NCBI GenBank assembly: GCA_903923395.1
Contig: CAIXXM010000030.1
Span: forward strand, 1 to 64,000
DNA: 64,000 nt
Source of the DNA: an uncultured Acidobacteriia bacterium
GTDB lineage: Bacteria > Acidobacteriota > Terriglobia > Bryobacterales > Bryobacteraceae
Reading direction: 5' to 3'
Shown one piece after another: positions 1 to 64,000 of this stretch (its first letter is position 1; each line of letters starts with the position of its first letter). The translations under genes were made by a program, and so were the position numbers. A model generated the notes under the pieces. The model saw nothing but the letters and a program-made list of their open reading frames with translations. It made no database searches and was not told the DNA's origin.

Positions 1-237
1 CAAACACGGCACTTGCAAAAAACCAGTTTTTCAATCCAACTCTTCTGCTCTCCCGAGCCGCCAAATCACCCCTTGAATTTACTGGTGAGATATCCGGGCT
101 AGCAGTTCAAAACTGCGTTTTAGTCCGCTGAAATACACGCCCCACTGGTGATTGCCCCATGTCGTTGCCGTGTACCGGGCAACCTCCCTGACATCCGCTT
201 TGGCGCGACCTGTCAGGCGATACGTACGCAGGCTCAA
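1..237 (-). pseudogene. ParE-like toxin remnant, frameshifted or truncated, cut by window edge
   Basis: A TTG codon at 237-235 overlaps the antitoxin stop as TTGA and opens a frame of 52 codons ending in TAA at 79-81. Its product starts LSLRTYRLTGRAKADVREVA and continues RYTATTWGN, which looks like the helical N-terminal half of RelE/ParE toxins (RxTxxAxxDlxeiarYT). The family is usually 90-100 residues, so the catalytic-like C-terminal strands are missing from this frame. One of the other two frames stays open from base 85 to base 1, so a single indel could have split an originally full gene. The resemblance of that tail to ParE is weak. Toxin identity is inferred; the premature stop is seen directly. 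Confidence 0.5.
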
Positions 238-497
238 TCAACCTCGTATGGCCCGAGTTCGAGGACCAATTCGTCGCGCAGACGGTCCATCACATCCTCT
301 TCGGCGAGTCCGCTGGCCAGTCCTTCTTCGATTGCAGCTTGCAAATCTGCGAGTTTAGCCCTCTGCGTTTCTTCGTATGCCAACGCGTACAGACCCGCCT
401 GAATCACTTCGTCTGAGTTCGAATATCTTCCGCTCTCCAAATGCTTGGCCAGGAGGACGTTCAGTGTGTCGGGAAGATTTACTTCAAGAACAGCCAT
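234..497 (-). CDS. ParD-like type II antitoxin (ribbon-helix-helix)
   Basis: An 87-residue protein from ATG at 497; a GTG two codons upstream (503) is an alternative start. The N-terminus (AVLEVNLPDTLNVLLAKHLE, then SGRYSNSDEVIQAGLYALA) matches the beta strand and two helices of ParD/CC2985-type antitoxins. An acidic C-terminal tail would embrace the toxin. Antitoxins of this family bind their own promoter and neutralise ParE. It lies just downstream of the DUF1501 gene on the same strand and is followed, with a 4-base overlap, by a broken ParE-like frame, so it may now be an orphan. Confidence 0.8.
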   Translation of the reverse strand: MAVLEVNLPDTLNVLLAKHLESGRYSNSDEVIQAGLYALAYEETQRAKLADLQAAIEEGLASGLAEEDVMDRLRDELVLELGPYEVD

Positions 498-506
498 ATC
501 CACATT

Positions 507-1922
507 CTACGCTAAAACTTCCCGGATCACTTCTCCGGAGACATCTGTCAGCCGCATGTTGCGGCCATTGTAGAAATAGGTGAGCTTTTCATGATCCAGG
601 CCCATCTGGTGCAGAATCGTGGCATGCAGATCATTGACTGACTTCTTGTTCTCCACCGCTGCGTAACCATATTCGTCGGTTGCTCCAACCACGGTTCCGC
701 CCTTCACGCCGCCACCGGCCATCCAGACAGAGAACCCGTGTGGATTATGGTCGCGTCCATTCATCCGCTGGGAGATCGGCATGCGCCCGAATTCGCCATG
801 CCAGATCACGAGGGTCGAATCGAGCAGCCCGCGGCTCTTCAGATCAGTCAGCAAGCCCGCAATCGGCTTATCCGTCTCCTTGCAGTGCATGCCGTGGTTG
901 AGTTCCAGATCGAAGTGCGCGTCCCAACTCTCGGTGAAGTTCCCTCCGCCGGAATAGATCTGCACGAACCGGACACCACGCTCCACCAGTCGGCGGGCCA
1001 TCAGGCATTGGCGGCCCACGTAATCCGTTGGTTGTTCGTCCACGCCATAGAGTTCGCGTGTAGCAGCAGTTTCCTTCTTCAAATCCACGGCATCGGTAGC
1101 GTGGAACTGCATTTGATACGCCAACTCATAACTCTGGATGCGGGCGGCCAGCTCACTGTCCGCGGGATTCTTCTTGAGATGTTCTTCGTTCAGAGCCCCG
1201 AGCAACTTCAACCAGCGCTGCTGGCGCTTGGGAGTCATATCGGAAGGAGGCTTCAGGTCAACAATCGGGTCACCAGCGGAACGGAATGGCGTTCCCTGGT
1301 AAGCCGCGGGCATAAAGCCATTACTCCAGTTCGGAGCACCCCCGATCGGTCCGCCGCGCCAATCCGCAAAAACGACAAACGCGGGTAAGTTCTGATTCTC
1401 CGTTCCGAGGCCATAAGTGACCCAGCTGCCCATGCTCGGATGTCCGGCTTGGATAAAACCCGTGTTCATCTGGAACAGCGCCGGTGCGTGATCATTGCTA
1501 ATGCAATACATGGACCGGATCAGAGCAATATCATCCACCTTCTTCGCCACATGCGGGAAGAGACTGGAGACATGGATGCCACTTTGACCGTGTTGCTGGA
1601 ACTCCCAGGGAGATGGCATCAAGCCGCCGGGGTTGCCTTGCGAGACGACGATGTTTCCCTTGCCCGCCATCGTTTCGCCCTGCCTCTTGAGTAACTCAGG
1701 CTTCGGGTCAAAGGTATCCACCTGACTAACTCCGCCATAGCAGAAGATCGAGATGATCGACTTCGCCTTCGCGGGGAACTGTGGCGCACGCAGGGCCAGC
1801 GGATTCAGCCGCTCGGTTCCTGTCGTGGACGCGCCGCGCAACAAGTCCGCCAGTGCGAGCCCGGCAATGCCGCCTCCGGCAGTCTGCAGTAATTCCCGCC
1901 GGCTAAGAAATCGTTTGGTCAT
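507..1922 (-). CDS. DUF1501 family exported protein (sulfatase-like fold)
   Basis: 471 residues. The N-terminus SRRELLQTAGGGIAGLALA is a twin-arginine-type signal (RR followed by a hydrophobic stretch), so export in a folded state is likely. The rest matches DUF1501, a family distantly related to alkaline phosphatase and sulfatase folds; recognisable segments include FCYGGVSQVDTFDPKP near residue 60 and the late VIWHGEFGRMP. Metal and substrate are unknown for the family. The start overlaps the stop of the upstream DUF1549/DUF1553 gene as ATGA, the standard pairing in Planctomycetota and Acidobacteriota, where the two are presumed to act together in the periplasm. Confidence 0.88.
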   Translation of the reverse strand: MTKRFLSRRELLQTAGGGIAGLALADLLRGASTTGTERLNPLALRAPQFPAKAKSIISIFCYGGVSQVDTFDPKPELLKRQGETMAGKGNIVVSQGNPGGLMPSPWEFQQHGQSGIHVSSLFPHVAKKVDDIALIRSMYCISNDHAPALFQMNTGFIQAGHPSMGSWVTYGLGTENQNLPAFVVFADWRGGPIGGAPNWSNGFMPAAYQGTPFRSAGDPIVDLKPPSDMTPKRQQRWLKLLGALNEEHLKKNPADSELAARIQSYELAYQMQFHATDAVDLKKETAATRELYGVDEQPTDYVGRQCLMARRLVERGVRFVQIYSGGGNFTESWDAHFDLELNHGMHCKETDKPIAGLLTDLKSRGLLDSTLVIWHGEFGRMPISQRMNGRDHNPHGFSVWMAGGGVKGGTVVGATDEYGYAAVENKKSVNDLHATILHQMGLDHEKLTYFYNGRNMRLTDVSGEVIREVLA

Positions 1923-4324
1923 GGGAAATAGACGAACTCGTTCAAATTGAAGACCGCTTTACAGAAATCAGCAAGGCCATGCGGATCCCCCTGGATATAG
2001 GCCACGGCGCGCTCTGCCTCCGCCTGCTTTGGATGGCGTCCCAGTGCGAGAACAAAGGCTTCATCCACCTGTGCCTGTGGATCCGCACCAGCAAGCTTTT
2101 GCAGGCGTGCCGCAAATTTCTCCGCCTCAAGCGCGATAAATGCATTGTTCATCATGATCAGCGACTGCGGTGCGATCGTGCTGCGGTTGCGGCGTGCACA
2201 GGAGGAAACGGAATCCGGCTTGTCGAAAATATCGAGCATGGGCAGCGGAATTGAGCGCTTGGTGAACACATAGATGCTGCGCCGCCACGTGGAAGGATCC
2301 GTATCTGGTTTGCCGGGCCACGTCCGCGCGGAACTTGCCTGGAACAAAGAGGGATCAATGTACGGGAAAACAGCGGGGCCCCCACGCTCCTCTACAAGAT
2401 TCCCGGCAACGGCAAGGATTGAATCTCGAATAACTTCCGCTTCCACACGACGCCGGGGCATTCGCCACAGCAGACGGTTCTCAATGTCGATCTTGTTATT
2501 CGCCTCAATATCATCACTCGAGCGCTGGTAGGCTTCGGAGTTCATGAGCAGCCGGTGCATGGATTTGACACTCCAGCCTGTCCGGACGAATTCACTGGCC
2601 AGCCAGTCCAGCAGTTCGGGGTGCGTCGGCGGTTCGCCCATCTTGCCGAAGTTATTGGGCGTACGCACGATCCCTTCACCGAAATGCTGTTGCCAGATCC
2701 GGTTGATCATCACGCGGGAAGAGAGTGGATTCTGTGCGTTGGCGACCCACTCGGCGAAACCACGGCGGCGGTAACTTGTCTTCGCATCCGCTGGTGGAGC
2801 GGGAAACTCATACTTATTCCAGGACGCAACCGTCAGCACGCCGGGCTGCATCACGGAACCTGGCTGGCCAGGGCTGCCGCGGTGCAGGAAGTGTGATTCA
2901 GGCGCCTTCGGCCCATCTTCTTTGATACTCAGAGTCGCATCTGGCGCTTTGGGCTTGGTATCTTCCAGTGCTTTGATCTGCTTTTGCAGTTCTGTGCGCT
3001 TCTCCAGATCACCGGCGGAAAGGGCAGGCTTCAATTCCTTCTCATCCGCCACCAAACTCTTTTCCACCTGAATGACATTCAGCTTCTGTCCTTCAGAACG
3101 CTTCTCCGGTGGTGTTTGCAGAGCAGTGAGCAGATAGGCCGGAAGCTTGGCCTTCTTATCGGCGATGATCTTATCCCGGTATGGTTTTTCCAGTTCCGTG
3201 ATCTGCTTCTTGACGGGAGCGATGAGCGCATCCACCCGTTTCACTTCCGCGTTGTAGTGATCGACTTGCTCTTTGGGCGCGAGCTTGAAATCCGCGGGCT
3301 TCGCAGGATAAAACACCGCCTGGATCTGGTAGTAATCTTTCTGTGGAATCGGATCAAACTTATGGTTATGGCAGCGTGCGCATTGCACCGTCATGCCGAG
3401 GAAAGCGCCGGTCGTTGTACTAACAACGTCATCCAGCTCATCCAGCTTCGTCATCTCATTCTTGATGTTGTTTTCAAGACCAAGCCGAAGGTAGCCGGTC
3501 GCAATGCGGGCTTCTTTCGAATCGGGATAAATCTCATCCCCCGCGAGTTGTTCCTTGACGAACTGGTCATAGGGCTTGTCATGATTGAACGCATCAATCA
3601 CGTAGTCACGGAAGCGCCAGACGTTGGGCTTATTGGTATCGAACTCAAAGCCGCTCGAATCCGCGTAGCGAACCACATCGAGCCAGTGCCGCGCCCAGCG
3701 TTCGCCGTAATTGGGAGACGCCAGTAACTCCTCCACAACCTTGGAAAACGCATCGGGCGACTTATCCGCCAAGAAGCGGTCGACAGCCTCTGGTGTGGGC
3801 GGTATGCCCCACAGATCCAGATAGGCCCGGCGGATCAAAGCACGCCTTTCAGCCGGTGGGGCAGGTTTGAGGCCCTTGGACTTCAGCGCCACATTCAGAA
3901 AGGCATCCACTGGATTCTTCGTCCTGGCGGGAACCACAGGCCGCACTACGGGACGGAAAGCCCAGTAATTCTTTTCGGCAGGTGTGATGGGGCGCTCTTC
4001 GAGTTTGGCGAGCGCAGCTTTTTCGTTTTCACCCGGTTCCGGCTTGGCGGCATCCATGGGCGCGCCTGTATCGATCCACTGGCGCAAAACCTTCAACTCA
4101 CCGTCCGTCAGGGTCTTGCCCGGCGGCATCTGCGGTTTATCCAAGCCGGCCGCAAAACGGTAGAGACGGCTCTTGTCGGAATGGCCTGGGTCGAGTGCCG
4201 GACCGCGTTCTCCACCGGTGAGCATCCCTTCCCGTGTGCGAAGGTCAAGTCCGGAAACTTTAGCGACTCCATGACAGGAGACACAGTTTTGCTTCAAGAC
4301 CGTCGCGGGGTCCTGCGCAACCAA
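1919..4324 (-). CDS. Planctomycete-type cytochrome c / DUF1549 / DUF1553 protein
   Basis: 801 residues from a TTG at 4324. The order is a cytochrome-like haem motif CVSCH at residues 14-18, DUF1549 from about 130, a second CxxCH (CARCHNH) near residue 320, and DUF1553 at about 510-780 with the typical segments MINRIWQQHFGEGIVRTPNNF and RRRVEAEVIRDSIL. Two haem-type motifs suggest a periplasmic electron-transfer or oxidoreductase role, though the family's reaction is unproven. The in-frame codons upstream of the TTG encode a hydrophobic stretch like a signal peptide (IVKLFSSLVFASLLVAQ) but contain no ATG, GTG or TTG, so the true start may be a rare ATC or ATA. It is coupled to the DUF1501 gene by a 4-base overlap. 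Confidence 0.85.
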   Translation of the reverse strand: MVAQDPATVLKQNCVSCHGVAKVSGLDLRTREGMLTGGERGPALDPGHSDKSRLYRFAAGLDKPQMPPGKTLTDGELKVLRQWIDTGAPMDAAKPEPGENEKAALAKLEERPITPAEKNYWAFRPVVRPVVPARTKNPVDAFLNVALKSKGLKPAPPAERRALIRRAYLDLWGIPPTPEAVDRFLADKSPDAFSKVVEELLASPNYGERWARHWLDVVRYADSSGFEFDTNKPNVWRFRDYVIDAFNHDKPYDQFVKEQLAGDEIYPDSKEARIATGYLRLGLENNIKNEMTKLDELDDVVSTTTGAFLGMTVQCARCHNHKFDPIPQKDYYQIQAVFYPAKPADFKLAPKEQVDHYNAEVKRVDALIAPVKKQITELEKPYRDKIIADKKAKLPAYLLTALQTPPEKRSEGQKLNVIQVEKSLVADEKELKPALSAGDLEKRTELQKQIKALEDTKPKAPDATLSIKEDGPKAPESHFLHRGSPGQPGSVMQPGVLTVASWNKYEFPAPPADAKTSYRRRGFAEWVANAQNPLSSRVMINRIWQQHFGEGIVRTPNNFGKMGEPPTHPELLDWLASEFVRTGWSVKSMHRLLMNSEAYQRSSDDIEANNKIDIENRLLWRMPRRRVEAEVIRDSILAVAGNLVEERGGPAVFPYIDPSLFQASSARTWPGKPDTDPSTWRRSIYVFTKRSIPLPMLDIFDKPDSVSSCARRNRSTIAPQSLIMMNNAFIALEAEKFAARLQKLAGADPQAQVDEAFVLALGRHPKQAEAERAVAYIQGDPHGLADFCKAVFNLNEFVYFP

Positions 4325-4371
4325 TAAAGAGGCGAAGACGAGACTGGAGAAAAGTTTAACGATGACTATGG

Positions 4372-4377
4372 ATTATA
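4372..4377 (-). promoter_or_regulatory. Candidate -10 box (TATAAT) for the cytochrome-DUF1501 operon
   Basis: The minus strand reads TATAAT exactly at 4377-4372. The hexamer 17 bases upstream (CTGCAA) is only a partial -35 match. Transcription would start near 4365, almost on top of the first codons of the putative signal peptide, so the transcript would be leaderless or nearly so. No experimental support. Confidence 0.35.
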
Positions 4378-4405
4378 TCGGAGTTGAACTGGAATTGCAG
4401 GTTGG

Positions 4406-4449
4406 TGGCTGGCACCCTGAAATGTGCGGCAAGTGCAGGGTGCCAGCCA
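4406..4449. repeat. Palindrome, 14-base perfect arms (REP-like candidate)
   Basis: Arms TGGCTGGCACCCTG (4406-4419) and CAGGGTGCCAGCCA (4436-4449) are exact reverse complements around a 16-base loop. No T-run follows on either strand, so this is not a classical intrinsic terminator. It sits between the esterase-propeller stop and the cytochrome operon promoter and shares the core CTGGCACC with the palindrome at 6179-6207 on the other side of the esterase gene. Confidence 0.6.
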
Positions 4450-4464
4450 TAACCGGCCAGAAGG

Positions 4465-6135
4465 TTATTCCACAAACGCCACACTGGCAATGGTACGCGG
4501 ACCAGTCCGCATTTCATTCACAACCTTGCCCTTCGGATCGACTTCCAGCAAGCGGCGGCCGGTGTAATCATTCAGCAGAATATTTCCTCCGGGCAGCAAA
4601 TCAAAGCCGGAGGTCCAGCCCATGCGGATTTCTTTGCTGAGTCCGCCAATGGAGCGAACGATCTTGCCGGCTTGATCCACTTCCAGCAACTCGCCGGGTG
4701 CGGAGAGGCTCACCATCGTATGGCCATTCGGAAGCCGGCGGCCCATGTAGAGGCGGCGCTCTTTGGTCGCATTCTCCGGCGCACTCCACTGCCAGATGAT
4801 CTTGCCTGCGGCGTCGATTTCAACGATCTTCGCGTCTGCTTCGATGGCAATCAGCGTGGTTCCCGCGTCAGTGCGGTGGACGTTGCGGGAGCGCATATTG
4901 GCCATATCGGCACTGGCATACGTCCAGACAATCTTCTTATCCGGGCTCACTTCGATGATCTTGCCGAGACGCGCGTCGCTGATCAGCGTATTGCCATTGG
5001 CCAGGCGCTGGGCGGCGATGGGATGTTCCAGACCTTCGCTGTAACTCCAGACTTCCTCATGCTTCTCATTGAGTTCCACCACAATCTTCTTCGGATTCAT
5101 CGTGAACAAAACATGGCCATTCGGCAGCGCCTGCACGTCATGACCGCTGGCATTCGGCTTGGTCCAGAGAACGTTGCCGCTGGGCCATTCCATCGCAACG
5201 ATTTCCCCCTTGGGACCATGATCCGAAACGAGAATCTTCTTCTGCGCGGGCTTCGCCTTCAGCATCTTGTCGAAGTACTCAAACGCACGCTTGTCGGCAC
5301 GTTCGGCATCCGCACCCTTAAAGCCATGACCGGCGCCCGGGATGCTTTCCAGCTCAAACTGCGCACCGGCCGCAATCATGCGTTCCCCGAGCCACAGGGA
5401 TTGTTCGTAGGCCACATACGGATCCGCCGTGCCGTGGATCGCCAGCACCGGAGCGGCATTCGGCGTTACCCAGTTCAAGGGGCTTGCCTTCTGGTGGATG
5501 GCGCGGTTCGAATCCAGGTGTCCACCGAGGAACATCGGCAGCACTTCGGCGGCGTCAACGCTTTTCTGGTAGCTCTGCGTGAAATCGGTGGCACCGTAGT
5601 CATCCACCACGCATTGCACGCGGCTGGAGAATTCGCGGTTCGGGCCGGTGCCTTCGAACTCCGGCACATCTGCGGTGAGCCCGAGGAACAGCACCAGCGT
5701 GCCGCCTGCGCTGCCACCCATCGTGCCGATGTGGTTGGGGTCAATATTGTATTTCGATGCGTTTGCGCGCAGGTATCTGACCGCGGCTTTGACATCTTCT
5801 ACGGCTGCCGGGAACTGATTGCGCGGCGAAAGACGATAACTTGCCGTGGCCGCCACGTAACCCCGCTGTGCAAGCTTAATCGCGGTGGGCAGATAGCTCT
5901 GGCGGTTGCCTCCACGGAAGCCGCCGCCGTGGATGAGCAGAACGGCGGGGCGCGGCTCAGAAGAACTTGCAGCAGGGCGCACGATATCCAACTGCACGCC
6001 GCCTCCGACGTTGGAGTAAGTCAAATTCGGTTCATGCACCACGTCGGCCGGCATGGGTGGCGGTTTCGGCGCAGGGGTCTGGGCACTAGCGGCCAGGGCT
6101 GCGAGCAGGGTCAGCAGGGCGATACGGTTCATCAT
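4465..6135 (-). CDS. Secreted alpha/beta hydrolase fused to a C-terminal beta-propeller
   Basis: 556 residues from ATG at 6135 (a second ATG follows at 6132). The leader MMNRIALLTLLAALAASAQ is a signal peptide. An esterase domain follows, with the oxyanion motif HGGG at residues 69-72, the nucleophile elbow GGSAGG (Ser 142), an Asp in HGTADPY and a His in GAGHGF, as in BD-FAE/carboxylesterase enzymes. From about residue 310 there are repeated strands ending in IVWTY or IIWQW and followed by NGNTL or NGHTM, a PQQ/arylsulfotransferase-like propeller. The fusion suggests an exported ester hydrolase whose propeller binds substrate or surface polymer. The longest frame starts earlier but lacks a sensible leader. 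Confidence 0.82.
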   Translation of the reverse strand: MMNRIALLTLLAALAASAQTPAPKPPPMPADVVHEPNLTYSNVGGGVQLDIVRPAASSSEPRPAVLLIHGGGFRGGNRQSYLPTAIKLAQRGYVAATASYRLSPRNQFPAAVEDVKAAVRYLRANASKYNIDPNHIGTMGGSAGGTLVLFLGLTADVPEFEGTGPNREFSSRVQCVVDDYGATDFTQSYQKSVDAAEVLPMFLGGHLDSNRAIHQKASPLNWVTPNAAPVLAIHGTADPYVAYEQSLWLGERMIAAGAQFELESIPGAGHGFKGADAERADKRAFEYFDKMLKAKPAQKKILVSDHGPKGEIVAMEWPSGNVLWTKPNASGHDVQALPNGHVLFTMNPKKIVVELNEKHEEVWSYSEGLEHPIAAQRLANGNTLISDARLGKIIEVSPDKKIVWTYASADMANMRSRNVHRTDAGTTLIAIEADAKIVEIDAAGKIIWQWSAPENATKERRLYMGRRLPNGHTMVSLSAPGELLEVDQAGKIVRSIGGLSKEIRMGWTSGFDLLPGGNILLNDYTGRRLLEVDPKGKVVNEMRTGPRTIASVAFVE

Positions 6136-6178
6136 TACCCAAAAGAGCGTATCAAACCTCCCAAGGTACAGAACAAAT

Positions 6179-6207
6179 AAAGAATCGGTGCCTGGCACCA
6201 ATTCTTT
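6179..6207. repeat. Near-perfect palindrome in a divergent intergenic region
   Basis: AAAGAATCGGTGCC (6179-6192) and GGCACCAATTCTTT (6194-6207) pair across a single central base with one mismatch. It lies between the divergent starts at 6135 and 6258, so it could be an operator, but its core CTGGCACC (6192-6199) also occurs in the palindrome at 4406-4449, which favours a dispersed REP-like element. Confidence 0.55.
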
Positions 6208-6257
6208 GTGGTTTGTTTATTAAGGTGGGGCGGAGGGCGGCGTGCGATCCTAATCCA

Positions 6258-7793
6258 ATGTTTCGATTGACCGCAGCATTCCTGCTTACCGCAATGGCAC
6301 TCTCCGCGCAGCAATTCGAAGTGGAAGAGACTACAATCGCTGAAGTCCACGCCGCCATGAAAGCTGGCAGCCTTTCCTGCCGTTCTCTCGTGGACAAATA
6401 CCTCAAGCGGATTGACGCCTACGACAAAAACGGCCCGGGCATCAATGCCATCATCCTCGTGAATCCCAACGTGCAGGCTGAAGCCGACGAACTCGATCGC
6501 AAGTACAAAGCCTCAGGGTTTACCGGCCCGCTGCATTGTGTGCCGGTCATCGTGAAGGATAACTTCGAAACCAAAGGGATCCGCTCGACAAACGGCGCAC
6601 TGGCGTTCGAAAAGTTTATCCCCAACAAGGACGCGTTCCAAGTCCGCCGAATCAAGGAAGCGGGCGCTTTGGTGCTGGCGAAGTCGAACCTCGCGGAGTG
6701 GGCGTTCACTCCATATGAAACGGTTTCCTCCATTCTTCCCGGCTATACACACAACCCCTACGCGCTCGACCGCGTCACCGCCGGTTCCAGTGGCGGCACC
6801 GCTGCTGCCATCGCCGCGAGCCTCGGCCTTGTAGGGCTTGGCAGTGACACTGGCAACTCCATCCGTGGACCCTCCTCACACCAGTCGCTCGTCGGCATCC
6901 GCTCCACCATGGGACTCACCAGCCGCGCCGGAGTCATGCCGTTGAGTTATCTCGCCGATATTGCCGGTCCCATGACCCGAACAGTTGAGGATGCGGTGAA
7001 GGTATTCCAGGTCATCGTGGGGGAAGACCCTGCGGACCCGGTCACTGCTGCCGCAAAAGCTCATCCCGCTCCCGATTACGCAAAGTCCCTGGTGAAGGAT
7101 GGACTCAAAGGGGCCCGCATCGGCATTCTCCGCCAGGCCTATGAACGGGAATCCACAGATCCGGAAATCGTCAAAATCTTCATGAATGCAGTGGATGAAT
7201 TGAAGTCCGCGGGTGCCGTGATTGTTGACCCCGTTACGGTGGAAGGCCTCGAGGGGCGGCGCGGTCAGGGCGGTGGCCCGTGCCGTGGTTTTAAGTACGA
7301 TATCAACCATTACTTAGCCGATCTTGGCGATCTGGCACCGAAGAAGAACCTGACCGAGATCATCGCCTCCAATGGTTTCCATCCCACGGTGCAGCGCCGT
7401 TTGGAACAAGCGGAAAAGGGACCCGAAAACGGCCCGGAATCCGATGCCTGCAAGGCTGACAGCGCTTACCGGCAGAAGGTTCGCGATGCCGTCAACCAGA
7501 CCATGGACAAATATAAGCTCGATGCCTTTGTCTATCCCACCTGGAGCAACCCGCCGCGCTTGATCGGCGACCTCAATACACCGGCTGGCGATAACAGTCA
7601 GTTCTACTCCCCAACAACGGGTTTCCCCGCGATCCAGGTGCCCATGGGCTTCAGCCGCGGCGGCACACTGCCCGCGGGCATGACCATCTTCGGACGGGCC
7701 TGGGACGAAGCAACTTTGCTTAAGTTCGCTTATGCCTATGAACAGGCCACACATCACCGGCGCCCGCCAACGTCCACGCCCCCGCTGCACTAA
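6258..7793 (+). CDS. Exported amidase (amidase-signature family)
   Basis: 511 residues from ATG at 6258, chosen because MFRLTAAFLLTAMALSAQQ is a signal peptide; the longer frame from 6213 only adds non-signal residues. The catalytic triad of amidase-signature enzymes is visible: Lys 100 (VIVKDNF), cis-Ser 177 in AGSSGG, and nucleophile Ser 201 in SDTGNSIRGP, with the 24-residue Ser-Ser spacing seen in GatA. It hydrolyses a C-N amide of unknown identity and is not a tRNA amidotransferase, since it has a leader and lacks GatB/GatC context. It is followed 9 bases later by a cupin gene, probably one operon. Confidence 0.88.
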   Translation: MFRLTAAFLLTAMALSAQQFEVEETTIAEVHAAMKAGSLSCRSLVDKYLKRIDAYDKNGPGINAIILVNPNVQAEADELDRKYKASGFTGPLHCVPVIVKDNFETKGIRSTNGALAFEKFIPNKDAFQVRRIKEAGALVLAKSNLAEWAFTPYETVSSILPGYTHNPYALDRVTAGSSGGTAAAIAASLGLVGLGSDTGNSIRGPSSHQSLVGIRSTMGLTSRAGVMPLSYLADIAGPMTRTVEDAVKVFQVIVGEDPADPVTAAAKAHPAPDYAKSLVKDGLKGARIGILRQAYERESTDPEIVKIFMNAVDELKSAGAVIVDPVTVEGLEGRRGQGGGPCRGFKYDINHYLADLGDLAPKKNLTEIIASNGFHPTVQRRLEQAEKGPENGPESDACKADSAYRQKVRDAVNQTMDKYKLDAFVYPTWSNPPRLIGDLNTPAGDNSQFYSPTTGFPAIQVPMGFSRGGTLPAGMTIFGRAWDEATLLKFAYAYEQATHHRRPPTSTPPLH

Positions 7794-7802
7794 GGAGAAA
7801 CC

Positions 7803-8453
7803 ATGAAAGTTCCGTTCCCCTTCCTGGCCCTGGTTTTACTTGCGCAGGCAGAGACGAAGACCGCTCTCGACAACGAATACGTCCGCATCCTCTCGGCCAC
7901 ACAGGCCGCGAAGGAGAAGACCCCCATGCACCGCCATGACTTCAACCGCGTGGTGGTCTACCTGGATGACGGACAGTTGCAAGCGACGACGCCGGAAGGG
8001 AAGACAACGGTATCGGAAGTCCACGCGGGGCAGGCCTCCTGGGCGGTTGCGGGGGCCATGCACGCCACGGAGAACCTCACGCCGCACACCGTTCGTTTGA
8101 TTGAAATCGAACTGAAGCAGGCAGCTCCCGCGAAGCCGGCCGTGCTGAACCCGAAGCTCGACCCGGTCCGCATAGATCCCAAGCATAATGTTCTGCTGTT
8201 TGAGAATCCCCAAGTGCGCGTGTTCCAGAGTTCTCGCGAGGCTGGCGGCACAGAGTTCCTGCATGCGCACACCGGTCGCGGCCGCGCGACGGTTTCCCTG
8301 ACCGATATGCACATTCGGGTGAAACTCGCCGATGGTTCAGAATCCACAAGTGACCTGAAGCAGGGTGACGTCCGGTGGAGCGGGCCCGTGGTACATGTCT
8401 CCACGAACCTTGGAAAACAAGAAATTGCAATGATCGTGGTGGAAGTGAAGTAA
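7803..8453 (+). CDS. Exported two-domain cupin-like protein
   Basis: 216 residues with a clear AAGGAG ribosome site before ATG at 7803 and a signal peptide (MKVPFPFLALVLLAQA). It contains two similar halves: the first has MHRHDFNRVVVYLDDG near residue 42, the second EFLHAHTGRGRATVSL near 150. The histidines in each suggest a degenerate metal-binding cupin barrel in both. The substrate is unknown. Coupled transcription with the exported amidase is likely, so it may bind or process the amidase product, which is inference. Its stop is only 6 bases from the stop of the convergent isomerase gene. Confidence 0.75.
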   Translation: MKVPFPFLALVLLAQAETKTALDNEYVRILSATQAAKEKTPMHRHDFNRVVVYLDDGQLQATTPEGKTTVSEVHAGQASWAVAGAMHATENLTPHTVRLIEIELKQAAPAKPAVLNPKLDPVRIDPKHNVLLFENPQVRVFQSSREAGGTEFLHAHTGRGRATVSLTDMHIRVKLADGSESTSDLKQGDVRWSGPVVHVSTNLGKQEIAMIVVEVK

Positions 8454-8459
8454 ACGCCG

Positions 8460-9278
8460 TCAGGCCCGCAGCAGCGCCAGACCCATCGCGATATCCTTCA
8501 AACGCTGCACGGGGTCAGATGCTTCCCGCTCAATCGAGATCGGGCCGTTGTAGCCAATGGCTTTGAGCTTGGCAACAAAGCGGGGAATTCCCACCGCACC
8601 CTGACCCAGCGGCTGCTCTTCGCCCAGCGCGCCGGGAACGTCTTTCGCGGGCCAGTTGCCATCTTTGGCATGGACAGTGAGAATGCGCGGCCCCAGGATA
8701 TCGAGGGCCTCAATGGGGTCGCCAGTGCCATAAAGAATCATATTGGCCGGGTCGAAGTTAATTCCGAGGTTCGCCCGGGCTGTGTCATCCAGAAAATGTT
8801 GCAGGACGGCAGCCGGTTCCTGCCCGGTCTCCAAGGCAAAGGTCTGGCCGTGCGCGGCCGCGTGATCGCAAATGCGGCGCACCATCTCACGTACTGCGAG
8901 ATAGTCGGGGTCGGTAGGTTCTTCCGGAACGAAACCAATGTGCGTCGCAATACCCGGTGCGCCCAGGACCGCAGCAAAATCGCTCACGGCAATCGTGCGG
9001 GCTTCCCGCTCCTGGCGGGTGGCGGGAGGAATAAAGCCTACGGTCCGCTGTACGGTCGGAATATCTGCATAATCCTCGCCGTTGTAGGCTGCAAAGACGG
9101 TGAACAGCTTGAACTCCGCGGCGTGCAGGGCATCGCGCCACGCTTGCGCGCAGGAAAGATCCAAATCCCCTGGAATTCCCAGTTGTCCGCTCTGGAAGCC
9201 GAGGGCTTTCAACTCCGCCAGAGTCTCGCGCGGGTCGCGGCCCGCCCAGAACATCACACCAATCTCAAAAGGGTTCAT
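8460..9278 (-). CDS. Sugar phosphate isomerase/epimerase family protein (TIM barrel)
   Basis: 272 residues from ATG at 9278, which overlaps the oxidoreductase stop as ATGA (an ATG 9 bases upstream also exists). The xylose-isomerase-like TIM barrel shows candidate metal ligands in LETGQEP, INFDPANM, VHAKDGNW and SIEREA, in the expected order. Members isomerise or epimerise ketoses or myo-inositol derivatives, often with a Gfo/Idh/MocA dehydrogenase, exactly the partner encoded upstream. A cytoplasmic sugar or inositol catabolic step is likely; the substrate cannot be told. Confidence 0.85.
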   Translation of the reverse strand: MNPFEIGVMFWAGRDPRETLAELKALGFQSGQLGIPGDLDLSCAQAWRDALHAAEFKLFTVFAAYNGEDYADIPTVQRTVGFIPPATRQEREARTIAVSDFAAVLGAPGIATHIGFVPEEPTDPDYLAVREMVRRICDHAAAHGQTFALETGQEPAAVLQHFLDDTARANLGINFDPANMILYGTGDPIEALDILGPRILTVHAKDGNWPAKDVPGALGEEQPLGQGAVGIPRFVAKLKAIGYNGPISIEREASDPVQRLKDIAMGLALLRA

Positions 9279-10255
9279 CGCCGGCATTCTCTTTCAATCC
9301 ATTCCGCCAGACGGATCGCCTGCGCCGATTCTTCGGGCGGGCACAACGTTGGCGCGGTTCCATTTTTCAAGCATTGCGCGAAGTAACTCAACTCGGCGGC
9401 AAAGGGGTCGCCGGAATCCAGAGAAACCTCTTCTTCCGTGCCTGCTTCGGTGTAGCGCTTCATCACGCCGCCGTGTTTCCAGTCATATGTAGCGGCATCT
9501 GTACTCACCGTGAACTCCATCGCGAACGGGTAGGCCTGTTTGTGGTGCCAGCCGCCCGTAACGAAGACAGAACCGCTCCCGTCGTATTGCAATTCCGCGT
9601 GGGTCACATCGATGCCGCGTGAGAGATCCCGATGGCCTGAGCCGCGCACGCCCGAAGGCATGCCCCACAGGGAGATGCAGTAATCCAGATCATGGATCAG
9701 AAGATCAAGCAACGCGCCGCCGCTCTTGGCAGGGTCAGTCAGCCAGGTGCTCCAGGCCGGGGCCGCGCACCTGCGCCGGAACAATGCCGTTCGCGAGGGG
9801 CCGAATTGTTTGAGTTCCCGGGCCAGTGCTTTGTATTCCGCAATGAAGCGGAGCACCTGCCCCACCATCAAGGTCTTGCCTTTTGCGGCAGCGGTGTTCA
9901 CCACACGGTCGGCGGTGTCGGAATCCAGCGCCAGAGGCTTTTCAAGAAACACATGACGGCCCTCATTCAGTGCGCTGGCCGCTGTATCCGCATGCAGATG
10001 CGTGGGCAGGCAGATGTCGATCACATCGAGCGATGTATCGGCCAGCATATCCGCGAACGACGTGTACTTCGCAATTTCCTTGAAGTCGAAGGTCGAAGCC
10101 GCACCCTCGAGGTTGCCGCCCACACCACTCAAATCACCGGAAAGCTTCTTCGGATCAGAACTCATCACCGCGGCAACAGTGACATCCGCAATGCTCTGCC
10201 ATGCCTGTAAATGCATGGCTCCCATGAAACCAAGACCTGCTACGCCAACGCGCAT
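9275..10255 (-). CDS. Gfo/Idh/MocA family oxidoreductase
   Basis: 326 residues. The N-terminal Rossmann motif is MRVGVAGLGFMGAMH (GxGxxG), followed by DVIDICLPTHLH and the family hallmark EKPLAL near residue 105. The C-terminal alpha/beta domain holds the substrate (conserved HDLDYC segment). It would oxidise or reduce a sugar or cyclitol using NAD(P). It sits 4 bases after the FHA-phosphatase gene and overlaps the isomerase-like gene, so the three are probably co-transcribed, with the last two forming a catabolic pair. Confidence 0.88.
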   Translation of the reverse strand: MRVGVAGLGFMGAMHLQAWQSIADVTVAAVMSSDPKKLSGDLSGVGGNLEGAASTFDFKEIAKYTSFADMLADTSLDVIDICLPTHLHADTAASALNEGRHVFLEKPLALDSDTADRVVNTAAAKGKTLMVGQVLRFIAEYKALARELKQFGPSRTALFRRRCAAPAWSTWLTDPAKSGGALLDLLIHDLDYCISLWGMPSGVRGSGHRDLSRGIDVTHAELQYDGSGSVFVTGGWHHKQAYPFAMEFTVSTDAATYDWKHGGVMKRYTEAGTEEEVSLDSGDPFAAELSYFAQCLKNGTAPTLCPPEESAQAIRLAEWIERECRR

Positions 10256-10259
10256 AAGA

Positions 10260-11906
10260 CTATGCTGCCACCCGCCGCGCCACGATCAACGTGATGTCGT
10301 CTCCCTGCGGACGCCCCGCGGTAAATTCCGCCAGCGCTTTGTTGACCTCTTTGACGATTTCAGCCGCAGGTTTATCGCGGTGTTTCGACACCACTTCGCC
10401 CAAACGGTCTGTCTCGTACTCTTCCCCGGTGGGATCCGTCGCTTCCGTCACGCCATCACTGTAGATGACGAGCGTATCGCCTTCCGCCAAGCCCGTCTTG
10501 TATTCCAGGTATTCGATGGAAGGCAGAATCCCCAGCACGGGTCCGCCGCCCTTCACCAACTCCACCATGCCGTCTTTCCGGATAATCAGTGGCGGGTTGT
10601 GGCCAGCGTTGCAGAAGGCCAGTTCTTCGGATTCTCCATCGAGAATACAAAAGAACAAACTGATGAACCGGTTCGAAGGGCAATTGGCGGAAGTGATGCG
10701 GTTCAGCCGTGTCATCACGAAGGCCAGATCCTTCGGCTCATCGATTAAGACCTGCATGCGGGCCTGCAGACCCATCATGAGCAGGGACGCGGGCATGCCC
10801 TTGCCGGAGACATCGCCCAGTGCCATGGCGACGCGTGAGGGTGGATAAGGGAAGAAATCGTAGTAGTCACCGCCCACGGTGCGGCAGGGTGCGTTGAAGC
10901 CGGCAAGGTCCAGACCTTTGAGCTCCGGCGCGCCTGCGGGAAGAATGCCCTGCTGAATTTCGGCAGCCTGCTCCAAATCGCGGGCCAGCAACTGTTTGGC
11001 CTGTTCAATTTCCGCCAGGCGGGTGTGTTCAATGCGAATGGCGGCAACGTTGGCCATCACGGTCAACAGGTTCAGATCATCCACGGTGAATTCCCGCATC
11101 AGTGAGGGAGAATCCACGTAGATGATGCCGATGATCTGGTCGCGGGTCTGCAAAGGCACGGCAATCAGCGTGCGGATGTGCTGCTCGACAATGCTGCGGC
11201 GCTCTTTGAATGCATCGTCAATCGAAGTGTCCCGGACCAGCACCGATGCGCCGGTATTCAGCACCTTGTCGCGCACGGTGGAACTGATGCGGAAGCCTTC
11301 GCCTTTATTCGCGCGGACGATCAGATCGCCGTCCTCGAGCGTCATCAGGACACCACGGTCGGCCTTCACGGCGGAAATGGAGAGATCGAGAATAAACCGG
11401 AATAATTCCGGCAGCGGGCGGTGTCCGGCCAACTCATTGCCGGCCCGGATCAGCGCCGACATGTGCGAAGAGCCAATGCTCTGCGAATCCCCATGCGTGG
11501 ATTCGCTCTTGATCACGCCTTCGAGGTTCGTGATGACCGTTTGCGGACCCAGTGGAATATCCACGTCCGCGTTGGGATCAAACACGACAACCGGCTTCGA
11601 GAGCTTGGAGGTTTGGCCGTCAAAAATAAGAATCAGGTGTCCTGCGGTAATGCGGTCACCGGGTTTGAGAGGTGACCGCTCCGTGATTTTGACACCATTC
11701 AGCAGCGTGCCATTCTTGCTGCCGAGGTCGAGCAGCGCCCACGCATCTTCGCCATCATACTCAAAGCAAAGGTGTTGCCGCGAGAGCCCCGAATCATCTG
11801 GAAAGCACAACTCGGTAACGCTTGAGCGGCCAAGCGAGATTCGCTCCCCTTCGAGAGTAATGGTTCTACTTTTTCCGTCCGGCGAAAGGATCTGAAGTTG
11901 GCGCAT
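10260..11906 (-). CDS. FHA-GAF-SpoIIE (PP2C-type) serine/threonine phosphatase
   Basis: 548 residues in three modules. An FHA domain (residues 20-95; LGRSSVTE, LSRQHLCF, SKNGTLLNG) binds phosphothreonine peptides. A GAF domain (about 150-310) senses a ligand. A C-terminal SpoIIE/PP2C domain (about 330-548) has GGDYYDFF, GDVSGKGMPASLLM and YSDGVTEATDP carrying the metal-binding aspartates. It has no signal or membrane segment, so it is a cytoplasmic regulator that probably dephosphorylates an anti-sigma-factor antagonist or a Ser/Thr kinase target. No partner kinase is in the window. Confidence 0.9.
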   Translation of the reverse strand: MRQLQILSPDGKSRTITLEGERISLGRSSVTELCFPDDSGLSRQHLCFEYDGEDAWALLDLGSKNGTLLNGVKITERSPLKPGDRITAGHLILIFDGQTSKLSKPVVVFDPNADVDIPLGPQTVITNLEGVIKSESTHGDSQSIGSSHMSALIRAGNELAGHRPLPELFRFILDLSISAVKADRGVLMTLEDGDLIVRANKGEGFRISSTVRDKVLNTGASVLVRDTSIDDAFKERRSIVEQHIRTLIAVPLQTRDQIIGIIYVDSPSLMREFTVDDLNLLTVMANVAAIRIEHTRLAEIEQAKQLLARDLEQAAEIQQGILPAGAPELKGLDLAGFNAPCRTVGGDYYDFFPYPPSRVAMALGDVSGKGMPASLLMMGLQARMQVLIDEPKDLAFVMTRLNRITSANCPSNRFISLFFCILDGESEELAFCNAGHNPPLIIRKDGMVELVKGGGPVLGILPSIEYLEYKTGLAEGDTLVIYSDGVTEATDPTGEEYETDRLGEVVSKHRDKPAAEIVKEVNKALAEFTAGRPQGDDITLIVARRVAA

Positions 11907-11959
11907 GAAAGTCCGTTAGGCCATTATGCTACGCCGTCTGTTGAAGACGCAGGCCGCAG

Positions 11960-12163
11960 CTATTCGCCCTTCGGACGGTTCTTGGATCCTGGTGGTCTGC
12001 CGCGCTTCTTCGGCGCGTCTTCCTTCTTCGCAACAGCGGCAATCCATGAGGGAGGCCGCCCGCGGCGCTTCTCTCCGGCCGCCATCCGTTCCAGGCTAAG
12101 AATAGCTTCGGTGACACGATCGTGTTCTTCCCGAAGTTCCCTGAGCATTTTCTCGATGTCCAC
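11960..12163 (-). CDS. Small AT-hook protein
   Basis: 67 residues. The first 30 form an amphipathic helix (MDIEKMLRELREEHDRVTEA), possibly a coiled-coil dimer. Two AT-hook cores follow, RRGRPP near residue 34 and KKRGRPPGSKN near residue 53. AT-hooks insert Arg-Gly-Arg into the minor groove of AT-rich DNA, so a nucleoid-associated or regulatory role is likely. It precedes the FHA-phosphatase gene by 53 bases on the same strand. The AT-rich stretch just upstream (about 12208-12240) may hold its promoter or an autoregulatory site, which is inference. Confidence 0.75.
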   Translation of the reverse strand: MDIEKMLRELREEHDRVTEAILSLERMAAGEKRRGRPPSWIAAVAKKEDAPKKRGRPPGSKNRPKGE

Positions 12164-12237
12164 GCATTAAAGCTTACACCCAATCTTTTCAGCAGGAGTG
12201 AGGCTGGTTAATTTTTATTACAAATATTTTGAAAGTT

Positions 12238-13878
12238 TCAGCGCGGCGAGCGCAGTTCCTCCAGTTGCCTGCGGCACTGTTGCGCCTCCGGGGCAAGCCG
12301 GCAGGCGACACCAAACTGCGTCAGCGCCTCTTTGCTAAAGCCCAGATTCTTCAGCGCTAGACCGAACAAATATTGGGCAGGATAATCGGCTGGCGCGGCA
12401 TGCGCAGCCTTCTCCAGATGCAGCCTGGCCTTTGCATATTGCTTCAGATCGAGATAAGTGGAGCCGAGATCCCTGCGTGCCAGCGTGTTGCCCGGGTCCC
12501 GCGCCAGGAGTTGTTCGAGTTGTGCCACGGCCTGCCTGGTGCGGCCCTGCGCTAGTGCGAAGACGGCATCCTCGTACATCCGGAACTCGGGCAACCGGTC
12601 TTTCAAATCCGCCCCTGAGCCGCTTCGAACAGTACCCGCCGGTCCGGTGGAGAGATAACCGAGGGAGTTCAACAGCACCCGGTTTTGTTGCACGGCTGGC
12701 GCGGTCGCCACCGGCTTGTTGGTTGCGAGTAACTGGTGCAACTGGTTCCGCATTCCCGTGGCCAGTTTGGTCTGTGCCGCGATGGTGTTGTGCAACTCGC
12801 CGGGATCCTGCGCCAGGTTGTAAAGTTCCGGTTTGGGACTCTCCACGTATTTCCAGACGCCCTGCCGCAGCGTTCGCACCGGGGCCCAGCCAAACGAATC
12901 CTGCGCGTGGACCGTCTCGCCGAAAACCACGCGGCTCAATTCCTGCAGGAACGAGGTGCCTGCGAATGATGTGGGCTTGGCGATCTTCAGAACGTCCAGC
13001 AGCGTGGGTGCCAGGTCAATCAATCCCACCGGCATTTCCACCCGTTCCGGCCTGTTGATTCCCGCCGGCCAGTGGATCACGAGCGGCACATGCAACGTCG
13101 CCTCATAGGCGAAGTAGCCGTGGCTGTACTCGTCGTGTTCGCCCAGACTCTCGCCGTGGTCTGACGTGAGAATGACGATGGACTTCTCCCAAAGCCCCAT
13201 CGATCCCAGGGTCTGTCTGAAACTGCCGAGCACCTGATCCACATACGCCAGTTCGCCATCGTAGCCGCCCAACCGGTAGGGCTTGTGCATATCGTAGAGG
13301 TGAATGAAGGCAAAGACCGGCTGACCGTTGTTCTGCCGCAGCCATTGCAGCGCCGCACGGGTGACCAGCGGAGCATCACGGCGGTCTTTCCCCGCATTTG
13401 GTCCATTCACGGCTCCACCAAAGAAGACGGAACCAGACAACGGGGAAAACGCCGTGTAATGAAACGGACTGTCATAGAAATCGAAGCCCTGGTCAAGCCC
13501 CATTTCCTGTTCGAGAAACACACTGCCGATAAAGGCACCCGTCTTGTAACCGTTGGCCCGTAACACTCCCGCCAGAGTTGTCGCGCCTGCCGGGACCTTT
13601 TGTGCATTCTCCTGTATCCCGTTGGCAAACGGATACGTCGAGGTCATCATCGATGTGTGGGACGGTAAAGTCAGCGGGACCTGTGCGTCCGCATTCGCGT
13701 AAACCGTGCCATGCTGGGCGTAGCCGTCGAGACCGGGCGTAGAGATTTTCCTGTAGCCATAGGCGCTCAGATGATCTGCCCGCAAGGTGTCCACGGAAAT
13801 GAGAATCACAGGTGGTCCGGCAGCCACTCCACAGAGTGGAACCGCCATGAGAAACAATAGAAGTCTGGCCCGGTGCAT
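12238..13878 (-). CDS. Sulfatase-like hydrolase/transferase with C-terminal TPRs
   Basis: 546 residues from ATG at 13878 (MHRARLLLFLMAVPLCGVAAG is a signal peptide; another ATG lies at 13899). The alkaline-phosphatase/sulfatase fold shows ISVDTLRADHLSAYGY, TSDHGESLGEHDEYSHG and metal ligands. The active-site segment is VPLTLPSHTS: the position that holds a Cys or Ser in formylglycine sulfatases (C/S-x-P-x-R) is Thr, and the Arg is His. It is therefore more likely a Thr-nucleophile phospho- or phosphodiesterase or transferase than a true sulfatase. Residues from about 430 form TPR helices. It diverges from the phosphodiesterase operon with about 9 bases between starts. Confidence 0.85.
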   Translation of the reverse strand: MHRARLLLFLMAVPLCGVAAGPPVILISVDTLRADHLSAYGYRKISTPGLDGYAQHGTVYANADAQVPLTLPSHTSMMTSTYPFANGIQENAQKVPAGATTLAGVLRANGYKTGAFIGSVFLEQEMGLDQGFDFYDSPFHYTAFSPLSGSVFFGGAVNGPNAGKDRRDAPLVTRAALQWLRQNNGQPVFAFIHLYDMHKPYRLGGYDGELAYVDQVLGSFRQTLGSMGLWEKSIVILTSDHGESLGEHDEYSHGYFAYEATLHVPLVIHWPAGINRPERVEMPVGLIDLAPTLLDVLKIAKPTSFAGTSFLQELSRVVFGETVHAQDSFGWAPVRTLRQGVWKYVESPKPELYNLAQDPGELHNTIAAQTKLATGMRNQLHQLLATNKPVATAPAVQQNRVLLNSLGYLSTGPAGTVRSGSGADLKDRLPEFRMYEDAVFALAQGRTRQAVAQLEQLLARDPGNTLARRDLGSTYLDLKQYAKARLHLEKAAHAAPADYPAQYLFGLALKNLGFSKEALTQFGVACRLAPEAQQCRRQLEELRSPR

Positions 13879-13887
13879 CTGATTCCG

Positions 13888-15786
13888 ATGATCGTACATT
13901 TCCCTGCATACATTGGTCCCGGTGCCGGATTCGCGTTCGCGGGTTCACTGCTGAGTGTGATTGTCAGCTTCTTCGCAGGGATCTTTTCCTTGGCCCTCTG
14001 GCCCTTTCGAGCCGCCCGCCGCATCCTTCGCCGCCAACGGAACAAGCAACACGCAAAAGTGCGCCGTCTGATCTTTGTTGGCCTCGATGGGCTCGACCCC
14101 AGGCTGACGGACCAATATATGGCGGCGGGACTACTCCCGAACCTCGAAAAGCTGCGCGATACCGGCACTTATTCCCGGCTTCGGACCACTTATCCGGCGC
14201 TGTCTCCCGTGGCATGGTCCACGTTTGCGACAGGCGTCAGCCCGGCGAAGCACAATATCTTTGATTTCCTTAACCGCAGCTTAAAGAATTACGCCCCGGA
14301 ACTCGCGCCTTCCATCGTGCGGGAACCCCGCAACCGCTGGAGCCGACCCTTTGCGGAATCGCGCCGCAGGAGCCAGAGTTTCTGGAAGATCCTGGCGGGC
14401 TATGGCATCCAGAGCACCGTGCTGCGGGTCCCTATCAGCTTTCCGCCGGAGGAATTCGACGGACGCATGCTCTCCGCCATGTGCACACCGGATCTCAAAG
14501 GGACGCAGAGCAGCTTTTCGCTGTTCAAGACCGGCAGTGCGGGGCAGGAACGGACCGGCGGTTCGCAATACCCGTTGTTTCCAGATGGCGAGTTGTTGCG
14601 GGGAGTTTTGGAGGGTCCCGGCGGGATGCCGGGGATCGCGTTTACTTTGCATCCCGGCACCGGGCAATTGCAGATCGGCAAGCAATCGATCACGCTTGCA
14701 GAGGGCGTCTATTCCGATTGGGTCCGTCTCAAGTTCCGGCGGGGTTGGGTGTCGGTTACGGGAATAGCGCGCTTTCTGTGGCGCGGCGGGACACTGTACG
14801 TTACGCCTATACAGATTGATCCTGAAGCGCCCGTGCTCCCCGTCAGCCATCCGCCCTTCTTTGCCAAGTATCTCTCCAAACTCCTGGGCCCATTTGCCAC
14901 GCTGGGAATGGCCGAAGACACCTGGGCGCTGAATGAAAACGCTATCTCCCCAGACGACTTTCTACAGCAGGCTTACCTGACGCTCGCCGAGCGCGAAGCG
15001 ATGTTCACCAACGCCTTGGACCGCAATCGCAATGGCGTGATTGCCTGTGTTTTCGATACGCCCGACCGGGTGCAACACATGTTCTTTCGGGATTTGGATC
15101 AGGCGCCCGGCAGTGCTGTGCTGCGCGACCTCTATCAGCGCATGGATCGCATTGTGGGCAAGACCATGCAACACAGCGGCCCGGATTCCGTCGTAATCGT
15201 GCTCTCAGATCATGGCTTCTGTCACTTCCGGCGCTCGGTCAACCTCAACCGCTGGCTGGTCGAGAATGGCTACATGCGGCTGCACCAAGATGGCAGCATT
15301 GACTGGCCGAATACACGCGCCTACTTCGTCGGTCTGGCGGGCCTTTACATCAACCAAAAGGGCAGGGAAGCACACGGTACGGTAAAAGACGCGGTTGCCT
15401 TGGCCCATGAAATCGCAGCGCGACTCACTGGCCTGTTAGACCCCGAACACAACGCCGTTGCCATCCGGCAGGCCTGGCTGAGCCGTGATCTTTACCAGGG
15501 GCCGTATCTGGATTCGGCGCCGGATCTGATCATTGGTTTTTCCGAAGGCTACCGGGCAGCGTGGGATGCCGCCACGGGCAAGCCCGGGACAAACGTGTTC
15601 GAAGACAACAACAGGCACTGGTCGGGGGATCATTGTGTCGACCCTTCGCTGGTTCCCGGTGTCCTGTTCAGCACGCGCAAGTTCCACGTTGCGCAACCGG
15701 GAATCGAAGATATGGCGGCCACCGCGCTGGACCTCTTCGGTGTGCCGCGCCCGCAATGGATGGAGGGCCAGAGCATATTCCGGTAA
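13888..15786 (+). CDS. Membrane-anchored alkaline phosphatase superfamily protein (type I phosphodiesterase-like), first copy
   Basis: 632 residues from ATG at 13888 (a GTG at 13873 is possible). An N-terminal hydrophobic segment (YIGPGAGFAFAGSLLSVIVS onward, residues 6-38) anchors it, followed by a basic patch RRILRRQRNK. The catalytic domain has the metal ligands FVGLDGLDP, DRVQHMFF, LSDHGFCHF and GDHCVDPSLVPGV, and the nucleophile region ALSPVAWSTFATG with Ser where nucleotide pyrophosphatases often have Thr. It likely cleaves or transfers a phosphoester at the membrane. It heads a chain of overlapping genes and is paralogous to the next one. Confidence 0.85.
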   Translation: MIVHFPAYIGPGAGFAFAGSLLSVIVSFFAGIFSLALWPFRAARRILRRQRNKQHAKVRRLIFVGLDGLDPRLTDQYMAAGLLPNLEKLRDTGTYSRLRTTYPALSPVAWSTFATGVSPAKHNIFDFLNRSLKNYAPELAPSIVREPRNRWSRPFAESRRRSQSFWKILAGYGIQSTVLRVPISFPPEEFDGRMLSAMCTPDLKGTQSSFSLFKTGSAGQERTGGSQYPLFPDGELLRGVLEGPGGMPGIAFTLHPGTGQLQIGKQSITLAEGVYSDWVRLKFRRGWVSVTGIARFLWRGGTLYVTPIQIDPEAPVLPVSHPPFFAKYLSKLLGPFATLGMAEDTWALNENAISPDDFLQQAYLTLAEREAMFTNALDRNRNGVIACVFDTPDRVQHMFFRDLDQAPGSAVLRDLYQRMDRIVGKTMQHSGPDSVVIVLSDHGFCHFRRSVNLNRWLVENGYMRLHQDGSIDWPNTRAYFVGLAGLYINQKGREAHGTVKDAVALAHEIAARLTGLLDPEHNAVAIRQAWLSRDLYQGPYLDSAPDLIIGFSEGYRAAWDAATGKPGTNVFEDNNRHWSGDHCVDPSLVPGVLFSTRKFHVAQPGIEDMAATALDLFGVPRPQWMEGQSIFR

Positions 15787-17507
15787 TTCTCTCGTTGCTG
15801 CTTGCACTCGCTCTGGCCGCTTGCTCGCGTCCCGTGCATCCAAAAACCGTCGTTCTGGGTGTGGATGGCATGGACCCGAACTTTGTCCTCGCTCATTGGG
15901 CAGCACTTCCGAACCTGCACCGGCTGCGAACCTTCGTACCGCTGCGGACCACGAATCCTCCGCAAAGTCCGGTGGCATGGTCTACGTTTTCGACAGGGCT
16001 GCCTCCCGCGGAGCATGGCATTTTCGATTTCGTTCACCGCGACCCGGAGACGCACGCTGCATTGTCTTCCTTCGGCACGGCTGAGCCACCACGTTTCCAG
16101 ATTCCATTGGGTCCATGGGTACTCCCCCTGACACCGGCCCGAACTGTATCCTTCCGCCGTGGGCTTACGTTCTGGGAATTACTCGCCCAGGCGGGCATTC
16201 CCGTCGCCCTCTACCGCATGCCCGCCAACTACCCGCCTGCTCCGGTCGGAGAAGCCCTTGCCGGAATGGGCACGCCCGACCTGGAAGGCACCTTTGGGAC
16301 GTTCACCCTCTACACGGATGATCCAGTAGTGCCCTCGCACGATGTATCCGGCGGCCGGTTTATTCATGTGGAACTGCAAGGCGGGCATGTGGAGCTTCCC
16401 ATACAGGGTCCGCCCGACCCTTACCGTCGCGATCATCGCCCGTTGGGTGCCGCGATCGCTCTCGATACCGACCCGATGGCATCCCTGCTCCACATCCGTA
16501 CGGCAGAGCGTGGGTATCTGTTGCAACAAGGCGAATGGTCCCCTTGGATTTCCATAAGAATCGGGCCGGTACACGGCGCTTTCCGACTGTACGCCGCTTC
16601 CGTACACCCCACGCTCCGGCTCTACCGCTCCCCTTTGCAGATTGACCCGTCTCACCCCGATCTCCCGATCTCACAACCGCCCGCACTTTCCGCGGACTTG
16701 CACCGTCTTGCCGGGGGCTTCTATACACAGGGCATTCCCGAAGATTCCTCCGCCGTCCGGCAAGGCGCATTGACGCTGCCGGAGTATCTGACGCAGTCCG
16801 AAGTGGTGCAGGCAGAGACCCGCCGTCTGCTGGATATCGCGCTGGACCGGTTTCACTCCGGGTTTCTGTTCTTCTACTTTTCAGAGATCGATCAGGACGC
16901 ACACCTGCTCTGGGGCCGTGATGACGAAGCATTGCTGAAGACGTACCAAGCTGTAGACCGGTCGATCGGGCATGTTCTGGACCGGCTTCCCGGTGCTGAT
17001 GTGATTGTGATGTCTGACCATGGCTTTGCGCGCTTCGATACCGCTGTCGATCTGAATGCCTGGTTCCGCGCGGAGCATATCCCCGCGCAGGCGATGGGGC
17101 TGAATGCGGTTTACCTGGAACACCGTGAGGCCGCGCCGCAGATTATGCAGAGATTGCTGGACTGGCGCGATCCAGTCACGGGCAATCCGGTGATCACCAG
17201 CGTCGCGCAGGTCCCGAAGTCCTGGTCGAAATACGCGCCGGATCTGACCATCGGTTATGCGCCCGGTTACCGCGCGGCTTGGGAGACAGCGATGGGAAAT
17301 ACTGGGACTGTGGCTCTTCGCGCGAATGCAGATGCATGGCAGGCCGACCACTGTATCGACCCCGCGGCAGTGCCTGGCGTTCTGTTCACCAACCATGTGG
17401 TTTCGCAAGCCCCGGGTTTGGAGGACCTGCCGGTAACCATAATAAGGGGTTATGGTGTTAGCCATCCCGGCGCGATGAAAGGAAAACTGTTGTGGCAAAG
17501 TCGGTAA
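15756..17507 (+). CDS. Alkaline phosphatase superfamily lipoprotein (type I phosphodiesterase-like), second copy
   Basis: 583 residues from ATG at 15756, overlapping the previous gene by 31 bases. The leader PVILSLLLALALAAC has a lipobox (LAAC), so it should be a lipoprotein, unlike its membrane-anchored paralogue. The same motifs appear in order: VLGVDGMDPNF, the nucleophile region QSPVAWSTFSTG, SEIDQDAHLLW, VMSDHGFARF and ADHCIDPAAVPGV. A tandem pair of phosphodiesterase-like enzymes, one anchored through a helix and one through lipid, suggests successive steps on an envelope polymer. The open frame continues upstream but has no leader there. Confidence 0.84.
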   Translation: MDGGPEHIPVILSLLLALALAACSRPVHPKTVVLGVDGMDPNFVLAHWAALPNLHRLRTFVPLRTTNPPQSPVAWSTFSTGLPPAEHGIFDFVHRDPETHAALSSFGTAEPPRFQIPLGPWVLPLTPARTVSFRRGLTFWELLAQAGIPVALYRMPANYPPAPVGEALAGMGTPDLEGTFGTFTLYTDDPVVPSHDVSGGRFIHVELQGGHVELPIQGPPDPYRRDHRPLGAAIALDTDPMASLLHIRTAERGYLLQQGEWSPWISIRIGPVHGAFRLYAASVHPTLRLYRSPLQIDPSHPDLPISQPPALSADLHRLAGGFYTQGIPEDSSAVRQGALTLPEYLTQSEVVQAETRRLLDIALDRFHSGFLFFYFSEIDQDAHLLWGRDDEALLKTYQAVDRSIGHVLDRLPGADVIVMSDHGFARFDTAVDLNAWFRAEHIPAQAMGLNAVYLEHREAAPQIMQRLLDWRDPVTGNPVITSVAQVPKSWSKYAPDLTIGYAPGYRAAWETAMGNTGTVALRANADAWQADHCIDPAAVPGVLFTNHVVSQAPGLEDLPVTIIRGYGVSHPGAMKGKLLWQSR

Positions 17508-17680
17508 AGCTGGAAAATGCTCTCTGGGACCGGGTTCTGCAAGCCGCCGCGAAGGCTGGCTACAGCAGCCCGGAGGAACTCGTGCTGAACGCGGTGGAGA
17601 AGGAACTGGTTCGTTTGGAAGATGCCGAAGCCTCTGATGCGGTGGAGCGACGCCTGCGTGGCCTGGGGTACATCGAATGA
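17492..17680 (+). CDS. Small RHH-like protein with LRGLGYIE tail
   Basis: 62 residues from GTG at 17492, overlapping the preceding stop by 16 bases. The first half (MAKSVKLENALWDRVLQAAA, then KAGYSSPEELVLNAVEKEL) looks like a CopG/Arc-type ribbon-helix-helix. The tail ends RRLRGLGYIE, a motif resembling the C-terminal LRxLGYI seen in many sulfatase-like proteins. From memory such small proteins recur beside alkaline-phosphatase-superfamily genes, but I cannot confirm that here. It may dock to the enzyme or regulate the operon. Overlap on both sides argues it is real. Confidence 0.7.
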   Translation: MAKSVKLENALWDRVLQAAAKAGYSSPEELVLNAVEKELVRLEDAEASDAVERRLRGLGYIE

Positions 17681-18192
17681 TGCTGTATTTGCTTGCTGTA
17701 CTGTGCGGTGCTGCCGGTACGCTACTGTTCCGCCGCTTCACGAACCATGCAGCGCTGCACCGGGCCACGCGCGGCATCGTGGCGCACTGGCTTGAAATCC
17801 GACTTTACTTTGATGACCCCCGCATGGTCTGGCAAGCCCAGCGGCACTTACTGGTGTGGCACTGGCACCTGCTCCGTGCTTGCGCCCCTGCGTTCTTACT
17901 TACTGGGGCACTTACCGGCGCTGCCTGCGGCTGGCTGGAGCAAACGCTCAGTGCACCGCAGTTATTCCCGGGGCAGGTGGCTGTGCTTACCACCAAACAA
18001 GCGATCCCTGCCGGACTTATCGTGGAAGCCGGGCCTTTGCGCAACGAAGTCGCGCAAACTTCCACTTACAGAGTGCGTGCCAGTCAACATGTGCGAATAA
18101 AGGAGCTGGAACTGCCCCGCGACCACTCCTGGCTCATCCCCTTCACCCTGACACTTACCCTCACAACATGCGCGACTTTCTTACTGTGGTGA
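17677..18192 (+). CDS. Hypothetical membrane protein with SAF-like segment
   Basis: 171 residues; the start overlaps the upstream stop as ATGA. There are hydrophobic helices at about 3-18, 66-88 and 150-170. Between the last two is VLTTKQAIPAGLIVEAGPL, which resembles the first strand of SAF domains (as in CpaB or flagellar FlgA: DIPAGtvltaeDL), so an extracytoplasmic SAF-like fold is possible. I do not recognise the family. Its position between the RHH-like and sulfotransferase-like genes in an overlapping chain suggests a structural or assembly role in the same process. Confidence 0.7.
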   Translation: MMLYLLAVLCGAAGTLLFRRFTNHAALHRATRGIVAHWLEIRLYFDDPRMVWQAQRHLLVWHWHLLRACAPAFLLTGALTGAACGWLEQTLSAPQLFPGQVAVLTTKQAIPAGLIVEAGPLRNEVAQTSTYRVRASQHVRIKELELPRDHSWLIPFTLTLTLTTCATFLLW

Positions 18193-18728
18193 GCGGCGTT
18201 CCCCGCTCAGGTACTTCCATGGTGATGCGGATGCTGGAGGCTGGCGGCATGCCGTTATTGACAGATCACCTGCGTCCGCCGGACCAGTCGAATCCGCATG
18301 GGTATTTCGAATATGAACCGGTAAAACGTCTGCGCGCGGATAAGTCGTGGGTGCCTGCCACTGAGGGGAAAGCCGTCAAGGTCATCTATCGTTTGCTGCC
18401 GGAGTTGCCAGCCGGAGTGCCGGTTCGGATTTTGTTTCTTGAACGCGATCTGCGGGAGGTGCTGGCTTCACAGCGTGCAATGCTCGAAGCCCAGGGGCAG
18501 CGGGTTTCTGCCGCGGATGACGCCCTGATCCTGGCCGCATTTGAAAAGGAACTTGCGGGGGTCCGTCACTGGATGTCAGACAAGGCAAATCTCTACCTCC
18601 CGTTTGCGGTCCTGATCCAACAACCGCTGCACTGGGCGGCCTGCATCGCGGAGTTTATAGACCCCGCGCTGGACATTGCCGCCATGGCAGCGGCTGTGGA
18701 TCCCCGGCTGTATCGGAATCGCATATGA
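18168..18728 (+). CDS. Sulfotransferase-like P-loop protein
   Basis: 186 residues from ATG at 18168, overlapping the previous gene by 25 bases in another frame. The N-terminal loop GVPRSGTSMVMRMLEAGG is the 5'-phosphosulfate loop (PRSGTS) of PAPS-dependent sulfotransferases, and ILFLERDLREVLASQRAML resembles the 3'-phosphate-binding segment. At 186 residues it is shorter than typical members (250-300). It would transfer sulfate from PAPS to a hydroxyl in the cytoplasm. Kinship to other P-loop kinases cannot be excluded. Linkage to phosphodiesterase-like and sulfatase-like genes fits polymer sulfation. Confidence 0.72.
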   Translation: MRDFLTVVSGVPRSGTSMVMRMLEAGGMPLLTDHLRPPDQSNPHGYFEYEPVKRLRADKSWVPATEGKAVKVIYRLLPELPAGVPVRILFLERDLREVLASQRAMLEAQGQRVSAADDALILAAFEKELAGVRHWMSDKANLYLPFAVLIQQPLHWAACIAEFIDPALDIAAMAAAVDPRLYRNRI

Positions 18729-19678
18729 TGACCGCAGCTTCCATGACGCTGCCATCCGTTCTTCTCCTCGTAGCCCTCCCGTTGAGCGCCGCTTCTCCCG
18801 GCAAAGTGACGGAGGTTCCCGAGCCTTGTCCTGCCGGTCCGCTGGTCCGCACGAGTCGCAAACAGCTCTTGGTAGCGGTGCCCAACCTGAAGGATCTGCG
18901 CGTGCAGTTGCGCATTACGCAACCAGCACCAGAGGTTCCGCTCCGGGGCACGGTGGTTCTGGGCAGCGGAGGCAGTGGCGCAGGTTTCTATGCCGGTCCG
19001 CCGCCCGTACAGGCTTTGGTCAAAGAGTTGAGTGATATGGGCTTTCTGGTGGTGGACCGCAACTGGATTGGCGGGTGGCCCACCATGGAGGGTGGCTTGA
19101 AACCGGAGGCGGCGCGCTACGCCACACTCCTTCGCTGGGTCCATGACAGCTTACACAAAGGTGGCAGGTTTGTGGCAACCGGGAATTCCGGTGGTTCGGC
19201 GGAAATCGGCTATGCGCTGACCACTTATGGGCTCGCCGATATTCTTGACACGGCGATCCCGACCTCCGGTCCGCCAGTCGCGCGGCTCGATTACACCTGT
19301 ACCGCCGAAGCTTCTCCTGCGTGGAGCGAACTGTGTTCGTCCATCGTGCCGACAGGCGCAATGCAGTGCAAGCCAGGCTGCATGCTGGGCCCGGGCAATG
19401 GCGTGTGCCGCCAAACCGGCCCGCGACCACCGCCCGAACAACTCTTGAATGACAGCGTCGTGCACCCGGAAGCAGTGCTCTCGTATCCAAAGACCAGACT
19501 GGTCTTCCTCTTTGGCGCGCTCGATTGTGACGAACCTGTTCCCTCCGGCCTGACCTGGGCCACCAGAGTCAAGACGGAGAAGCGGATCGAGTTTGTGCCG
19601 AACACGCCGCACGCCATTATGTCGACACCAGAAGGCCGGGCGGCGATCAGACGCGTGATCGATGAGGCCACGCGCTGA
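18725..19678 (+). CDS. Exported alpha/beta hydrolase-like protein
   Basis: 317 residues; the start overlaps the sulfotransferase stop as ATGA. The leader MMTAASMTLPSVLLLVALPLS is a signal peptide. An oxyanion-like GSGGSGAGFY near residue 80 and a nucleophile elbow GNSGGSAEIG near residue 158 point to an alpha/beta hydrolase, with FGALDCDEPV and a late NTPHAIM for the Asp and His. Several cysteines in the cap region (CTAEASPAWSELC, MQCKPGCM, GNGVC) suggest disulfides in the periplasm. The substrate is unknown; an esterase acting on the product of this operon is inference. Confidence 0.75.
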   Translation: MMTAASMTLPSVLLLVALPLSAASPGKVTEVPEPCPAGPLVRTSRKQLLVAVPNLKDLRVQLRITQPAPEVPLRGTVVLGSGGSGAGFYAGPPPVQALVKELSDMGFLVVDRNWIGGWPTMEGGLKPEAARYATLLRWVHDSLHKGGRFVATGNSGGSAEIGYALTTYGLADILDTAIPTSGPPVARLDYTCTAEASPAWSELCSSIVPTGAMQCKPGCMLGPGNGVCRQTGPRPPPEQLLNDSVVHPEAVLSYPKTRLVFLFGALDCDEPVPSGLTWATRVKTEKRIEFVPNTPHAIMSTPEGRAAIRRVIDEATR

Positions 19679-20304
19679 TGGCGAATCCCTGGCTGCAAAT
19701 CCCCTTGGCGGATTACGAAGGCCACATGCAGTCCGCCGGGGTAGAGCAACTGGCCGTGCTTTCCCGGCTGTTTGGAGAAGTTCTCCACCTCTGCAAGCCG
19801 GCTTCTGTTGCCATTTTGGGGGTAGCCGGAGGAAACGGACTGGAACATATCGATAGCAGCGTGACTGGGCGGATTGCCGGGGTGGATCTGAACCCGGAAT
19901 ATCTTGCCATTGCGCGGGAGAGGTTTTCTCACCTGCAGGGGCTCGAACTGCATTGCGTTGATTTGTCGATTTCGAGACTGCGACTCGCGCCATTGGAACT
20001 GGTGCACGCGGCTCTGGTGTTCGAGCATGCCGGTGTAGGGCTGTGCCTCGAAAACGCGTTGTCTCTGGTTGCACCCGGAGGCGTTTTCTCGGTTATCCTG
20101 CAACTGCCGAGTGAGATATCGCAGGGTGTTGCGGCGAGTCCGTTCGCGTCCATTCAACTGTTGAAGCCGAACTTCGCCTTGATCGATGTGGCTTGGTTCC
20201 GGCAAACGATTGCGGCGCGGGGCTTTGTCCTGTCGCAGGAAGCTACGCATTCGCTGGCGGGTGGGAAGAGCTTTTGGGCCGGGTGTTTTGCGCGGGATTT
20301 ATAA
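19678..20304 (+). CDS. Class I SAM-dependent methyltransferase
   Basis: 208 residues; the ATG shares its first base with the TGA stop of the preceding gene. The SAM-binding Rossmann motif I is VAILGVAGGNGLEHI (residues 42-56), followed by the acidic strand GRIAGVDLNPEYLAIARERF and LELHCVDLS. The post-motif ALSLVAPGGVFSVI is typical. It is a cytoplasmic small-molecule or lipid-type methyltransferase with unknown acceptor. It is the last gene of the overlapping chain begun at 13888. Confidence 0.85.
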   Translation: MANPWLQIPLADYEGHMQSAGVEQLAVLSRLFGEVLHLCKPASVAILGVAGGNGLEHIDSSVTGRIAGVDLNPEYLAIARERFSHLQGLELHCVDLSISRLRLAPLELVHAALVFEHAGVGLCLENALSLVAPGGVFSVILQLPSEISQGVAASPFASIQLLKPNFALIDVAWFRQTIAARGFVLSQEATHSLAGGKSFWAGCFARDL

Positions 20305-20354
20305 CGCCAGCATTTTCTCTGTTACCTTTTTCCGCCAAATGCTTACCGCGTAGT

Positions 20355-21416
20355 GTGGACATCTTCCGAACCCCCATCCTGGCCATCGCCCTGGCTATCT
20401 GCCCGACTTTGCCGGCCTTCTCCGAGGTGGCGCTGCAATACAGCGGTTCTTTCGGCTCCTCCGGCAGCGGAACCGGGCAGTTCAGTTCCATTGCAGGCGT
20501 GGCCGTGGACAGTGCAGGCAATGTCTATGTCGCTGACCAGGCGAATAACCGGATCGACCGTTTTAATCCGAATGACTTCGCCGGTACCTTTACCTCCTTC
20601 GGCTCCGCAGGCGCTGGCAGCGGCCAGTTCAATCATGTGTCCGGTGTCGCTGTGGACGGTGCCGGAAACATCTATGTCGCGGACCAGGGTAACAATCGGA
20701 TTGACGTTTTTCAGCCGAATGACTTTTCGGGAACCTTTACATCCTTCGGCGCGGCGGGCTCTGGAAATGGCCAATTTGCTGCCCCTTCAGGCTTAACTGT
20801 GGACGGTGCCGGAAACGTCTATGTGGCGGACTCCAATAACAACCGGATCGACCGCTTCAATCCGAATAACTTCGCCGGAACCTTCACATCCTTCGGGTCT
20901 GCGGGCTCTGGAAACGGCCAATTTGAATTCCCTGATGCGGTTACCGTCGATAGCTCGGGGCAAGTTTCCGTGGCGGATGGATTTAACTTCCGGCTGGATC
21001 GTTTTGATCCCACTAACTTCGTTGGTACTTTCGCCACCTTCGGCACCTACGGGCACGGCAGCGGACAAATCACCGGGGTAACGGGGCTCGCGGCAGATAA
21101 CGCGGGCAATATTTATGCGGCTGACACCGGGAACCACCGGATCGACGTGTTTGACCCCGCCAACTTTGCGGCGACATTTATCAGTTTCGGCAGTGCCGGT
21201 TCTGGACCTGGACAATTCAGCGGCTCTCTGGGCGTGGCCGTGGATCGTGCCGGGGACGTGTTCGTCTCAGACGCGCAGAACAACCGGATTGTGGAACTTT
21301 CCTCAGCGACAGTCGCAGCGCCCGAGCCCTCGTCCTTCCTGCTGGCGGGTTGCGGAGTAATTCTGGCGGGCATCTGCCGGCACCAACGGGGCTGGTTCCG
21401 GACATCCCGCCGCTAA
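20355..21416 (+). CDS. NHL-repeat propeller protein with PEP-CTERM sorting signal
   Basis: 353 residues from GTG at 20355 (VDIFRTPILAIALAICPTLP is a signal peptide). It contains five full 49-residue repeats and a partial sixth of the type GVAVDSAGNVYVADQANNRI followed by FxPNxFAGTFTSFGSAGSGxGQF, an NHL six-bladed propeller. The C-terminus is APEPSSFLLAGCGVILAGIC then basic residues, a canonical PEP-CTERM tripartite tail recognised by exosortase. It should be exported, cleaved and presented at the surface or in matrix. No exosortase gene is in this window. It starts 50 bases after the methyltransferase, so separate transcription is possible. Confidence 0.87.
   Translation: MDIFRTPILAIALAICPTLPAFSEVALQYSGSFGSSGSGTGQFSSIAGVAVDSAGNVYVADQANNRIDRFNPNDFAGTFTSFGSAGAGSGQFNHVSGVAVDGAGNIYVADQGNNRIDVFQPNDFSGTFTSFGAAGSGNGQFAAPSGLTVDGAGNVYVADSNNNRIDRFNPNNFAGTFTSFGSAGSGNGQFEFPDAVTVDSSGQVSVADGFNFRLDRFDPTNFVGTFATFGTYGHGSGQITGVTGLAADNAGNIYAADTGNHRIDVFDPANFAATFISFGSAGSGPGQFSGSLGVAVDRAGDVFVSDAQNNRIVELSSATVAAPEPSSFLLAGCGVILAGICRHQRGWFRTSRR
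20472..21290 (+). repeat. 147-base tandem repeats within the NHL gene
   Basis: The DNA encodes about five and a half tandem units of 49 codons. Units one to three are close copies at the DNA level (for example the shared run AACCGGATCGACCG and CCTTCGG motifs), while units four to six have diverged. This suggests recent unit duplication within the propeller gene. Confidence 0.75.
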
Positions 21417-21505
21417 CTCACCGAAATCGCTAAAGAAAAGCTCATTCGACCTATCCCGATTCTTCTGAAGCCTCCATGCGCCTGGACGCGATAAACTATT
21501 GGTTT

Positions 21506-21532
21506 CGCGGACATTTTGCATGTTCGTCCGCG
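21506..21532. other. Inverted repeat in the gnd leader (weak terminator or regulatory hairpin)
   Basis: CGCGGAC (21506-21512) and GTCCGCG (21526-21532) pair around a 13-base loop, 90 bases after the NHL stop and 70 before the gnd start. No strong T-run follows. It may terminate the NHL transcript or structure the gnd leader. Confidence 0.3.
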
Positions 21533-21601
21533 TCTAAATACTTTCACGAAAGACTCCGGACCCCGCCCGAGTGCGTACGCCGTCCGGCTTGAGGAGCGCG
21601 A

Positions 21602-23059
21602 ATGCAAGCAGAGAGCTGTGATATCGGACTGATTGGTTTGGCAGTAATGGGCCAGAACCTCGTCCTCAACATGAATGACCATGGATTCAAGGTCGCGGTC
21701 TATAACCGCACCACCTCCAAGGTAGACGAGTTCATCCAGAACGAAGCCAAGGGCACCGAAGTTGTCGGTACCCACTCCATCCCCGAACTGATCTCAGTAC
21801 TCAAGGCCCCGCGCCGCGTCATGCTCATGGTCAAGGCCGGTGACACGGTGGACCAGATGATTGACGCGCTGGTTCCGCACATGGCCCCGGGTGACATCAT
21901 CATCGACGGCGGCAACTCTCTATTCACGGATTCCAACCGCCGCACCAAGGCGCTGGCCGAAAAGGGCATTCAGTTCATCGGCACCGGCGTTTCCGGTGGT
22001 GAAGAAGGCGCCCGCACCGGTCCGTCCATCATGCCCGGCGGCAACAAGGAAGCCTGGCCGCATGTGAAGGATATCTTCCAGTCCATCGCCGCAAAGGTCG
22101 AAGACGGTTCCCCGTGCTGCGACTGGGTGGGCGAAGATGGTGCCGGCCACTACGTGAAGATGGTCCACAACGGCATTGAATACGGCGATATGCAGCTGAT
22201 CTGCGAAGCCTATGACCTGCTGAAGACCGGCCTCGGGCTCACCGCTGACGAACTGCACGAAGTGTTCACCGATTGGAACAAGGGCGAACTCGACAGTTAC
22301 CTGATTGAAATCACCAGTGAAATCTTCGCCAAGAAAGACGACGACGGCGAACCGATGGTCGATAAGATCCTGGATACCGCGGGTCAGAAGGGTACCGGCA
22401 AGTGGACCGGCATCAGCGCTCTCGATCTCGGCATGCCTGTGACACTCATCGGTGAAGCGGTGTTTGCCCGCTGCCTCTCTTCCATGAAGAATGAGCGCGT
22501 CCAGGCCAGCAGCGTCCTCAACGGACCCTCGGCGATCAAGGCGGAAGACAAGGCCGCGTTCATCGAAGATGTGCGCCGGGCGCTGTATTGCTCGAAGATC
22601 ATTTCTTACGCGCAGGGCTACATGCTGCTGCAGGCGGCCGCGAAGGAAATGGGCTGGAAGCTCAACCTCGGTGGCATCGCTCTGATGTGGCGCGGTGGCT
22701 GCATCATCCGCAGCCGCTTCCTCGGCAAGATCAAGGACGCTTACGACAAGAACCCTGATCTCAACAACCTGCTGCTCGATGAGTTCTTCTCAACCACGTT
22801 GAATGAATACCAGGCATCCTGGCGCAAGGGCGTGATCCGCGCCATTGAAGCCGGTGTCGCCACCCCCGCGTTCTCGACCGCACTTTCGTTCTATGACGGC
22901 TTCCGCACTGCCCGCCTGCCCGCGAACCTGCTGCAGGCACAGCGCGACTTCTTCGGCGCCCACACCTATGAGCGCGTGGACAAGCCCCGCGGCGAGTTCT
23001 TCCACACCAACTGGACCGGACGCGGCGGACGCGTTTCTTCCAGCACTTATAACGTCTAA
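21602..23059 (+). CDS. gnd: 6-phosphogluconate dehydrogenase, decarboxylating
   Basis: 485 residues, full length for the long NADP-type family. GAGGAG sits ahead of ATG at 21602. The Rossmann motif GLIGLAVMGQNLVLNM and the partner VYNRTTSKVDEF are at the N-terminus. The substrate and catalytic region has GTGVSGGEEGARTGPSIMPGG, then the catalytic Lys in GAGHYVKMVHNGIEYGDMQ. The C-terminal tail FHTNWTGRGG matches known enzymes. It oxidises 6-phosphogluconate to ribulose 5-phosphate with NADP+ in the pentose phosphate pathway. A PfkB-type kinase starts 15 bases downstream, so the two form a sugar-acid operon. Confidence 0.96.
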   Translation: MQAESCDIGLIGLAVMGQNLVLNMNDHGFKVAVYNRTTSKVDEFIQNEAKGTEVVGTHSIPELISVLKAPRRVMLMVKAGDTVDQMIDALVPHMAPGDIIIDGGNSLFTDSNRRTKALAEKGIQFIGTGVSGGEEGARTGPSIMPGGNKEAWPHVKDIFQSIAAKVEDGSPCCDWVGEDGAGHYVKMVHNGIEYGDMQLICEAYDLLKTGLGLTADELHEVFTDWNKGELDSYLIEITSEIFAKKDDDGEPMVDKILDTAGQKGTGKWTGISALDLGMPVTLIGEAVFARCLSSMKNERVQASSVLNGPSAIKAEDKAAFIEDVRRALYCSKIISYAQGYMLLQAAAKEMGWKLNLGGIALMWRGGCIIRSRFLGKIKDAYDKNPDLNNLLLDEFFSTTLNEYQASWRKGVIRAIEAGVATPAFSTALSFYDGFRTARLPANLLQAQRDFFGAHTYERVDKPRGEFFHTNWTGRGGRVSSSTYNV

Positions 23060-23074
23060 CTGGAGCCTACGAAC

Positions 23075-24151
23075 ATGAGCCTCAACATCCGCCCCGACGG
23101 CGCTCTCGACTTCCTTTCTCTCGGTGCCCTGGTGCACCGTCTCGACCCCGGCATCATTCCGTTCCGCAAGGCGACGGAATGTGCCATCCATGTCAGTGGC
23201 GGCGAATTCAACTGCGCTGCCAACCTCTCTGACTGCTTCCAGTTGAACACCGGCGTTGCCAGCGCCATGGTGAACTACCCCATCGGCGAACTGGTTGCCG
23301 AACGCGTGAAGGCCATGGGCGTCCGTCCGTTCTACAAGAAGTTTGAACACAACGGCGTCAACGGCCCCAACATCGCCGCGGTTTACAGCGATCAGGGCAA
23401 GGGCGTCCGCGCCCCGGTAGTGTTCTACAACCGTTGCAATGAAGCGGCGGCGCAATTGAAGCCGGGCGACTTCGACTGGGACGCCATCTTCGGACAGGGC
23501 GTTCGCTGGTTCCACTCGGGCGGTATCTTCGCGGCTCTTTCCTCCACAACGGCGGAACTGATCATCGAAGCGATGAAGGCGGCGAAGAAGCACGGCGCCG
23601 TGACCTCTTTCGATCTGAACTTCCGCGAAAAGCTGTGGAAGATCTCGGGCGGTGCCGATAAGGCCGTCGAGGTCATCGCGCGCATCGTGGAACACGTCGA
23701 TGTGCTGGTGGGCAACGAAGAAGATCTGCAGAAGGGCCTTGGCATTCCGGGACCCGAAGTGGCTGCCACTTCGAAGCTCGACCCCAGCGCCTTCTTCAGC
23801 ATGATGGACAACGTGCTCAAGATCCACCCGCATGTGAAGGTGGTTGCCACCACTTTGCGGGAAGTCCACACCACGAACCGGCATAGCTGGAGCGCAGTTG
23901 CTTGGATGGATGGCAAGACCTACCAGGCTCCCACGGCGGAACTCGATGTTCATGACCGTGTGGGTGGTGGTGACGGCTTCGCGGCTGGTTTCATCTACGG
24001 TCTGCTCAACGGAGAAACTCCGGAAGAGTCGATCAAGCTCGGCTGGGCACACGGCGCGTTGCTCACCACTTTCCCCGGCGACACCACGATGGCCACCATC
24101 GACCAGGTGCGCGCCTTCGCCAAGGGTGGTTCTGCCCGCATCCAGCGCTAG
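23075..24151 (+). CDS. PfkB family sugar kinase (2-keto-3-deoxygluconate kinase-like)
   Basis: 358 residues. The ribokinase fold shows the N-terminal SGGEFNCAANLSDCF substrate loop (a GGA/GGxxxN equivalent) and the PfkB signature VHDRVGGGDGFAAGFIYGL, in which the Asp is the catalytic base. SFDLNFREKLW and VLVGNEEDL are typical of KDG kinases. It phosphorylates a sugar or sugar acid with ATP in the cytoplasm; 2-keto-3-deoxygluconate is the best guess, since gnd precedes it by 15 bases, but fructokinase activity is possible. The next gene begins 11 bases downstream. Confidence 0.87.
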   Translation: MSLNIRPDGALDFLSLGALVHRLDPGIIPFRKATECAIHVSGGEFNCAANLSDCFQLNTGVASAMVNYPIGELVAERVKAMGVRPFYKKFEHNGVNGPNIAAVYSDQGKGVRAPVVFYNRCNEAAAQLKPGDFDWDAIFGQGVRWFHSGGIFAALSSTTAELIIEAMKAAKKHGAVTSFDLNFREKLWKISGGADKAVEVIARIVEHVDVLVGNEEDLQKGLGIPGPEVAATSKLDPSAFFSMMDNVLKIHPHVKVVATTLREVHTTNRHSWSAVAWMDGKTYQAPTAELDVHDRVGGGDGFAAGFIYGLLNGETPEESIKLGWAHGALLTTFPGDTTMATIDQVRAFAKGGSARIQR

Positions 24152-24162
24152 AGACACTCTGC

Positions 24163-25089
24163 ATGGCTTCCTCTTGCCTCATCGTCGGTGCCGGCCTGGC
24201 GGGTATTACCGCCGGCCGGCGGCTGCGTGAAGCAGGCTGGAAAGTAACGCTTCTCGATAAAGGCCGCGTACCCGGTGGCCGCATGGCAACGCGGCGCATC
24301 GGGCAGGCGGTCTTTGACCACGGTGCCCAGTTTTTCACCGTTCGTGATCCCCGCTTTCAACGCGAGGTGGACCGCTGGCTGATTGAAGGAATCGCGCGCA
24401 CCTGGTTCAAGCAGGAAGGCCATACCCGCTACGTCGGTGTTGGCGGGATGAACAGTATTCCCGCGGAACTTGCCCGCGGTTTGGATGTGCATTGTTCGAT
24501 ACATGTGGAGAGTATCGATAAAGGCTGGCAGGCGACCGCCCGCAGCGGCGAAGTCTTCGAAGCCGATGCCTTGATCCTGACGCCGCCGGTGGAGCAGTCT
24601 CTTGCCCTCTTGCCGGCACAAATCCCCGTGGCTCTCCGCGCCGAGCTTTTGACGATACAGTATCTACCTTGTTTTGCCGTGATGGCGGCAACAACGCAGT
24701 CCAGCCGTATCCCGGCTCCTGGTTACTTCCGGCCGGAGAGCGGGGAAGTGGCTTGGCTGGCGGATAACGAACAAAAGGGCATTTCGACGGTGCCTTCCAT
24801 CACGATCCACGCAACACCGGAATTCACCGCAGCCTACTGGGATGCTCCCCGGGATGATGTAGGCAACCGGCTGATCAGTTCCGCCGCACCCTGGATTTGT
24901 GGGGAAATTGTGGAGCGGCAGGTCCACCGCTGGAAATACAGCAACGTGACCGGAGTACATCCAGAGAGATATCTATGCGTGCAGGATCCGCAACCGGTTC
25001 TCTTCGCCGGTGATGCATTTGGCGGACCCCGCGTGGAAGGTGCTTACCTTTCGGGCTTGTCCGCGGCAGAAGCGCTGCTCGCGCTATAG
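24163..25089 (+). CDS. NAD(P)/FAD-dependent oxidoreductase (renalase-like)
   Basis: 308 residues. The N-terminal dinucleotide-binding motif is SCLIVGAGLAGITAGRRLRE (GxGxxG), followed by the FAD-type segment VTLLDKGRVPGGRMATRR. The C-terminus has the second FAD-contact motif VLFAGDAFGGPRVEGAYLSG. This architecture matches bacterial renalase-like and amine-oxidase-like flavoproteins that oxidise reduced-pyridine-nucleotide isomers or amines; the substrate is not certain. It follows the kinase gene by 11 bases and ends 6 bases inside the convergent hydrolase gene. Confidence 0.85.
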   Translation: MASSCLIVGAGLAGITAGRRLREAGWKVTLLDKGRVPGGRMATRRIGQAVFDHGAQFFTVRDPRFQREVDRWLIEGIARTWFKQEGHTRYVGVGGMNSIPAELARGLDVHCSIHVESIDKGWQATARSGEVFEADALILTPPVEQSLALLPAQIPVALRAELLTIQYLPCFAVMAATTQSSRIPAPGYFRPESGEVAWLADNEQKGISTVPSITIHATPEFTAAYWDAPRDDVGNRLISSAAPWICGEIVERQVHRWKYSNVTGVHPERYLCVQDPQPVLFAGDAFGGPRVEGAYLSGLSAAEALLAL

Positions 25090-25668
25090 AACATCCTGCA
25101 TCGTCACAAGGTGGCCACCCGCTGCCACAAAGTGTTCGATCACTTCATCACCCTGCGCGCCATTGAGCGCGGCAATCGCATCCGTCACCAGCGAAACCTT
25201 ACGCCCGGTCTTCAATAGACCGCTCACCGCGCACTTCACGCAGTATTCGGTGAACGCACCATAGACCACGCAATCATTGATCTCCAGTTGGTGCAGGACA
25301 TCAATCAGATTTGGATTTGTGAATAGATCGAGGTCGTCTTTCTCGAGCAGTATCTGCTCGTAGCCCCGGAGGTCGATGTTACTCAGGATGTTGGGGACGA
25401 TGATTCTTTTGGCAGCGAGCAGGGAGGCTGGTTTCTGTTGGCCAACGGTTCCGGCGATGCAGTGCGGCGGCCAAACTCGGAACTCCGCAGCGTTCTCGGG
25501 ATGACTGCAAACAGAAGAAATCAAGGGGATGCCCGCACTCACTGCGTGGGCGTTGAGCCGCCGCACCGGTTCGATGAGGTTTTCACCACCGGGACCGTAC
25601 AAGGCTCCTCCGGCATAGAGGAAATCAATCTGTGTGTCGATATCGAAGAAGGCACGCATGGGTTTCAA
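25084..25668 (-). CDS. Isochorismatase-family cysteine hydrolase, nicotinamidase-like
   Basis: 194 residues. It has the catalytic Asp in FDIDTQIDF, the segment VWPPHCIAGT typical of nicotinamidases, a candidate catalytic Lys in LLEKDDLDLF, and the nucleophile Cys in GAFTEYCVKCA. The usual DxHxxxH metal site is altered to SVCSHPENAAEF, so metal binding may differ. It probably converts nicotinamide to nicotinate, since its start overlaps (ATGA) the nicotinate phosphoribosyltransferase gene, giving two consecutive NAD salvage steps. Another isochorismatase-type activity is the alternative. Confidence 0.85.
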   Translation of the reverse strand: MKPMRAFFDIDTQIDFLYAGGALYGPGGENLIEPVRRLNAHAVSAGIPLISSVCSHPENAAEFRVWPPHCIAGTVGQQKPASLLAAKRIIVPNILSNIDLRGYEQILLEKDDLDLFTNPNLIDVLHQLEINDCVVYGAFTEYCVKCAVSGLLKTGRKVSLVTDAIAALNGAQGDEVIEHFVAAGGHLVTMQDVL

Positions 25669-26939
25669 TACTTCTTTTCGAGTTCTTCGAGCGCATGGGA
25701 ACGGCCCATGCGTTTCGGCTCACTGGGCCAGGGATCGAGATTCTCCTGCGCCCGCCGCCGTATGGACGCAACATCTGGCATCTCACGGACCAGCGTGCCA
25801 CCGATGATGAGCGGCTTCAACATCGCTTCGGAACCACCCGCGCATTCGTCGTGCAGTCCGAGCAAGTCAAAATCAGAGTACCGGAACAGTTGTTTGGCCC
25901 CGGGCAGAGTGCTCTTTTGCGGACTGTGCTTCGCCGTGTAACGCGTCACGCCCTGGCTCTCAATCTCCACCAGCTTGTAGATCGCACCCATGTTGGGCGC
26001 ATCGGCGGATGTTGCGAGTTCAGTACCAACACCGAAAGCGTCAATTGGCGCTCCGGCGGCGAGCAGTTCTTCGATTTTGTGTTCCTCCAGGTCGCCACTC
26101 GCCATGATCTTCGCCGAGGTCAGTCCAGCGTCATCCAGAATCTTGCGGACCTGCTTCGATTGTTGGACAAAGTCGCCGCTGTCGAGACGTACACCCCACA
26201 ACGGGCCGCCCAATTCCGCCACAAGTTTCGCGGCTTCGAGCGGGTCATAGGTGTCGATCAACTGCACCGTGCGGTCTCCCAGCAGTTGCTGCAGTTGCGT
26301 GAAGGCCTGCCGTTCGGAATCAAAGGCCAGCACCCAGGAATGCGCTGAAGTACCCATTACAGGAATGCCATAACGGAACCCTGCGAGCACGTTGCTGGTG
26401 CCCGCGCATCCGCCAATATAGGCGGCTCTCGCACCCAGGACGCCAGCTTCCGGGGTATGGGCGCGGCGTGTTCCGAACTCCACCACATCCCGGCCCTGTG
26501 CCGCATGCGCGACCAGTGCCGCTTTGGTGGCAATCAACGTTTCAAAAGTAACTGCGGAGAGCAGAAAGGTTTCCGGAAGCTGCCCTTCGATGAGCGGCGC
26601 GCGGATGTTGAGAACGGGCTGCCCTTCGAAGAGAACAGTACCTTCCGGGACACAGAACACATCTCCCGTGAAACGGAAGCCGGCCAGATACTCCCAGAAA
26701 CCCGGTGCCACGTTGCGGAAGTTCGGCAAGCCCTGCAGATAGGTGATCTCTTCCGGGGTGAATCGCAGGCCCAGAAGATACTCCACCACCCGGTGGATCC
26801 CCGCGATCACGACAAAGTTTCTGCCGCGGGGAAGCCGCCGGACGGTGAATTCAAAGGTCGCCGTGTCTTGTTGCTTTCCAGCGGCAAAGTAGCCGGCCGC
26901 CATGGTCAGCTGATAAAGATCGGTGAGCAGTGCGTTCAA
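25665..26939 (-). CDS. pncB: Nicotinate phosphoribosyltransferase
   Basis: 424 residues. Start MNALLTDLYQLTMAAGYFA is the family N-terminus (DLYxLTMxxxY). Further features are FEFTVRRLPRGRNFVVIAGI, the PRPP/phosphate-binding stretch with MGTSAHSWVLAF (active-site His), and the late VRLDSGDFVQQSK with the SGD motif. It makes nicotinate mononucleotide from nicotinate, PRPP and ATP in the cytoplasm. It lies 2 bases after DUF4340 at the end of the ABC exporter operon and overlaps the nicotinamidase-like gene. Confidence 0.93.
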   Translation of the reverse strand: MNALLTDLYQLTMAAGYFAAGKQQDTATFEFTVRRLPRGRNFVVIAGIHRVVEYLLGLRFTPEEITYLQGLPNFRNVAPGFWEYLAGFRFTGDVFCVPEGTVLFEGQPVLNIRAPLIEGQLPETFLLSAVTFETLIATKAALVAHAAQGRDVVEFGTRRAHTPEAGVLGARAAYIGGCAGTSNVLAGFRYGIPVMGTSAHSWVLAFDSERQAFTQLQQLLGDRTVQLIDTYDPLEAAKLVAELGGPLWGVRLDSGDFVQQSKQVRKILDDAGLTSAKIMASGDLEEHKIEELLAAGAPIDAFGVGTELATSADAPNMGAIYKLVEIESQGVTRYTAKHSPQKSTLPGAKQLFRYSDFDLLGLHDECAGGSEAMLKPLIIGGTLVREMPDVASIRRRAQENLDPWPSEPKRMGRSHALEELEKKY

Positions 26940-26941
26940 AG

Positions 26942-28258
26942 CTATTTCTTCTTTTCTGCCTGCTTGGATGCGGGGGCAGCGGGTTTGATTCCTGCAATTG
27001 CCTTTTGCAGTTCCTCATAGGTCTTGCTTTCCACCACATAGACGCCCGGTTCCCCATCGCGTTGTGCGTAGTAAGTGTCACCTGACTTGGAAACAGCCAC
27101 TTTCTCCGTGCGCTTTTGCTCGCCATAAGTGACGGCAACCGCGAGAACGCTGCTGCCTTCCGGCTTGTCCGCGAACTTAGTGGCCGCAAAATCCCGCAGT
27201 TTATCCACCACTGCCTGCATGCTTTGCGGGTCCAGTTGCTTACCGCCGGAGGACCACTTTTCGAGGTTCCGCTCGTACACGGTGCCGCCCAGATCGAGCC
27301 TCTGCGGATCACTGAACCCGAAGTCGAAGAGCTTCTTGTTCCGGTAGTCTTCGGCAGCCTTGTCGAGTCCGTCGCCGAGATCGCCCGTGACCTTATGGAT
27401 GCCCTCGGTGGAGGAACTCTTCGCATAAACGGTCTTATCTTCCGCCTTGCGAACTTCCACAGTCTGCGTTCCGGCGCTATCCGTCACGGTGATGGAGGCC
27501 AGTTTCGCTGCTTTCGCGAAGGCCTTGGCCGCATCTTCGTCCGGGGTTGTGAAATCCAGCTTGGCATCCTTCAGCTTGCGAACCAGATCATCCACTTGGA
27601 GGTTGTCCGCGCGGTACGTCTTTGGCTTCACAATCTGCCATTCGTTCTGCCCGTTCTTGGCGAACTCGACCGGACCCCCTTTGGCAGGTGCGAGCGAAAC
27701 CGTGGTCACCTTTTCGGGATTGAAAGCAATGACACGCTTGTCCCGCAGGTCATTCAGGGTCTTATCGAAACTGGACTTCGTGGCGGAGGGGATGGTGTAG
27801 ACCGCCGGTGCGGCCGCGAGCTTCACATACGTATTGCCGAGGGTGACCGTATTCGCACCGAACAGCAAGACATCCGTCTTGCCGTCTTTGCGCTTGATTT
27901 CCACCTGTGACACCGGGGTATCCAGCCCAAACTGCGCCAGGCTGGCGGGTTTGTCTTCGATCAAGCGGTCTGCCGTCAGCGAACTCAGTGCGCCCGTGAT
28001 TCCCGCCACCGCATCGTTATCGGCGGGCATCGGCTTGGGTTGCACAATTTCCCACTTGTCGGCCAGCTTGGCGAGCGCCACAACGTCAGAACCCCTGGTG
28101 AGCTTGATCTCCGTGATCTGCCCGTCAGGAATGGTGAGAATTTTCGGAGCGTCTTCTGTCTTCTTTGTCTCGTCCGTCTTGGGGTGCTTTTCAGCCCACC
28201 AGACGCCGCCCGCCAGACAGAGCAGCAGGGCGGCAGCAACTAGCAATCCACGCGGCAT
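26942..28258 (-). CDS. DUF4340 domain-containing membrane-anchored protein
   Basis: 438 residues. A single N-terminal helix (GLLVAAALLLCLAGGVWWAE) anchors a large exported part with repeated strands of the type ITEIKLTRGSD and WEIVQPKPMPADNDAV, the DUF4340 pattern (two or more similar modules, for instance VKPKTYRADNLQVDDLV). The function is unknown, but the family is constantly paired with GldG-like proteins. A Lys-rich C-terminus (EKKK) ends it. It follows the GldG-like gene by 9 bases and precedes pncB by 2. Confidence 0.85.
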   Translation of the reverse strand: MPRGLLVAAALLLCLAGGVWWAEKHPKTDETKKTEDAPKILTIPDGQITEIKLTRGSDVVALAKLADKWEIVQPKPMPADNDAVAGITGALSSLTADRLIEDKPASLAQFGLDTPVSQVEIKRKDGKTDVLLFGANTVTLGNTYVKLAAAPAVYTIPSATKSSFDKTLNDLRDKRVIAFNPEKVTTVSLAPAKGGPVEFAKNGQNEWQIVKPKTYRADNLQVDDLVRKLKDAKLDFTTPDEDAAKAFAKAAKLASITVTDSAGTQTVEVRKAEDKTVYAKSSSTEGIHKVTGDLGDGLDKAAEDYRNKKLFDFGFSDPQRLDLGGTVYERNLEKWSSGGKQLDPQSMQAVVDKLRDFAATKFADKPEGSSVLAVAVTYGEQKRTEKVAVSKSGDTYYAQRDGEPGVYVVESKTYEELQKAIAGIKPAAPASKQAEKKK

Positions 28259-28267
28259 GGCGGTCCC

Positions 28268-29608
28268 TTATCTCCGTTTCCACCAGGTGGCTACGCCTGA
28301 GATGATCACCGCAAGAGGCAGGAAGATCACAGACAGAATGAAAAGCGTCTGGATTCCCATGCCAGTGATGTTCAGGCGGCGGTCTTCAGGCTCTTTCGGA
28401 CGGATGGAGATCAGATCTTCGTCCGCCGACAGCCAGTCAAACATGTTGAGTGCGAGATCGCGGTTGGCAACGTTGCGGATGGGCAGGAAGCGGTTGCTCA
28501 TCCAGTCCGAACTGCCAACGACAATCCAGCGGCCCTTCTTGGCGCCCGCGTTGCCGGCAGCAGCCAGCGCGAAGCTTCCCTTGGTTCCCTTGGAAGGATC
28601 AATCTCACCCTTCGCATTCAAGACGGAGTAGCTGTCTTCGGAACTGGAGAACAGTTTCTGCGCGCCGCCGCTGAGTTCCAGGCTGCGGACCAGCGGGAAC
28701 AGGGTCATGGTTCCCTTCATGGGTGCCACGATGGGGTGCGCGTCATACGTCCGCACGAGGGGAGCCAGTTGGCCCAACTGAGTTGCCGGGCTTTCATCCG
28801 CAATCACATCCGCGCGGGGTTTCACGCCCCAGGCCGCCAAGCCGGCGACGAGCGTCGGAGTCTGGCCGATGCTGTCGCGGCCAGCCGAGAGAACGCCATC
28901 CAGCAGGACCAGCGCCTTGCCGCCATCGTCCACGAATTTGGTGATGGCATCCACTTCCGGCTGGAAGTAATCCTGCTTGGAGCCACCGGCCACGATGATG
29001 GTGCAATCTGCCGGGATCTGAGGCTTTTCGACCAGGCTGATGACCTTGGTCTTGTACAGATAGCCTTCCAGTTGCTCCTTCAAGTACGAGAAGCCAGTGG
29101 GCCCCTGATCATCGGTGGCGTGCTCGCCGGAACCGGTCAGGAAGCAGGCCATCCGCACGCCCGTCTTGTTGGCTCGGATCAAAGCTCCCGTGATTTCCTC
29201 TTCGGTCAGAGCCTTGGCTTTTTCCTTCTTGCCATTGCTTTCCACAATGACATCGCCGAAGCTCGTGACACCGAGCGCAATGGCTAGATCACGGCGCTTG
29301 TCGGGGTCCACATAAACTACATTGACCTTCGTGGAAAGGTTCTTGTAGCGGTCCAGAATATCTTTCGCGCGCTCATAACGGTCTGACTTATCCACGTAAT
29401 AGACGTTGATGGTGGACTTCAGATTGTTCAACACCTTTGCCGTCTCATCGGAGAGTGAGTACTTCTTCGTCGACGTGGTGTCAAAGGACTTGTTGTAGCG
29501 GTCGGCCAGCCAGTTGGCGGCACCCATGATCGCCAGAATGACAATCAGATAGATCACTAGATAGGCGCTGTATTTCGTGCGCCGGGCTTGCATGAAATCG
29601 CTTGCCAT
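28268..29608 (-). CDS. GldG-family ABC exporter accessory protein
   Basis: 446 residues from ATG at 29608, which shares a base with the permease stop (TAATG); an ATG 12 bases upstream also exists. It has an N-terminal helix (YLVIYLIVILAIMGAANWLA), an exported GldG/ABC-2 unknown domain with LSDETAKVLNNLKSTINVYY and a late LSLDR-like region, and a C-terminal helix (TLFILSVIFLPLAVIISGVA). In gliding bacteria GldG works with GldA and GldF; in non-gliding phyla the complex is thought to export an unknown envelope substrate. Confidence 0.85.
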   Translation of the reverse strand: MASDFMQARRTKYSAYLVIYLIVILAIMGAANWLADRYNKSFDTTSTKKYSLSDETAKVLNNLKSTINVYYVDKSDRYERAKDILDRYKNLSTKVNVVYVDPDKRRDLAIALGVTSFGDVIVESNGKKEKAKALTEEEITGALIRANKTGVRMACFLTGSGEHATDDQGPTGFSYLKEQLEGYLYKTKVISLVEKPQIPADCTIIVAGGSKQDYFQPEVDAITKFVDDGGKALVLLDGVLSAGRDSIGQTPTLVAGLAAWGVKPRADVIADESPATQLGQLAPLVRTYDAHPIVAPMKGTMTLFPLVRSLELSGGAQKLFSSSEDSYSVLNAKGEIDPSKGTKGSFALAAAGNAGAKKGRWIVVGSSDWMSNRFLPIRNVANRDLALNMFDWLSADEDLISIRPKEPEDRRLNITGMGIQTLFILSVIFLPLAVIISGVATWWKRR

Positions 29609-30375
29609 TATGCCCTCCACCTCATGGATTCGATGGACCGTGTGGTCAGGAACAGGCCCAGGAAGATGGCCGATGCGTAGAACACCACGTCCTTGGTGTC
29701 CACGATGCCTCGGGAAAACGGTTCAAAGTGGGTGAGAATGGAACAGTACGCCACCACCTTGCCCCACGCCGCGTCGTTGTACGCGCTGACCCAGCTCAAA
29801 ACCCAGAGCAGCAGGTTGGTGGTGAAAGTGGCCGCCGCGGCGACAATCTGGTTCTTCGTCAGAGTAGAGATGAAAGTCCCGATGGCGAGAACCGTGCCGC
29901 CCTGGAAGATCAGGCCAAGGAAGCCGGTGGCGATGGGACGCCAATCCGGTGTACCCCACGCAAACAGCAGCGAGATATCGGCGGCTGCAATCAGAATCAT
30001 GCAGAGATACATGACCATGGCACCCAGCCACTTGCCCATGGTGATTTCCCAGTCATGCAGCGGCGAGGTCATCAGCAATTCGATGGTGCCGGAGCGCTTC
30101 TCTTCCGCAAAAAGCCGCATCGAGATCAGCGGGATCAGGAAAAGGCAGATGACACTGGCGTTGCCAAACAGGCCCTGAATCACGAATTCATTCACGCTCA
30201 TGGGCTGTTGACGCCCCATCATCTGGCTCTGCAGGCCCATTTTCACGAAGTACGCTGTGGTACTGAAAAACATGAAGCCAAAGATGATGCCGAACAGCGA
30301 CATCAAAAGATACGCGATCGGCGAGGCAAAGTAGCTCTTCACCTCTTTACCGCAAATCGTGAAGATATTTCTCAT
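29608..30375 (-). CDS. ABC-2 type transporter permease (GldF-like)
   Basis: 255 residues with six predicted membrane helices (for example YLLMSLFGIIFGFMFFSTTA and VICLFLIPLISMRLFAEEKR). The motif LFAEEKRSGTIELLMTSPL is the signature of ABC-2 permeases of the GldF/NosY group. It pairs with the ATPase encoded immediately upstream (ATGA overlap) and is coupled to the GldG-like gene by TAATG. It is the membrane channel of the exporter. Confidence 0.9.
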   Translation of the reverse strand: MRNIFTICGKEVKSYFASPIAYLLMSLFGIIFGFMFFSTTAYFVKMGLQSQMMGRQQPMSVNEFVIQGLFGNASVICLFLIPLISMRLFAEEKRSGTIELLMTSPLHDWEITMGKWLGAMVMYLCMILIAAADISLLFAWGTPDWRPIATGFLGLIFQGGTVLAIGTFISTLTKNQIVAAAATFTTNLLLWVLSWVSAYNDAAWGKVVAYCSILTHFEPFSRGIVDTKDVVFYASAIFLGLFLTTRSIESMRWRA

Positions 30376-31337
30376 TTGCTTTCCTCCGCCACGGGGGCTT
30401 TCTTTTCGGCCTTCGTCAGGTCGAGGAAGATTTCCTCGAGCGACGCGCCAACGGTGCGCATTTCAAGCAGGCTCCAGCCGGATTGCACCACGGCCTTGGC
30501 AAGTTCCGGGCGCACCAGGAAGTTCTCCATGCCCTCAACTTCCAGTGTGACCGCGCCTGCGCTGTTCGTGCTGGCTACGACGCGGGCAACGCCGCGCACT
30601 TCTTCCATCTTCTGCCGGACTGCCTGTGCGGTCGCACCGCCCACTTCCAGCGTGACCATCTCCGTACCGCTGCGGCGCTTGTGCAGATTCTCCACCGTGT
30701 CCATGGTGATGATCTCGCCCGCGTTGATGATGATGACCTTCGAGCAGGATTGTTCGACTTCCGACAGGATATGGGTGCTAAGAATGATGGTGTGGTCGCC
30801 GGAGAGGCTGGCGATCAACTCGCGGGCATCCTTCTGCTGTTGGGGGTCGAGGCCGGACGTTGGCTCATCGAGAATCAGAACCGGCGGGTTGTGGATGATG
30901 GCCTGCGCGATGCCCACACGCTGCCGGAAACCCTTGGACAGCTTCCCGATCAAAGTGGCGCGCCGGTCACCGATGGAGGTACGCTCCATCACTTCATTAA
31001 CGCGCTTGGGGATCTCCGCCGAAGCGATGCCCTTCAACTGCGCGACGAACGCCAGGTAGTCCTGTATGGACATATCCGGATAAACCGGCGGCGTTTCCGG
31101 CAGATAACCGATGTTTTTCTTCACATCGATTGGCTGTTCGACGCAATCGAAGCCTGCAACAGAGGCTTTCCCCGCCGTGGGCGGGAGGAAGCAGGTGAGG
31201 ACTCGCATCGTGGTTGTTTTCCCGGCGCCGTTCTTGCCGAGAAATCCCACGATCTCGCCCTTGCCTACTTCGAAGGAGATGTTGTTGACCGCGACATGAC
31301 GTGCGTATCGCTTCGTCAGACCTTCGACTTTGATCAT
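30372..31337 (-). CDS. ABC transporter ATP-binding protein (GldA-like)
   Basis: 321 residues. Walker A FLGKNGAGKTTTMRVL, signature LSKGFRQRVGIAQAI and Walker B VLILDEPTSGLDP are all intact, followed by the switch His (ILSTHILSEVEQ). The C-terminal extension of about 100 residues (VARVVASTNSAGAVTLEVEG onward) is typical of ABC-2 ATPases. It heads the six-gene operon that continues through permease, GldG-like, DUF4340, pncB and a nicotinamidase-like hydrolase. Confidence 0.93.
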   Translation of the reverse strand: MIKVEGLTKRYARHVAVNNISFEVGKGEIVGFLGKNGAGKTTTMRVLTCFLPPTAGKASVAGFDCVEQPIDVKKNIGYLPETPPVYPDMSIQDYLAFVAQLKGIASAEIPKRVNEVMERTSIGDRRATLIGKLSKGFRQRVGIAQAIIHNPPVLILDEPTSGLDPQQQKDARELIASLSGDHTIILSTHILSEVEQSCSKVIIINAGEIITMDTVENLHKRRSGTEMVTLEVGGATAQAVRQKMEEVRGVARVVASTNSAGAVTLEVEGMENFLVRPELAKAVVQSGWSLLEMRTVGASLEEIFLDLTKAEKKAPVAEESK

Positions 31338-31473
31338 ATGTATTCGTTTTGACGGATGAGCGGCGGGGACTGTTACGCGCAGATTCCTTGAGCAGGACTG
31401 CTTATGTCCCTTCGCGTCATCATCATACCAAGAATCCTGCCCGCGTTGGCAACGAGGCCGTTACAGTAAAGAG

Positions 31474-32139
31474 TTGGACTTCACTCAACTCTACCCGGCG
31501 GCGCTGGCAACCGTCGCGGGAATTTTCAGCGGCGGCGCGGGTGTGGCGATACGGCCGTCGGCGAAACGGCTCCGCTGGCTGATTCCGGTCAGCGGCGGCT
31601 TATTGCTGGCCCTCGCGGTCTTCGGCTTGATCCCGGAATTGGCGTCAGAAGCGGGCTGGCCGAAGGCGATTAGCTTGGTGGCCGCAGGATATCTGGCGCT
31701 GCTGCTCTTCGACCGTTTCATTTATTCGATCTGTCCCAGTTGTTCCCACAACCACGACCATGCGGGCTGCGCGCAACCGCTGCATGGCTTCAGCGTGCCC
31801 CTGGCCGTGGCGGCGCTGGTGCATGCGTTCGTCGACGGCTGGGGCATGGTGACCGTGGATCATGCCGACCCCAAGCTGGGGGCGACCGTGATTCTGGCCG
31901 TCGTGCTGCACAAAATTCCCGAAGGAGTAGCACTGAGCACGATGTTCCGCGCTGCAACTGGCGGGGTGTGGTCGGCGTTCTTCCTTTGTGCGCTGGTGGA
32001 AAGTGCTACGTTCGCCGGCGGTGCGGCCGGGTTATGGAAGGCTCCCGGCGATTGGGTGCATTACCCCCTGGCGATGGCCGCAGGGATGTTTGTGTTTCTG
32101 GGGTTGCACGCGCTGCACGGGGTGTGGAAGAAGCGGTAG
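31474..32139 (+). CDS. ZIP family metal transporter
   Basis: 221 residues from TTG at 31474. Helical segments carry the ZIP hallmarks: FSVPLAVAALVHAFVDGWGM in the fourth helix and VILAVVLHKIPEGVALSTMF (HKIPEG) in the fifth, which form the binuclear metal site. A His/Cys-rich loop (CPSCSHNHDHAGC) between helices could sense or bind Zn. It probably imports Zn or Fe at the inner membrane. The 137 bases before it hold no gene; I see no clear promoter there. Its stop abuts the stop of the convergent esterase gene. Confidence 0.88.
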   Translation: MDFTQLYPAALATVAGIFSGGAGVAIRPSAKRLRWLIPVSGGLLLALAVFGLIPELASEAGWPKAISLVAAGYLALLLFDRFIYSICPSCSHNHDHAGCAQPLHGFSVPLAVAALVHAFVDGWGMVTVDHADPKLGATVILAVVLHKIPEGVALSTMFRAATGGVWSAFFLCALVESATFAGGAAGLWKAPGDWVHYPLAMAAGMFVFLGLHALHGVWKKR

Positions 32140-33579
32140 TTATTTCTTGCCGGGCATCACGCAGGCATAGTTCGCGGCGTCATTCGGATCACCACTGCCG
32201 CTGTATTTGGCCACCTGCGGATACGGACAAACGGCACGCTTCAGCGGACTCCCGCCCCGCGTCGCTGTCAGTTTGTCCGGTGCCACGCCCTTTTCCACCC
32301 AGTTCACCAGCGTTCCCAACTGGTCCAAACTGTTCGGCCCCGTACCGCCCCCGCAATGGCCCATGCCTGGAATGAAATACAGGCGGTAGAAGTCACTTGT
32401 CTTGCCTTTCATCTTCTTCACCACCGCTGCGTGATAGTTGATGCTTTCCCCGGGCACGACAAGCCAATCCGCCATGCCGTGATAGCCCAGCAATTTGCCG
32501 CCGCGCTGGGCGAAGCGGTGCAGGTCGCCGCTGGTGGCGTTCAGGTCCGGGGCAAGCAACTTCTGTATCTCCGCGAAGCCGCGCGACAAATCGAACCCGC
32601 GCCAATCCCAGTTCTTGCCGAAGACCCATTGAAAGATCGGCGCATAGGGCGGGGAAGACTTCCGTGCGGGGTCCGGCCCGAAGCTGCCCCAATCCAACTC
32701 GCTGCCGAAGGGCACGCCGGGATAGAGTTGCTTGTGTGTTTTGGGGTCCACCGGACCACGGTAAATCTCCTTCGCCGTTTCCACTTGCCTTGCGGTCAGG
32801 CACCCGGGCGCGTCGCCCTCCTTGCATTGCAGGGAGGCCGGATCAAACTGGCAGGACCACGGATTCAGGAGGCCGTCCTTCACGCCATCTTTGGCATCGC
32901 AGGCCGCCAGAACGGCGTCGTGCAACAGGGGAAGTTTCGCGGGCGGAATGTAGGCGGCATCTTCGCGGTGGGTCGCCATGTAGTTCCAGAGGATGCTTAA
33001 GTGCACGCCGGTCCGGTTATTCGCCGGCGCGCCGGATGCGATGCCGTCGTAATCCTCAGGAAAGCGCTCTGCTTCCATCAGGGCCTGCTCGCCGCCCGTG
33101 GAACAGCCGAGGAAGTACGACTTCTGTTGTGGCTGCCCGTAAAACGCCTGCACCAGAGCTTTCTCCACGACCGTCATTTCGTGCGTGGCGCGCCAGCCCC
33201 AGTCCCTCCAGCGTTCCGGCCGACCGGTGAAATCCGAGGCATCATGGCCCGGGTCCACGGCCATGCCCATATCAGTGTTCGCCACCGCGTAGCCCGCCTT
33301 GACGCTGCCGGCGAAGAGTCCACTGGAAATCTTGCCCGCAAAGCCGCCATTGCCGGTGCCGATCAGTTTCCCATTCCAGCCGGAAACCGGGAGCCAGACT
33401 TCGATACGAATGGCAGAATCCGCGGAAGGTATCGAAGCAGCGGTTACCTTGCAGACGCCACCCGTGGCGGACGCCGTGAGGATACGTGTATGCGGGATGG
33501 CGAGCGATTTCAGGTCTTCGCAAGGATCTGCCCACAATACCGCGGCAAACAGCGAAAGTAGAGCAGCAGCTTTCCACAT
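32140..33579 (-). CDS. Tannase/feruloyl esterase family protein, exported
   Basis: 479 residues from ATG at 33579 (signal peptide MWKAAALLSLFAAVLWADP; the frame extends 10 codons upstream). The nucleophile elbow GCSTGGEQALMEAERFPEDY is the tannase/feruloyl esterase signature. The calcium/disulfide region CDAKDGVKDGLLNPWSCQFD, the Asp segment HGMADWLVVP and the His in GMGHCGGG complete the site. It hydrolyses ester-linked phenolics such as feruloyl or galloyl groups of plant polymers, in the periplasm or outside the cell. Confidence 0.9.
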   Translation of the reverse strand: MWKAAALLSLFAAVLWADPCEDLKSLAIPHTRILTASATGGVCKVTAASIPSADSAIRIEVWLPVSGWNGKLIGTGNGGFAGKISSGLFAGSVKAGYAVANTDMGMAVDPGHDASDFTGRPERWRDWGWRATHEMTVVEKALVQAFYGQPQQKSYFLGCSTGGEQALMEAERFPEDYDGIASGAPANNRTGVHLSILWNYMATHREDAAYIPPAKLPLLHDAVLAACDAKDGVKDGLLNPWSCQFDPASLQCKEGDAPGCLTARQVETAKEIYRGPVDPKTHKQLYPGVPFGSELDWGSFGPDPARKSSPPYAPIFQWVFGKNWDWRGFDLSRGFAEIQKLLAPDLNATSGDLHRFAQRGGKLLGYHGMADWLVVPGESINYHAAVVKKMKGKTSDFYRLYFIPGMGHCGGGTGPNSLDQLGTLVNWVEKGVAPDKLTATRGGSPLKRAVCPYPQVAKYSGSGDPNDAANYACVMPGKK

Positions 33580-33634
33580 GCAGCGATTATATATAGACTG
33601 CATAACCACGCTGCGTCCGGCGGAGCGCTACAGA

Positions 33635-36476
33635 TCAAAAGTTCAAACGTAACGCTAGTTGCAGATAGCGCGGATCGCGGGTGGATGTAATTGTTCCCGC
33701 GGCAGCCGTCTGGTTTACGCCTTTGGCGTTGAATTGGATCGCTGTTCCCACACCTGAAAACTGCGTATGGTTGAACGTATTGTAGGCCTCGGCGCGCAGC
33801 TGAAACTTCAATCGTTCTCCCACCGTGAAGTTCTTGAACACTGAAGTATTCCAGTTATTCACACCAGGGCCGCGGATCGCCGTTGCGGGCATGTCCCCGA
33901 TGTTCGCGACCGTTACCGCAGGGCATCCCGCTTTGGTGCAACTTGCCGGATTGATCGGAACGGGCTCTCCGAAGGCTGCAACGTTGTACCAGACATTGAC
34001 ATTCCTCTGATCCGATGGCAGATTTGGATTGCCCACCATGAGCGGCCTCGCTCCGTCGCCACCGCCGGTGAAATTTACCGAAGGCGAAGTACTCATACTG
34101 ATCGCCAGCGGGGCGCCGCTAATGAAAGACGTAATGTCCGAGAGCTGCCAGCCATCAAAGAGCGCTTTGGCGAGTGGATTGGGCAGAACCTTGCTGAGCC
34201 GGGGGATGTCGTAAAGGAAGTGGAAGGTGAAAATGTTCGGGCGGTCGTAACCAGCCAGGCCGTAGTTCCAAACCTTCCGGTCAAGATAACGCGCCACGCC
34301 CCCGGACGTTGTACTGTCACCTTCGGAATAATCCATCGCCTTCGAACGTGTGTAAACCACCCCATATTGAAGACCATTCGCGAACCGGCGGGTGACTTGA
34401 GTCTGCAGGGAATGATAACTGGAGTTACCGTCCCAAATCTGCATCGGAATACTGCCGTAACCCATGTAAGGGCGGAAGTAGTTATCGTTCAACGGTGTAT
34501 TCGTCTGGGGATTTTGATTTTGCGGAAGGAATTCCGCGCCATACGGCACAGTATTCACATCCACCTTTTGGCCGAGATGCCGTCCGAAACTACCCACGTA
34601 CGCGACGCTGACGAGGGTTCGCGTACCGATCTGTCTCTGTATCTCAAAGTTGGCATGGTAAGTGGTGACAATCTTTGCGTGCTGATCAATGTCGCGGGAG
34701 AAACTGCTGGGAGAGAGCAGGCCGGTGGAGTTCGCGGCATTGGCAACTTGTCCGTAATACTGCACCGGTGTATAAATCGCGGGAGGATTAAAGAAGAGAT
34801 TGCCCAGGGTACCTGCATCGGGAATGCCGGCATAGTAAATGCCTCCGCCCAGCCGGACTGCGGTCTTGCCATCGCCGAAGGGATCATAGGCTATCCCGAG
34901 CCGCGGTGCGAAAAGAATACCGTTGCCGTAGTTCGGGAAACCGGGGTCACCGGGTACCGACACGCCGTTGGTCGGATTTCCAGATCCCGGCACGAGCAAC
35001 CCGGCATAGACCGGCAACACGGTCGCTCCAGACAGAGGATTGATCGTTACTTTCGCACCATTCACGACTGCAGGTGTGAACAAAACTGGTGTCTGCGCCG
35101 GATTGAAGAGCGACGGTACGAAGTTCCCGGCATTCTTGTTGTTGGCTTGCATCGGGATGGCATCGGTGAAGCGAAGCCCAAGATCCACGGTCAGGCGCGG
35201 GGAAAGTCTCCAGTGATCCTGTATGTACCATTCAAAGTTCTTTGTAACCGGCGCATAAGTGCGCCTTTTCCGTTGCGTTATAGTCCACGCGAAGCATTTC
35301 CTGCTTGATGGGAGTATCTTCACTTCCCACGATCTGGAAGTTGCAGGAACAGGTGGGATTATTCGATACATTCGGGGCGGGGAAGATGCTCAGGAGCTTC
35401 GAGGAGTTCGGGTCAATCCGGCTGGGTGGAACCGTGTTATTGGCGAACAAGGTGCCTGCGTTCATAGGGTCCTTAATCGTCCGGCTGAAGACGCCCTGGC
35501 GTTCGGCTGCCGTGGGAACCGTGTAACTCCGCAGGGAATTGGGCGTGGTGTTGGGATCATACTCCTGGGAGAAGAAGAAAAACAGCTTCTGCTTGCTCTT
35601 ATTGAAGTGTCCGGGGATATAGACCGGACCGCCAAGGTTCGTGCCTTCTGTGTTGTACCTGTAACGGGGGCGCACCTGGCCATTCTTGTTATTGAAGAAA
35701 TTGTTGGCGTTGAAGTCCTCGTTCCGGCTGTAGTAATACGCACTTCCATGGAACCTCTGCGTACCGCCCTTGGTGACAAGATTGATCACGCCCCCGCCTG
35801 CTGTGCCAAACTCCGCCGTGTAGGAGTTGGCCAGCACCTTTACTTCTTCGATCGCATCCAGATTAATGGGAGATTGCGCGTTGCTGCCCCGCGCTGTGTT
35901 GCCGCCGATGCCATCCACGTTGAGTGCGTTGTAGTTGCTTCGTGTGCCATCCATGGTCGGCGTGCTGAAAGCACCCAGGGTGTCACCGCCAGTGGCGTCA
36001 TTCACCACCCCGGGCATCACCTGCAGCAGCGCCATCACGTCACGCCCGCGGGCGCTCAATTCCATCAACTGTTTGGAATCCAATAAGCTGGAGCGTTCCG
36101 CACTCGCCGTCTGCACCACGGCCAAATCAGCCGTCACCTCAACGGTTTCCGCGTTCGAACCAATTTGCAGGCGGATGTCGCCCGCCGACAGGCTGTCGCT
36201 TGAGTTCAGCAGGAGCCCACGCTTTTCGAATTGCTTGAAGCCAGGCGATTTCACAGTCAGTGTGTAAGTGCCGGGCTGCACATCCACGAACGTGAAGATC
36301 CCGTTCTGCGAGGTGAGGAACGTGCGGATATCCTTTTGGATCTCGTTCTGGATCCGCACCTCCGAGCCGGCAACTACGGCGCCGGCCGGGTCTAGGACGC
36401 GCCCGGTAATGGTGCCGGAGGAACTCTGGGCCCATGCGATGGCGCAGGCAAGAAGCGTGAGAATGAGGGTCTTCAA
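33635..36476 (-). pseudogene. TonB-dependent receptor (Oar-like) with internal deletion and frameshift
   Basis: The N-terminal part runs from TTG at 36476 (AAGGAG 8 bases upstream; signal LKTLILTLLACAIAWAQ) through a carboxypeptidase-regulatory domain (SGTITGRVLDPAGAVVAGSE) and a plug region to a stop at 35232. The C-terminal part, with NFEWYIQDHWRLSPRLTVDL and the barrel ending LQLALRLNF, continues in the next frame to 33635. Between VDYNATEK and NFEWY normal Oar-like receptors carry roughly 190 more residues (family recollection), absent here, so this is deletion plus frameshift rather than a simple sequencing slip. The junction lies in the inverted repeat GGCGCA-TAAG-TGCGCC (35250-35265). 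Confidence 0.85.
35250..35265. repeat. Short inverted repeat at the receptor gene break
   Basis: GGCGCA and TGCGCC (6-base arms, 4-base loop) coincide with the point where the two receptor frames meet. Such a hairpin could have promoted the deletion or be the scar. Confidence 0.45.
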
Positions 36477-36554
36477 CCGGGAACTCCTTCGGGATAACGT
36501 AGTCGTTACAGTCAACGATTAAATCACTCTTCGGGTTCGCCGTAAACAGAATTG

Positions 36555-37643
36555 TTATCCCAAAATAGGTCGTAGTACTTTCTCGAATTCTGCGGCCTGC
36601 CGGAGGAAGCCCAGATCCGTGGGATGCGAACCATCCACTGTGCCTTCATAGTCATCGCCCAACAGGTCATTGCCCTGCAAGTAGGAAATGTTGGGCACCT
36701 TTTCCGTACGCAGCGTTTCGTAAGCTTCCCGCAAAGCGGCATGATTCGCTTCATGACCCTTGCGTGTCCCTTCGAGCAGCCAGGCATTCTGATGAACGCG
36801 GTCTTCCACAAGCACGATGGACGTTGTGGGATGCTTTGCGCAAAGCAGTTTGACGCCGGGCACGGTGCGCTCCCGCGTCTCCTTTGCGCCCATGTTCGGC
36901 AGGCAATCGAGCACGAACACAGCGGGGTCCAGTTCAGCGACAAATTGAAGCACTTCCGGTTCCATCTTGCCGTTGCCGGAGAAGCCCAGGTTGATCACTT
37001 CACGCTGAAACGTGCGGCCAAGCATAGAGACATGCGTCATGCCAGCCCGGGACGCTCCAATGCCATGAGTAATCGACGTGCCATAAAACAAGATGGGTTT
37101 TGACCCCGCAGCACGTGCCGGTGCCGCAGTGATATTGCTGCCCTTCGGTACGCCAATTTGCAGAGACAGCAGATTGTTCCGCAGCGGCAGATAGAGCATG
37201 AATTCGCGCGGTGTCGCAGGAATACCTTTGACGAGGGTATCTGTGTTTTCGAGCCCTGTCGGTTTGCCGATGCCCAGCCAGCGGAATTTGCCGCTGTCAC
37301 TTTTCGCGTATAGATCCAGGCCGCTGGACGCCACGGCGGTAATGTTCGATCCGGCGAGATTCTTCCCTGTGAGGGTCCACTTGGCCTGGATCTCGCCAGC
37401 CGCTGCCACGAACCGGACGACAGCTCCTGCGGAATTCCTGCTGAGATTCCAGACTTCCGGACGCACCACGCCCTCGGCCCGACCGGGCAAACGGTCATAG
37501 GGCGACTTTACGTCTTTGAAACCCAGCCCTTCCACCCTGAGGGTTTTGGCATCATGCCAATCCAGTTCCGGCTCCGGTTTTGCAGGTGCCTGTGCCAGCA
37601 GAGGGGCGGAGGAAAGAGCGGCGAGAAAGTGTCGGCGGTTCAT
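36555..37643 (-). CDS. Exported SGNH/GDSL-type hydrolase
   Basis: 362 residues. MNRRHFLAALSSAPLLAQAP looks like a Tat or Sec signal (RRHF). An N-terminal beta-sandwich (residues 25-180) precedes the hydrolase, where ILFYGTSITHGIGAS carries the nucleophile Ser (GTS in place of GDS), INLGFSGNGKME the Gly/Asn oxyanion positions, and DGSHPTDLGF the Asp and His pair. It likely deacetylates or deacylates a carbohydrate. It lies on the same strand 78 bases upstream of the TonB pseudogene. Confidence 0.86.
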   Translation of the reverse strand: MNRRHFLAALSSAPLLAQAPAKPEPELDWHDAKTLRVEGLGFKDVKSPYDRLPGRAEGVVRPEVWNLSRNSAGAVVRFVAAAGEIQAKWTLTGKNLAGSNITAVASSGLDLYAKSDSGKFRWLGIGKPTGLENTDTLVKGIPATPREFMLYLPLRNNLLSLQIGVPKGSNITAAPARAAGSKPILFYGTSITHGIGASRAGMTHVSMLGRTFQREVINLGFSGNGKMEPEVLQFVAELDPAVFVLDCLPNMGAKETRERTVPGVKLLCAKHPTTSIVLVEDRVHQNAWLLEGTRKGHEANHAALREAYETLRTEKVPNISYLQGNDLLGDDYEGTVDGSHPTDLGFLRQAAEFEKVLRPILG

Positions 37644-37673
37644 AAGAACCCAACAGTCTATCGAAGCCGCAGC

Positions 37674-38474
37674 TCAGGCGAAGGGTTTATCGCGGGAAAG
37701 GATGTGAATCCCCCGCGGCACTTCAAACAAACTGTCCGGCACGGGGGGATTCAGCTTCACATTCTCGGAATACATTTCGAGCAGCTTTTCCGTATCACGT
37801 TCGCGCTGGATGTCATAAGGCCACATCACACCATTGCCGATGTCTCTGTACTTGGTAAAACGGGTGACCTCTTCGCGGCGCTCACGCGTGATCTCGTCCA
37901 CCCGTTCATAGCGCTGTTTGACCGGAAGGCCCGTGCTTGAATGCACGTAGACTGTCACTTTCCGGTTCTCCGCATCGAAGATGTCCAGAATGTCGACAGG
38001 CTGATTCTCGGTCACATCCTGCCCCGCGCCCTCGACCGCAAGACCGGGCTCGTGCTGCCGCTGCCGAAGGATATAAAACACATCGCGCAGAGTGGCTTCA
38101 CGCGACAGTCGCAGACGGTCTTCCCGCAACGGCTTTGCGCCACGGAACGAGATATCGAAAGCATCCTCCAGGGTGAAGAGGACCACATCCTCTTCCTTCT
38201 TACCGTAAACCTGGCGCTGCAGTTGCCCCACTTTGCCCGGACCCTGTGGAGTCACATATCTGGTGTAAGTTTTGGCAATCGCGAGACCCTTTAACTGTTC
38301 CCGGTAGAAAGAATACGCGCGACCGGATTCCACCCGCGATTGCATGTTCTGGAAAGCATTGCCGCCAACAGCTTCCATCAAGTGTGCAAGGATTTTCTTG
38401 CCCCGCTCCGCGCGTGTCTCGCCGCGCAGGGTAACCGAAGCTGCCATTCCCAAAGCAAAGACCCGCCGGTTCAT
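37674..38474 (-). CDS. Exported LolA-like (outer-membrane lipoprotein-sorting fold) protein
   Basis: 266 residues with a short leader (MNRRVFALGMAASVTLRG). The rest has the strand pattern of LolA/LppX-like proteins, for example VTVYVHSSTGLPVKQRYERV and KLNPPVPDSLFEVPRGIHIL, where the LNPPVPDSLF motif is the typical end of such domains. It may carry a hydrophobic ligand. The start overlaps the inactive M16 peptidase gene as ATGA, and that peptidase ends in a similar domain, so this may be a detached paralogue working with it. Confidence 0.72.
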   Translation of the reverse strand: MNRRVFALGMAASVTLRGETRAERGKKILAHLMEAVGGNAFQNMQSRVESGRAYSFYREQLKGLAIAKTYTRYVTPQGPGKVGQLQRQVYGKKEEDVVLFTLEDAFDISFRGAKPLREDRLRLSREATLRDVFYILRQRQHEPGLAVEGAGQDVTENQPVDILDIFDAENRKVTVYVHSSTGLPVKQRYERVDEITRERREEVTRFTKYRDIGNGVMWPYDIQRERDTEKLLEMYSENVKLNPPVPDSLFEVPRGIHILSRDKPFA

Positions 38475-40540
38475 GGACGTTTCGCCAGCTCCTCTGCTTT
38501 CAACCCACCATTCAGTTTGACGGACTGAACCGTCTGCTCGAGATAGGGTTTGCCATTCTGCGTCAACGAAACTTTATACGGCAACTGCACCCCGTTCGTC
38601 TCACGCCAGTCAGAAAATTTCTCTTCGATCTCCATCCCGCTCAATTGATAATTTGCCTGCAGCGGCAAACCATCCTTGCCGAGTAGATAAGTCACGGTCA
38701 GCTTACCGTCCGAAAGAGTCAGCGCTTGATCCTTGGTGGAACTGGGTTTTGCCGCGCCGGGAAGCAGGAACCAGTTTCGGAAGATCTCAAGATCAATCTG
38801 TTGCTTCTGCATCTCCTGCAAAGGGAGAACGCCCTGCGGAGTGGAGAGCCAGCCACCATCCGGACCCGCATAGCTAATGATCTTCCCGAAAGGCAACACG
38901 TTCTCCTGCCGGTAACTCGCCGGCCGTGCCCACATCACCACCTGGCTAGCCTTCAACCCGCCAGCCGACGGAGCTACCTGCATCTCCTGTTTCCACTCTG
39001 CATCCTGCACAGCGGAGAGCTTATCCTTGCCTCCCAGCGCGCGCAACATACGGGCGAGCAGAACTTCACCCTTCGCCAGGCTGGCGGCATCGTTCGCCGG
39101 TGCGGCAGCCTTGGGTTCCGGGATGGAGATATCGAGGTCCGTCACCGGGCGCCCCAGAGCAGAAAGGGGTGCGCCGAATTCCTTTGCATTACCCACTGCG
39201 ACGATGACCAGCTTGTCGGGGTCCACATACTGTTTCGCCACACGCAGAATATCCGCCTGCGTCACTTTCTCGATTGCCCTCTGGTAATCAAAGATGAAGT
39301 TATCGGGATACCCATAGAAGCGGTAAGTCACCAGGCGGTTTAAAGTCTTGGCGGGTGTATCGAAGTTAAATACGAAACTATTGGCCACGGTCTGCCGGGC
39401 GGTCTCCAGTTCCTCAGCGGAAACCATCTCAGTCCGGATCTTGCGGACTTCCTTCTCTGCGGCCTGAATCGCTTCCGTGGTGGTCTTTGATTTTGTACTT
39501 CCGGCGATTTCAAACAGGCCGGGGCTGTCAAAACCCGCACCCCAGTCCGCCGAAATATCATACGCATAGCCAAGCTGCGTACGGACCTTCTGGAACAGCC
39601 TGCTGCGGAAGCCGCCGCCGAGAATATCCGCCATGACTTCGAGCGCCGGGTAATCCTTGTCATTCAACAGGCCGCCCATGGACCCGATCATGAAATTCGT
39701 CTGCGTGACGTCCGTCTTCGAGGCGAAGTACACACCCGGCTTGGGCGTGTTAGCTACTTTCGGGAACGGAGGCACGGGAGGCTTCTGTCCCGTCCAGCTT
39801 GCGAAGAGCTTTTCAAGCGAACTCTTCATGGCCGTGGAATCGAAATCTCCCTGGATGGCAAGGATGATATTCGCGGGGAAGTAATAGCGCTCATAGAAAG
39901 CCACCACATCGGACCGGCTGATGTTATTCAGAGTTTCATACTCCACCTCGCGTCCATAGGGCGTGTCACGGCCGAAAAGAAGGTCCGAGAACTCCCGCTG
40001 CGCAATGCCCTTGGCATCATCATTCCTGCGTGCGATGCCGCTCTTCAACTGGGTCTTGATCAGATCGAGTTTGTCCTGGCGGAATGCGGGTTGCGTGATC
40101 ACGTCATGGAAGACGGCCAAAACCTCATCCTGCCGGTTCTTCAACGTGGAGAATGAGATGGTGCCGTAGCCCTCGCCAATCCGGCTCTCCACCGATGCGG
40201 CGATATTTTCGAGTTGTTCGTCGATCTCATCGCCGGATTTTGACGTGGTGCCGCCCGCGCGCATCGCGTTGCCGGTGACGCTGGCCAGGCCAACCTTGTC
40301 TTTGGGGTCAAAGAGATTTCCAGTCCGGACGAGAGCCAGACCGCTCACCAGAGGCAGTTCGTGGTTCTCCAGTAAGTAAATCTTCATCCCGTTCGGCAGC
40401 GTGGTTTCTTCCACCTTGGGGATTTGAATCTGTTTGAGGGGCGGGAACTTGATCGCCTTCCACGTTGCCGGACGTACCGCAGTCCCTTCTTGCGCAAATC
40501 CCGTAATGGCTGCCAGCAGGAGTGTGATCAGCAAGCGCAT
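38471..40540 (-). CDS. M16 peptidase homologue, catalytically degenerate, with LolA-like C-terminal domain
   Basis: 689 residues with a signal peptide (MRLLITLLLAAITGFAQ). Two M16 lobes fill residues 35-470 (LPNGMKIYLLENHELPLVSG; TGNAMRAGGTTSKSG; the R/Y-type LGYAYDISADWGAGFDSPG in the second lobe). The zinc motif HxxEH is absent: the equivalent stretch is GNAMRAGG. Residues 490-689 form an additional LolA-like domain (LARMLRALGGKDKLSAVQDA to LNGGLKAEELAKRP). Inactive M16B subunits pair with an active subunit, here the next gene upstream, whose stop abuts this start. Confidence 0.85.
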   Translation of the reverse strand: MRLLITLLLAAITGFAQEGTAVRPATWKAIKFPPLKQIQIPKVEETTLPNGMKIYLLENHELPLVSGLALVRTGNLFDPKDKVGLASVTGNAMRAGGTTSKSGDEIDEQLENIAASVESRIGEGYGTISFSTLKNRQDEVLAVFHDVITQPAFRQDKLDLIKTQLKSGIARRNDDAKGIAQREFSDLLFGRDTPYGREVEYETLNNISRSDVVAFYERYYFPANIILAIQGDFDSTAMKSSLEKLFASWTGQKPPVPPFPKVANTPKPGVYFASKTDVTQTNFMIGSMGGLLNDKDYPALEVMADILGGGFRSRLFQKVRTQLGYAYDISADWGAGFDSPGLFEIAGSTKSKTTTEAIQAAEKEVRKIRTEMVSAEELETARQTVANSFVFNFDTPAKTLNRLVTYRFYGYPDNFIFDYQRAIEKVTQADILRVAKQYVDPDKLVIVAVGNAKEFGAPLSALGRPVTDLDISIPEPKAAAPANDAASLAKGEVLLARMLRALGGKDKLSAVQDAEWKQEMQVAPSAGGLKASQVVMWARPASYRQENVLPFGKIISYAGPDGGWLSTPQGVLPLQEMQKQQIDLEIFRNWFLLPGAAKPSSTKDQALTLSDGKLTVTYLLGKDGLPLQANYQLSGMEIEEKFSDWRETNGVQLPYKVSLTQNGKPYLEQTVQSVKLNGGLKAEELAKRP

Positions 40541-42037
40541 TTACTTGTCTCCTTTCGGTTGGACAGTCAGTCCAATGGTCCGGTTCTCCGGCCGCAGATA
40601 CTTCTTCGCGACTCGCTGAACATCTTCCGGCGTGACCCGGTCGATCTCATCGAGGGACGTGAACAGCTTCTTCCAGTCGCCATAAGCCGCTGAGTACTGG
40701 GTTAATAACTGTGCGAGGCCGGAATTGCTGTCCAACTGCTTGATCAGACCGGTACGGATCTTGGTCTTGATGCGTGCCAGCGCGGCCTCATCGAGCTTCG
40801 AATCCTGCACCTTTTGAATCACGGCATCGAGCGCTGTCTGGCATTCTTCCAGGGTGTGGCCCGCATTGGGAACCAGAATGAACAGGAACAAGCCCGGGTA
40901 TTTTCCTCCGGGGAATGTAGCGTCGGCCTCAGCGGCAAGGGCGATCTTTTTATCCCGCACCAAATCTTTGTAGAGAAGGCTGGTGCGTCCGCTGGAGAGC
41001 GCGGAGGAAAGGACATCGAGAACCGGGTCATCGGGGTCGTATTGATCGGGACGGTGGTAGGCGATGAATTCCATCGGCTGCGCCGGGGAAATCACTTCCA
41101 CCCGCCGCGCGCCCTCCTGCGCAGGTTCCACCGTGACAACAGGCGGGGGCAGGGGACGCTTGGGCAGAGCAGCAAAGTACTTCCCGGCCAGGCGCTTCAT
41201 CTCTGCGGGATTCACGTCGCCAACAATGGCAATCGTCATGTTTGCCGGCACATAGTAGGTCTTGTAAAACTTCTCCGCATCCGCCACGCGCAGGTTTTCG
41301 ATGTCACTCGCCCAGCCCCCCGGGCCATTCCGGTAAGGATGCGCCGTAATCGCTACCGCCTGCAAGGCCTCAATCAACTTGCCCTGCGGATCAGATTCCA
41401 CGCGCATGCGGCGCTCTTCGCGGACCACGTCACGTTCCTTGTAGAACTCGCGGTAGACGGGTCGCAGGAAGCGGCCGCTTTCGAGATAGAACCAGAGTTC
41501 GACGCGGTTGGAGGGGAAATTGTAGAAGTAATCCGTGGAGTCTTCCCCCGTCCCCGCATTCATTCCGACGCCGCCATTGGACTCAATGATGCGGTCGTAG
41601 AGATTCGGTACAACGAAGGAATCCGCCTTTTCAATAGCTTCCCCCAGTTTGGCTTCCAGTGCCTTCAGCTTTTCTGGATCCGTCTTCGGGCCCTTGTTCT
41701 TTTCCGCTTCGATCGCATCGTAGACGGTCTCCACTTGCGCCAGGGCTGCCTTTTCCGCGTGCCAGTTGGTGGACCCTTCGGTCTCCGTGCCCTTAAACGC
41801 CATGTGCTCGAACATATGCGCAATGCCGGTCTTGCCCTTGGGGTCATCCACGGACCCCGCATTGACATAGGTGTGGAAGCTGACGACCGGGGCGTTGTGA
41901 CGCTCAAGGATGATGAAATGAAGTCCGTTGGCCAGGGTGAACTCGGTCACCCGTTTCTTGAAGTCTTCCAGGTTCTGGGCTGCGGCGAGTGCGGGCAGCG
42001 CAAGGAGGATGGGGAGTGTGCTGCTTTTGAGTCTCAC
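40541..42037 (-). CDS. M16 family zinc peptidase, active subunit
   Basis: 498 residues from GTG at 42037 (signal VRLKSSTLPILLALPALAAAQ; the longer frame adds non-signal residues). The inverted zinc motif is GIAHMFEHMAFKGT (HxxEH), followed about 80 residues later by the third ligand region. The C-terminal lobe has the substrate-holding R/Y region. It probably degrades peptides in the periplasm as a heterodimer with the degenerate subunit encoded directly downstream (0 bases between stop and start). Confidence 0.9.
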   Translation of the reverse strand: MRLKSSTLPILLALPALAAAQNLEDFKKRVTEFTLANGLHFIILERHNAPVVSFHTYVNAGSVDDPKGKTGIAHMFEHMAFKGTETEGSTNWHAEKAALAQVETVYDAIEAEKNKGPKTDPEKLKALEAKLGEAIEKADSFVVPNLYDRIIESNGGVGMNAGTGEDSTDYFYNFPSNRVELWFYLESGRFLRPVYREFYKERDVVREERRMRVESDPQGKLIEALQAVAITAHPYRNGPGGWASDIENLRVADAEKFYKTYYVPANMTIAIVGDVNPAEMKRLAGKYFAALPKRPLPPPVVTVEPAQEGARRVEVISPAQPMEFIAYHRPDQYDPDDPVLDVLSSALSSGRTSLLYKDLVRDKKIALAAEADATFPGGKYPGLFLFILVPNAGHTLEECQTALDAVIQKVQDSKLDEAALARIKTKIRTGLIKQLDSNSGLAQLLTQYSAAYGDWKKLFTSLDEIDRVTPEDVQRVAKKYLRPENRTIGLTVQPKGDK

Positions 42038-42133
42038 GGTTCTGCGTTTATTGTGCCAAACCGTGGGACGGAGGAACAGGGAATTGGTTTCGTATCCCGT
42101 TGGCATCCATGCCGCCGGGATGTGAGGTCCACC

Positions 42134-42670
42134 CTAGGAGGGACGGCTGCGGCTCTCGAGTTCAGTCACCCGTTCTTCGACCATACGGATCCGTTCTTCC
42201 ATACCGGTCACGGCGAACTGACCGTTCCGATAGCGGACTTCCGCCGTCTTGGCCCATTTCCAGAATTCACTCAGGAGACGGGTTTCGATGACTTCGGTAT
42301 GCTCCCGCGAACGTGCTTCAGATTCAGCGATCTGAGTGCTCAGCGCCGCTTTCACGGCGTCGATGCGGTCGTGCAAGCTGGCTTCTACGGCGTCGATCCG
42401 GCCATGCAAGCTGGCTTCTACAGCGCCGATCCGGCCATGCAAGCTGGCTTCTACGGCGTCGATTCTGTTCTGTAAGCCTCCAATCCGGCCATGCAAGCTG
42501 GCCTCTACTGCGTCAATCTGGCCATGCAAGCCTGCGATCCGGCCATCGAGGCCTCCAATCCGGCCATGCAAGTCGCCTTGTACTGCGGTGATGTGCTGGA
42601 AAAGTTGGGTGCCCTGGTGTATCAGGCGCGTTTCCATACCTTCCATATACGATCTAAGTTCTTGGTCCAT
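42134..42670 (-). CDS. Coiled-coil protein with hendecad repeats
   Basis: 178 residues from ATG at 42670. Residues 33-115 repeat units of 11 (DAVEASLHGRI) and 7 (GGLQNRI), giving hydrophobic positions every 3-4 residues, a long right-handed or mixed coiled coil. A later segment, LLSEFWKWAKTAEVRYRNGQ, interrupts it, and a second coil (MEERIRMVEERVTELESR) ends it. It has no signal peptide. The function is unknown; the shape resembles small structural or phage-tether-type coils. It lies 96 bases upstream of the M16 gene on the same strand and diverges from the DciA-like gene. Confidence 0.7.
   Translation of the reverse strand: MDQELRSYMEGMETRLIHQGTQLFQHITAVQGDLHGRIGGLDGRIAGLHGQIDAVEASLHGRIGGLQNRIDAVEASLHGRIGAVEASLHGRIDAVEASLHDRIDAVKAALSTQIAESEARSREHTEVIETRLLSEFWKWAKTAEVRYRNGQFAVTGMEERIRMVEERVTELESRSRPS
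42348..42577. repeat. 33-base tandem repeats coding for the hendecad coil
   Basis: Units such as GCTTCTACGGCGTCGATCCG followed by GCCATGCAAGCTG recur at 33-base spacing, with 21-base (7-codon) insertions between some. Near-identity of adjacent units suggests recent slippage or unequal crossing-over, and the number of units may vary between strains. Confidence 0.8.
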
Positions 42671-42783
42671 TTGGCCTCTTAACCGGCATTTTACTACTTT
42701 TCGAGCCCCTTGACCGGGTACTTTGCACCCGCCAGAACTCCCGTCTTTTGCTATCATCGAACTCGTCCCCCAACCGGAAGACT

Positions 42784-43197
42784 ATGGATCAGGCCAGCCG
42801 CGTCATGTCCCGCATTGCGGGCAAAAATACCGACGTTTTCGATGCCAGCCCCCTGGTTTGCAGCAGCTGGAAAAAGGCGGTCGGACCAAAGCTTGCCCAG
42901 AAAACCCGCGCGCAGAAGTTGGTGCGCAAGAAACTGGTCATCGAGGTTCAGGACGAAGTCTGGCAATATCAGCTCAGCACTCTCAGCGGTTACATCTTGC
43001 GGAACCTCGCCCGCGCCATTGGACCCGGTATCGTAGAAGAGTTGGAATTTCGCGTGCTGCCACTTCGGATTGAGGCACAGCGGGAGAAGGAACGTGCCAT
43101 GCCGCTCTTCGATGGTCTGCCCGATGACGCAGAGTCCATTGTGGACCCCATGATGCGCCGCATCTACCGCAATGCCCGCCGCCGCGAAACAGCCTAG
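42784..43197 (+). CDS. DUF721 / DciA family protein (replicative helicase loader-like)
   Basis: 137 residues from ATG at 42784 (the open frame extends 12 codons upstream). The DUF721 core is visible: SSWKKAVGPKLAQKTRAQKL followed by VRKKLVIEVQDEVWQYQLST and LSGYILRNLARAIG (W-x4-VG and LxIxVxSxxWaxeL patterns). DciA helps load the DnaB helicase at origins in bacteria lacking DnaC. The C-terminal part is charged and low in complexity. It precedes gatC by 21 bases, probably in one operon. Confidence 0.85.
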   Translation: MDQASRVMSRIAGKNTDVFDASPLVCSSWKKAVGPKLAQKTRAQKLVRKKLVIEVQDEVWQYQLSTLSGYILRNLARAIGPGIVEELEFRVLPLRIEAQREKERAMPLFDGLPDDAESIVDPMMRRIYRNARRRETA

Positions 43198-43218
43198 CGC
43201 CACGGAAAGGAACGGGAT

Positions 43219-43521
43219 TTGAAACTGACGGAGAAGGAAGTTCGACACGTCGCGAACCTCGCGAATCTGAACCTGACAGAAGAGGAGGTCGCCAAAATGC
43301 TGGTCGATCTCGATGGCATCCTGGAGCATATGGACCGTCTGAAGGAAATCAACACAGACGGCGTTGCCCCGATGTCACAGGTTCTCTTTGACGCGGGGGA
43401 CACGGCGTCACTCCGGGCCGATGTCCCCATGCCCTCTCTGCCGAACGCGGACGCACTTTTGAACGCTCCTCAACCCGGGCAGGGCTATTTCAAAGTCCCG
43501 AAAGTGATTGAGAGGAGCTAA
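43219..43521 (+). CDS. gatC: Asp-tRNA(Asn)/Glu-tRNA(Gln) amidotransferase subunit C
   Basis: 100 residues from TTG at 43219 with a purine-rich site (GGAAAGGAACGGGA) before it. LTEKEVRHVANLANLNLTEE is the conserved GatC N-terminus, and DGVAPMSQVLFD is the GatC belt (P-x-SQ-V). It stabilises the GatA-GatB interface. gatA follows 3 bases downstream. gatB is not in this window. Confidence 0.95.
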   Translation: MKLTEKEVRHVANLANLNLTEEEVAKMLVDLDGILEHMDRLKEINTDGVAPMSQVLFDAGDTASLRADVPMPSLPNADALLNAPQPGQGYFKVPKVIERS

Positions 43522-43524
43522 GCG

Positions 43525-44946
43525 ATGACGAAACACACCATCTCTTCGGTTCGCGCCGGTCTGCTCTCGAAAGAATTCTCCGCAGTCGAATTGACCAGGC
43601 AGGCACTGTCATTCGCGGAGGCTGAGAACCCCAAGACCAACGCGTATCTCTCCTTCAGCCCGGAGCGCGCCCTTGCCGCTGCCGAACGTGTGGATGCCAG
43701 AATTGCTGCCGGAGAAGATCCCGGTGCTCTCGGCGGCGTTCCCGTGGCCGTGAAAGACGTGATTTTGACCAAGGGCCTTAAGACCACTTGTGCCTCGAAG
43801 CTTCTGGAAAACTTCATCGCTCCCTATGACGCCACTGCGATCGAACGCATCGAGGCCGCGGGTGGGGTGATCATCGGCAAGACCAACTGCGATGAGTTCG
43901 CGATGGGCTCTTCGAATGAGAACAGCGCCTTTGGTCCGGTGCGCAACCCTGTCGCTCTGGACCGTGTCCCGGGCGGTTCGAGCGGTGGTTCCGCCGCGGT
44001 AGTCGCGCAGGGCACGGCAGTTGTCTCGCTGGGTTCTGACACCGGCGGTTCCATTCGTCAGCCGGCCTCGTTTTGTGGCATCGTCGGTGTAACGCCGACC
44101 TATGGCCGCGTCTCCCGGTACGGACTGGTGGCTTTTGCCAGTTCTCTCGATCACATCGGTCCGTTCGCCCGCAACACCCGCGATGCAGCAACGCTGCTCG
44201 AAGTGATGGCCGGACGTGATCCCAAGGACGCCACCTCCGCCGAAGCGCCCGTTCCCAGCTATGCCGCGTCCATGACCGGCAACGTCAAGGGCCTCAAGAT
44301 TGGCATTCCGGTCGAATATATGAAGCATGCCACCGGCGAAACGGCAGACCTGGTCAACGCCTCGTTCCGCAAGCTGCAAGCCATGGGCTGCGAACTTCGT
44401 GAGATCAGCCTGCCCAACACAGACTACGCGATCGACACCTACTACATCATTTGCACCGCAGAGGCCAGTTCGAACCTCGCCCGCTACGATGGCGTACGCT
44501 ACACCACCCGCTCGCAGAACTCCGGAACCCTGAGTGATCTCTACAAGAACACGCGCGGCGAAGGCTTCGGTGCTGAGGTAAAGCGCCGCATCATGCTGGG
44601 AACCTACGTTCTGAGCCATGGGTATTACGATGCCTACTACAAGAAGGCACAGATGGTTCGGAACCTGATCACGCAGGACTTCAACAAGGCCTTTACCGAA
44701 GTGGATGCCATTGTTGCTCCGGTATCGCCTTTCCCGGCCTTCAAGCTGGGGGAAAAGGTGAATGACCCGATCTCGATGTATCTCTCTGACATCTATACGA
44801 TCACGGGCTCACTGGCAGGTATCCCCTGCATGTCCACGCCCTGCGGCAATACGAGTGAGGGTCTGCCGGTCGGCCTCCAGATTCTCTGCAAGCACTTTGG
44901 CGAAGAGACAATGTTCCGTCTCGCTGACGCTTTTGAAAACAGTTAG
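43525..44946 (+). CDS. gatA: Asp-tRNA(Asn)/Glu-tRNA(Gln) amidotransferase subunit A
   Basis: 473 residues, standard length. Catalytic Lys 77 (VAVKDVI), cis-Ser in PGGSSGGSAA and nucleophile Ser in SDTGGSIRQPAS follow the amidase-signature spacing. PTYGRVSRYGLVAFASSLDH is the GatA-specific stretch. It releases ammonia from glutamine or asparagine for transamidation of Glu-tRNA(Gln) or Asp-tRNA(Asn). Co-transcription with gatC and the DciA-like gene is likely. Confidence 0.97.
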   Translation: MTKHTISSVRAGLLSKEFSAVELTRQALSFAEAENPKTNAYLSFSPERALAAAERVDARIAAGEDPGALGGVPVAVKDVILTKGLKTTCASKLLENFIAPYDATAIERIEAAGGVIIGKTNCDEFAMGSSNENSAFGPVRNPVALDRVPGGSSGGSAAVVAQGTAVVSLGSDTGGSIRQPASFCGIVGVTPTYGRVSRYGLVAFASSLDHIGPFARNTRDAATLLEVMAGRDPKDATSAEAPVPSYAASMTGNVKGLKIGIPVEYMKHATGETADLVNASFRKLQAMGCELREISLPNTDYAIDTYYIICTAEASSNLARYDGVRYTTRSQNSGTLSDLYKNTRGEGFGAEVKRRIMLGTYVLSHGYYDAYYKKAQMVRNLITQDFNKAFTEVDAIVAPVSPFPAFKLGEKVNDPISMYLSDIYTITGSLAGIPCMSTPCGNTSEGLPVGLQILCKHFGEETMFRLADAFENS

Positions 44947-44976
44947 CATCAATTGAACACAGGAGATTTACGAATT

Positions 44977-45585
44977 ATGGCTTTTACACTGCCCGCACTG
45001 CCTTACGCGACTGACGCTCTGGAACCCGCCATCGATAAGATGACGATGGAGATCCACCACGGCAAGCACCACAACGCCTATGTGACCAACCTGAACAAGG
45101 CTCTCGAATCGGCGCCTGAACTGGCTGGCAAGACCATCGAAGAACTCCTTGCCAACAATCTGGCCATTGTTCCCGATGCCATCAAAACCGCAGTCCGCAA
45201 CAACGGCGGCGGCCACGCGAACCACTCTCTCTTCTGGACGCTGCTCGCGCCGGTTGGCACTTCCCATGGTCCTGAAGGTGCGCTTGCTGAGGCGATCAAC
45301 GCCGCTTTCGGCAGCTTCGACGCCTTCAAGGAAAAGTTTGCCGCCGCTGCCACCACCCGGTTTGGTTCGGGCTGGGCTTGGCTGGTGAAGACTCCCGCTG
45401 GTCTCGAAATCTACTCCCTGCCCAACCAGGACAGCCCGATTGCCGAAGGCAAGACGCCGCTTCTTGGTCTGGATGTTTGGGAGCACGCCTACTACCTGCA
45501 CTATCAGAACCGCCGCCCGGACTACATCGCTGCGTTCTGGAGCGTGGTCAACTGGGCTGCCGTCGGCAAGCTCTACGCCGCATAA
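44977..45585 (+). CDS. Superoxide dismutase (Fe/Mn family)
   Basis: 202 residues from ATG at 44977 with AGGAGA at good distance; the upstream TTG frame is not needed. Metal ligands are His 27 (MEIHHGKHH), His in HANHSLFW, Asp and His in [21 protein letters not shown] and the [19 protein letters not shown] stretch match cytosolic Fe/MnSODs; the metal cannot be decided from sequence alone. It dismutates superoxide. A hairpin terminator follows at 45606-45645. Confidence 0.95.
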
Positions 45586-45605
45586 TCCTCCATCCGGCAG
45601 CACAC

Positions 45606-45645
45606 GGGCCGCATATCCCAAGCAGGGGTTTGCGGCCCTTTCTTA
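45606..45645 (+). terminator. Rho-independent terminator after superoxide dismutase
   Basis: GGGCCGCA (45606-45613) and TGCGGCCC (45631-45638) form an 8-base GC-rich stem with a 17-base loop followed by TTTCTTA. It lies 21 bases after the stop codon and partly ends before the next start at 45650. Confidence 0.75.
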
Positions 45646-45649
45646 TTTC

Positions 45650-45826
45650 ATGGAACATTTCTTTACCTGTCCCTACTGTTGGGAAGAGATCTCAATGGTG
45701 CTCGACATCTCCGTGCGGCGTCAGACTTATGTGGAGGATTGCGAAGTTTGTTGTCATCCAATTGAAGTCCGGTACAGCGTTGTCGCTGATGAGATTGATT
45801 CCTTTGAGGCAAGAGTGCTGGAGTAG
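45650..45826 (+). CDS. CPxCG-motif cysteine-rich small protein
   Basis: 58 residues from ATG at 45650. Two Cys pairs, FFTCPYCWEEI and EDCEVCCHPIEV, form a probable zinc ribbon, as in the CPxCG family; the first pair is CPYCW rather than CPxCG. The remainder is acidic. The function is unknown in the family. It lies between the superoxide dismutase terminator and the malate dehydrogenase gene, which starts 62 bases downstream. Confidence 0.8.
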   Translation: MEHFFTCPYCWEEISMVLDISVRRQTYVEDCEVCCHPIEVRYSVVADEIDSFEARVLE

Positions 45827-45888
45827 CTGGCGGATATACTGATGTTTTGCCCTGTTTTCATCCCGAGGGCAACTGAGAGGAAACGACA

Positions 45889-46824
45889 TTGAGAAAGAAA
45901 ATCACCGTCATCGGCGCAGGCAACGTGGGCGCGAACTGCGCCGTCTGGGCCGCCAAGAAGGAACTGGGCGACATCGTCCTTGTGGACGTCGCCGAAGGCA
46001 TTCCCCAGGGCAAGGGCCTCGATCTCGCACAGGCCGGTCCGGTGGAACACTATGACGTCAACATCACCGGTGCCAATGACTACGGCCCAACGGAGAATTC
46101 TGACGTTGTCATCATCACCGCAGGCTTCCCCCGCAAGCCGGGCATGAGCCGCGATGATTTGCTTCTGGCCAACTATGAAGTGGTGAAGTTTGCCACCGAA
46201 CAGGCCGTGGCGAAGTCGCCGAACGCGATCATCATTGTCGTTACCAATCCTCTGGACGCCATGGCGCAGGTGGCCTACAACGTTTCGAAGTTCCCGAAGA
46301 ACCGCGTTGTCGGTATGGCTGGCGTGCTGGATTCGGCCCGCTTCCGCACCTTCATCGCGATGGAACTCGGCGTTTCGGTGGACAATGTTACCGCAGTCGT
46401 GATGGGTGGTCACGGTGACACCATGGTGCCGTTGGTCCGTCTTTCGAACGTTGCCGGCATCCCGCTGACCGAACTGATTCCGCAAGATCGTCTCGATGCC
46501 ATCGTCGACCGTACCCGCAACGGCGGCGCGGAACTGGTGAAGATGCTCAAGAGCGGCAGCGCCTACTACGCCCCGGCGGCCTCGGCTGTGGAAATGGCGG
46601 AATCGATCCTCAAGGATAAGAAAAAGATCCTCCCTTGTGCGGCGTACCTGGAAGGCGAGTACGGCATCAACGGCCTTTACGTTGGCGTGCCTTGCAAACT
46701 GGGCGCGAACGGAATTGAGAAGGTATACGAAATCAAGCTCACGGACGAAGAAACGGCTGCCCTGCACAAGAGTGCCGGTGCCGTGAAGGAACTTGTGGAC
46801 GTCATCACCGCCAAGATGGGCTAA
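45889..46824 (+). CDS. mdh: Malate dehydrogenase
   Basis: 311 residues from TTG at 45889 with GAGAGGAAA before it. The Rossmann motif is [18 protein letters not shown]. The substrate loop [17 protein letters not shown] carries the two arginines typical of malate (not lactate) enzymes, and [12 protein letters not shown] holds the catalytic His. It is an LDH-like MDH, oxidising malate to oxaloacetate with NAD+ in the TCA cycle. A strong bidirectional terminator follows. Confidence 0.96.
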
Positions 46825-46850
46825 AGCGCATCTATCTTCTTCTTGCAAGA

Positions 46851-46890
46851 CGAAAAAGGGGAGAGCGTACGTGCGCTCTCCCCTTTTTCG
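46851..46890. terminator. Bidirectional Rho-independent terminator between mdh and NmrA-like gene
   Basis: CGAAAAAGGGGAGAGCG (46851-46867) and CGCTCTCCCCTTTTTCG (46874-46890) are exact 17-base complements around a 6-base loop. The A-run before the stem and the T-run after it serve both strands, matching the convergent genes ending at 46824 and 46899. Confidence 0.9.
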
Positions 46891-46898
46891 TTTCCCGC

Positions 46899-47525
46899 TC
46901 AAGTGGTGATGGTGAACGTTTTCCCGAACGCACTCCTGTCACTGAGCTTCCCGAAGATGAAATCCGCCACGTCCGCCCGTGAAATATTGCCGATGGTAAT
47001 TCCAGCCAAATCGGTATAAGCCGCTACTTGCCCGGTTTTCGGTCCATTGGTCAGAGCGCCGGGGCGAACCAGAGTCCAGTCGAGGCCGCTCGCGCGCACC
47101 ACTTCCTCCTGCCGGGTCTTGTCCTTGTAAATCTCATTGAGCAGCAACGGCTGAATGATGCGGTCATAGAAGAAACCGCCATGCCCCTTGCTGTCGCCCG
47201 CGCCGATACCAGTAATACAGATCAACCGCCGGACCTGCGCCTGTTGCATTGCAGCGGTCAGTTTCCTCGTACCCGCTGAAAGCAGTGTCGTCGGCTGGCG
47301 GCTGAGCTTGCTGCCGAGAGCACTGATGACGACATCCTGGCCCTGCACCGCAGCCAGCAGGGAGGCACTGTCATTCACATCCAGACGCGCCTTTGTAACA
47401 CCAGCGGGCAAGCCTTCCGCGTCCAGACGCCGGACGCCGGCAGTAATGGCGTGTCCAGCGGCGACACCTTGTGCTGCCAATTCCAGGCCCTGTGGTCCAG
47501 TGGCGCCGATGATCAGGATCTTCAT
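46899..47525 (-). CDS. NAD(P)-binding NmrA-like/atypical SDR protein
   Basis: 208 residues from ATG at 47525 (GAGGAAAG upstream; the open frame extends 12 codons further). MKILIIGATGPQGLELAAQG is the GxxGxxG nucleotide-binding motif, VISALGSKLSRQPT matches the NAD(P)H-binding family, and RLICITGIGAGDSKGHGG follows. The typical SDR catalytic Tyr-x-x-x-Lys is not obvious, so it may be a redox-sensing or epimerase-like protein. It diverges from purQ. Confidence 0.87.
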   Translation of the reverse strand: MKILIIGATGPQGLELAAQGVAAGHAITAGVRRLDAEGLPAGVTKARLDVNDSASLLAAVQGQDVVISALGSKLSRQPTTLLSAGTRKLTAAMQQAQVRRLICITGIGAGDSKGHGGFFYDRIIQPLLLNEIYKDKTRQEEVVRASGLDWTLVRPGALTNGPKTGQVAAYTDLAGITIGNISRADVADFIFGKLSDRSAFGKTFTITT

Positions 47526-47666
47526 TCTTTCCTCTTTCTGCCGGGAAACCCGGGTTGGCATGTTCAGCCCAGTCTACCGTTTGGCGAAGCAATGCTGGTA
47601 TTCCCCCATTGCCCTCTTTGTAACGAAGTTGCTTCCGGCAGGGCGTTGCTAAACTGAAAGTACCCC

Positions 47667-48341
47667 ATGAAAGTTGGCGTCATCGTCTTCCCCGGCAGTA
47701 ACTGCGACCACGACGCGTGGTACGCCGTTCAGCATAATCTCGGCCAGCAGGCCGAATTCATCTGGCATGATTCCACCTCTCTCGGTGACATCGATGCCGT
47801 GATTCTTCCCGGAGGCTTCTCTTACGGCGATTATCTTCGCTGCGGTGCCATCGCCCATCTCTCGCCTGTAATGAACGCGGTGAAGAAGTTCGCCGCGGAT
47901 GGCGGCCTGGTGCTCGGCGTTTGCAATGGTTTCCAGATCCTGACGGAATCCGGCCTGCTGCCCGGAGCACTGCTTCGCAACCGCGGTCTGCAGTTTATCT
48001 GCAAGGACGTCCAGTTACGGGTTGAATCGACGGATTCCCCCTTCACCAACCAGCTTGAAAAAGGCTCTGTTTTGCGGGTTCCCATCGCGCACGGTGACGG
48101 ACAGTACTTCGCGGAACCGGCCACCCTCGATGAACTCGAAGCCGAAGACCGCGTGGCGTTCCGCTACCTCGACAACCCCAATGGTTCTGCCCGCGATATC
48201 GCCGGCATCTTCAATAAACAGCGGAACGTGCTTGGCCTGATGCCCCATCCCGAACGGGCCTGTGATCCCTTGATGGGTTCCACAGACGGCCTCGGCGTTT
48301 TCCACTCTATGATTTCCGCAATCCCCGCACTTACAAAATGA
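47667..48341 (+). CDS. purQ: Phosphoribosylformylglycinamidine synthase glutaminase subunit
   Basis: 224 residues. [20 protein letters not shown] is the family start. The glutaminase triad shows nucleophile Cys 86 (GVCNGFQIL) and the His-x-Glu pair in MPHPERACD. It supplies ammonia from glutamine to PurL in the fourth step of purine synthesis. The purL gene overlaps by 4 bases (ATGA). Small-type PurL complexes normally need PurS too, but no purS lies next to this gene; the divergent NmrA-like start is only 141 bases away. Confidence 0.96.
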
Positions 48342-50551
48342 CCATCACACCGGAGCTGATCGCCCAGCACCAGCTCACCCAGGCAGAGTACGACAAGATC
48401 GTCTCGCTCCTCGGCCGGGAGCCGAGCTACACAGAATTAGGCGTGTTCTCCGTGATGTGGAGTGAGCACTGCTCTTACAAGAGCTCGCGCATCCACCTCA
48501 AGACGCTGCCGACGACGGGAAAGTATGTCGTCCAGGGTCCCGGCGAGAACGCCGGCATCATCGATATCGGTGATGGCTGGGTCGCGGCCTTCAAGATTGA
48601 GAGCCACAACCACCCGAGCTATATTGAGCCTTTTCAAGGCGCTGCGACTGGTGTTGGCGGCATCCTGCGGGACATCTTTACCATGGGTGCCCGGCCTGTT
48701 GCCGTTCTGAATTCCCTGCGTTTCGGCCTGCTTGAAGGCACGGCGACGAGCGAACACAACCGCCGCATCGTCTCTGGCGTGGTGAGTGGCATTGCACACT
48801 ACGGCAACTGCTTCGGCGTTCCAACCGTGGGCGGCGAATGTCTTTTTGAAGACTGCTACTCCGGCAACCCGTTGGTGAATGTCTTTGCACTTGGGGTTTG
48901 CAAGGCCGATGAGGTCTTCTTCGCCAAGGCTTCCGGCATTGGCAACCCGGTCATCTATGTCGGGGCCAAGACCGGACGCGATGGCATCCATGGCGCTTCC
49001 ATGGCTTCCGCGGAATTTACGGAAGAATCGAAGCAGAAACGGCCCAACGTGCAGGTGGGAGATCCCTTCCTCGAAAAACTTCTGCTCGAAGCCTGCATTG
49101 AAGCAATGAAGACAGGCGCGATTGTCGCGATCCAGGACATGGGTGCGGCCGGCCTGACTTCTTCGTCCTGCGAGATGGGTGATCGTGGCGGCGTGGGCAT
49201 TGATATCAATTTGGATCTGGTGCCGCAGCGCGAAAAGGGCATGACCGCCTACGAAATGCTGCTTTCGGAATCCCAGGAGCGCATGTTGCTCGTCGCGGAA
49301 AAGGGCAGGGAAGAGGAAGTCTTCCGCGTCTTCCGCAAGTGGGGACTCGATGCCGTCACTATCGGCGTCGTCACGGATGACCAGAAACTGCGCATCCGCC
49401 ACAAGGGCGAAGTCATGGCTGAAATCCCCAATCCGGCACTGGCGCAGGAAGGCCCGAAATACGACCGGCCCCATAATGTCGCACCGTATCGCAAGGCTCC
49501 CGTGGAAGCTCCCGGCGGTTGGCGGAAATCTTCTGACTATCAAAGCGACTTGGTCAAGTTAATTGCCTCCCCCGATCTCTGTTCCAAGCGCTGGATCTGG
49601 CAGCAATATGATTACCAGGTCCGAACGAATACTCTGGCTGGCCCTGGCTCCGATGCCGCAGTGATCCGCATCAAGGAAAACGGAACGTCGATTGCCATGT
49701 CGCTCGATGGCAATGGCCGTTACTGCTATCTCGATCCGAGGCTCGGTGCGAAGCTCGCCGTGGCGGAATCCTGCCGCAATCTCTCCACGACGGGTGCCTT
49801 GCCGGTTGCTGCCACAAATAACCTGAATTTCGGCAATCCGGAACGCCCGGAAATCATGGCGCAACTGGTGGAAGCGATTGGCGGCATTCGCGAAGCCTGT
49901 GCTTTCTTTGAGACACCAATTACCGGCGGAAACGTCAGCCTCTATAACGAAACTCTCGGGGAGGGCATTTACCCGACCCCTGTGTTGGGAATCGTCGGCT
50001 TGATGAAGACTGCCGCACCCGTTCCGGTGGCGTTCCAGCGGGAAGGTGCAGCGGTTGTCCTGCTGGGTGGTCTGCGTGGCACCAATGAGACGGAATTCGG
50101 TTCGAGCGAATACGCCAAGGTGATCGCGGGCGAGTTGTGGGGTACGCCGCCTGCTCTGGACATGCTGTACGAGAAAAATGTACAGTCCGCGATGCGCGAA
50201 ATCGTCGCCGCTGGTCTGGCCGAATCCGCCCACGATTTAAGTGACGGCGGTCTGGCTGTTGCTCTGAGTGAAAGTTGCACCGAAGTGTGGGGTGCAAACA
50301 TCCAAATTCCGTTGTCTGGAACACCGGAAATCGACCTGTTCGGCGAAGCGCCGTCCCGGATCCTGCTCACAACGGGAGACACTGCCCGGGTAGCGGAAAT
50401 AGCGGTAAAATTCGGGATCGAAATCGCGGTTTTAGGCAGTACAATGAAGGGGCAGTTACAGATTGGAGACGGGACGGCATGGACCATCGATATCGCGACT
50501 TCCGATCTGAAGACAGCCTTCGAAAGCACTTTGCCAGCGTTACTCCACTAA
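48338..50551 (+). CDS. purL: Phosphoribosylformylglycinamidine synthase synthetase subunit (small type)
   Basis: 737 residues, the length of the Bacillus/Thermotoga-type small Pur[16 protein letters not shown] is the conserved ATP/FGAR region; [32 protein letters not shown] and [12 protein letters not shown] follow. It converts FGAR to FGAM with ATP and ammonia delivered by PurQ. It overlaps purQ at its start and precedes purF by 6 bases. Confidence 0.97.
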
Positions 50552-50557
50552 AACATC

Positions 50558-51970
50558 ATGTTCGATAAACTCCATGAAGAGTGCGGGGTTGTTGCCGTCT
50601 ATGGCCACCCTGACGCTGCGAACCTGTCCTATCTCTCTCTGTACGCGATGCAGCACCGCGGCCAGGAATCAGCGGGAATCTCTTCCAGCAATGGCCACGA
50701 CATTAAGACCGTAAAAGCCATGGGAGTGGTCGCGGACATTTTCAAAGAAGAGGTGATCCAAGGCCTTGCCGGCCAGTTGGCGATTGGTCACACGCGTTAT
50801 TCCACGGCCGGAGACACGGTGGAAAGGAACGCGCAACCGTTCTCCGTCATCTGCAACAAGGGCCGCATCGCCGTAGCTCACAATGGCAACATCACGAACG
50901 CCCAGGAATTGCGGGCGGAACTGGAAGCACAGGGCGCGATCTTCCAAGCCTCCAGTGACACCGAAGTGATTCTGCATCTGGTGGCGCACTCCCGCGAGAA
51001 AACGTTGGCCCGCGCACTGCGCGAAGCGCTGCTGCGGCTGGAGGGTGCCTTCTCTCTGGTGTTTCTCGCGGAAGACCGCATTATTGTTGCCCGCGATCCC
51101 CATGGTTTCCGTCCGCTGGCGATGGGCCAGTTGGAGAATCAGGGCGGCAAGCATGCCTATGTTTTCGCTTCGGAGACCTGTGCGTTTGATCTCATCACTG
51201 CCGTGTACATGAACGATGTACAGCCTGGCGAGATGGTGATTGTCGGTCCCGAAGGCATGACCCGTGAGCGCTATGCTCCGGTTGCCTCGGTCGCGCAGTG
51301 TGTCTTCGAACATGTCTACTTCGCCCGCCCGGATTCCATTGTCTTTGGTCGGCCGGTCCAGAGCTCACGGGAAATGATGGGACGTTTGCTGGCGCGTGAA
51401 GCTCCTGCGCCTGCCGATCTCGTTGTCCCTGTTCCGGATTCAGGCAATTCCGCGGCGCTTGGTTACGCCTCCGAATCCGGTTTAGAGTACCGTCAGGCGC
51501 TCATCCGCAATCACTATGTGGGTCGTACGTTCATTGAACCAAAGCAATCCATCCGCGATTTCGGTGTGAAGCTGAAGTTGAATCCGATCCGTAGTCTGCT
51601 CGAAGGCAAGAGTGTCGTGCTGGTGGATGATTCCATCGTGCGCGGTACCACCAGCCGGAAGATCGTCCGTATGGTGCGGCAGGCCGGTGCGAGGGAGGTC
51701 CACCTGCGGATCTCCTGTCCTCCAACGGTGTCCCCTTGCTTCTACGGTGTCGATACGCCCGAAAAGAGCCAACTCATCGCAGCGAACAATACGATTGAGT
51801 ATGTCAGGAAGTATGTGGAAGCCGATTCCCTTGCATATTTGTCACAGGAAGGTCTGAGCCGGGCGGTGGATGACACAAAGAACAGTTACTGTTATGCCTG
51901 CTACACCGGAAATTACCCCACGTCCTTCTTCAGCGTGGATATGTTGATCAAGGCTGGCAAGAAGGCCTGA
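50558..51970 (+). CDS. purF: Amidophosphoribosyltransferase
   Basis: 470 residues. MFDKLHEECGVVAVYGH has an 8-residue propeptide before the catalytic Cys 9, released by processing. YAMQHRGQESAGIS and GHTRYSTAGDT are glutaminase motifs; the PRPP loop is VVLVDDSIVRGTTSRKIV. Cysteines in AQCVFEH, SCPPTVSPCF and SYCYACYTGNYP match the four 4Fe-4S ligands of the Bacillus-type enzyme. It makes phosphoribosylamine, the first committed step of purine synthesis. Its stop abuts that of the convergent antiporter gene. Confidence 0.97.
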   Translation: MFDKLHEECGVVAVYGHPDAANLSYLSLYAMQHRGQESAGISSSNGHDIKTVKAMGVVADIFKEEVIQGLAGQLAIGHTRYSTAGDTVERNAQPFSVICNKGRIAVAHNGNITNAQELRAELEAQGAIFQASSDTEVILHLVAHSREKTLARALREALLRLEGAFSLVFLAEDRIIVARDPHGFRPLAMGQLENQGGKHAYVFASETCAFDLITAVYMNDVQPGEMVIVGPEGMTRERYAPVASVAQCVFEHVYFARPDSIVFGRPVQSSREMMGRLLAREAPAPADLVVPVPDSGNSAALGYASESGLEYRQALIRNHYVGRTFIEPKQSIRDFGVKLKLNPIRSLLEGKSVVLVDDSIVRGTTSRKIVRMVRQAGAREVHLRISCPPTVSPCFYGVDTPEKSQLIAANNTIEYVRKYVEADSLAYLSQEGLSRAVDDTKNSYCYACYTGNYPTSFFSVDMLIKAGKKA

Positions 51971-53149
51971 TCAGTCGAGCTGCTTCATCCAGCGCAAGAA
52001 GGGCCGGACGGTAAGGCCCTGCAGCAGCACGGAAAAACCAACTACCGCAAAGCTGACGGACAGAATCTCCCGGCGTTGCGGCACCGTGTCCGGCAACCCC
52101 AAAGCGAGTGCCAAAGCCAGAGCACCGCGCAAGCCGCCCCAGAACAGAACGTGCTGTTGTTGAGGCGTCACTAACAGCCTGGTGTTCTGGAAGAGCCAGC
52201 AACACGGGTAGATCGAGAGAGCCCGGCCCGCAGTTACCAGTGCTATCGCAACTCCGGCAGGCCACAGGATCGTGCGCAGTTCTTCATGCGCTGCATGCAT
52301 GCCGATCAGCAGAAACACCAACGAGTTGGCAACGAAGGCAGCGTACTCCCAGAAGGCTTCCACCGCTTCCTTCCCCCGCTCGGAGATCGTTCCCAAGCCC
52401 TCATAATTGCCCATGACCAGCCCCGCGGTGATGGTCGCCAGAACGCCGGACAGCCCCAGGCGGTCCGCTAGCAGAAAGGAACCGTAGGCGGCGACGGTGG
52501 TGACGGTGATCTCCACCAGATGATCCTCAGTGCGCCCGGCAAGCAGTAATGCGGCGGATGCCGTGAGTGCTCCGCACAAGACACCGCCGCCGATGGTCTT
52601 CAGTAAAGTGATGCCGAGTTCCGTTCCGTTGAGCATATGGCCTGACGCCAGGGTGACGGCAATGCCGAAAGCCACGGCCGCGGTGCCATCGTTAAACAGA
52701 CTCTCTGCTTCGATAAGCGTCAATAATCTTCCGTGCGCCTTGGCTTCCTTGAAGACTGCGATCACAGAGACTGGATCTGTCGCGGCAATCAGGACGCCAA
52801 AGACGAGTGCGGCCATCCAGTGCCAGCCTGCGAAATAACGCATTCCCAGAGTAGTTACCGCCGCCGCCAGAATCACGCCCAGAGTTACCAGAACCGTGAC
52901 CACGGCGAAATCCCGGCGCAACCTGGGCCATTCCAGGTGAAAGGCCGATTCGAAGAGCAGCGGCGGCAACAGCGCGGTGAAGATCAGATCCTTCGTGAGT
53001 GTAACTTTGGGAGCGAACGGCAACACAGACAAGACCGCACCCGCCATGACCAGCCCGACGCTGTAAGGCATGCGGAGCCGCCGCGTGACCATCGCCACCA
53101 CCGCTGCGATCAACAGTAGTAAGGCCCCGGTTTGCAGGTTGAATTCCAT
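51971..53149 (-). CDS. CPA1-family Na+/H+ (cation/proton) antiporter
   Basis: 392 residues with about 12 membrane helices. The transport core has LLPPLLFESAFHLEWPRLRR, the helix with GVLIAATDPVSVIAVFKEA (ATDPVSV) and LIEAESLFNDGTAAVAFGI (FNDGTA), which hold the ion-binding Asp residues of CPA1 antiporters. Unlike many members it has almost no cytoplasmic tail. It is likely used for sodium or pH homeostasis. Confidence 0.9.
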   Translation of the reverse strand: MEFNLQTGALLLLIAAVVAMVTRRLRMPYSVGLVMAGAVLSVLPFAPKVTLTKDLIFTALLPPLLFESAFHLEWPRLRRDFAVVTVLVTLGVILAAAVTTLGMRYFAGWHWMAALVFGVLIAATDPVSVIAVFKEAKAHGRLLTLIEAESLFNDGTAAVAFGIAVTLASGHMLNGTELGITLLKTIGGGVLCGALTASAALLLAGRTEDHLVEITVTTVAAYGSFLLADRLGLSGVLATITAGLVMGNYEGLGTISERGKEAVEAFWEYAAFVANSLVFLLIGMHAAHEELRTILWPAGVAIALVTAGRALSIYPCCWLFQNTRLLVTPQQQHVLFWGGLRGALALALALGLPDTVPQRREILSVSFAVVGFSVLLQGLTVRPFLRWMKQLD

Positions 53150-53159
53150 GGTTTGTACG

Positions 53160-53192
53160 GTTGGTCGGAAGTTTCCGCAGGTTCGTCGGAAG
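53160..53192. promoter_or_regulatory. Direct repeats in a divergent promoter region
   Basis: GTTGGTCGGAAG (53160-53171) and GTTCGTCGGAAG (53181-53192) differ at one base and are spaced 21 bases, two helical turns, between the antiporter start (53149) and the membrane protein start (53232). This arrangement fits a dimeric regulator; the protein is unknown. Confidence 0.3.
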
Positions 53193-53231
53193 CGGCGGGC
53201 GTCTTTCCGGAAAAATTGCTAGTTTGAACCC

Positions 53232-53870
53232 ATGATAGCTGCCTTGAGAGGTTTGCATATTTTTGCCGGCGCGCTGGCGTTTGTGGTCGCACCCGTGGTT
53301 CTGGCCAGCGCCAAGGGAGGCAAGGTCCACAGGCTTTGGGGCAAGATCTATTTCTGGGCGATGGCCTTCGTGGCACTCTCGGCGCTGATCCTGGCGGCGG
53401 TGAGGCCCACGCTCTTCCTGGCACTGGTTTCGGTGTTCAGCTTTTACCTGAGCTTCTCCGGCTACCGGATTCTGGTCCACAAAGATGGCAGCGGTGACTG
53501 GCTGGATTGGACTGCGGCGCTGTTGACCCTCGGCGCCTGCGTGTTCTTTGTCATGGCGGCCATATTCTTCCCTGCGCGCATTCAAAATATGCAGATTCCA
53601 GGGATCGTCTTTGGGACGCTGGGGATCCTCTCATCGGGACGTTCCATTTCGACCTTTTTGCGGCCCGGTGGTCCCAAAATGATGTGGTGGTACCGGCATA
53701 TGGGTGGCATGGTGGGCAGTTATATTGCTGCCTGGAGCGCGTTTTCCGTCAATATTCTGAGCCGTTACGCAGGGCCGCAGTGGTGGGTGTGGCTCTGGCC
53801 GACGATTTTGGGGGTGCCGTCGCTGCTGCTTTGGATTGGGTATTACCGGCGGCGCTTTGCCCGTGTGTAA
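53232..53870 (+). CDS. DUF2306-like small membrane protein
   Basis: 212 residues with six likely helices (ALRGLHIFAGALAFVVAPVV, then IYFWAMAFVALSALILAAV and so on). An early segment, KGGKVHRLWGKIYFWAM, holds a conserved His, and late MMWWYRHMGGMVGSYIAAWSAF a second His, as in DUF2306 membrane proteins. No enzyme activity is known for the family. It ends 10 bases before the amidohydrolase gene and may share its transcript. Confidence 0.75.
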   Translation: MIAALRGLHIFAGALAFVVAPVVLASAKGGKVHRLWGKIYFWAMAFVALSALILAAVRPTLFLALVSVFSFYLSFSGYRILVHKDGSGDWLDWTAALLTLGACVFFVMAAIFFPARIQNMQIPGIVFGTLGILSSGRSISTFLRPGGPKMMWWYRHMGGMVGSYIAAWSAFSVNILSRYAGPQWWVWLWPTILGVPSLLLWIGYYRRRFARV

Positions 53871-53880
53871 TCTCATAACA

Positions 53881-55299
53881 ATGAGATTTGTTGTCTTTCT
53901 TGCGATGGCGGTCTGCTTGCAAGCGCAGACCTATGATCTGGTGATCCGCGGCGGGCGCGTGATGGATCCGGAGAGTGGTCTCGATGCGGTGCGCAACGTC
54001 GGCATCCGGGCTGGGAAAATTGCGGCGGTTTCCAGCGCCTCACTGATGGGGAAGCAAGTGATCGATGCGAAAGGTCTGGTCGTTTCGCCGGGGTTCATCG
54101 ATCTTCACTCGCACGGGCAGGACGCCGAAAATTATGCCTATAAAGCGCGGGACGGCGTGACCACTGCGCTCGAGATGGAAGTGGGTGTCTGGCCTGTGCC
54201 GGAGTGGTACGCGGCACGCGAAGGGAAAGCGGTCGTCAATTTCGGAGCCACTGCCGGACACATTCCAGCGCGCATGGCTCTTATGCATGACACAGGCTCA
54301 CTGTTGCCGCGCGATAACGCTGTGACGAAGAAGGCCTCCGCGGACGACATCGGAAAGAACCTGGCGCAATTACGGCAGAGCCTCGATCAGGGTGCTTTAG
54401 GTATCGGTATTGGAATCGCCTACATGCCGAAGACCACGAGGGAAGAGATTCTGGAGATCTTCCGTCTGGCTGCGGAGAAGCACGCCGTGGTCTATGCGCA
54501 CATACGCAATGCGGGGCCCGTGGAACCCGGCTTTGTGGATGCGCTGCAGGAAGTACTGACGGATGCTTTGGTGACCGGCGCGTCTCTGCATATCGTTCAC
54601 ATCACCAGCATGGCTTTCCGGCAGACCCCTCTGGCGCTCGAGATGATTGATGCAGCGCGTGCCAAAGGCGTAGATGTTACTACGGAATGCTATCCCTATA
54701 CGGCTGGCATGACCCGGCTCGAAAGTGCTGTGTTTGATCCCGGCTGGCAGGAGCGTCTCGCCATCACCTTTGGGGATTTGCAATGGACAGCTACCGGGGA
54801 GCGTCTTACTGCAGGGACCTTTGCGAAATACCGCAAACAGGGCGGGGATGTTGTGCTGCACAGCATTCCGGAAGATATGGTGCGGACGGCAATATCGCAC
54901 CCTGGCGTCATCGTCGCCAGTGACGGCTGGCTGCAGAATGGCAAAGGACATCCACGGGCCACCGGTACTTATGCCCGTGTGCTGGGCCGCTATGTGCGTG
55001 AACAGAAGGTTTTGACTCTGATGGAAGCCCTGCGGAAGATGACTCTACTTCCGGCACAAAGGGCCAGCTTACCCGCCAAGGGGCGGATCAAAGTGGGTGC
55101 TGATGCGGATCTCACTCTCTTTGACCCTGCCACGGTGACGGACCGTTCCACTTATGATTCGCCCGGCCAGTTATCGGAAGGCATTCCCTTCGTGATCGTT
55201 GCTGGCGCAGTCGCTGTGCGGGAAGGGAAGGTCGTCTCTGGGACTTACGCGGGGCGCGGATTACGGCTTCAGACCCCAGGCAATCGCGTTACTCAGTAA
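53881..55299 (+). CDS. Exported D-aminoacylase-like amidohydrolase
   Basis: 472 residues from ATG at 53881 (signal MRFVVFLAMAVCLQAQ). It has an amidohydrolase barrel: GFIDLHSHGQDAENY (metal HxH), IAYMPKTTREEILEIFRLA, HIVHITSMAF, and the late IVASDGWLQNGKGHPRATGT, which is typical of N-acyl-D-amino-acid deacylases. The tail KVGADADLTLFDP is also typical. It likely deacylates N-acyl-D-amino acids or related amides in the periplasm. Its 3' end overlaps the convergent ThuA gene by 39 bases. Confidence 0.88.
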   Translation: MRFVVFLAMAVCLQAQTYDLVIRGGRVMDPESGLDAVRNVGIRAGKIAAVSSASLMGKQVIDAKGLVVSPGFIDLHSHGQDAENYAYKARDGVTTALEMEVGVWPVPEWYAAREGKAVVNFGATAGHIPARMALMHDTGSLLPRDNAVTKKASADDIGKNLAQLRQSLDQGALGIGIGIAYMPKTTREEILEIFRLAAEKHAVVYAHIRNAGPVEPGFVDALQEVLTDALVTGASLHIVHITSMAFRQTPLALEMIDAARAKGVDVTTECYPYTAGMTRLESAVFDPGWQERLAITFGDLQWTATGERLTAGTFAKYRKQGGDVVLHSIPEDMVRTAISHPGVIVASDGWLQNGKGHPRATGTYARVLGRYVREQKVLTLMEALRKMTLLPAQRASLPAKGRIKVGADADLTLFDPATVTDRSTYDSPGQLSEGIPFVIVAGAVAVREGKVVSGTYAGRGLRLQTPGNRVTQ

Positions 55300-56118
55300 G
55301 CGAAGCACCAGCGGTTCGGTATACATCCAGCCGGCGTGCCCGAGTGCGGAATAGAAGGCGCGCCCTTTGCCTACGGTATGCCACCAGATCAGGGGATGAT
55401 CTTTCCCCATGGTGGCCTTGCCCGGCGCATAAGTGGTCTCATCCACAGTGGCGAGGATATGGAAGCCGGGTTTGTCTCTGGGGCTGGCATCGAAGGCATA
55501 CCATTCTTCGGAACGTGACCACACCGCCGGAAGTCCTTTGAGAATCGGATTCCTGGTATCTTCCAGGTGAATCACCGCTGGAACGATATCGGAATGAACG
55601 ATAAACTGCGCGCCGACGAGAGTTTCGACATACCATTTCCAGTCCGCGAGCGAACTGTGACCATGATTGCCAACCGGGTCACCGCCTGCACCATGGATGC
55701 CGATGTAAGTGCCGCCATTTTCCATCCAGGTCTTGAAGGCTTCGCGCTGTTCCGGGGTAAGTGGATCACCGCTGGCATTATTCCAAACCACTACTTTGAA
55801 CTTAGCCAGTTGCGTGGCGTTCATTACCGCACCATTCTCTGTGAGAAAGTAAGGCCAGCCACGCTCATTACAGATCGCGGAGAGCGCTGCGTTGGAAGCC
55901 TGCATGGCAGGTTCATCGCGGTAACCCACGGTCTTCGCGAAGATGAGAACACCGCCGGGTTTGAGGTCAGCGGGGAGTTCCGGGGGCGTTTGGTCGAGGA
56001 CGGGGTTCTTGACGAAGCCAGCCTGCGCGCCACCCAGGTCATTCCTTGGCGCGGGTTTCTGCGCGTGGACGAACCCCGCGAGCAGGGTAAGGAGAAGTAC
56101 AGTGCGAACCATGCGCAT
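55261..56118 (-). CDS. Exported ThuA domain protein
   Basis: 285 residues with a signal peptide (MRTVLLLTLLAGFVHAQ from the second Met). The ThuA/class-I glutamine-amidotransferase-like fold shows GGVLIFAKTVGYRDEPAMQA, VVVWNNASGDPLTPEQREAF and WMENGGTYIGIHGAGGDPVG, with the His-Gly-Ala in the final segment. ThuA proteins take part in trehalose or other sugar utilisation; the reaction is not known. Its start shares a base with the P1 peptidase stop (TGATG). Confidence 0.87.
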   Translation of the reverse strand: MRMVRTVLLLTLLAGFVHAQKPAPRNDLGGAQAGFVKNPVLDQTPPELPADLKPGGVLIFAKTVGYRDEPAMQASNAALSAICNERGWPYFLTENGAVMNATQLAKFKVVVWNNASGDPLTPEQREAFKTWMENGGTYIGIHGAGGDPVGNHGHSSLADWKWYVETLVGAQFIVHSDIVPAVIHLEDTRNPILKGLPAVWSRSEEWYAFDASPRDKPGFHILATVDETTYAPGKATMGKDHPLIWWHTVGKGRAFYSALGHAGWMYTEPLVLRLLSNAIAWGLKP

Positions 56119-57242
56119 CAGCCTATCACTTTGTACTTCTTGAGAATATCCATGACGCGGTCCAACGGAATGGCTTCCACGGTGCGCTTTCTGGATTGCA
56201 CTGTGGTGGCCTGCAGCAGGGAGTTATAGACGGCCTCTTCCGTCGCCTCCAGAGCGGCCTGGAACAACGGGGACATCGCGTCCGAAGAGAGTGTGGGATT
56301 CGCGAGCGGCTCAGGCGCGCCATTTTTGATGCGGGCCTCTGCTGCCGTGGAAAAGGCGATGGCGAAATCGCCGCTGCCGTTCGAATACGACGAACCCGTG
56401 CGTGCCAGTCCATAGATGGCCCGCGCCGCCAAGCGCTGGCATTGCTTGCCGGAGAGTGGCGCATCAGTGGCCACCACAATCATGCAGGATCCGTCGCCGG
56501 CCGCTGCCGAGTAGGGATAACGGCCCAGCTCTTTGCCGACAGGCGCGCCGCCCATAGTCAAGATGCCGCCGAAGTTGGTTTGCACCAGCACGCCCAGCGT
56601 ATAACCGCCGTATTGTTTCGGCAGAACACGCGAACTGGTGCCGATGCCACCTTTCCACTGGTAACAGATGGTGCCCGTGCCTGCGCCAACGCTGCCTTCC
56701 GCGACGGGTCCGGCGGTTGCTTTTTGGATCGCATCCAGCACGTGTTCGCGGCGCACATGCATCCCGCGGATGTCATTCAAGCCGCCGTCATTGGTTTCGC
56801 CCACCAATGCATTGACGGATGCGACGTTCTCATTGCCGGGTTGGGCGAGAGTCCAGGCGATGACGCCTTCCATCCCGGCCGCGACACTGAGGGTATTCGT
56901 GAGCACGACCGGCGTTTCGATGGTGCCCAATTCCTGCACCTGCGTGGATCCCGCCAGCTTGCCGAAAGCATTGCCGACGAAGACGCCACCCGGTACCTTC
57001 TCTTGGAATAGGTTGCCGGTGTGCGGCAGGATCGCCGTGACGCCAGTGCGGATGTGATCGCCCTCGATGAGGGTGGTATGCCCCACGCGAACTCCCCGTA
57101 CGTCTGTGATCGCATTGAGCGGACCCGTTGGGAAGACACCGGGCGCGAGGCCGATCTCGCGGGCGCGGGGCCGTTTGGTTTGCGCGCGCAAGGTAAGAGC
57201 GAAGGGCAGAAGCAAAGCACTGCGGCGTGTCAAATCAGGCAT
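56118..57242 (-). CDS. P1 family peptidase (DmpA-like aminopeptidase), exported
   Basis: 374 residues from ATG at 57242 (leader MPDLTRRSALLLPFALTLRA, Tat-like RR). The longer frame in the track of this strand has no leader. ITDVRGVRVGHTTLIEGDH and the autoprocessing site AAGDGSCMIVVATDAPLSGK are DmpA-type: cleavage between Gly and Ser exposes Ser as the N-terminal nucleophile. DmpA releases D- or L-amino acids, including beta-aminopeptides. It overlaps the small membrane peptide by 13 bases and is translationally linked to ThuA. Confidence 0.9.
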   Translation of the reverse strand: MPDLTRRSALLLPFALTLRAQTKRPRAREIGLAPGVFPTGPLNAITDVRGVRVGHTTLIEGDHIRTGVTAILPHTGNLFQEKVPGGVFVGNAFGKLAGSTQVQELGTIETPVVLTNTLSVAAGMEGVIAWTLAQPGNENVASVNALVGETNDGGLNDIRGMHVRREHVLDAIQKATAGPVAEGSVGAGTGTICYQWKGGIGTSSRVLPKQYGGYTLGVLVQTNFGGILTMGGAPVGKELGRYPYSAAAGDGSCMIVVATDAPLSGKQCQRLAARAIYGLARTGSSYSNGSGDFAIAFSTAAEARIKNGAPEPLANPTLSSDAMSPLFQAALEATEEAVYNSLLQATTVQSRKRTVEAIPLDRVMDILKKYKVIG

Positions 57243-57430
57243 GGTGTTCCCATCCGGAAGCAACCACTTCCCAGACTTGGAAACTGCATATCTCGATGCC
57301 CTGTTGTGCTGCTCGCGGGCGGGTAATCGCAACCGACCAGCGAGCCCCAAAGTCGGTAGATGACGCCAAGAGCCACTGCCAGCAGGAATAACTCGACGAT
57401 GGCCCCGATCAGGAATTCGGTGACCTTCAT
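57230..57430 (-). CDS. Small membrane protein, 66 residues
   Basis: Its ATG shares a base with the CocE stop codon (TAATG), evidence of translational coupling, and its 3' end overlaps the P1 peptidase start. Residues 1-35 ([20 protein letters not shown] then LGVIYRLWGSL) form one hydrophobic helix; the rest is short and polar with two cysteines. No family is recognised. It may be a small membrane-associated peptide or only a coupling frame. Confidence 0.5.
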   Translation of the reverse strand: MKVTEFLIGAIVELFLLAVALGVIYRLWGSLVGCDYPPASSTTGHRDMQFPSLGSGCFRMGTPCLI

Positions 57431-59319
57431 TACTCCACCACCGGTAACTCAATCCGTGTGCCGTCCGCACCGCCGCGATAGATACGCTCCGTCGCCTTGA
57501 TGAAATCAGTCTGCAAGGCCTTCGGGATATCCATGAACTTTTGCGGGTTCCTGTCCGTCAGCGGGAACCAGGAGCTTTGGATCTGCACCATGATCCGGTG
57601 ACCTGCGCGGAAGGTGTGAGCGATATCGGGTAACTGGAACGTGATCCGGTCTGGCTTGCCGGGTTCAAAGGGAACAGGCTTTTCAAAGCTCTTGCGGTAC
57701 TTACCCCGGAACGGCTCGCCGCGGACCAATTGCTCATAACCTCCCATTTGAATCGCATTTGCGGGAGTCGCCCTGGGATTGACCGGACCCGCCGCGGTTG
57801 GAGCATTGTAATCCAGATAATCGCCGGGATAGACGTCGATAATTTTGACCACGAAATCCGAATCCGTGCCGGAGGTGGAAACCTTCAGATCCACCGTGAT
57901 TGGTCCGATGACAGAAATATCGTGATCCAGAACCGGTGTCTTGTAGACCAGAACATCGGTGCGCGTGGAAGCAAAGCGCTGGTCTTCGGTCATGTAATCG
58001 AAGCGCATGCCCTGCGCCGTATGGCCGATATATGGCACCGGCTTTTCCGGATCAGAGACATATTCATCGAAGGCTGCTTTCGAAGGTGCGGTGTAAGAAA
58101 GCGCGCCATGCTCATCCGGGTAGATAGACATTGGCTTAGCCTTCGGCGGCCACTGCTCGAAACGCTTCCATTCATTGGTGCCGGTTTCAAAGGCCCAAGC
58201 CTTGGGGAACTTACCAGCGCCCTTGCCCTTCAGGTGATAGAGAAAGAACGGGAATTCCAATTGCTCACGGAAGAACAGTCCCGTTTTCGAGCCGAAGTTG
58301 ACGTTGCCAACGCGGTCTCCGTCGCCCCGCGCGAAGCCCCCGTGGGTCCAGGGCCCCATCACCAGCATGTTCGTCTTCGGGGGATTGTTCTGTTCAATGA
58401 ACTTATGGGTACGAAGCGGTCCCTGCAGATCTTCCGCATCGAACCACCCGCCAACCACCATCACCGCAGGACGGATCCCTTTCAGGTACTTCCATATCGA
58501 ATGTGATTGCCAAAACGCATTGTAGGCGGCATTGTCGATAAGTTCAGACCAGAACGGATTGGTGTGCTTGAAATACTTCTCTTCGCTGTTCGCCAGTGAG
58601 CCGAGTTCGAGAAAGAACTGGTAGCCATCCGGTGTCTTGTAATCGAAGGGAAGCGCTCTGGCGGGCAGTTCAGGGCCTTCGGGCCGGGGACGGAATCCCA
58701 TGTAGAAACTGAAGTTCGCCGCCAGCATGAACGCGCCATTGTGGTATACGTCATCGCCGAGATAGTAATCTGTGACGGGTGCCTGTGGAGATACCGCGAG
58801 CAGCGCGGGGTGCGCATCAATCATACCCGCGCTGGCATAGAAACCAGGCTGGGAAATTCCCCACATGCCAAACTTCGGCTCGCAGCCCGGGACATGCTTC
58901 ACCATCCAGTCAATGGTGTCGTAAGTGTCCGTGCTCTCGTCGGTATCCTGCGGTCCCTTCTTTGCGGGGTTATGCGGATGCAGTTGCGTCGGCGTTCCCT
59001 CACTCATATAGCGGCCGCGGACATCTTCATAGGCAAAGATGAACTTCTCCCGCGTGAATACCTCGGAGGGGCCAAGCGAATCGCGGTAGGTATCGAGTCC
59101 ATAGGGCGCAACACTGTAGGGCGTCCGCATCATCATAACGGGATAAGTCTTGCTGTCCGTGAAGACATCCTTCGGCACGTAGACGGAGACAAAGAGTTTC
59201 GCGCCGTCGCGTGCGGGAATGCGGTACTCGAATTTCGTGTAGTTCTCACGAACATAGCCCGCCGGCAGTTGCGCAAGTCCAGCGATGGCAGTGCAAAGAA
59301 GAATGCCAAGGAGTTTCAT
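57430..59319 (-). CDS. CocE/NonD family hydrolase (X-Pro dipeptidyl-peptidase type), second copy
   Basis: 629 residues with a signal peptide ([17 protein letters not shown]). S15-family features are [20 protein letters not shown], the nucleophile in [14 protein letters not shown] (Ser of G-x-S-x-P), the Asp in [14 protein letters not shown] and the His in [12 protein letters not shown]. The C-terminal jelly-roll ([20 protein letters not shown]) is typical of CocE. It hydrolyses esters or N-terminal X-Pro peptides in the periplasm. Its stop is coupled to the 66-residue gene, and its start overlaps the first copy by 4 bases (ATGA). Confidence 0.9.
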
Positions 59320-61244
59320 TTCTTCACCACCGTAAGTGTGATCTGTGACGGATATTCCTTCGAATGGTGAATCGCATTGTGCGCCACCACGCCGGTCACT
59401 TCATCGTAGTTATTGCCGCCGGTGTTGAGGTTCCGGTCGAAGCGGGGGAAGTTACTGCTGCTGATTTCAACCCGGATCTTATGCCCTGCGGCAAATAGGT
59501 TGCTCGTGGTCATAGGCTGAAAGGCGATCTTGTAGACCTTGCCCTTTTCCATGAAAGCCACGGGCTTCTCATAACCGTCGCGGTAACGGGCGCGCTGGAT
59601 CGTTTCATCCAGGTTATAAGCCCTGCCATCGGGATAGACATCAATCAGCTTAATGGTAAAGTCCGTATCCTTCGCATCGGAGGAAACGTAAATGGTGGCG
59701 TCGATGGAGCCGCTGACTTCGGCATCTTCCTTGAGCGCCTCGGAAGTATAGACCAGGATATCTGCGCGGGCCTCCATCTTCCGCTGGTCGAAGGCTCCGC
59801 CCTGTACGGCATTTCCTGTGCAGCAGACATTGCCGCCATAGGACGGGACCGGGTTCATCGGGTCATAGGCATAACGGTCCGGCGCATCGGCGGCTGGTGC
59901 AGCGGTGGTAAGAACGCCATCGCCCTGCAAACTATTGGCTTGGCCACCGCTGCCGAGATACATTGTGACCGGCTGCGCTCCTTTTGGCGGCCAGGTGTCC
60001 GCGGTCTGCCACTTATTCAGCCCCATCGTGTAATAACGAACCCGCGGCGTCTTTTCGAGAATGCCATTCTCCTCGCCTTTGAGGAAATGGTCAAACCAGC
60101 CATACGTCAAAGAATCATAGTCAAGCCGTGCATCACCCATGCTGCGTTCGCCGACAACGGTATCGGCCGTGGCCCGCGTGTAGCCGCAATGCAGTGTGGG
60201 CGCGATGACAGCATATTGCTGATTCGCGATATCGGGCTTGGAGGTCTTCCGTACGTAGTTATAAGCCGCGAGATTCGGACCCACTGAGACGTCATACCAG
60301 GACATAAACCACAGTCCGGGAACATTGATCTTCATGCCCTCATGCCACAGGCCGCCGCGGTACCATGCCGGATCATTCGGAGTGCGCTTGATCATTGCCC
60401 CGCCAGTGGACACTTCCATTCTGTCGGCAAAAATGCCATGGGGACCGTCGACCGCTTTGATGATGTCCTGTTCCGGCAGATGCGCCAGGGCTTTCGACCA
60501 ATCGACCGGAGGCAACTGCTGCGCGAGATCAAAACTTTTTGATGCCCGGACAAGATCCTCGCGGGAAGTATTCGCAGGGAACATGGGCCGGATCTGATTC
60601 TGCTCTCCGTAGATCCAGGCAATAAATAACATCTGTACCGCGCCGCCGCGGTACCAGTTGCCCTGTTCGTAATACGGTCCCACCTTGCCGACCCCTGCGC
60701 CAAAGCCCTGCGGAATCATGGCCGCGAAGTGGGGATTATTCTGCGCCGCGACGCCCATCTGCCATTCGGCGGTGGAAGAGCAGCCAATCGTACCGAGTTT
60801 CCCGTTCGACCAGGGCTGCGAGGTAAGCCACGTGATCGCATCGTCGCCATCCGTTAACGGTGCGCCCAAAATGTCGTACTGGCCTTCAGAAAAGAAGTGC
60901 CCGCGCTCATTCATGATCACGTAGGCATAACCGCGCTTGACGGCGCTCAGTTGGGTGCTCATGTCGGCCGGGGCACCCAGTTTGACGTCCCAGAAGTTGA
61001 AGTTGTAAGGAGTACGCGAAAAGATGACGGGATACTTCTTTGTGGTGTCTTTCGGGCGGTAGATATCTGCCGCCATGCGCTTGCCATCCCGCATGGGCAC
61101 CATGACCTTGCGTTCGACGATCGCGATTTCCTGCAACTGCGCTTCGAGAGCATTGCGCTGGGCGATCAGTTGGGCATTCGGGTTGGGGGCCTGCGCGGAA
61201 AGCGCGGCCGTGACGACAAGGATGAGACAGAGCAGGCGTGACAT
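59316..61244 (-). CDS. CocE/NonD family hydrolase, first copy
   Basis: 642 residues from ATG at 61244 (signal [18 protein letters not shown]). The fold is the same as in the downstream copy: [20 protein letters not shown], nucleophile Ser in [15 protein letters not shown], Asp in [12 protein letters not shown] and His in [12 protein letters not shown]. The C-terminal jelly-roll has [20 protein letters not shown]. The two copies are divergent in sequence, so they are probably not a recent duplication and may have different substrates. It heads the minus-strand run to ThuA. Confidence 0.9.
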
Positions 61245-61294
61245 AGGCAGATGGTTTTCCCATTCTAGTGCCAATACAACGGCCTGTTCAAAGC

Positions 61295-61885
61295 TCAGGC
61301 CGCAGCAGCACTCGCACGCATTGCCAAAGATCGCAGGTCACGGACGCGCATCGTCTCCAATTCGCATTCACAGTGGGCCGTGACCAGTTCCCCGGTCAGT
61401 CCGGTCGGCTTGCAGGATCCCATCTTGCCCCGCATATGCAAAGTCAGCATCAGTTCGCGATTATGCAGCGCAAGCGAGGCCACTTCCGAATCCACATGGA
61501 GGCCGTCATGCGCCTCACATTCCCGCGCGATCACCAAACCTGCGGGCGTCTGTAACCACTCAAATACAGGGACTCCGAAGCGTTCCCACAGCAGATTGCG
61601 CACGCGTGGAGAAAGTCCGCCATCTTCGATGTTGCTCAGCACGACGACGGCGAATTCCGGTGACAGATCTTTGAAGGTCAACAGCACATCCGCGGGGCCA
61701 ACCAGGGCCTGGGGTTGAAAGACGATGATCCCGGCGTGGTCATCGGGCAGGAAGGACTTCGCCCCTTTTGGAAGCTGGAAGGAATCAGAGAGGACAGCAA
61801 TTCGCTCGGCGGCGGAGAATGGAAAATTCAATTGCTGGGCAGGAACGGGGCTCAACCGCCCCCGCCACGTCGCAAGAAGGGTCAT
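61295..61885 (-). CDS. Hypothetical protein resembling the C-terminal half of phenylacetate-CoA ligase
   Basis: 196 residues. I do not recognise a full family. The segment [20 protein letters not shown] followed by [12 protein letters not shown] is reminiscent of the PaaK/F390-synthetase region that contains G-x-xECxxxDGlH, and the late [12 protein letters not shown] resembles the following CxCGR motif. The N-terminal ATP/AMP-binding lobe is absent. It may be a stand-alone carboxylate-binding or regulatory derivative, or a decayed ligase. It lies 50 bases upstream of the first CocE gene on the same strand. Confidence 0.5.
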
Positions 61886-61924
61886 TCGATCTGCTTGTAG
61901 AGTGGCTTGTGGGCGGAAAACTTC

Positions 61925-62662
61925 TCAGGGAAATTTCGAGGTTATGGCGAGGCCGCGCGGTGTCCAGAACGTTGGGTCGCTTGACCGGAAAACGGCGAGC
62001 ACCGGCGTTCCTACCGAGGCCGCGAGATGAGTGATGCCCGAATCATTCCCGATAAACACCCTGGCACCGGCCAGAAGACAGGCCAGTTCATGGAGATTCG
62101 ACACAGTAACCGCCCCCGGCAGGTGCTCTTCCGGACCGGCCAACCACCGAACTGGCATATCGAGCCGCTGTGCGATATTGCCGAACCATTCCATGGGTGC
62201 TTGTTTGTTCTTCGAACTCGCGAAGGGGTGGATGGCCGCGAACGTTCGGGGAATCCGGGGCACGTCGAGACGGGGTATCCTCGCAGGATGGCTCGCGCCC
62301 AGTTCCACCGCCTGCCGGTTGTAAAACTCCACCGCATGGCAGTTGCGGGGCAGGGCCTCCACAAATCGGAACGGCAGCCCCAGCGTGGCGACGAGGGCAC
62401 GGAAGTCCGGGCGCTTCGAGCCATACCACGAAACGATGTCATCAAAGTCACGCAGCCTCTCCACAACGTCCTCTGCGAAGGTGAGGCCCAATCGGTCCAG
62501 CCCATTCGTCACAATGGAACCGGCCCGGTCAGCGAATCTGGCGAGCGGCACATTTTGCTCCGCGCACCAAACCTCCGTGTAATCCGCCCGCAGACTCTCC
62601 ATGGCTGGAAGGCTGACGAGGAAATCGCCGATGGCACCGGGACGGATCAGTAAACGCCGCAT
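61925..62662 (-). CDS. Glycosyltransferase family 9 (heptosyltransferase-like)
   Basis: 245 residues. MRRLLIRPGAIGDFLVSLPAM is the typical GT9 start (R-x-GxxGDxxxxxP), and the donor-binding end is RVFIGNDSGITHLAASVGTP. At 245 residues it is shorter than typical heptosyltransferases (about 330). It probably adds a sugar during envelope polysaccharide or lipid synthesis. It diverges from cysM with 54 bases between. Confidence 0.85.
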   Translation of the reverse strand: MRRLLIRPGAIGDFLVSLPAMESLRADYTEVWCAEQNVPLARFADRAGSIVTNGLDRLGLTFAEDVVERLRDFDDIVSWYGSKRPDFRALVATLGLPFRFVEALPRNCHAVEFYNRQAVELGASHPARIPRLDVPRIPRTFAAIHPFASSKNKQAPMEWFGNIAQRLDMPVRWLAGPEEHLPGAVTVSNLHELACLLAGARVFIGNDSGITHLAASVGTPVLAVFRSSDPTFWTPRGLAITSKFP

Positions 62663-62716
62663 CTATAACAGCTTCGCAGGAATCTCCTTTAGTAAGATGG
62701 AGATGATCCTGAATCA

Positions 62717-63673
62717 ATGAGTTCCGCCGCCACCATGACGCCTGTCTCCACCCGTGCGGGCCACGATTTGATTGACCAGATCGGCGACACTCCACTTCTG
62801 CGCCTGCAAAAAGTGGCGGGGGATCTGCCTGGCATTGAGATCTATGCCAAAGCCGAGTATTTCAACCCCGGCGGAAGCGTAAAGGACAGGCCCGCCCTGA
62901 ATATGATCCGCGATGGCGAGCGCTCCGGCAGGCTTGCGCACGGGAAGATTCTTCTCGACGCGACCAGTGGCAATACGGGCATAGCCTACGCGATGATCTG
63001 CGCCGCGAAGGGGTACAAGGTCAAGCTCTGCCTTCCGGCCAACGCATCCATGGAGCGCAAACGAATCCTGAAAGCTTACGGTGCGGAATTGATTCTCACC
63101 GATCCCGGCGAAGGTTCGGACGGGGCGATTCGCGAGTGCCGCAAGATCTACGCCGCGGATCCGGACCGCTATTTTTATCCCGATCAGTACAACAATCCAG
63201 CCAACTGGCAGGCGCACTACGAGACCACCGGGCGCGAAATTATCCGCCAGACCAATGGCCGTGTGACACATTTCTCCGCACTGTTGGGCACCAGCGGAAC
63301 GTTCATGGGTAACGCCAGACGTTTGAAGCGCGACGTGCCGGGCGTGACCTGTATTTCCGTGCAGCCATCAACAGGTTTTCACGGCATTGAGGGCACCAAG
63401 CACATGCCGACTGCCATTGTTCCCGGGATTTATGACCCGGAGGTGGCGGATGAAAATCGCTGGATTGAGACCGAGGATGCAACCCGGATGGTGCGTCGGC
63501 TCGCGAAAGAGGAAGGTCTGCTGGTGGGCATCTCAGCCGGCGGCAACGTCCACGCGGCTGTGCAACTGGGGCGCCAACTGCATGCGCAGGGCAGGGAAGC
63601 GGTCATCGTCACAATCCTCTGTGATGCTGCTGACAAATATCTGAGCGAACACTTCTGGGACGATACTGAATGA
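62717..63673 (+). CDS. cysM: Cysteine synthase, CysM type
   Basis: 318 residues. PLP-dependent beta-replacement fold: the PLP Lys in FNPGGSVKDRPALNMIRDGE, the phosphate-binding TSGNTGIAYAMICAAKGYK and the cofactor-binding GTSGTFMG. It makes cysteine from an activated serine and a sulfur donor. Linkage to a JAMM peptidase (4-base ATGA overlap) resembles the Mycobacterium cysM-cysO-mec locus, where O-phosphoserine and thiocarboxylated CysO are used. The sulfur carrier gene would then be expected beyond the window. Confidence 0.9.
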   Translation: MSSAATMTPVSTRAGHDLIDQIGDTPLLRLQKVAGDLPGIEIYAKAEYFNPGGSVKDRPALNMIRDGERSGRLAHGKILLDATSGNTGIAYAMICAAKGYKVKLCLPANASMERKRILKAYGAELILTDPGEGSDGAIRECRKIYAADPDRYFYPDQYNNPANWQAHYETTGREIIRQTNGRVTHFSALLGTSGTFMGNARRLKRDVPGVTCISVQPSTGFHGIEGTKHMPTAIVPGIYDPEVADENRWIETEDATRMVRRLAKEEGLLVGISAGGNVHAAVQLGRQLHAQGREAVIVTILCDAADKYLSEHFWDDTE

Positions 63674-64000
63674 TTCACGTAGAACGGCAGCCCTGGCGCG
63701 AGATGGTGAACCACGCGCAGGCCATTTATCCGAACGAGTGCTGCGGCGCGATGCTGGGCACCATAGACGGCGACACCAAGACGGTCACGATTGCGATGCC
63801 CCTCGACAACGCTGCCTCCGGTTCACAGGCCGCGTATTACGAACTCCGCCCGGAAGATTTATTGCGGGCTGACAAGGCCGCACGGGAACACAAGCTGGAC
63901 CTCATCGGGATCTATCATTCCCATCCCGATTGTGGCGCTTACTTTTCGGAAACTGATTTGAAGAACTCCTGTCCCTGGTATTCGTTCATCGTGCTCTCCG
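63670..64000 (+). CDS. M67 (JAMM) metallopeptidase, Mec-like, cut by window edge
   Basis: At least 110 codons, partial at the 3' end. The JAMM zinc site is visible: Glu 23 in YPNECCGAMLG, then HSHPDCGAYFSETDL (HxHP-x6-S-x2-D). It starts within the cysM stop (ATGA). Known Mec releases cysteine from the CysO-cysteine adduct. Next genes outside the window are expected to encode a ThiS/MoaD-like carrier and a ThiF/MoeB-like adenylyltransferase. Confidence 0.88.
   Translation, partial: MIHVERQPWREMVNHAQAIYPNECCGAMLGTIDGDTKTVTIAMPLDNAASGSQAAYYELRPEDLLRADKAAREHKLDLIGIYHSHPDCGAYFSETDLKNSCPWYSFIVLS

Follow-up and report, generated by a model that had tools for sequence, protein, structure and literature searches.

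A conserved gene unit of phosphodiesterase-type enzymes and a putative Oxa1-superfamily membrane protein, with a recurrent sulfotransferase-like neighbour

Four adjacent genes in the genome of an uncultured acidobacterium form a unit that is conserved in many bacterial groups. They encode two paralogous phosphodiesterase-type enzymes (AP1 and AP2), a small RHH-like protein and a membrane protein that is probably related to the Oxa1 superfamily. The unit is smaller than the set of seven overlapping genes in which it lies. Beside the four-gene core a fifth gene, sulfotransferase-like, recurs. No description of this gene set was found in the open-licence literature searched.

The genes lie within a window of 64,000 nucleotides, this being the whole stretch of DNA that was analysed. 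Reading of the sequence gives a chain of seven plus-strand genes between 13888 and 20304, in which successive genes overlap by 31, 16, 4, 25, 4 and 1 bases. The coordinates agree with the chain of overlaps of 1 to 31 bases set out in a preliminary description of this DNA, and with its fourth enzyme diverging from the head of the operon (12238-13899, minus strand). The latter gene, which encodes an AP-superfamily enzyme with TPRs, has 12 bases in common with the 5′ end of AP1 as called. For the Pfam profile check of the window proteins AP1 was taken from 13891 and AP2 from 15783. The features are as follows.

12238-13899, minus strand: SulfTPR, AP-superfamily enzyme of the Sulfatase fold, apparently secreted, with TPRs at its C terminus (Pfam Sulfatase, 142.7 bits; TPR_19)
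13888-15786, plus strand: AP1, predicted NPP-fold phosphodiesterase-type enzyme with one N-terminal TM helix (Pfam Phosphodiest, 120.9 bits)
15756-17507, plus strand: AP2, AP1 paralogue bearing the lipobox L-A-A-C (Pfam Phosphodiest, 110.1 bits)
17492-17680, plus strand: RHH-like protein of 62 aa (RHH_4, E 0.017, below cut-off)
17677-18192, plus strand: Oxa1-superfamily-like membrane protein (family profile A4 against MJ0480; architecture TM1, helical hairpin, TM2, beta ectodomain, TM3)
18168-18728, plus strand: PAPS-dependent sulfotransferase-like protein (Sulfotransfer_3, 27.5 bits, cut-off 27)
18725-19678, plus strand: exported alpha/beta-hydrolase-like protein (G-N-S-G-G in the translation, by eye)
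19678-20304, plus strand: SAM methyltransferase (Methyltransf_12/25/11)

The first five genes of the chain have homologues in other genomes in matching arrangements, and the chain is therefore not a run of chance open frames. The two promoter-like sites (2.4 on average after shuffling) and the 12 terminator-like sites (8.5 on average, sd 3.0) were given no weight. An origin from phage or defence systems was considered and rejected; the methyltransferase gave the single match in PHROGs (weak, to an alcohol-dehydrogenase family) and the single match in PADLOC (weak, to mad2). Spread by plasmids was also rejected, the membrane protein, the hydrolase and AP1 all being without a match in the plasmid collection.

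Extent of the conserved unit

AP1, AP2, the RHH-like protein and the membrane protein are encoded together at 31 of 48 Acidobacteriota loci, and at 14 of the 16 other loci long enough to show them. In Acidobacteriota, 10 of the 48 loci lack all three of the other genes within 5 kb of AP1. The taxonomic groups were taken from the titles of the records, mostly metagenome-assembled genomes. Gene calling at these other loci was mechanical (the first start after a stop), so that the gaps and overlaps there are approximate.

At three loci (L088, L108 and L147) the membrane protein and the TPR AP enzyme lie in a single open frame, and at a fourth (L128) the partner is AP2; fusion here means only that no stop codon falls between the two parts. 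The match to the membrane protein at L147 stems from the fused frame. The recurrence of the core across many groups and the fusion of its members at four loci support functional coupling, while the recurrent adjacency of sulfotransferase and PAPS-synthesis genes supports a link to sulfate. The suggestion that the tightly coupled set of seven genes serves one process is not supported, for the tail of hydrolase and methyltransferase is not conserved. A loss of gene order in close relatives, which the preliminary description named as grounds for refutation, is seen in part, the core being kept in most relatives examined and the tail not.

A homologue of the hydrolase was found in only one of the 61 genomes searched, its own, and the protein has no meaningful Pfam or NCBIfam family. 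The label of SAM methyltransferase for the last gene is confirmed by the profiles listed above; it occurs in 7 of 60 other genomes, at places other than the operon. Neither protein gave a profile match in the other 160 loci. Both genes are local additions outside the conserved unit.

SulfTPR adjoins the core in several relatives, and AP-superfamily enzymes beyond AP1 and AP2 repeatedly accompany the core. It had been described as sulfatase-like, and this is correct for the fold (PF00884, 142.7 bits) but not for the active site. Formylglycine sulfatases have the core motif C/S-x-P-x-R. The translation of SulfTPR reads T-L-P-S-H at the nucleophile, with Thr in place of Cys or Ser, and sulfatase-like is therefore a label of fold only. 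Of 42 C3 relatives, 37 likewise read T-x-P-S-H. The SulfTPR profile matches 45 distinct sequences, of which 16 have T-x-P-S-H, three have C-x-P-S-R, 23 fall outside the pattern and three are other.

Phosphodiesterase-type enzymes and membrane protein

The Phosphodiest profile matches both AP1 and AP2, in agreement with their earlier description as phosphodiesterase-like enzymes with different anchors, helix and lipobox. The AF2 model of AP1 (pLDDT 89.9) was aligned by VIA-align with an NPP-family enzyme over 353 residues (Z 28.8, rmsd 3.8) and with PhnA at Z 26.7, and the top rows of a Foldseek search with the model are SPAP, NPP and PhnA. The folds closest to AP1 in these two comparisons include NPPs that cut nucleotides (Xac NPP and ENPP1). 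AP2 aligns with AP1 over its full length by hhalign (E 5.6e-154, 603 columns). The NPP fold is thus assigned to AP1 from its own predicted model, and to AP2 through its alignment with AP1. Seven AP1 residues (D66, S105, D392, H396, D440, H441 and H581) do not vary across 12 rows; across 52 rows these and one more are invariant. The corresponding set in AP2 (D28, S62, D370, H374, D412, H413 and H523) is invariant in 11 rows. These were assigned to the metal ligands and nucleophile of NPPs by the order of motifs and the alignment with PhnA. Judged by sequence, the two proteins are paralogues of the NPP type, each with a full metal site and a serine nucleophile, and are putative phosphodiesterases.

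The net charge on the C side of the AP1 TM helix is at least +3 in 119 of 120 AP1 proteins, with a mean of +6.25. Prediction from the positive-inside rule alone places the catalytic domain in the cytoplasm. In 99 of the 120 there is a further hydrophobic segment at the N terminus, a potential Sec signal. AP2 looks like a lipoprotein by its lipobox motif; the lipobox cysteine (Cys14) is invariant in alignment A3, and a lipobox is present in 36 of 54 AP2 sequences. Of the roughly 575 residues of AP1 beyond the anchor, 353 can be aligned with the NPP, so that AP1 carries large additions.

AP1 resembles the NPP/ENPP enzymes and phosphonoacetate hydrolase in fold, in the set of metal ligands and, by alignment, in the position of the nucleophile. 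The nucleophile of NPPs and PhnA is Thr. By contrast, AP1 and AP2 have Ser at this position, large additions, and a membrane anchor or lipobox. A tandem pair on predicted opposite faces of the membrane is a further feature that sets them apart.

The RHH-like protein has invariant GY-S..E and C-terminal LGY motifs in alignment A6. Its relation to RHH proteins is weak; RHH_4 lies below the Pfam cut-off (E 0.017), and profile A6 gives weak NikR/CopG matches, with NikR at E 0.07 standing behind two designed proteins at 0.05.

The membrane protein had been taken to contain a SAF-like strand. The window copy matches no meaningful Pfam family; no SAF match was found for it, or at E ≤ 0.1 for any of 86 family members, and this reading was dropped for want of profile support; a relation to the Oxa1 superfamily, of the archaeal YidC type, fits instead. 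When profile A4 (86 rows) was compared with all PDB chains the only match at E ≤ 5 was MJ0480 (5c8j), with E 4.1e-12 for the whole sequence; the match spans TM1, the hairpin and TM2, and weakly the last TM too. Pfam EMC3_TMCO1 matches 29 of the 86 family members at E ≤ 0.1 (best 3.8e-7), with none for the window copy.

The Oxa1-superfamily consensus comprises a core of three TM helices and a helical hairpin on the cytoplasmic side (PMC8675477). The AF2 model of one homologue (L121:14128-14940, pLDDT 95.9) has helices at 2-19, 24-46, 49-68, 73-116 and 247-262, which in order would be a leading helix, TM1, the hairpin, TM2 and TM3, roles being assigned by order. The three-TM core and hairpin are thus present in this predicted structure. 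The model and its fold matches place an Ig-like beta domain between TM2 and TM3; in the window copy this ectodomain is shortened (alignment A1). The best 50 matches by Foldseek and VIA-align are mainly Ig-like and no Oxa1-family structure is among them, the lists being filled by the Ig-like ectodomain.

No similarity to bacterial YidC (60KD_IMP) was evident on hhalign of A4 against the YidC of the same genome (probability 0.7%), a weak test since YidC was entered as a single sequence. That YidC is a separate gene (G000:C88). A PF01956 match elsewhere in the genome (C75, E 0.07) was discarded, the frame reading by eye as an oxidoreductase and not YidC. As a control, PF01956 matched in nine of 14 well-known genomes at a loose E ≤ 1, and in only three above cut-off. 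From these profiles the membrane protein appears to be an Oxa1-superfamily core with an inserted Ig-like domain, related to archaeal YidC/DUF106, and a role as insertase is putative.

It shares with MJ0480 (archaeal YidC-like, DUF106, PF01956, EMC3/TMCO1 group) the TM1-hairpin-TM2 profile and the order of helices. It differs in being bacterial, in having the Ig-like domain between TM2 and TM3, and in lying in an operon with phosphodiesterases. In the parts of the literature available to us YidC is the bacterial Oxa1-superfamily protein, and the PF01956 proteins are archaeal and eukaryotic (PMC8887752, PMC8675477).

Sulfotransferase and PAPS supply

The earlier label of sulfotransferase-like is upheld by Sulfotransfer_3, which scores just above its cut-off. 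Profile A5 matches structures of cytosolic sulfotransferases (SULT) over the C-terminal half (E 1.4e-4) and of tyrosine-protein sulfotransferases (TPST) over the P-loop (E 0.0012). The motif G-x-P-R-x-G-T-S and residues R93 and S101, which we take to be the PAPS-binding motifs, are invariant in 15 rows. By motifs and profile the protein is of the PAPS-dependent kind, and transfer of sulfate is predicted. It is similar to SULT and TPST in these regions of the profile, but is only about 190 aa in length and a frequent neighbour of AP-superfamily enzymes.

The sulfotransferase family is found in 39 of 77 Acidobacteriota genomes that have the membrane protein, compared with 10 of 220 that lack it. 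In 28 of the 39 genomes carrying both, from 16 genera, the two genes are within 10 kb, where 0.23 would be expected by random placement; the genomes in both comparisons are related, and one genus supplies 10 of the 28. Profile A5 favours the operon-linked subfamily because it was built partly from operon-linked sulfotransferases. In the remaining 38 of the 77 genomes the family is not seen at cut-off, so that sulfation is not obligatory.

For APS kinase, which supplies PAPS, the distance is no more than 10 kb in 12 of 72 genomes, with 0.50 expected on the same assumption; in the 60 without closeness the two genes are on different contigs in 54. The membrane protein, sulfotransferase and PAPS synthase are consecutive at L228 and L235, and AP-TPR-sulfotransferase fusions occur at L097 and L098. 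Around AP1, 20 loci were taken from 19 relatives, ranging from the same genus to the same order, some on short contigs; in none of them is the sulfotransferase at the operon. Acidobacteriaceae bacterium KBS 96 (L112), whose record is not titled as a metagenome assembly, carries the core, and at its operon too no sulfotransferase was seen. At least three changes between operon and other positions are forced in the sulfotransferase tree, in which the L241 row is labelled standalone though 2.5 kb from the membrane protein. Where sulfotransferase genes lie elsewhere, inspection of the adjoining genes by eye showed no common theme.

Possible roles of the unit

Our preferred reading, held tentatively, is that the products form a membrane-bound unit for sulfate or phosphodiester modification of an envelope component. 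The sulfotransferase would transfer sulfate from PAPS to an acceptor at the cytoplasmic face, and AP1 (anchored, cytoplasmic) and AP2 (lipoprotein, outside) would cut or transfer phosphodiester-linked groups of that acceptor, or of one related to it, on the two sides of the membrane. The Oxa1-like protein could serve as a hub in the membrane, handing on or assembling either the acceptor or the enzymes, and the RHH-like protein as a regulator or tether. The acceptor would most likely be an envelope lipid or glycan; we infer, as did the preliminary description, decoration of an envelope polymer. The hydrolase and methyltransferase would have joined the end of the operon in this genome. No glycan-polymer or lipid-synthesis genes were recognised among those gene groups at 4 or more of 80 loci that could be identified from representatives read by eye. 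Synechan-type clusters are polymer-synthesis clusters. They are linked in one report to a sulfated extracellular polysaccharide (PMC13125312). Sulfation of an extracellular polymer is common to these and the proposed unit, whereas around the core no polymer-synthesis genes are recognised as recurring. In a more specific form, which we consider rather doubtful, an EMC3-type insertase relative with an Ig-like ectodomain, inside and outside phosphodiesterase paralogues and a PAPS sulfotransferase would build or pass a sulfated envelope component, as a dedicated non-YidC bacterial Oxa1 branch acting in small-molecule or lipid modification, not in general protein insertion.

The Oxa1-like protein might instead serve only to insert or assemble the AP-superfamily enzymes, with the sulfotransferase a frequent but separate partner. 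YidC/EMC-type insertases favour N-out/C-in anchors, which is the topology predicted for AP1 by its charge bias; the relation to archaeal YidC, the fusions to the TPR enzyme or AP2, and the 38 genomes with the core but not the sulfotransferase family are all consistent with this. Yet most AP1 proteins have a possible Sec signal, AP1 lies without a nearby membrane protein at the 10 Acidobacteriota loci noted above, and the genome has its own YidC. We regard this explanation as unlikely. Lower still is the probability that the secreted AP-superfamily enzymes scavenge phosphate or sulfate from organic esters, with other members importing or using it. The NPP and PhnA folds, the secreted-looking TPR enzyme, the AP2 lipobox and an ABC-ATPase group near the operon at 5 of 80 loci would agree with scavenging, but this group is the only importer-like one recognised and mixes unlike members, AP1 is predicted to face the cytoplasm, and addition of sulfate by sulfotransferase and PAPS synthase is the opposite direction.

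Two other explanations seem very improbable. AP1 and AP2 could hydrolyse PAP, PAPS or dinucleotides, relieving product inhibition of the sulfotransferase or handling a nucleotide signal, as the nucleotide-cutting NPPs among the nearest folds and the link to PAPS genes might suggest. However, about half the genomes have the core but not the sulfotransferase family, removal of PAP requires neither a lipoprotein paralogue nor an Oxa1-like protein, and AP1 has large additions beyond its NPP-aligned residues. It is equally improbable that there is no common process, the sulfotransferase being foreign to a unit formed by the four-gene core and merely coming to rest at a hot spot which the two share. 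The forced changes of position in the tree and the 20 AP1 loci of relatives where the operon has no sulfotransferase are in keeping with this, but set against it are the closeness and co-occurrence of the two genes (28 of 39 against 0.23 expected, in 16 genera; 39 of 77 against 10 of 220), and the fact that PAPS synthase joins too.

The conserved operon brings several proteins that are unnamed in family libraries into one testable unit, and is a pointer to modification by sulfate in Acidobacteriota and Planctomycetota. The core is kept together in many environmental bacteria, and its membrane protein is probably akin to archaeal and human insertion machines. It would represent a second branch of the Oxa1 superfamily in bacteria, one that many groups keep in an operon and that by profile stands nearer the archaeal/EMC3 type. 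Such a branch bears on the spread of the Oxa1 superfamily, and on roles that its membrane core may have besides protein insertion.

Gene content of the operon and its conserved core

The unbroken overlap of seven + strand genes at 13888-20304, noted in the preliminary description, was borne out, with successive overlaps of 31, 16, 4, 25, 4 and 1 bases. The genes and their Pfam matches are as follows.

12238-13899, - strand, divergent alkaline phosphatase (AP)-superfamily enzyme with TPRs (Sulfatase, TPR)
13888-15786, + strand, AP1 (Phosphodiest)
15756-17507, + strand, AP2 (Phosphodiest)
17492-17680, + strand, RHH-like protein (RHH_4, weak)
17677-18192, + strand, membrane protein (no Pfam family)
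18168-18728, + strand, sulfotransferase-like protein (Sulfotransfer_3, at threshold)
18725-19678, + strand, hydrolase (nothing meaningful in the Pfam search)
19678-20304, + strand, methyltransferase (Methyltransf_11/12/25)

Among the NCBIfam matches listed, none above cut-off named any of the eight proteins. The Phosphodiest and Sulfatase labels stand, the sulfotransferase and RHH labels are borderline and weak respectively, and the SAF-like strand ascribed to the membrane protein must be dropped, there being no SAF match in the window copy or in 86 family members. The 5′ ends of the divergent gene and AP1 share 12 bases (13888-13899) with the starts as called, so that promoters would need to be intragenic; translation of the - strand gene may in fact begin at a later methionine. 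Just 3′ of the operon, 20331-21416 encodes an NHL-repeat protein with a PEP-CTERM-like end, scoring 188 bits against ScyF of scytonemin clusters, under the 350-bit cut-off.

Of the 61 kin genomes, the window's own among them, 43 encode a protein related to AP1 or to its paralogue AP2. The neighbourhood was compared at 20 kin loci around AP1 in 19 relatives, the closest of the same genus and the most distant of the same order. AP2 adjoins AP1 in 15 and the membrane protein is present in 13 (one as a fusion), while the sulfotransferase, hydrolase and methyltransferase are each found in none; conservation in relatives thus holds for part of the operon.

A scan with the AP1 alignment of one genome per species (84,980 species) gave at least 579 confirmed relatives, of which the best 80 loci were kept. 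Among these, 64 offer 4.5 kb or more of sequence downstream of AP1, comprising 48 from Acidobacteriota (by record title) and 16 others. Within 5 kb of AP1 the Acidobacteriota loci have AP2 in 32, the RHH-like protein in 37 and the membrane protein in 37 of 48; 31 loci combine all three and 10 have none of them. The corresponding numbers for the others are 15, 14 and 14 of 16, with all three in 14 and none in one. Beyond Acidobacteriota the full core occurs in records titled Polyangia, KSB1, Bacteroidota, several Planctomycetota groups, Omnitrophota, Deltaproteobacteria, Dadabacteria and Poribacteria, and in four further loci. The commonest order is AP1-AP2-RHH-membrane protein, with variants at, for example, loci L103, L114, L182 and L254. 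GY-S..E and, at the C-terminus, LGY are conserved in the RHH-like protein.

One genome of the window's genus has two core copies (L071 and L072, on contigs 17 and 137 of G006). AP1 occurs without the core in Bryobacterales/Terriglobia loci L141, L142, L144, L146, L149, L152, L153 and L158, which carry their own recurrent small neighbours (groups of 85, 69 and 192 aa).

The AP-superfamily enzymes and the membrane protein

The alignment of AP1 with AP2 covers 603 columns (E 5.6e-154), which makes them paralogues along their full length. As modelled (pLDDT 89.9), AP1 resembles NPP-family enzymes with Z 28.8 and rmsd 3.8 over 353 residues, and phosphonoacetate hydrolase with Z 26.7. In the AP1 and AP2 families alike, the metal ligands and a serine in the nucleophile position are invariant. 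Across 120 AP1 sequences, net charge averages +6.25 over the 20 residues past the TM helix (+3 or more in 119), against -0.18 on its N side; by the positive-inside rule this bias predicts a cytoplasmic catalytic domain. An additional N-terminal hydrophobic stretch is present in 99 of the 120. The lipobox cysteine of AP2 is invariant in an 11-row alignment, and a pattern search finds the lipobox in 36 of 54 sequences. Together, the charge bias and lipobox predict one enzyme with an inside copy (AP1) and an outside copy (AP2).

Formylglycine sulfatases carry C/S-x-P-x-R, in place of which the divergent enzyme has T-L-P-S-H. The earlier term sulfatase-like is thus right for the fold and the TPRs but not for this motif, and the protein is better called a putative sulfatase-fold phospho- or sulfo-ester enzyme. 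A third AP-superfamily enzyme beside AP1, C3 (~285 aa, no evident signal sequence), occurs in ~30 of the best 80 loci (31 genes). A further relative, AP3 (~430 aa), lies directly upstream of AP1 in seven of the best 80 (L165, L172, L173, L176, L178, L185 and L186; five titled Aminicenantes, two others).

The sole PDB match at E ≤ 5 to the 86-member membrane-protein profile is the archaeal YidC-like MJ0480 (5c8j, E 4.1e-12), spanning TM1-hairpin-TM2 with a second, weak stretch over the last TM helix. EMC3_TMCO1 is matched by 29 of the 86 members at E ≤ 0.1 (best 3.8e-7). In a homologue modelled from L121 (pLDDT 95.9), TM1 comes after a leading helix and is followed by a helical hairpin into TM2, then by a beta domain and TM3; in fold lists, which matches to the ectodomain filled, this beta domain has middling similarity to Ig-like folds (Z up to 6.5, 76 residues). 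A published account (PMC8675477) gives the Oxa1 superfamily a core of three TM helices plus a cytoplasmic hairpin, and calls the H4-H5 link hypervariable; by that description the extra beta domain here occupies the place of this link. The window copy (171 aa) lacks much of the ectodomain. An ordinary YidC is encoded elsewhere in the genome, and is unmatched by the family profile.

A single open frame covers both the membrane protein and the TPR AP enzyme at L088 (5682-7880, 732 aa) and L108 (1-1685, 561 aa, truncated where the contig ends), both of the window's genus, and at L147 (14304-17024, 906 aa, titled Polyangia). At L128 (12210-14840, 876 aa) the membrane protein's partner in such a frame is AP2.

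The sulfotransferase and other neighbours

The membrane-protein profile matches 77 of 297 Acidobacteriota genomes. The sulfotransferase profile matches 39 of these 77, against 10 of the 220 others. In 28 of the 39 no more than 10 kb separates the sulfotransferase and membrane-protein genes, where 0.23 would be expected under random placement; these represent 16 genera, one of which supplies 10 genomes. In the remaining 11 it is 10-14 kb off (two) or on a different contig (nine). It is improbable that the sulfotransferase stands beside the core as a chance neighbour. APS kinase (PF01583) is present in 72 of the 77, within 10 kb in 12 (expected 0.50) and on a different contig in 54; in the window's own genome it is away from the operon.

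The sulfotransferase immediately follows the membrane protein at L124, L160, L162, L163, L169, L228, L235 and L236, with a PAPS-synthase-like gene next at L228 and L235, and lies upstream of AP1 at, for example, L229, L230, L237, L253, L255 and L257. In a tree of 44 sulfotransferases the window copy is sister to the operon copy of L124 (Bryobacterales; support 98/95), and supported branches require at least three changes of position. Given this varied placement, the association is recurrent, not fixed. In the window's genus the family also occurs off-operon, standalone or ending long Phosphodiest-TPR-sulfotransferase proteins. Such single chains (L097:8536-11166 and L098:7590-10529) are a second link between the Phosphodiest-TPR and sulfotransferase enzyme types.

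The hydrolase is found in one of the 61 kin genomes, the window's own. The methyltransferase is in seven others, at places other than the operon (in G012 it is on contig 364, with AP1 on contig 11). A profile search for both gave no match in the other 160 loci, and the two genes are best regarded as added locally. The suggestion that all seven genes serve one process is accordingly narrowed to the core and the recurrent sulfotransferase. Neighbour groups, counted at four or more of the best 80 loci and named by eye, include an ABC ATPase (5), a nitroreductase-like protein (5) and a MacB-like permease (4); CoA-ligase-like and thioredoxin-like groups have four loci each, all AP3 loci.

Possible function

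In the open-licence literature, which excludes most subscription papers, we found no description of this gene set, nor of a bacterial Oxa1 protein of EMC3/archaeal type encoded alongside phosphodiesterases in one operon. The component folds are known; their combination, like the bacterial Oxa1-like branch, appears to be undescribed.

The core could serve the biogenesis of the AP enzymes, though this seems rather unlikely; nutrient scavenging is less probable still, and nucleotide turnover is improbable. We tentatively favor a membrane-bound unit that adds sulfate to, and processes phosphodiesters of, one component, which we infer to be part of the envelope. The sulfotransferase would add the sulfate, as proposed because of its own and the PAPS-gene links; the AP enzymes would process phosphodiesters of the same component, because of their fold and active site; and the Oxa1-like protein, because of homology and fusion, may be the hub of the unit.
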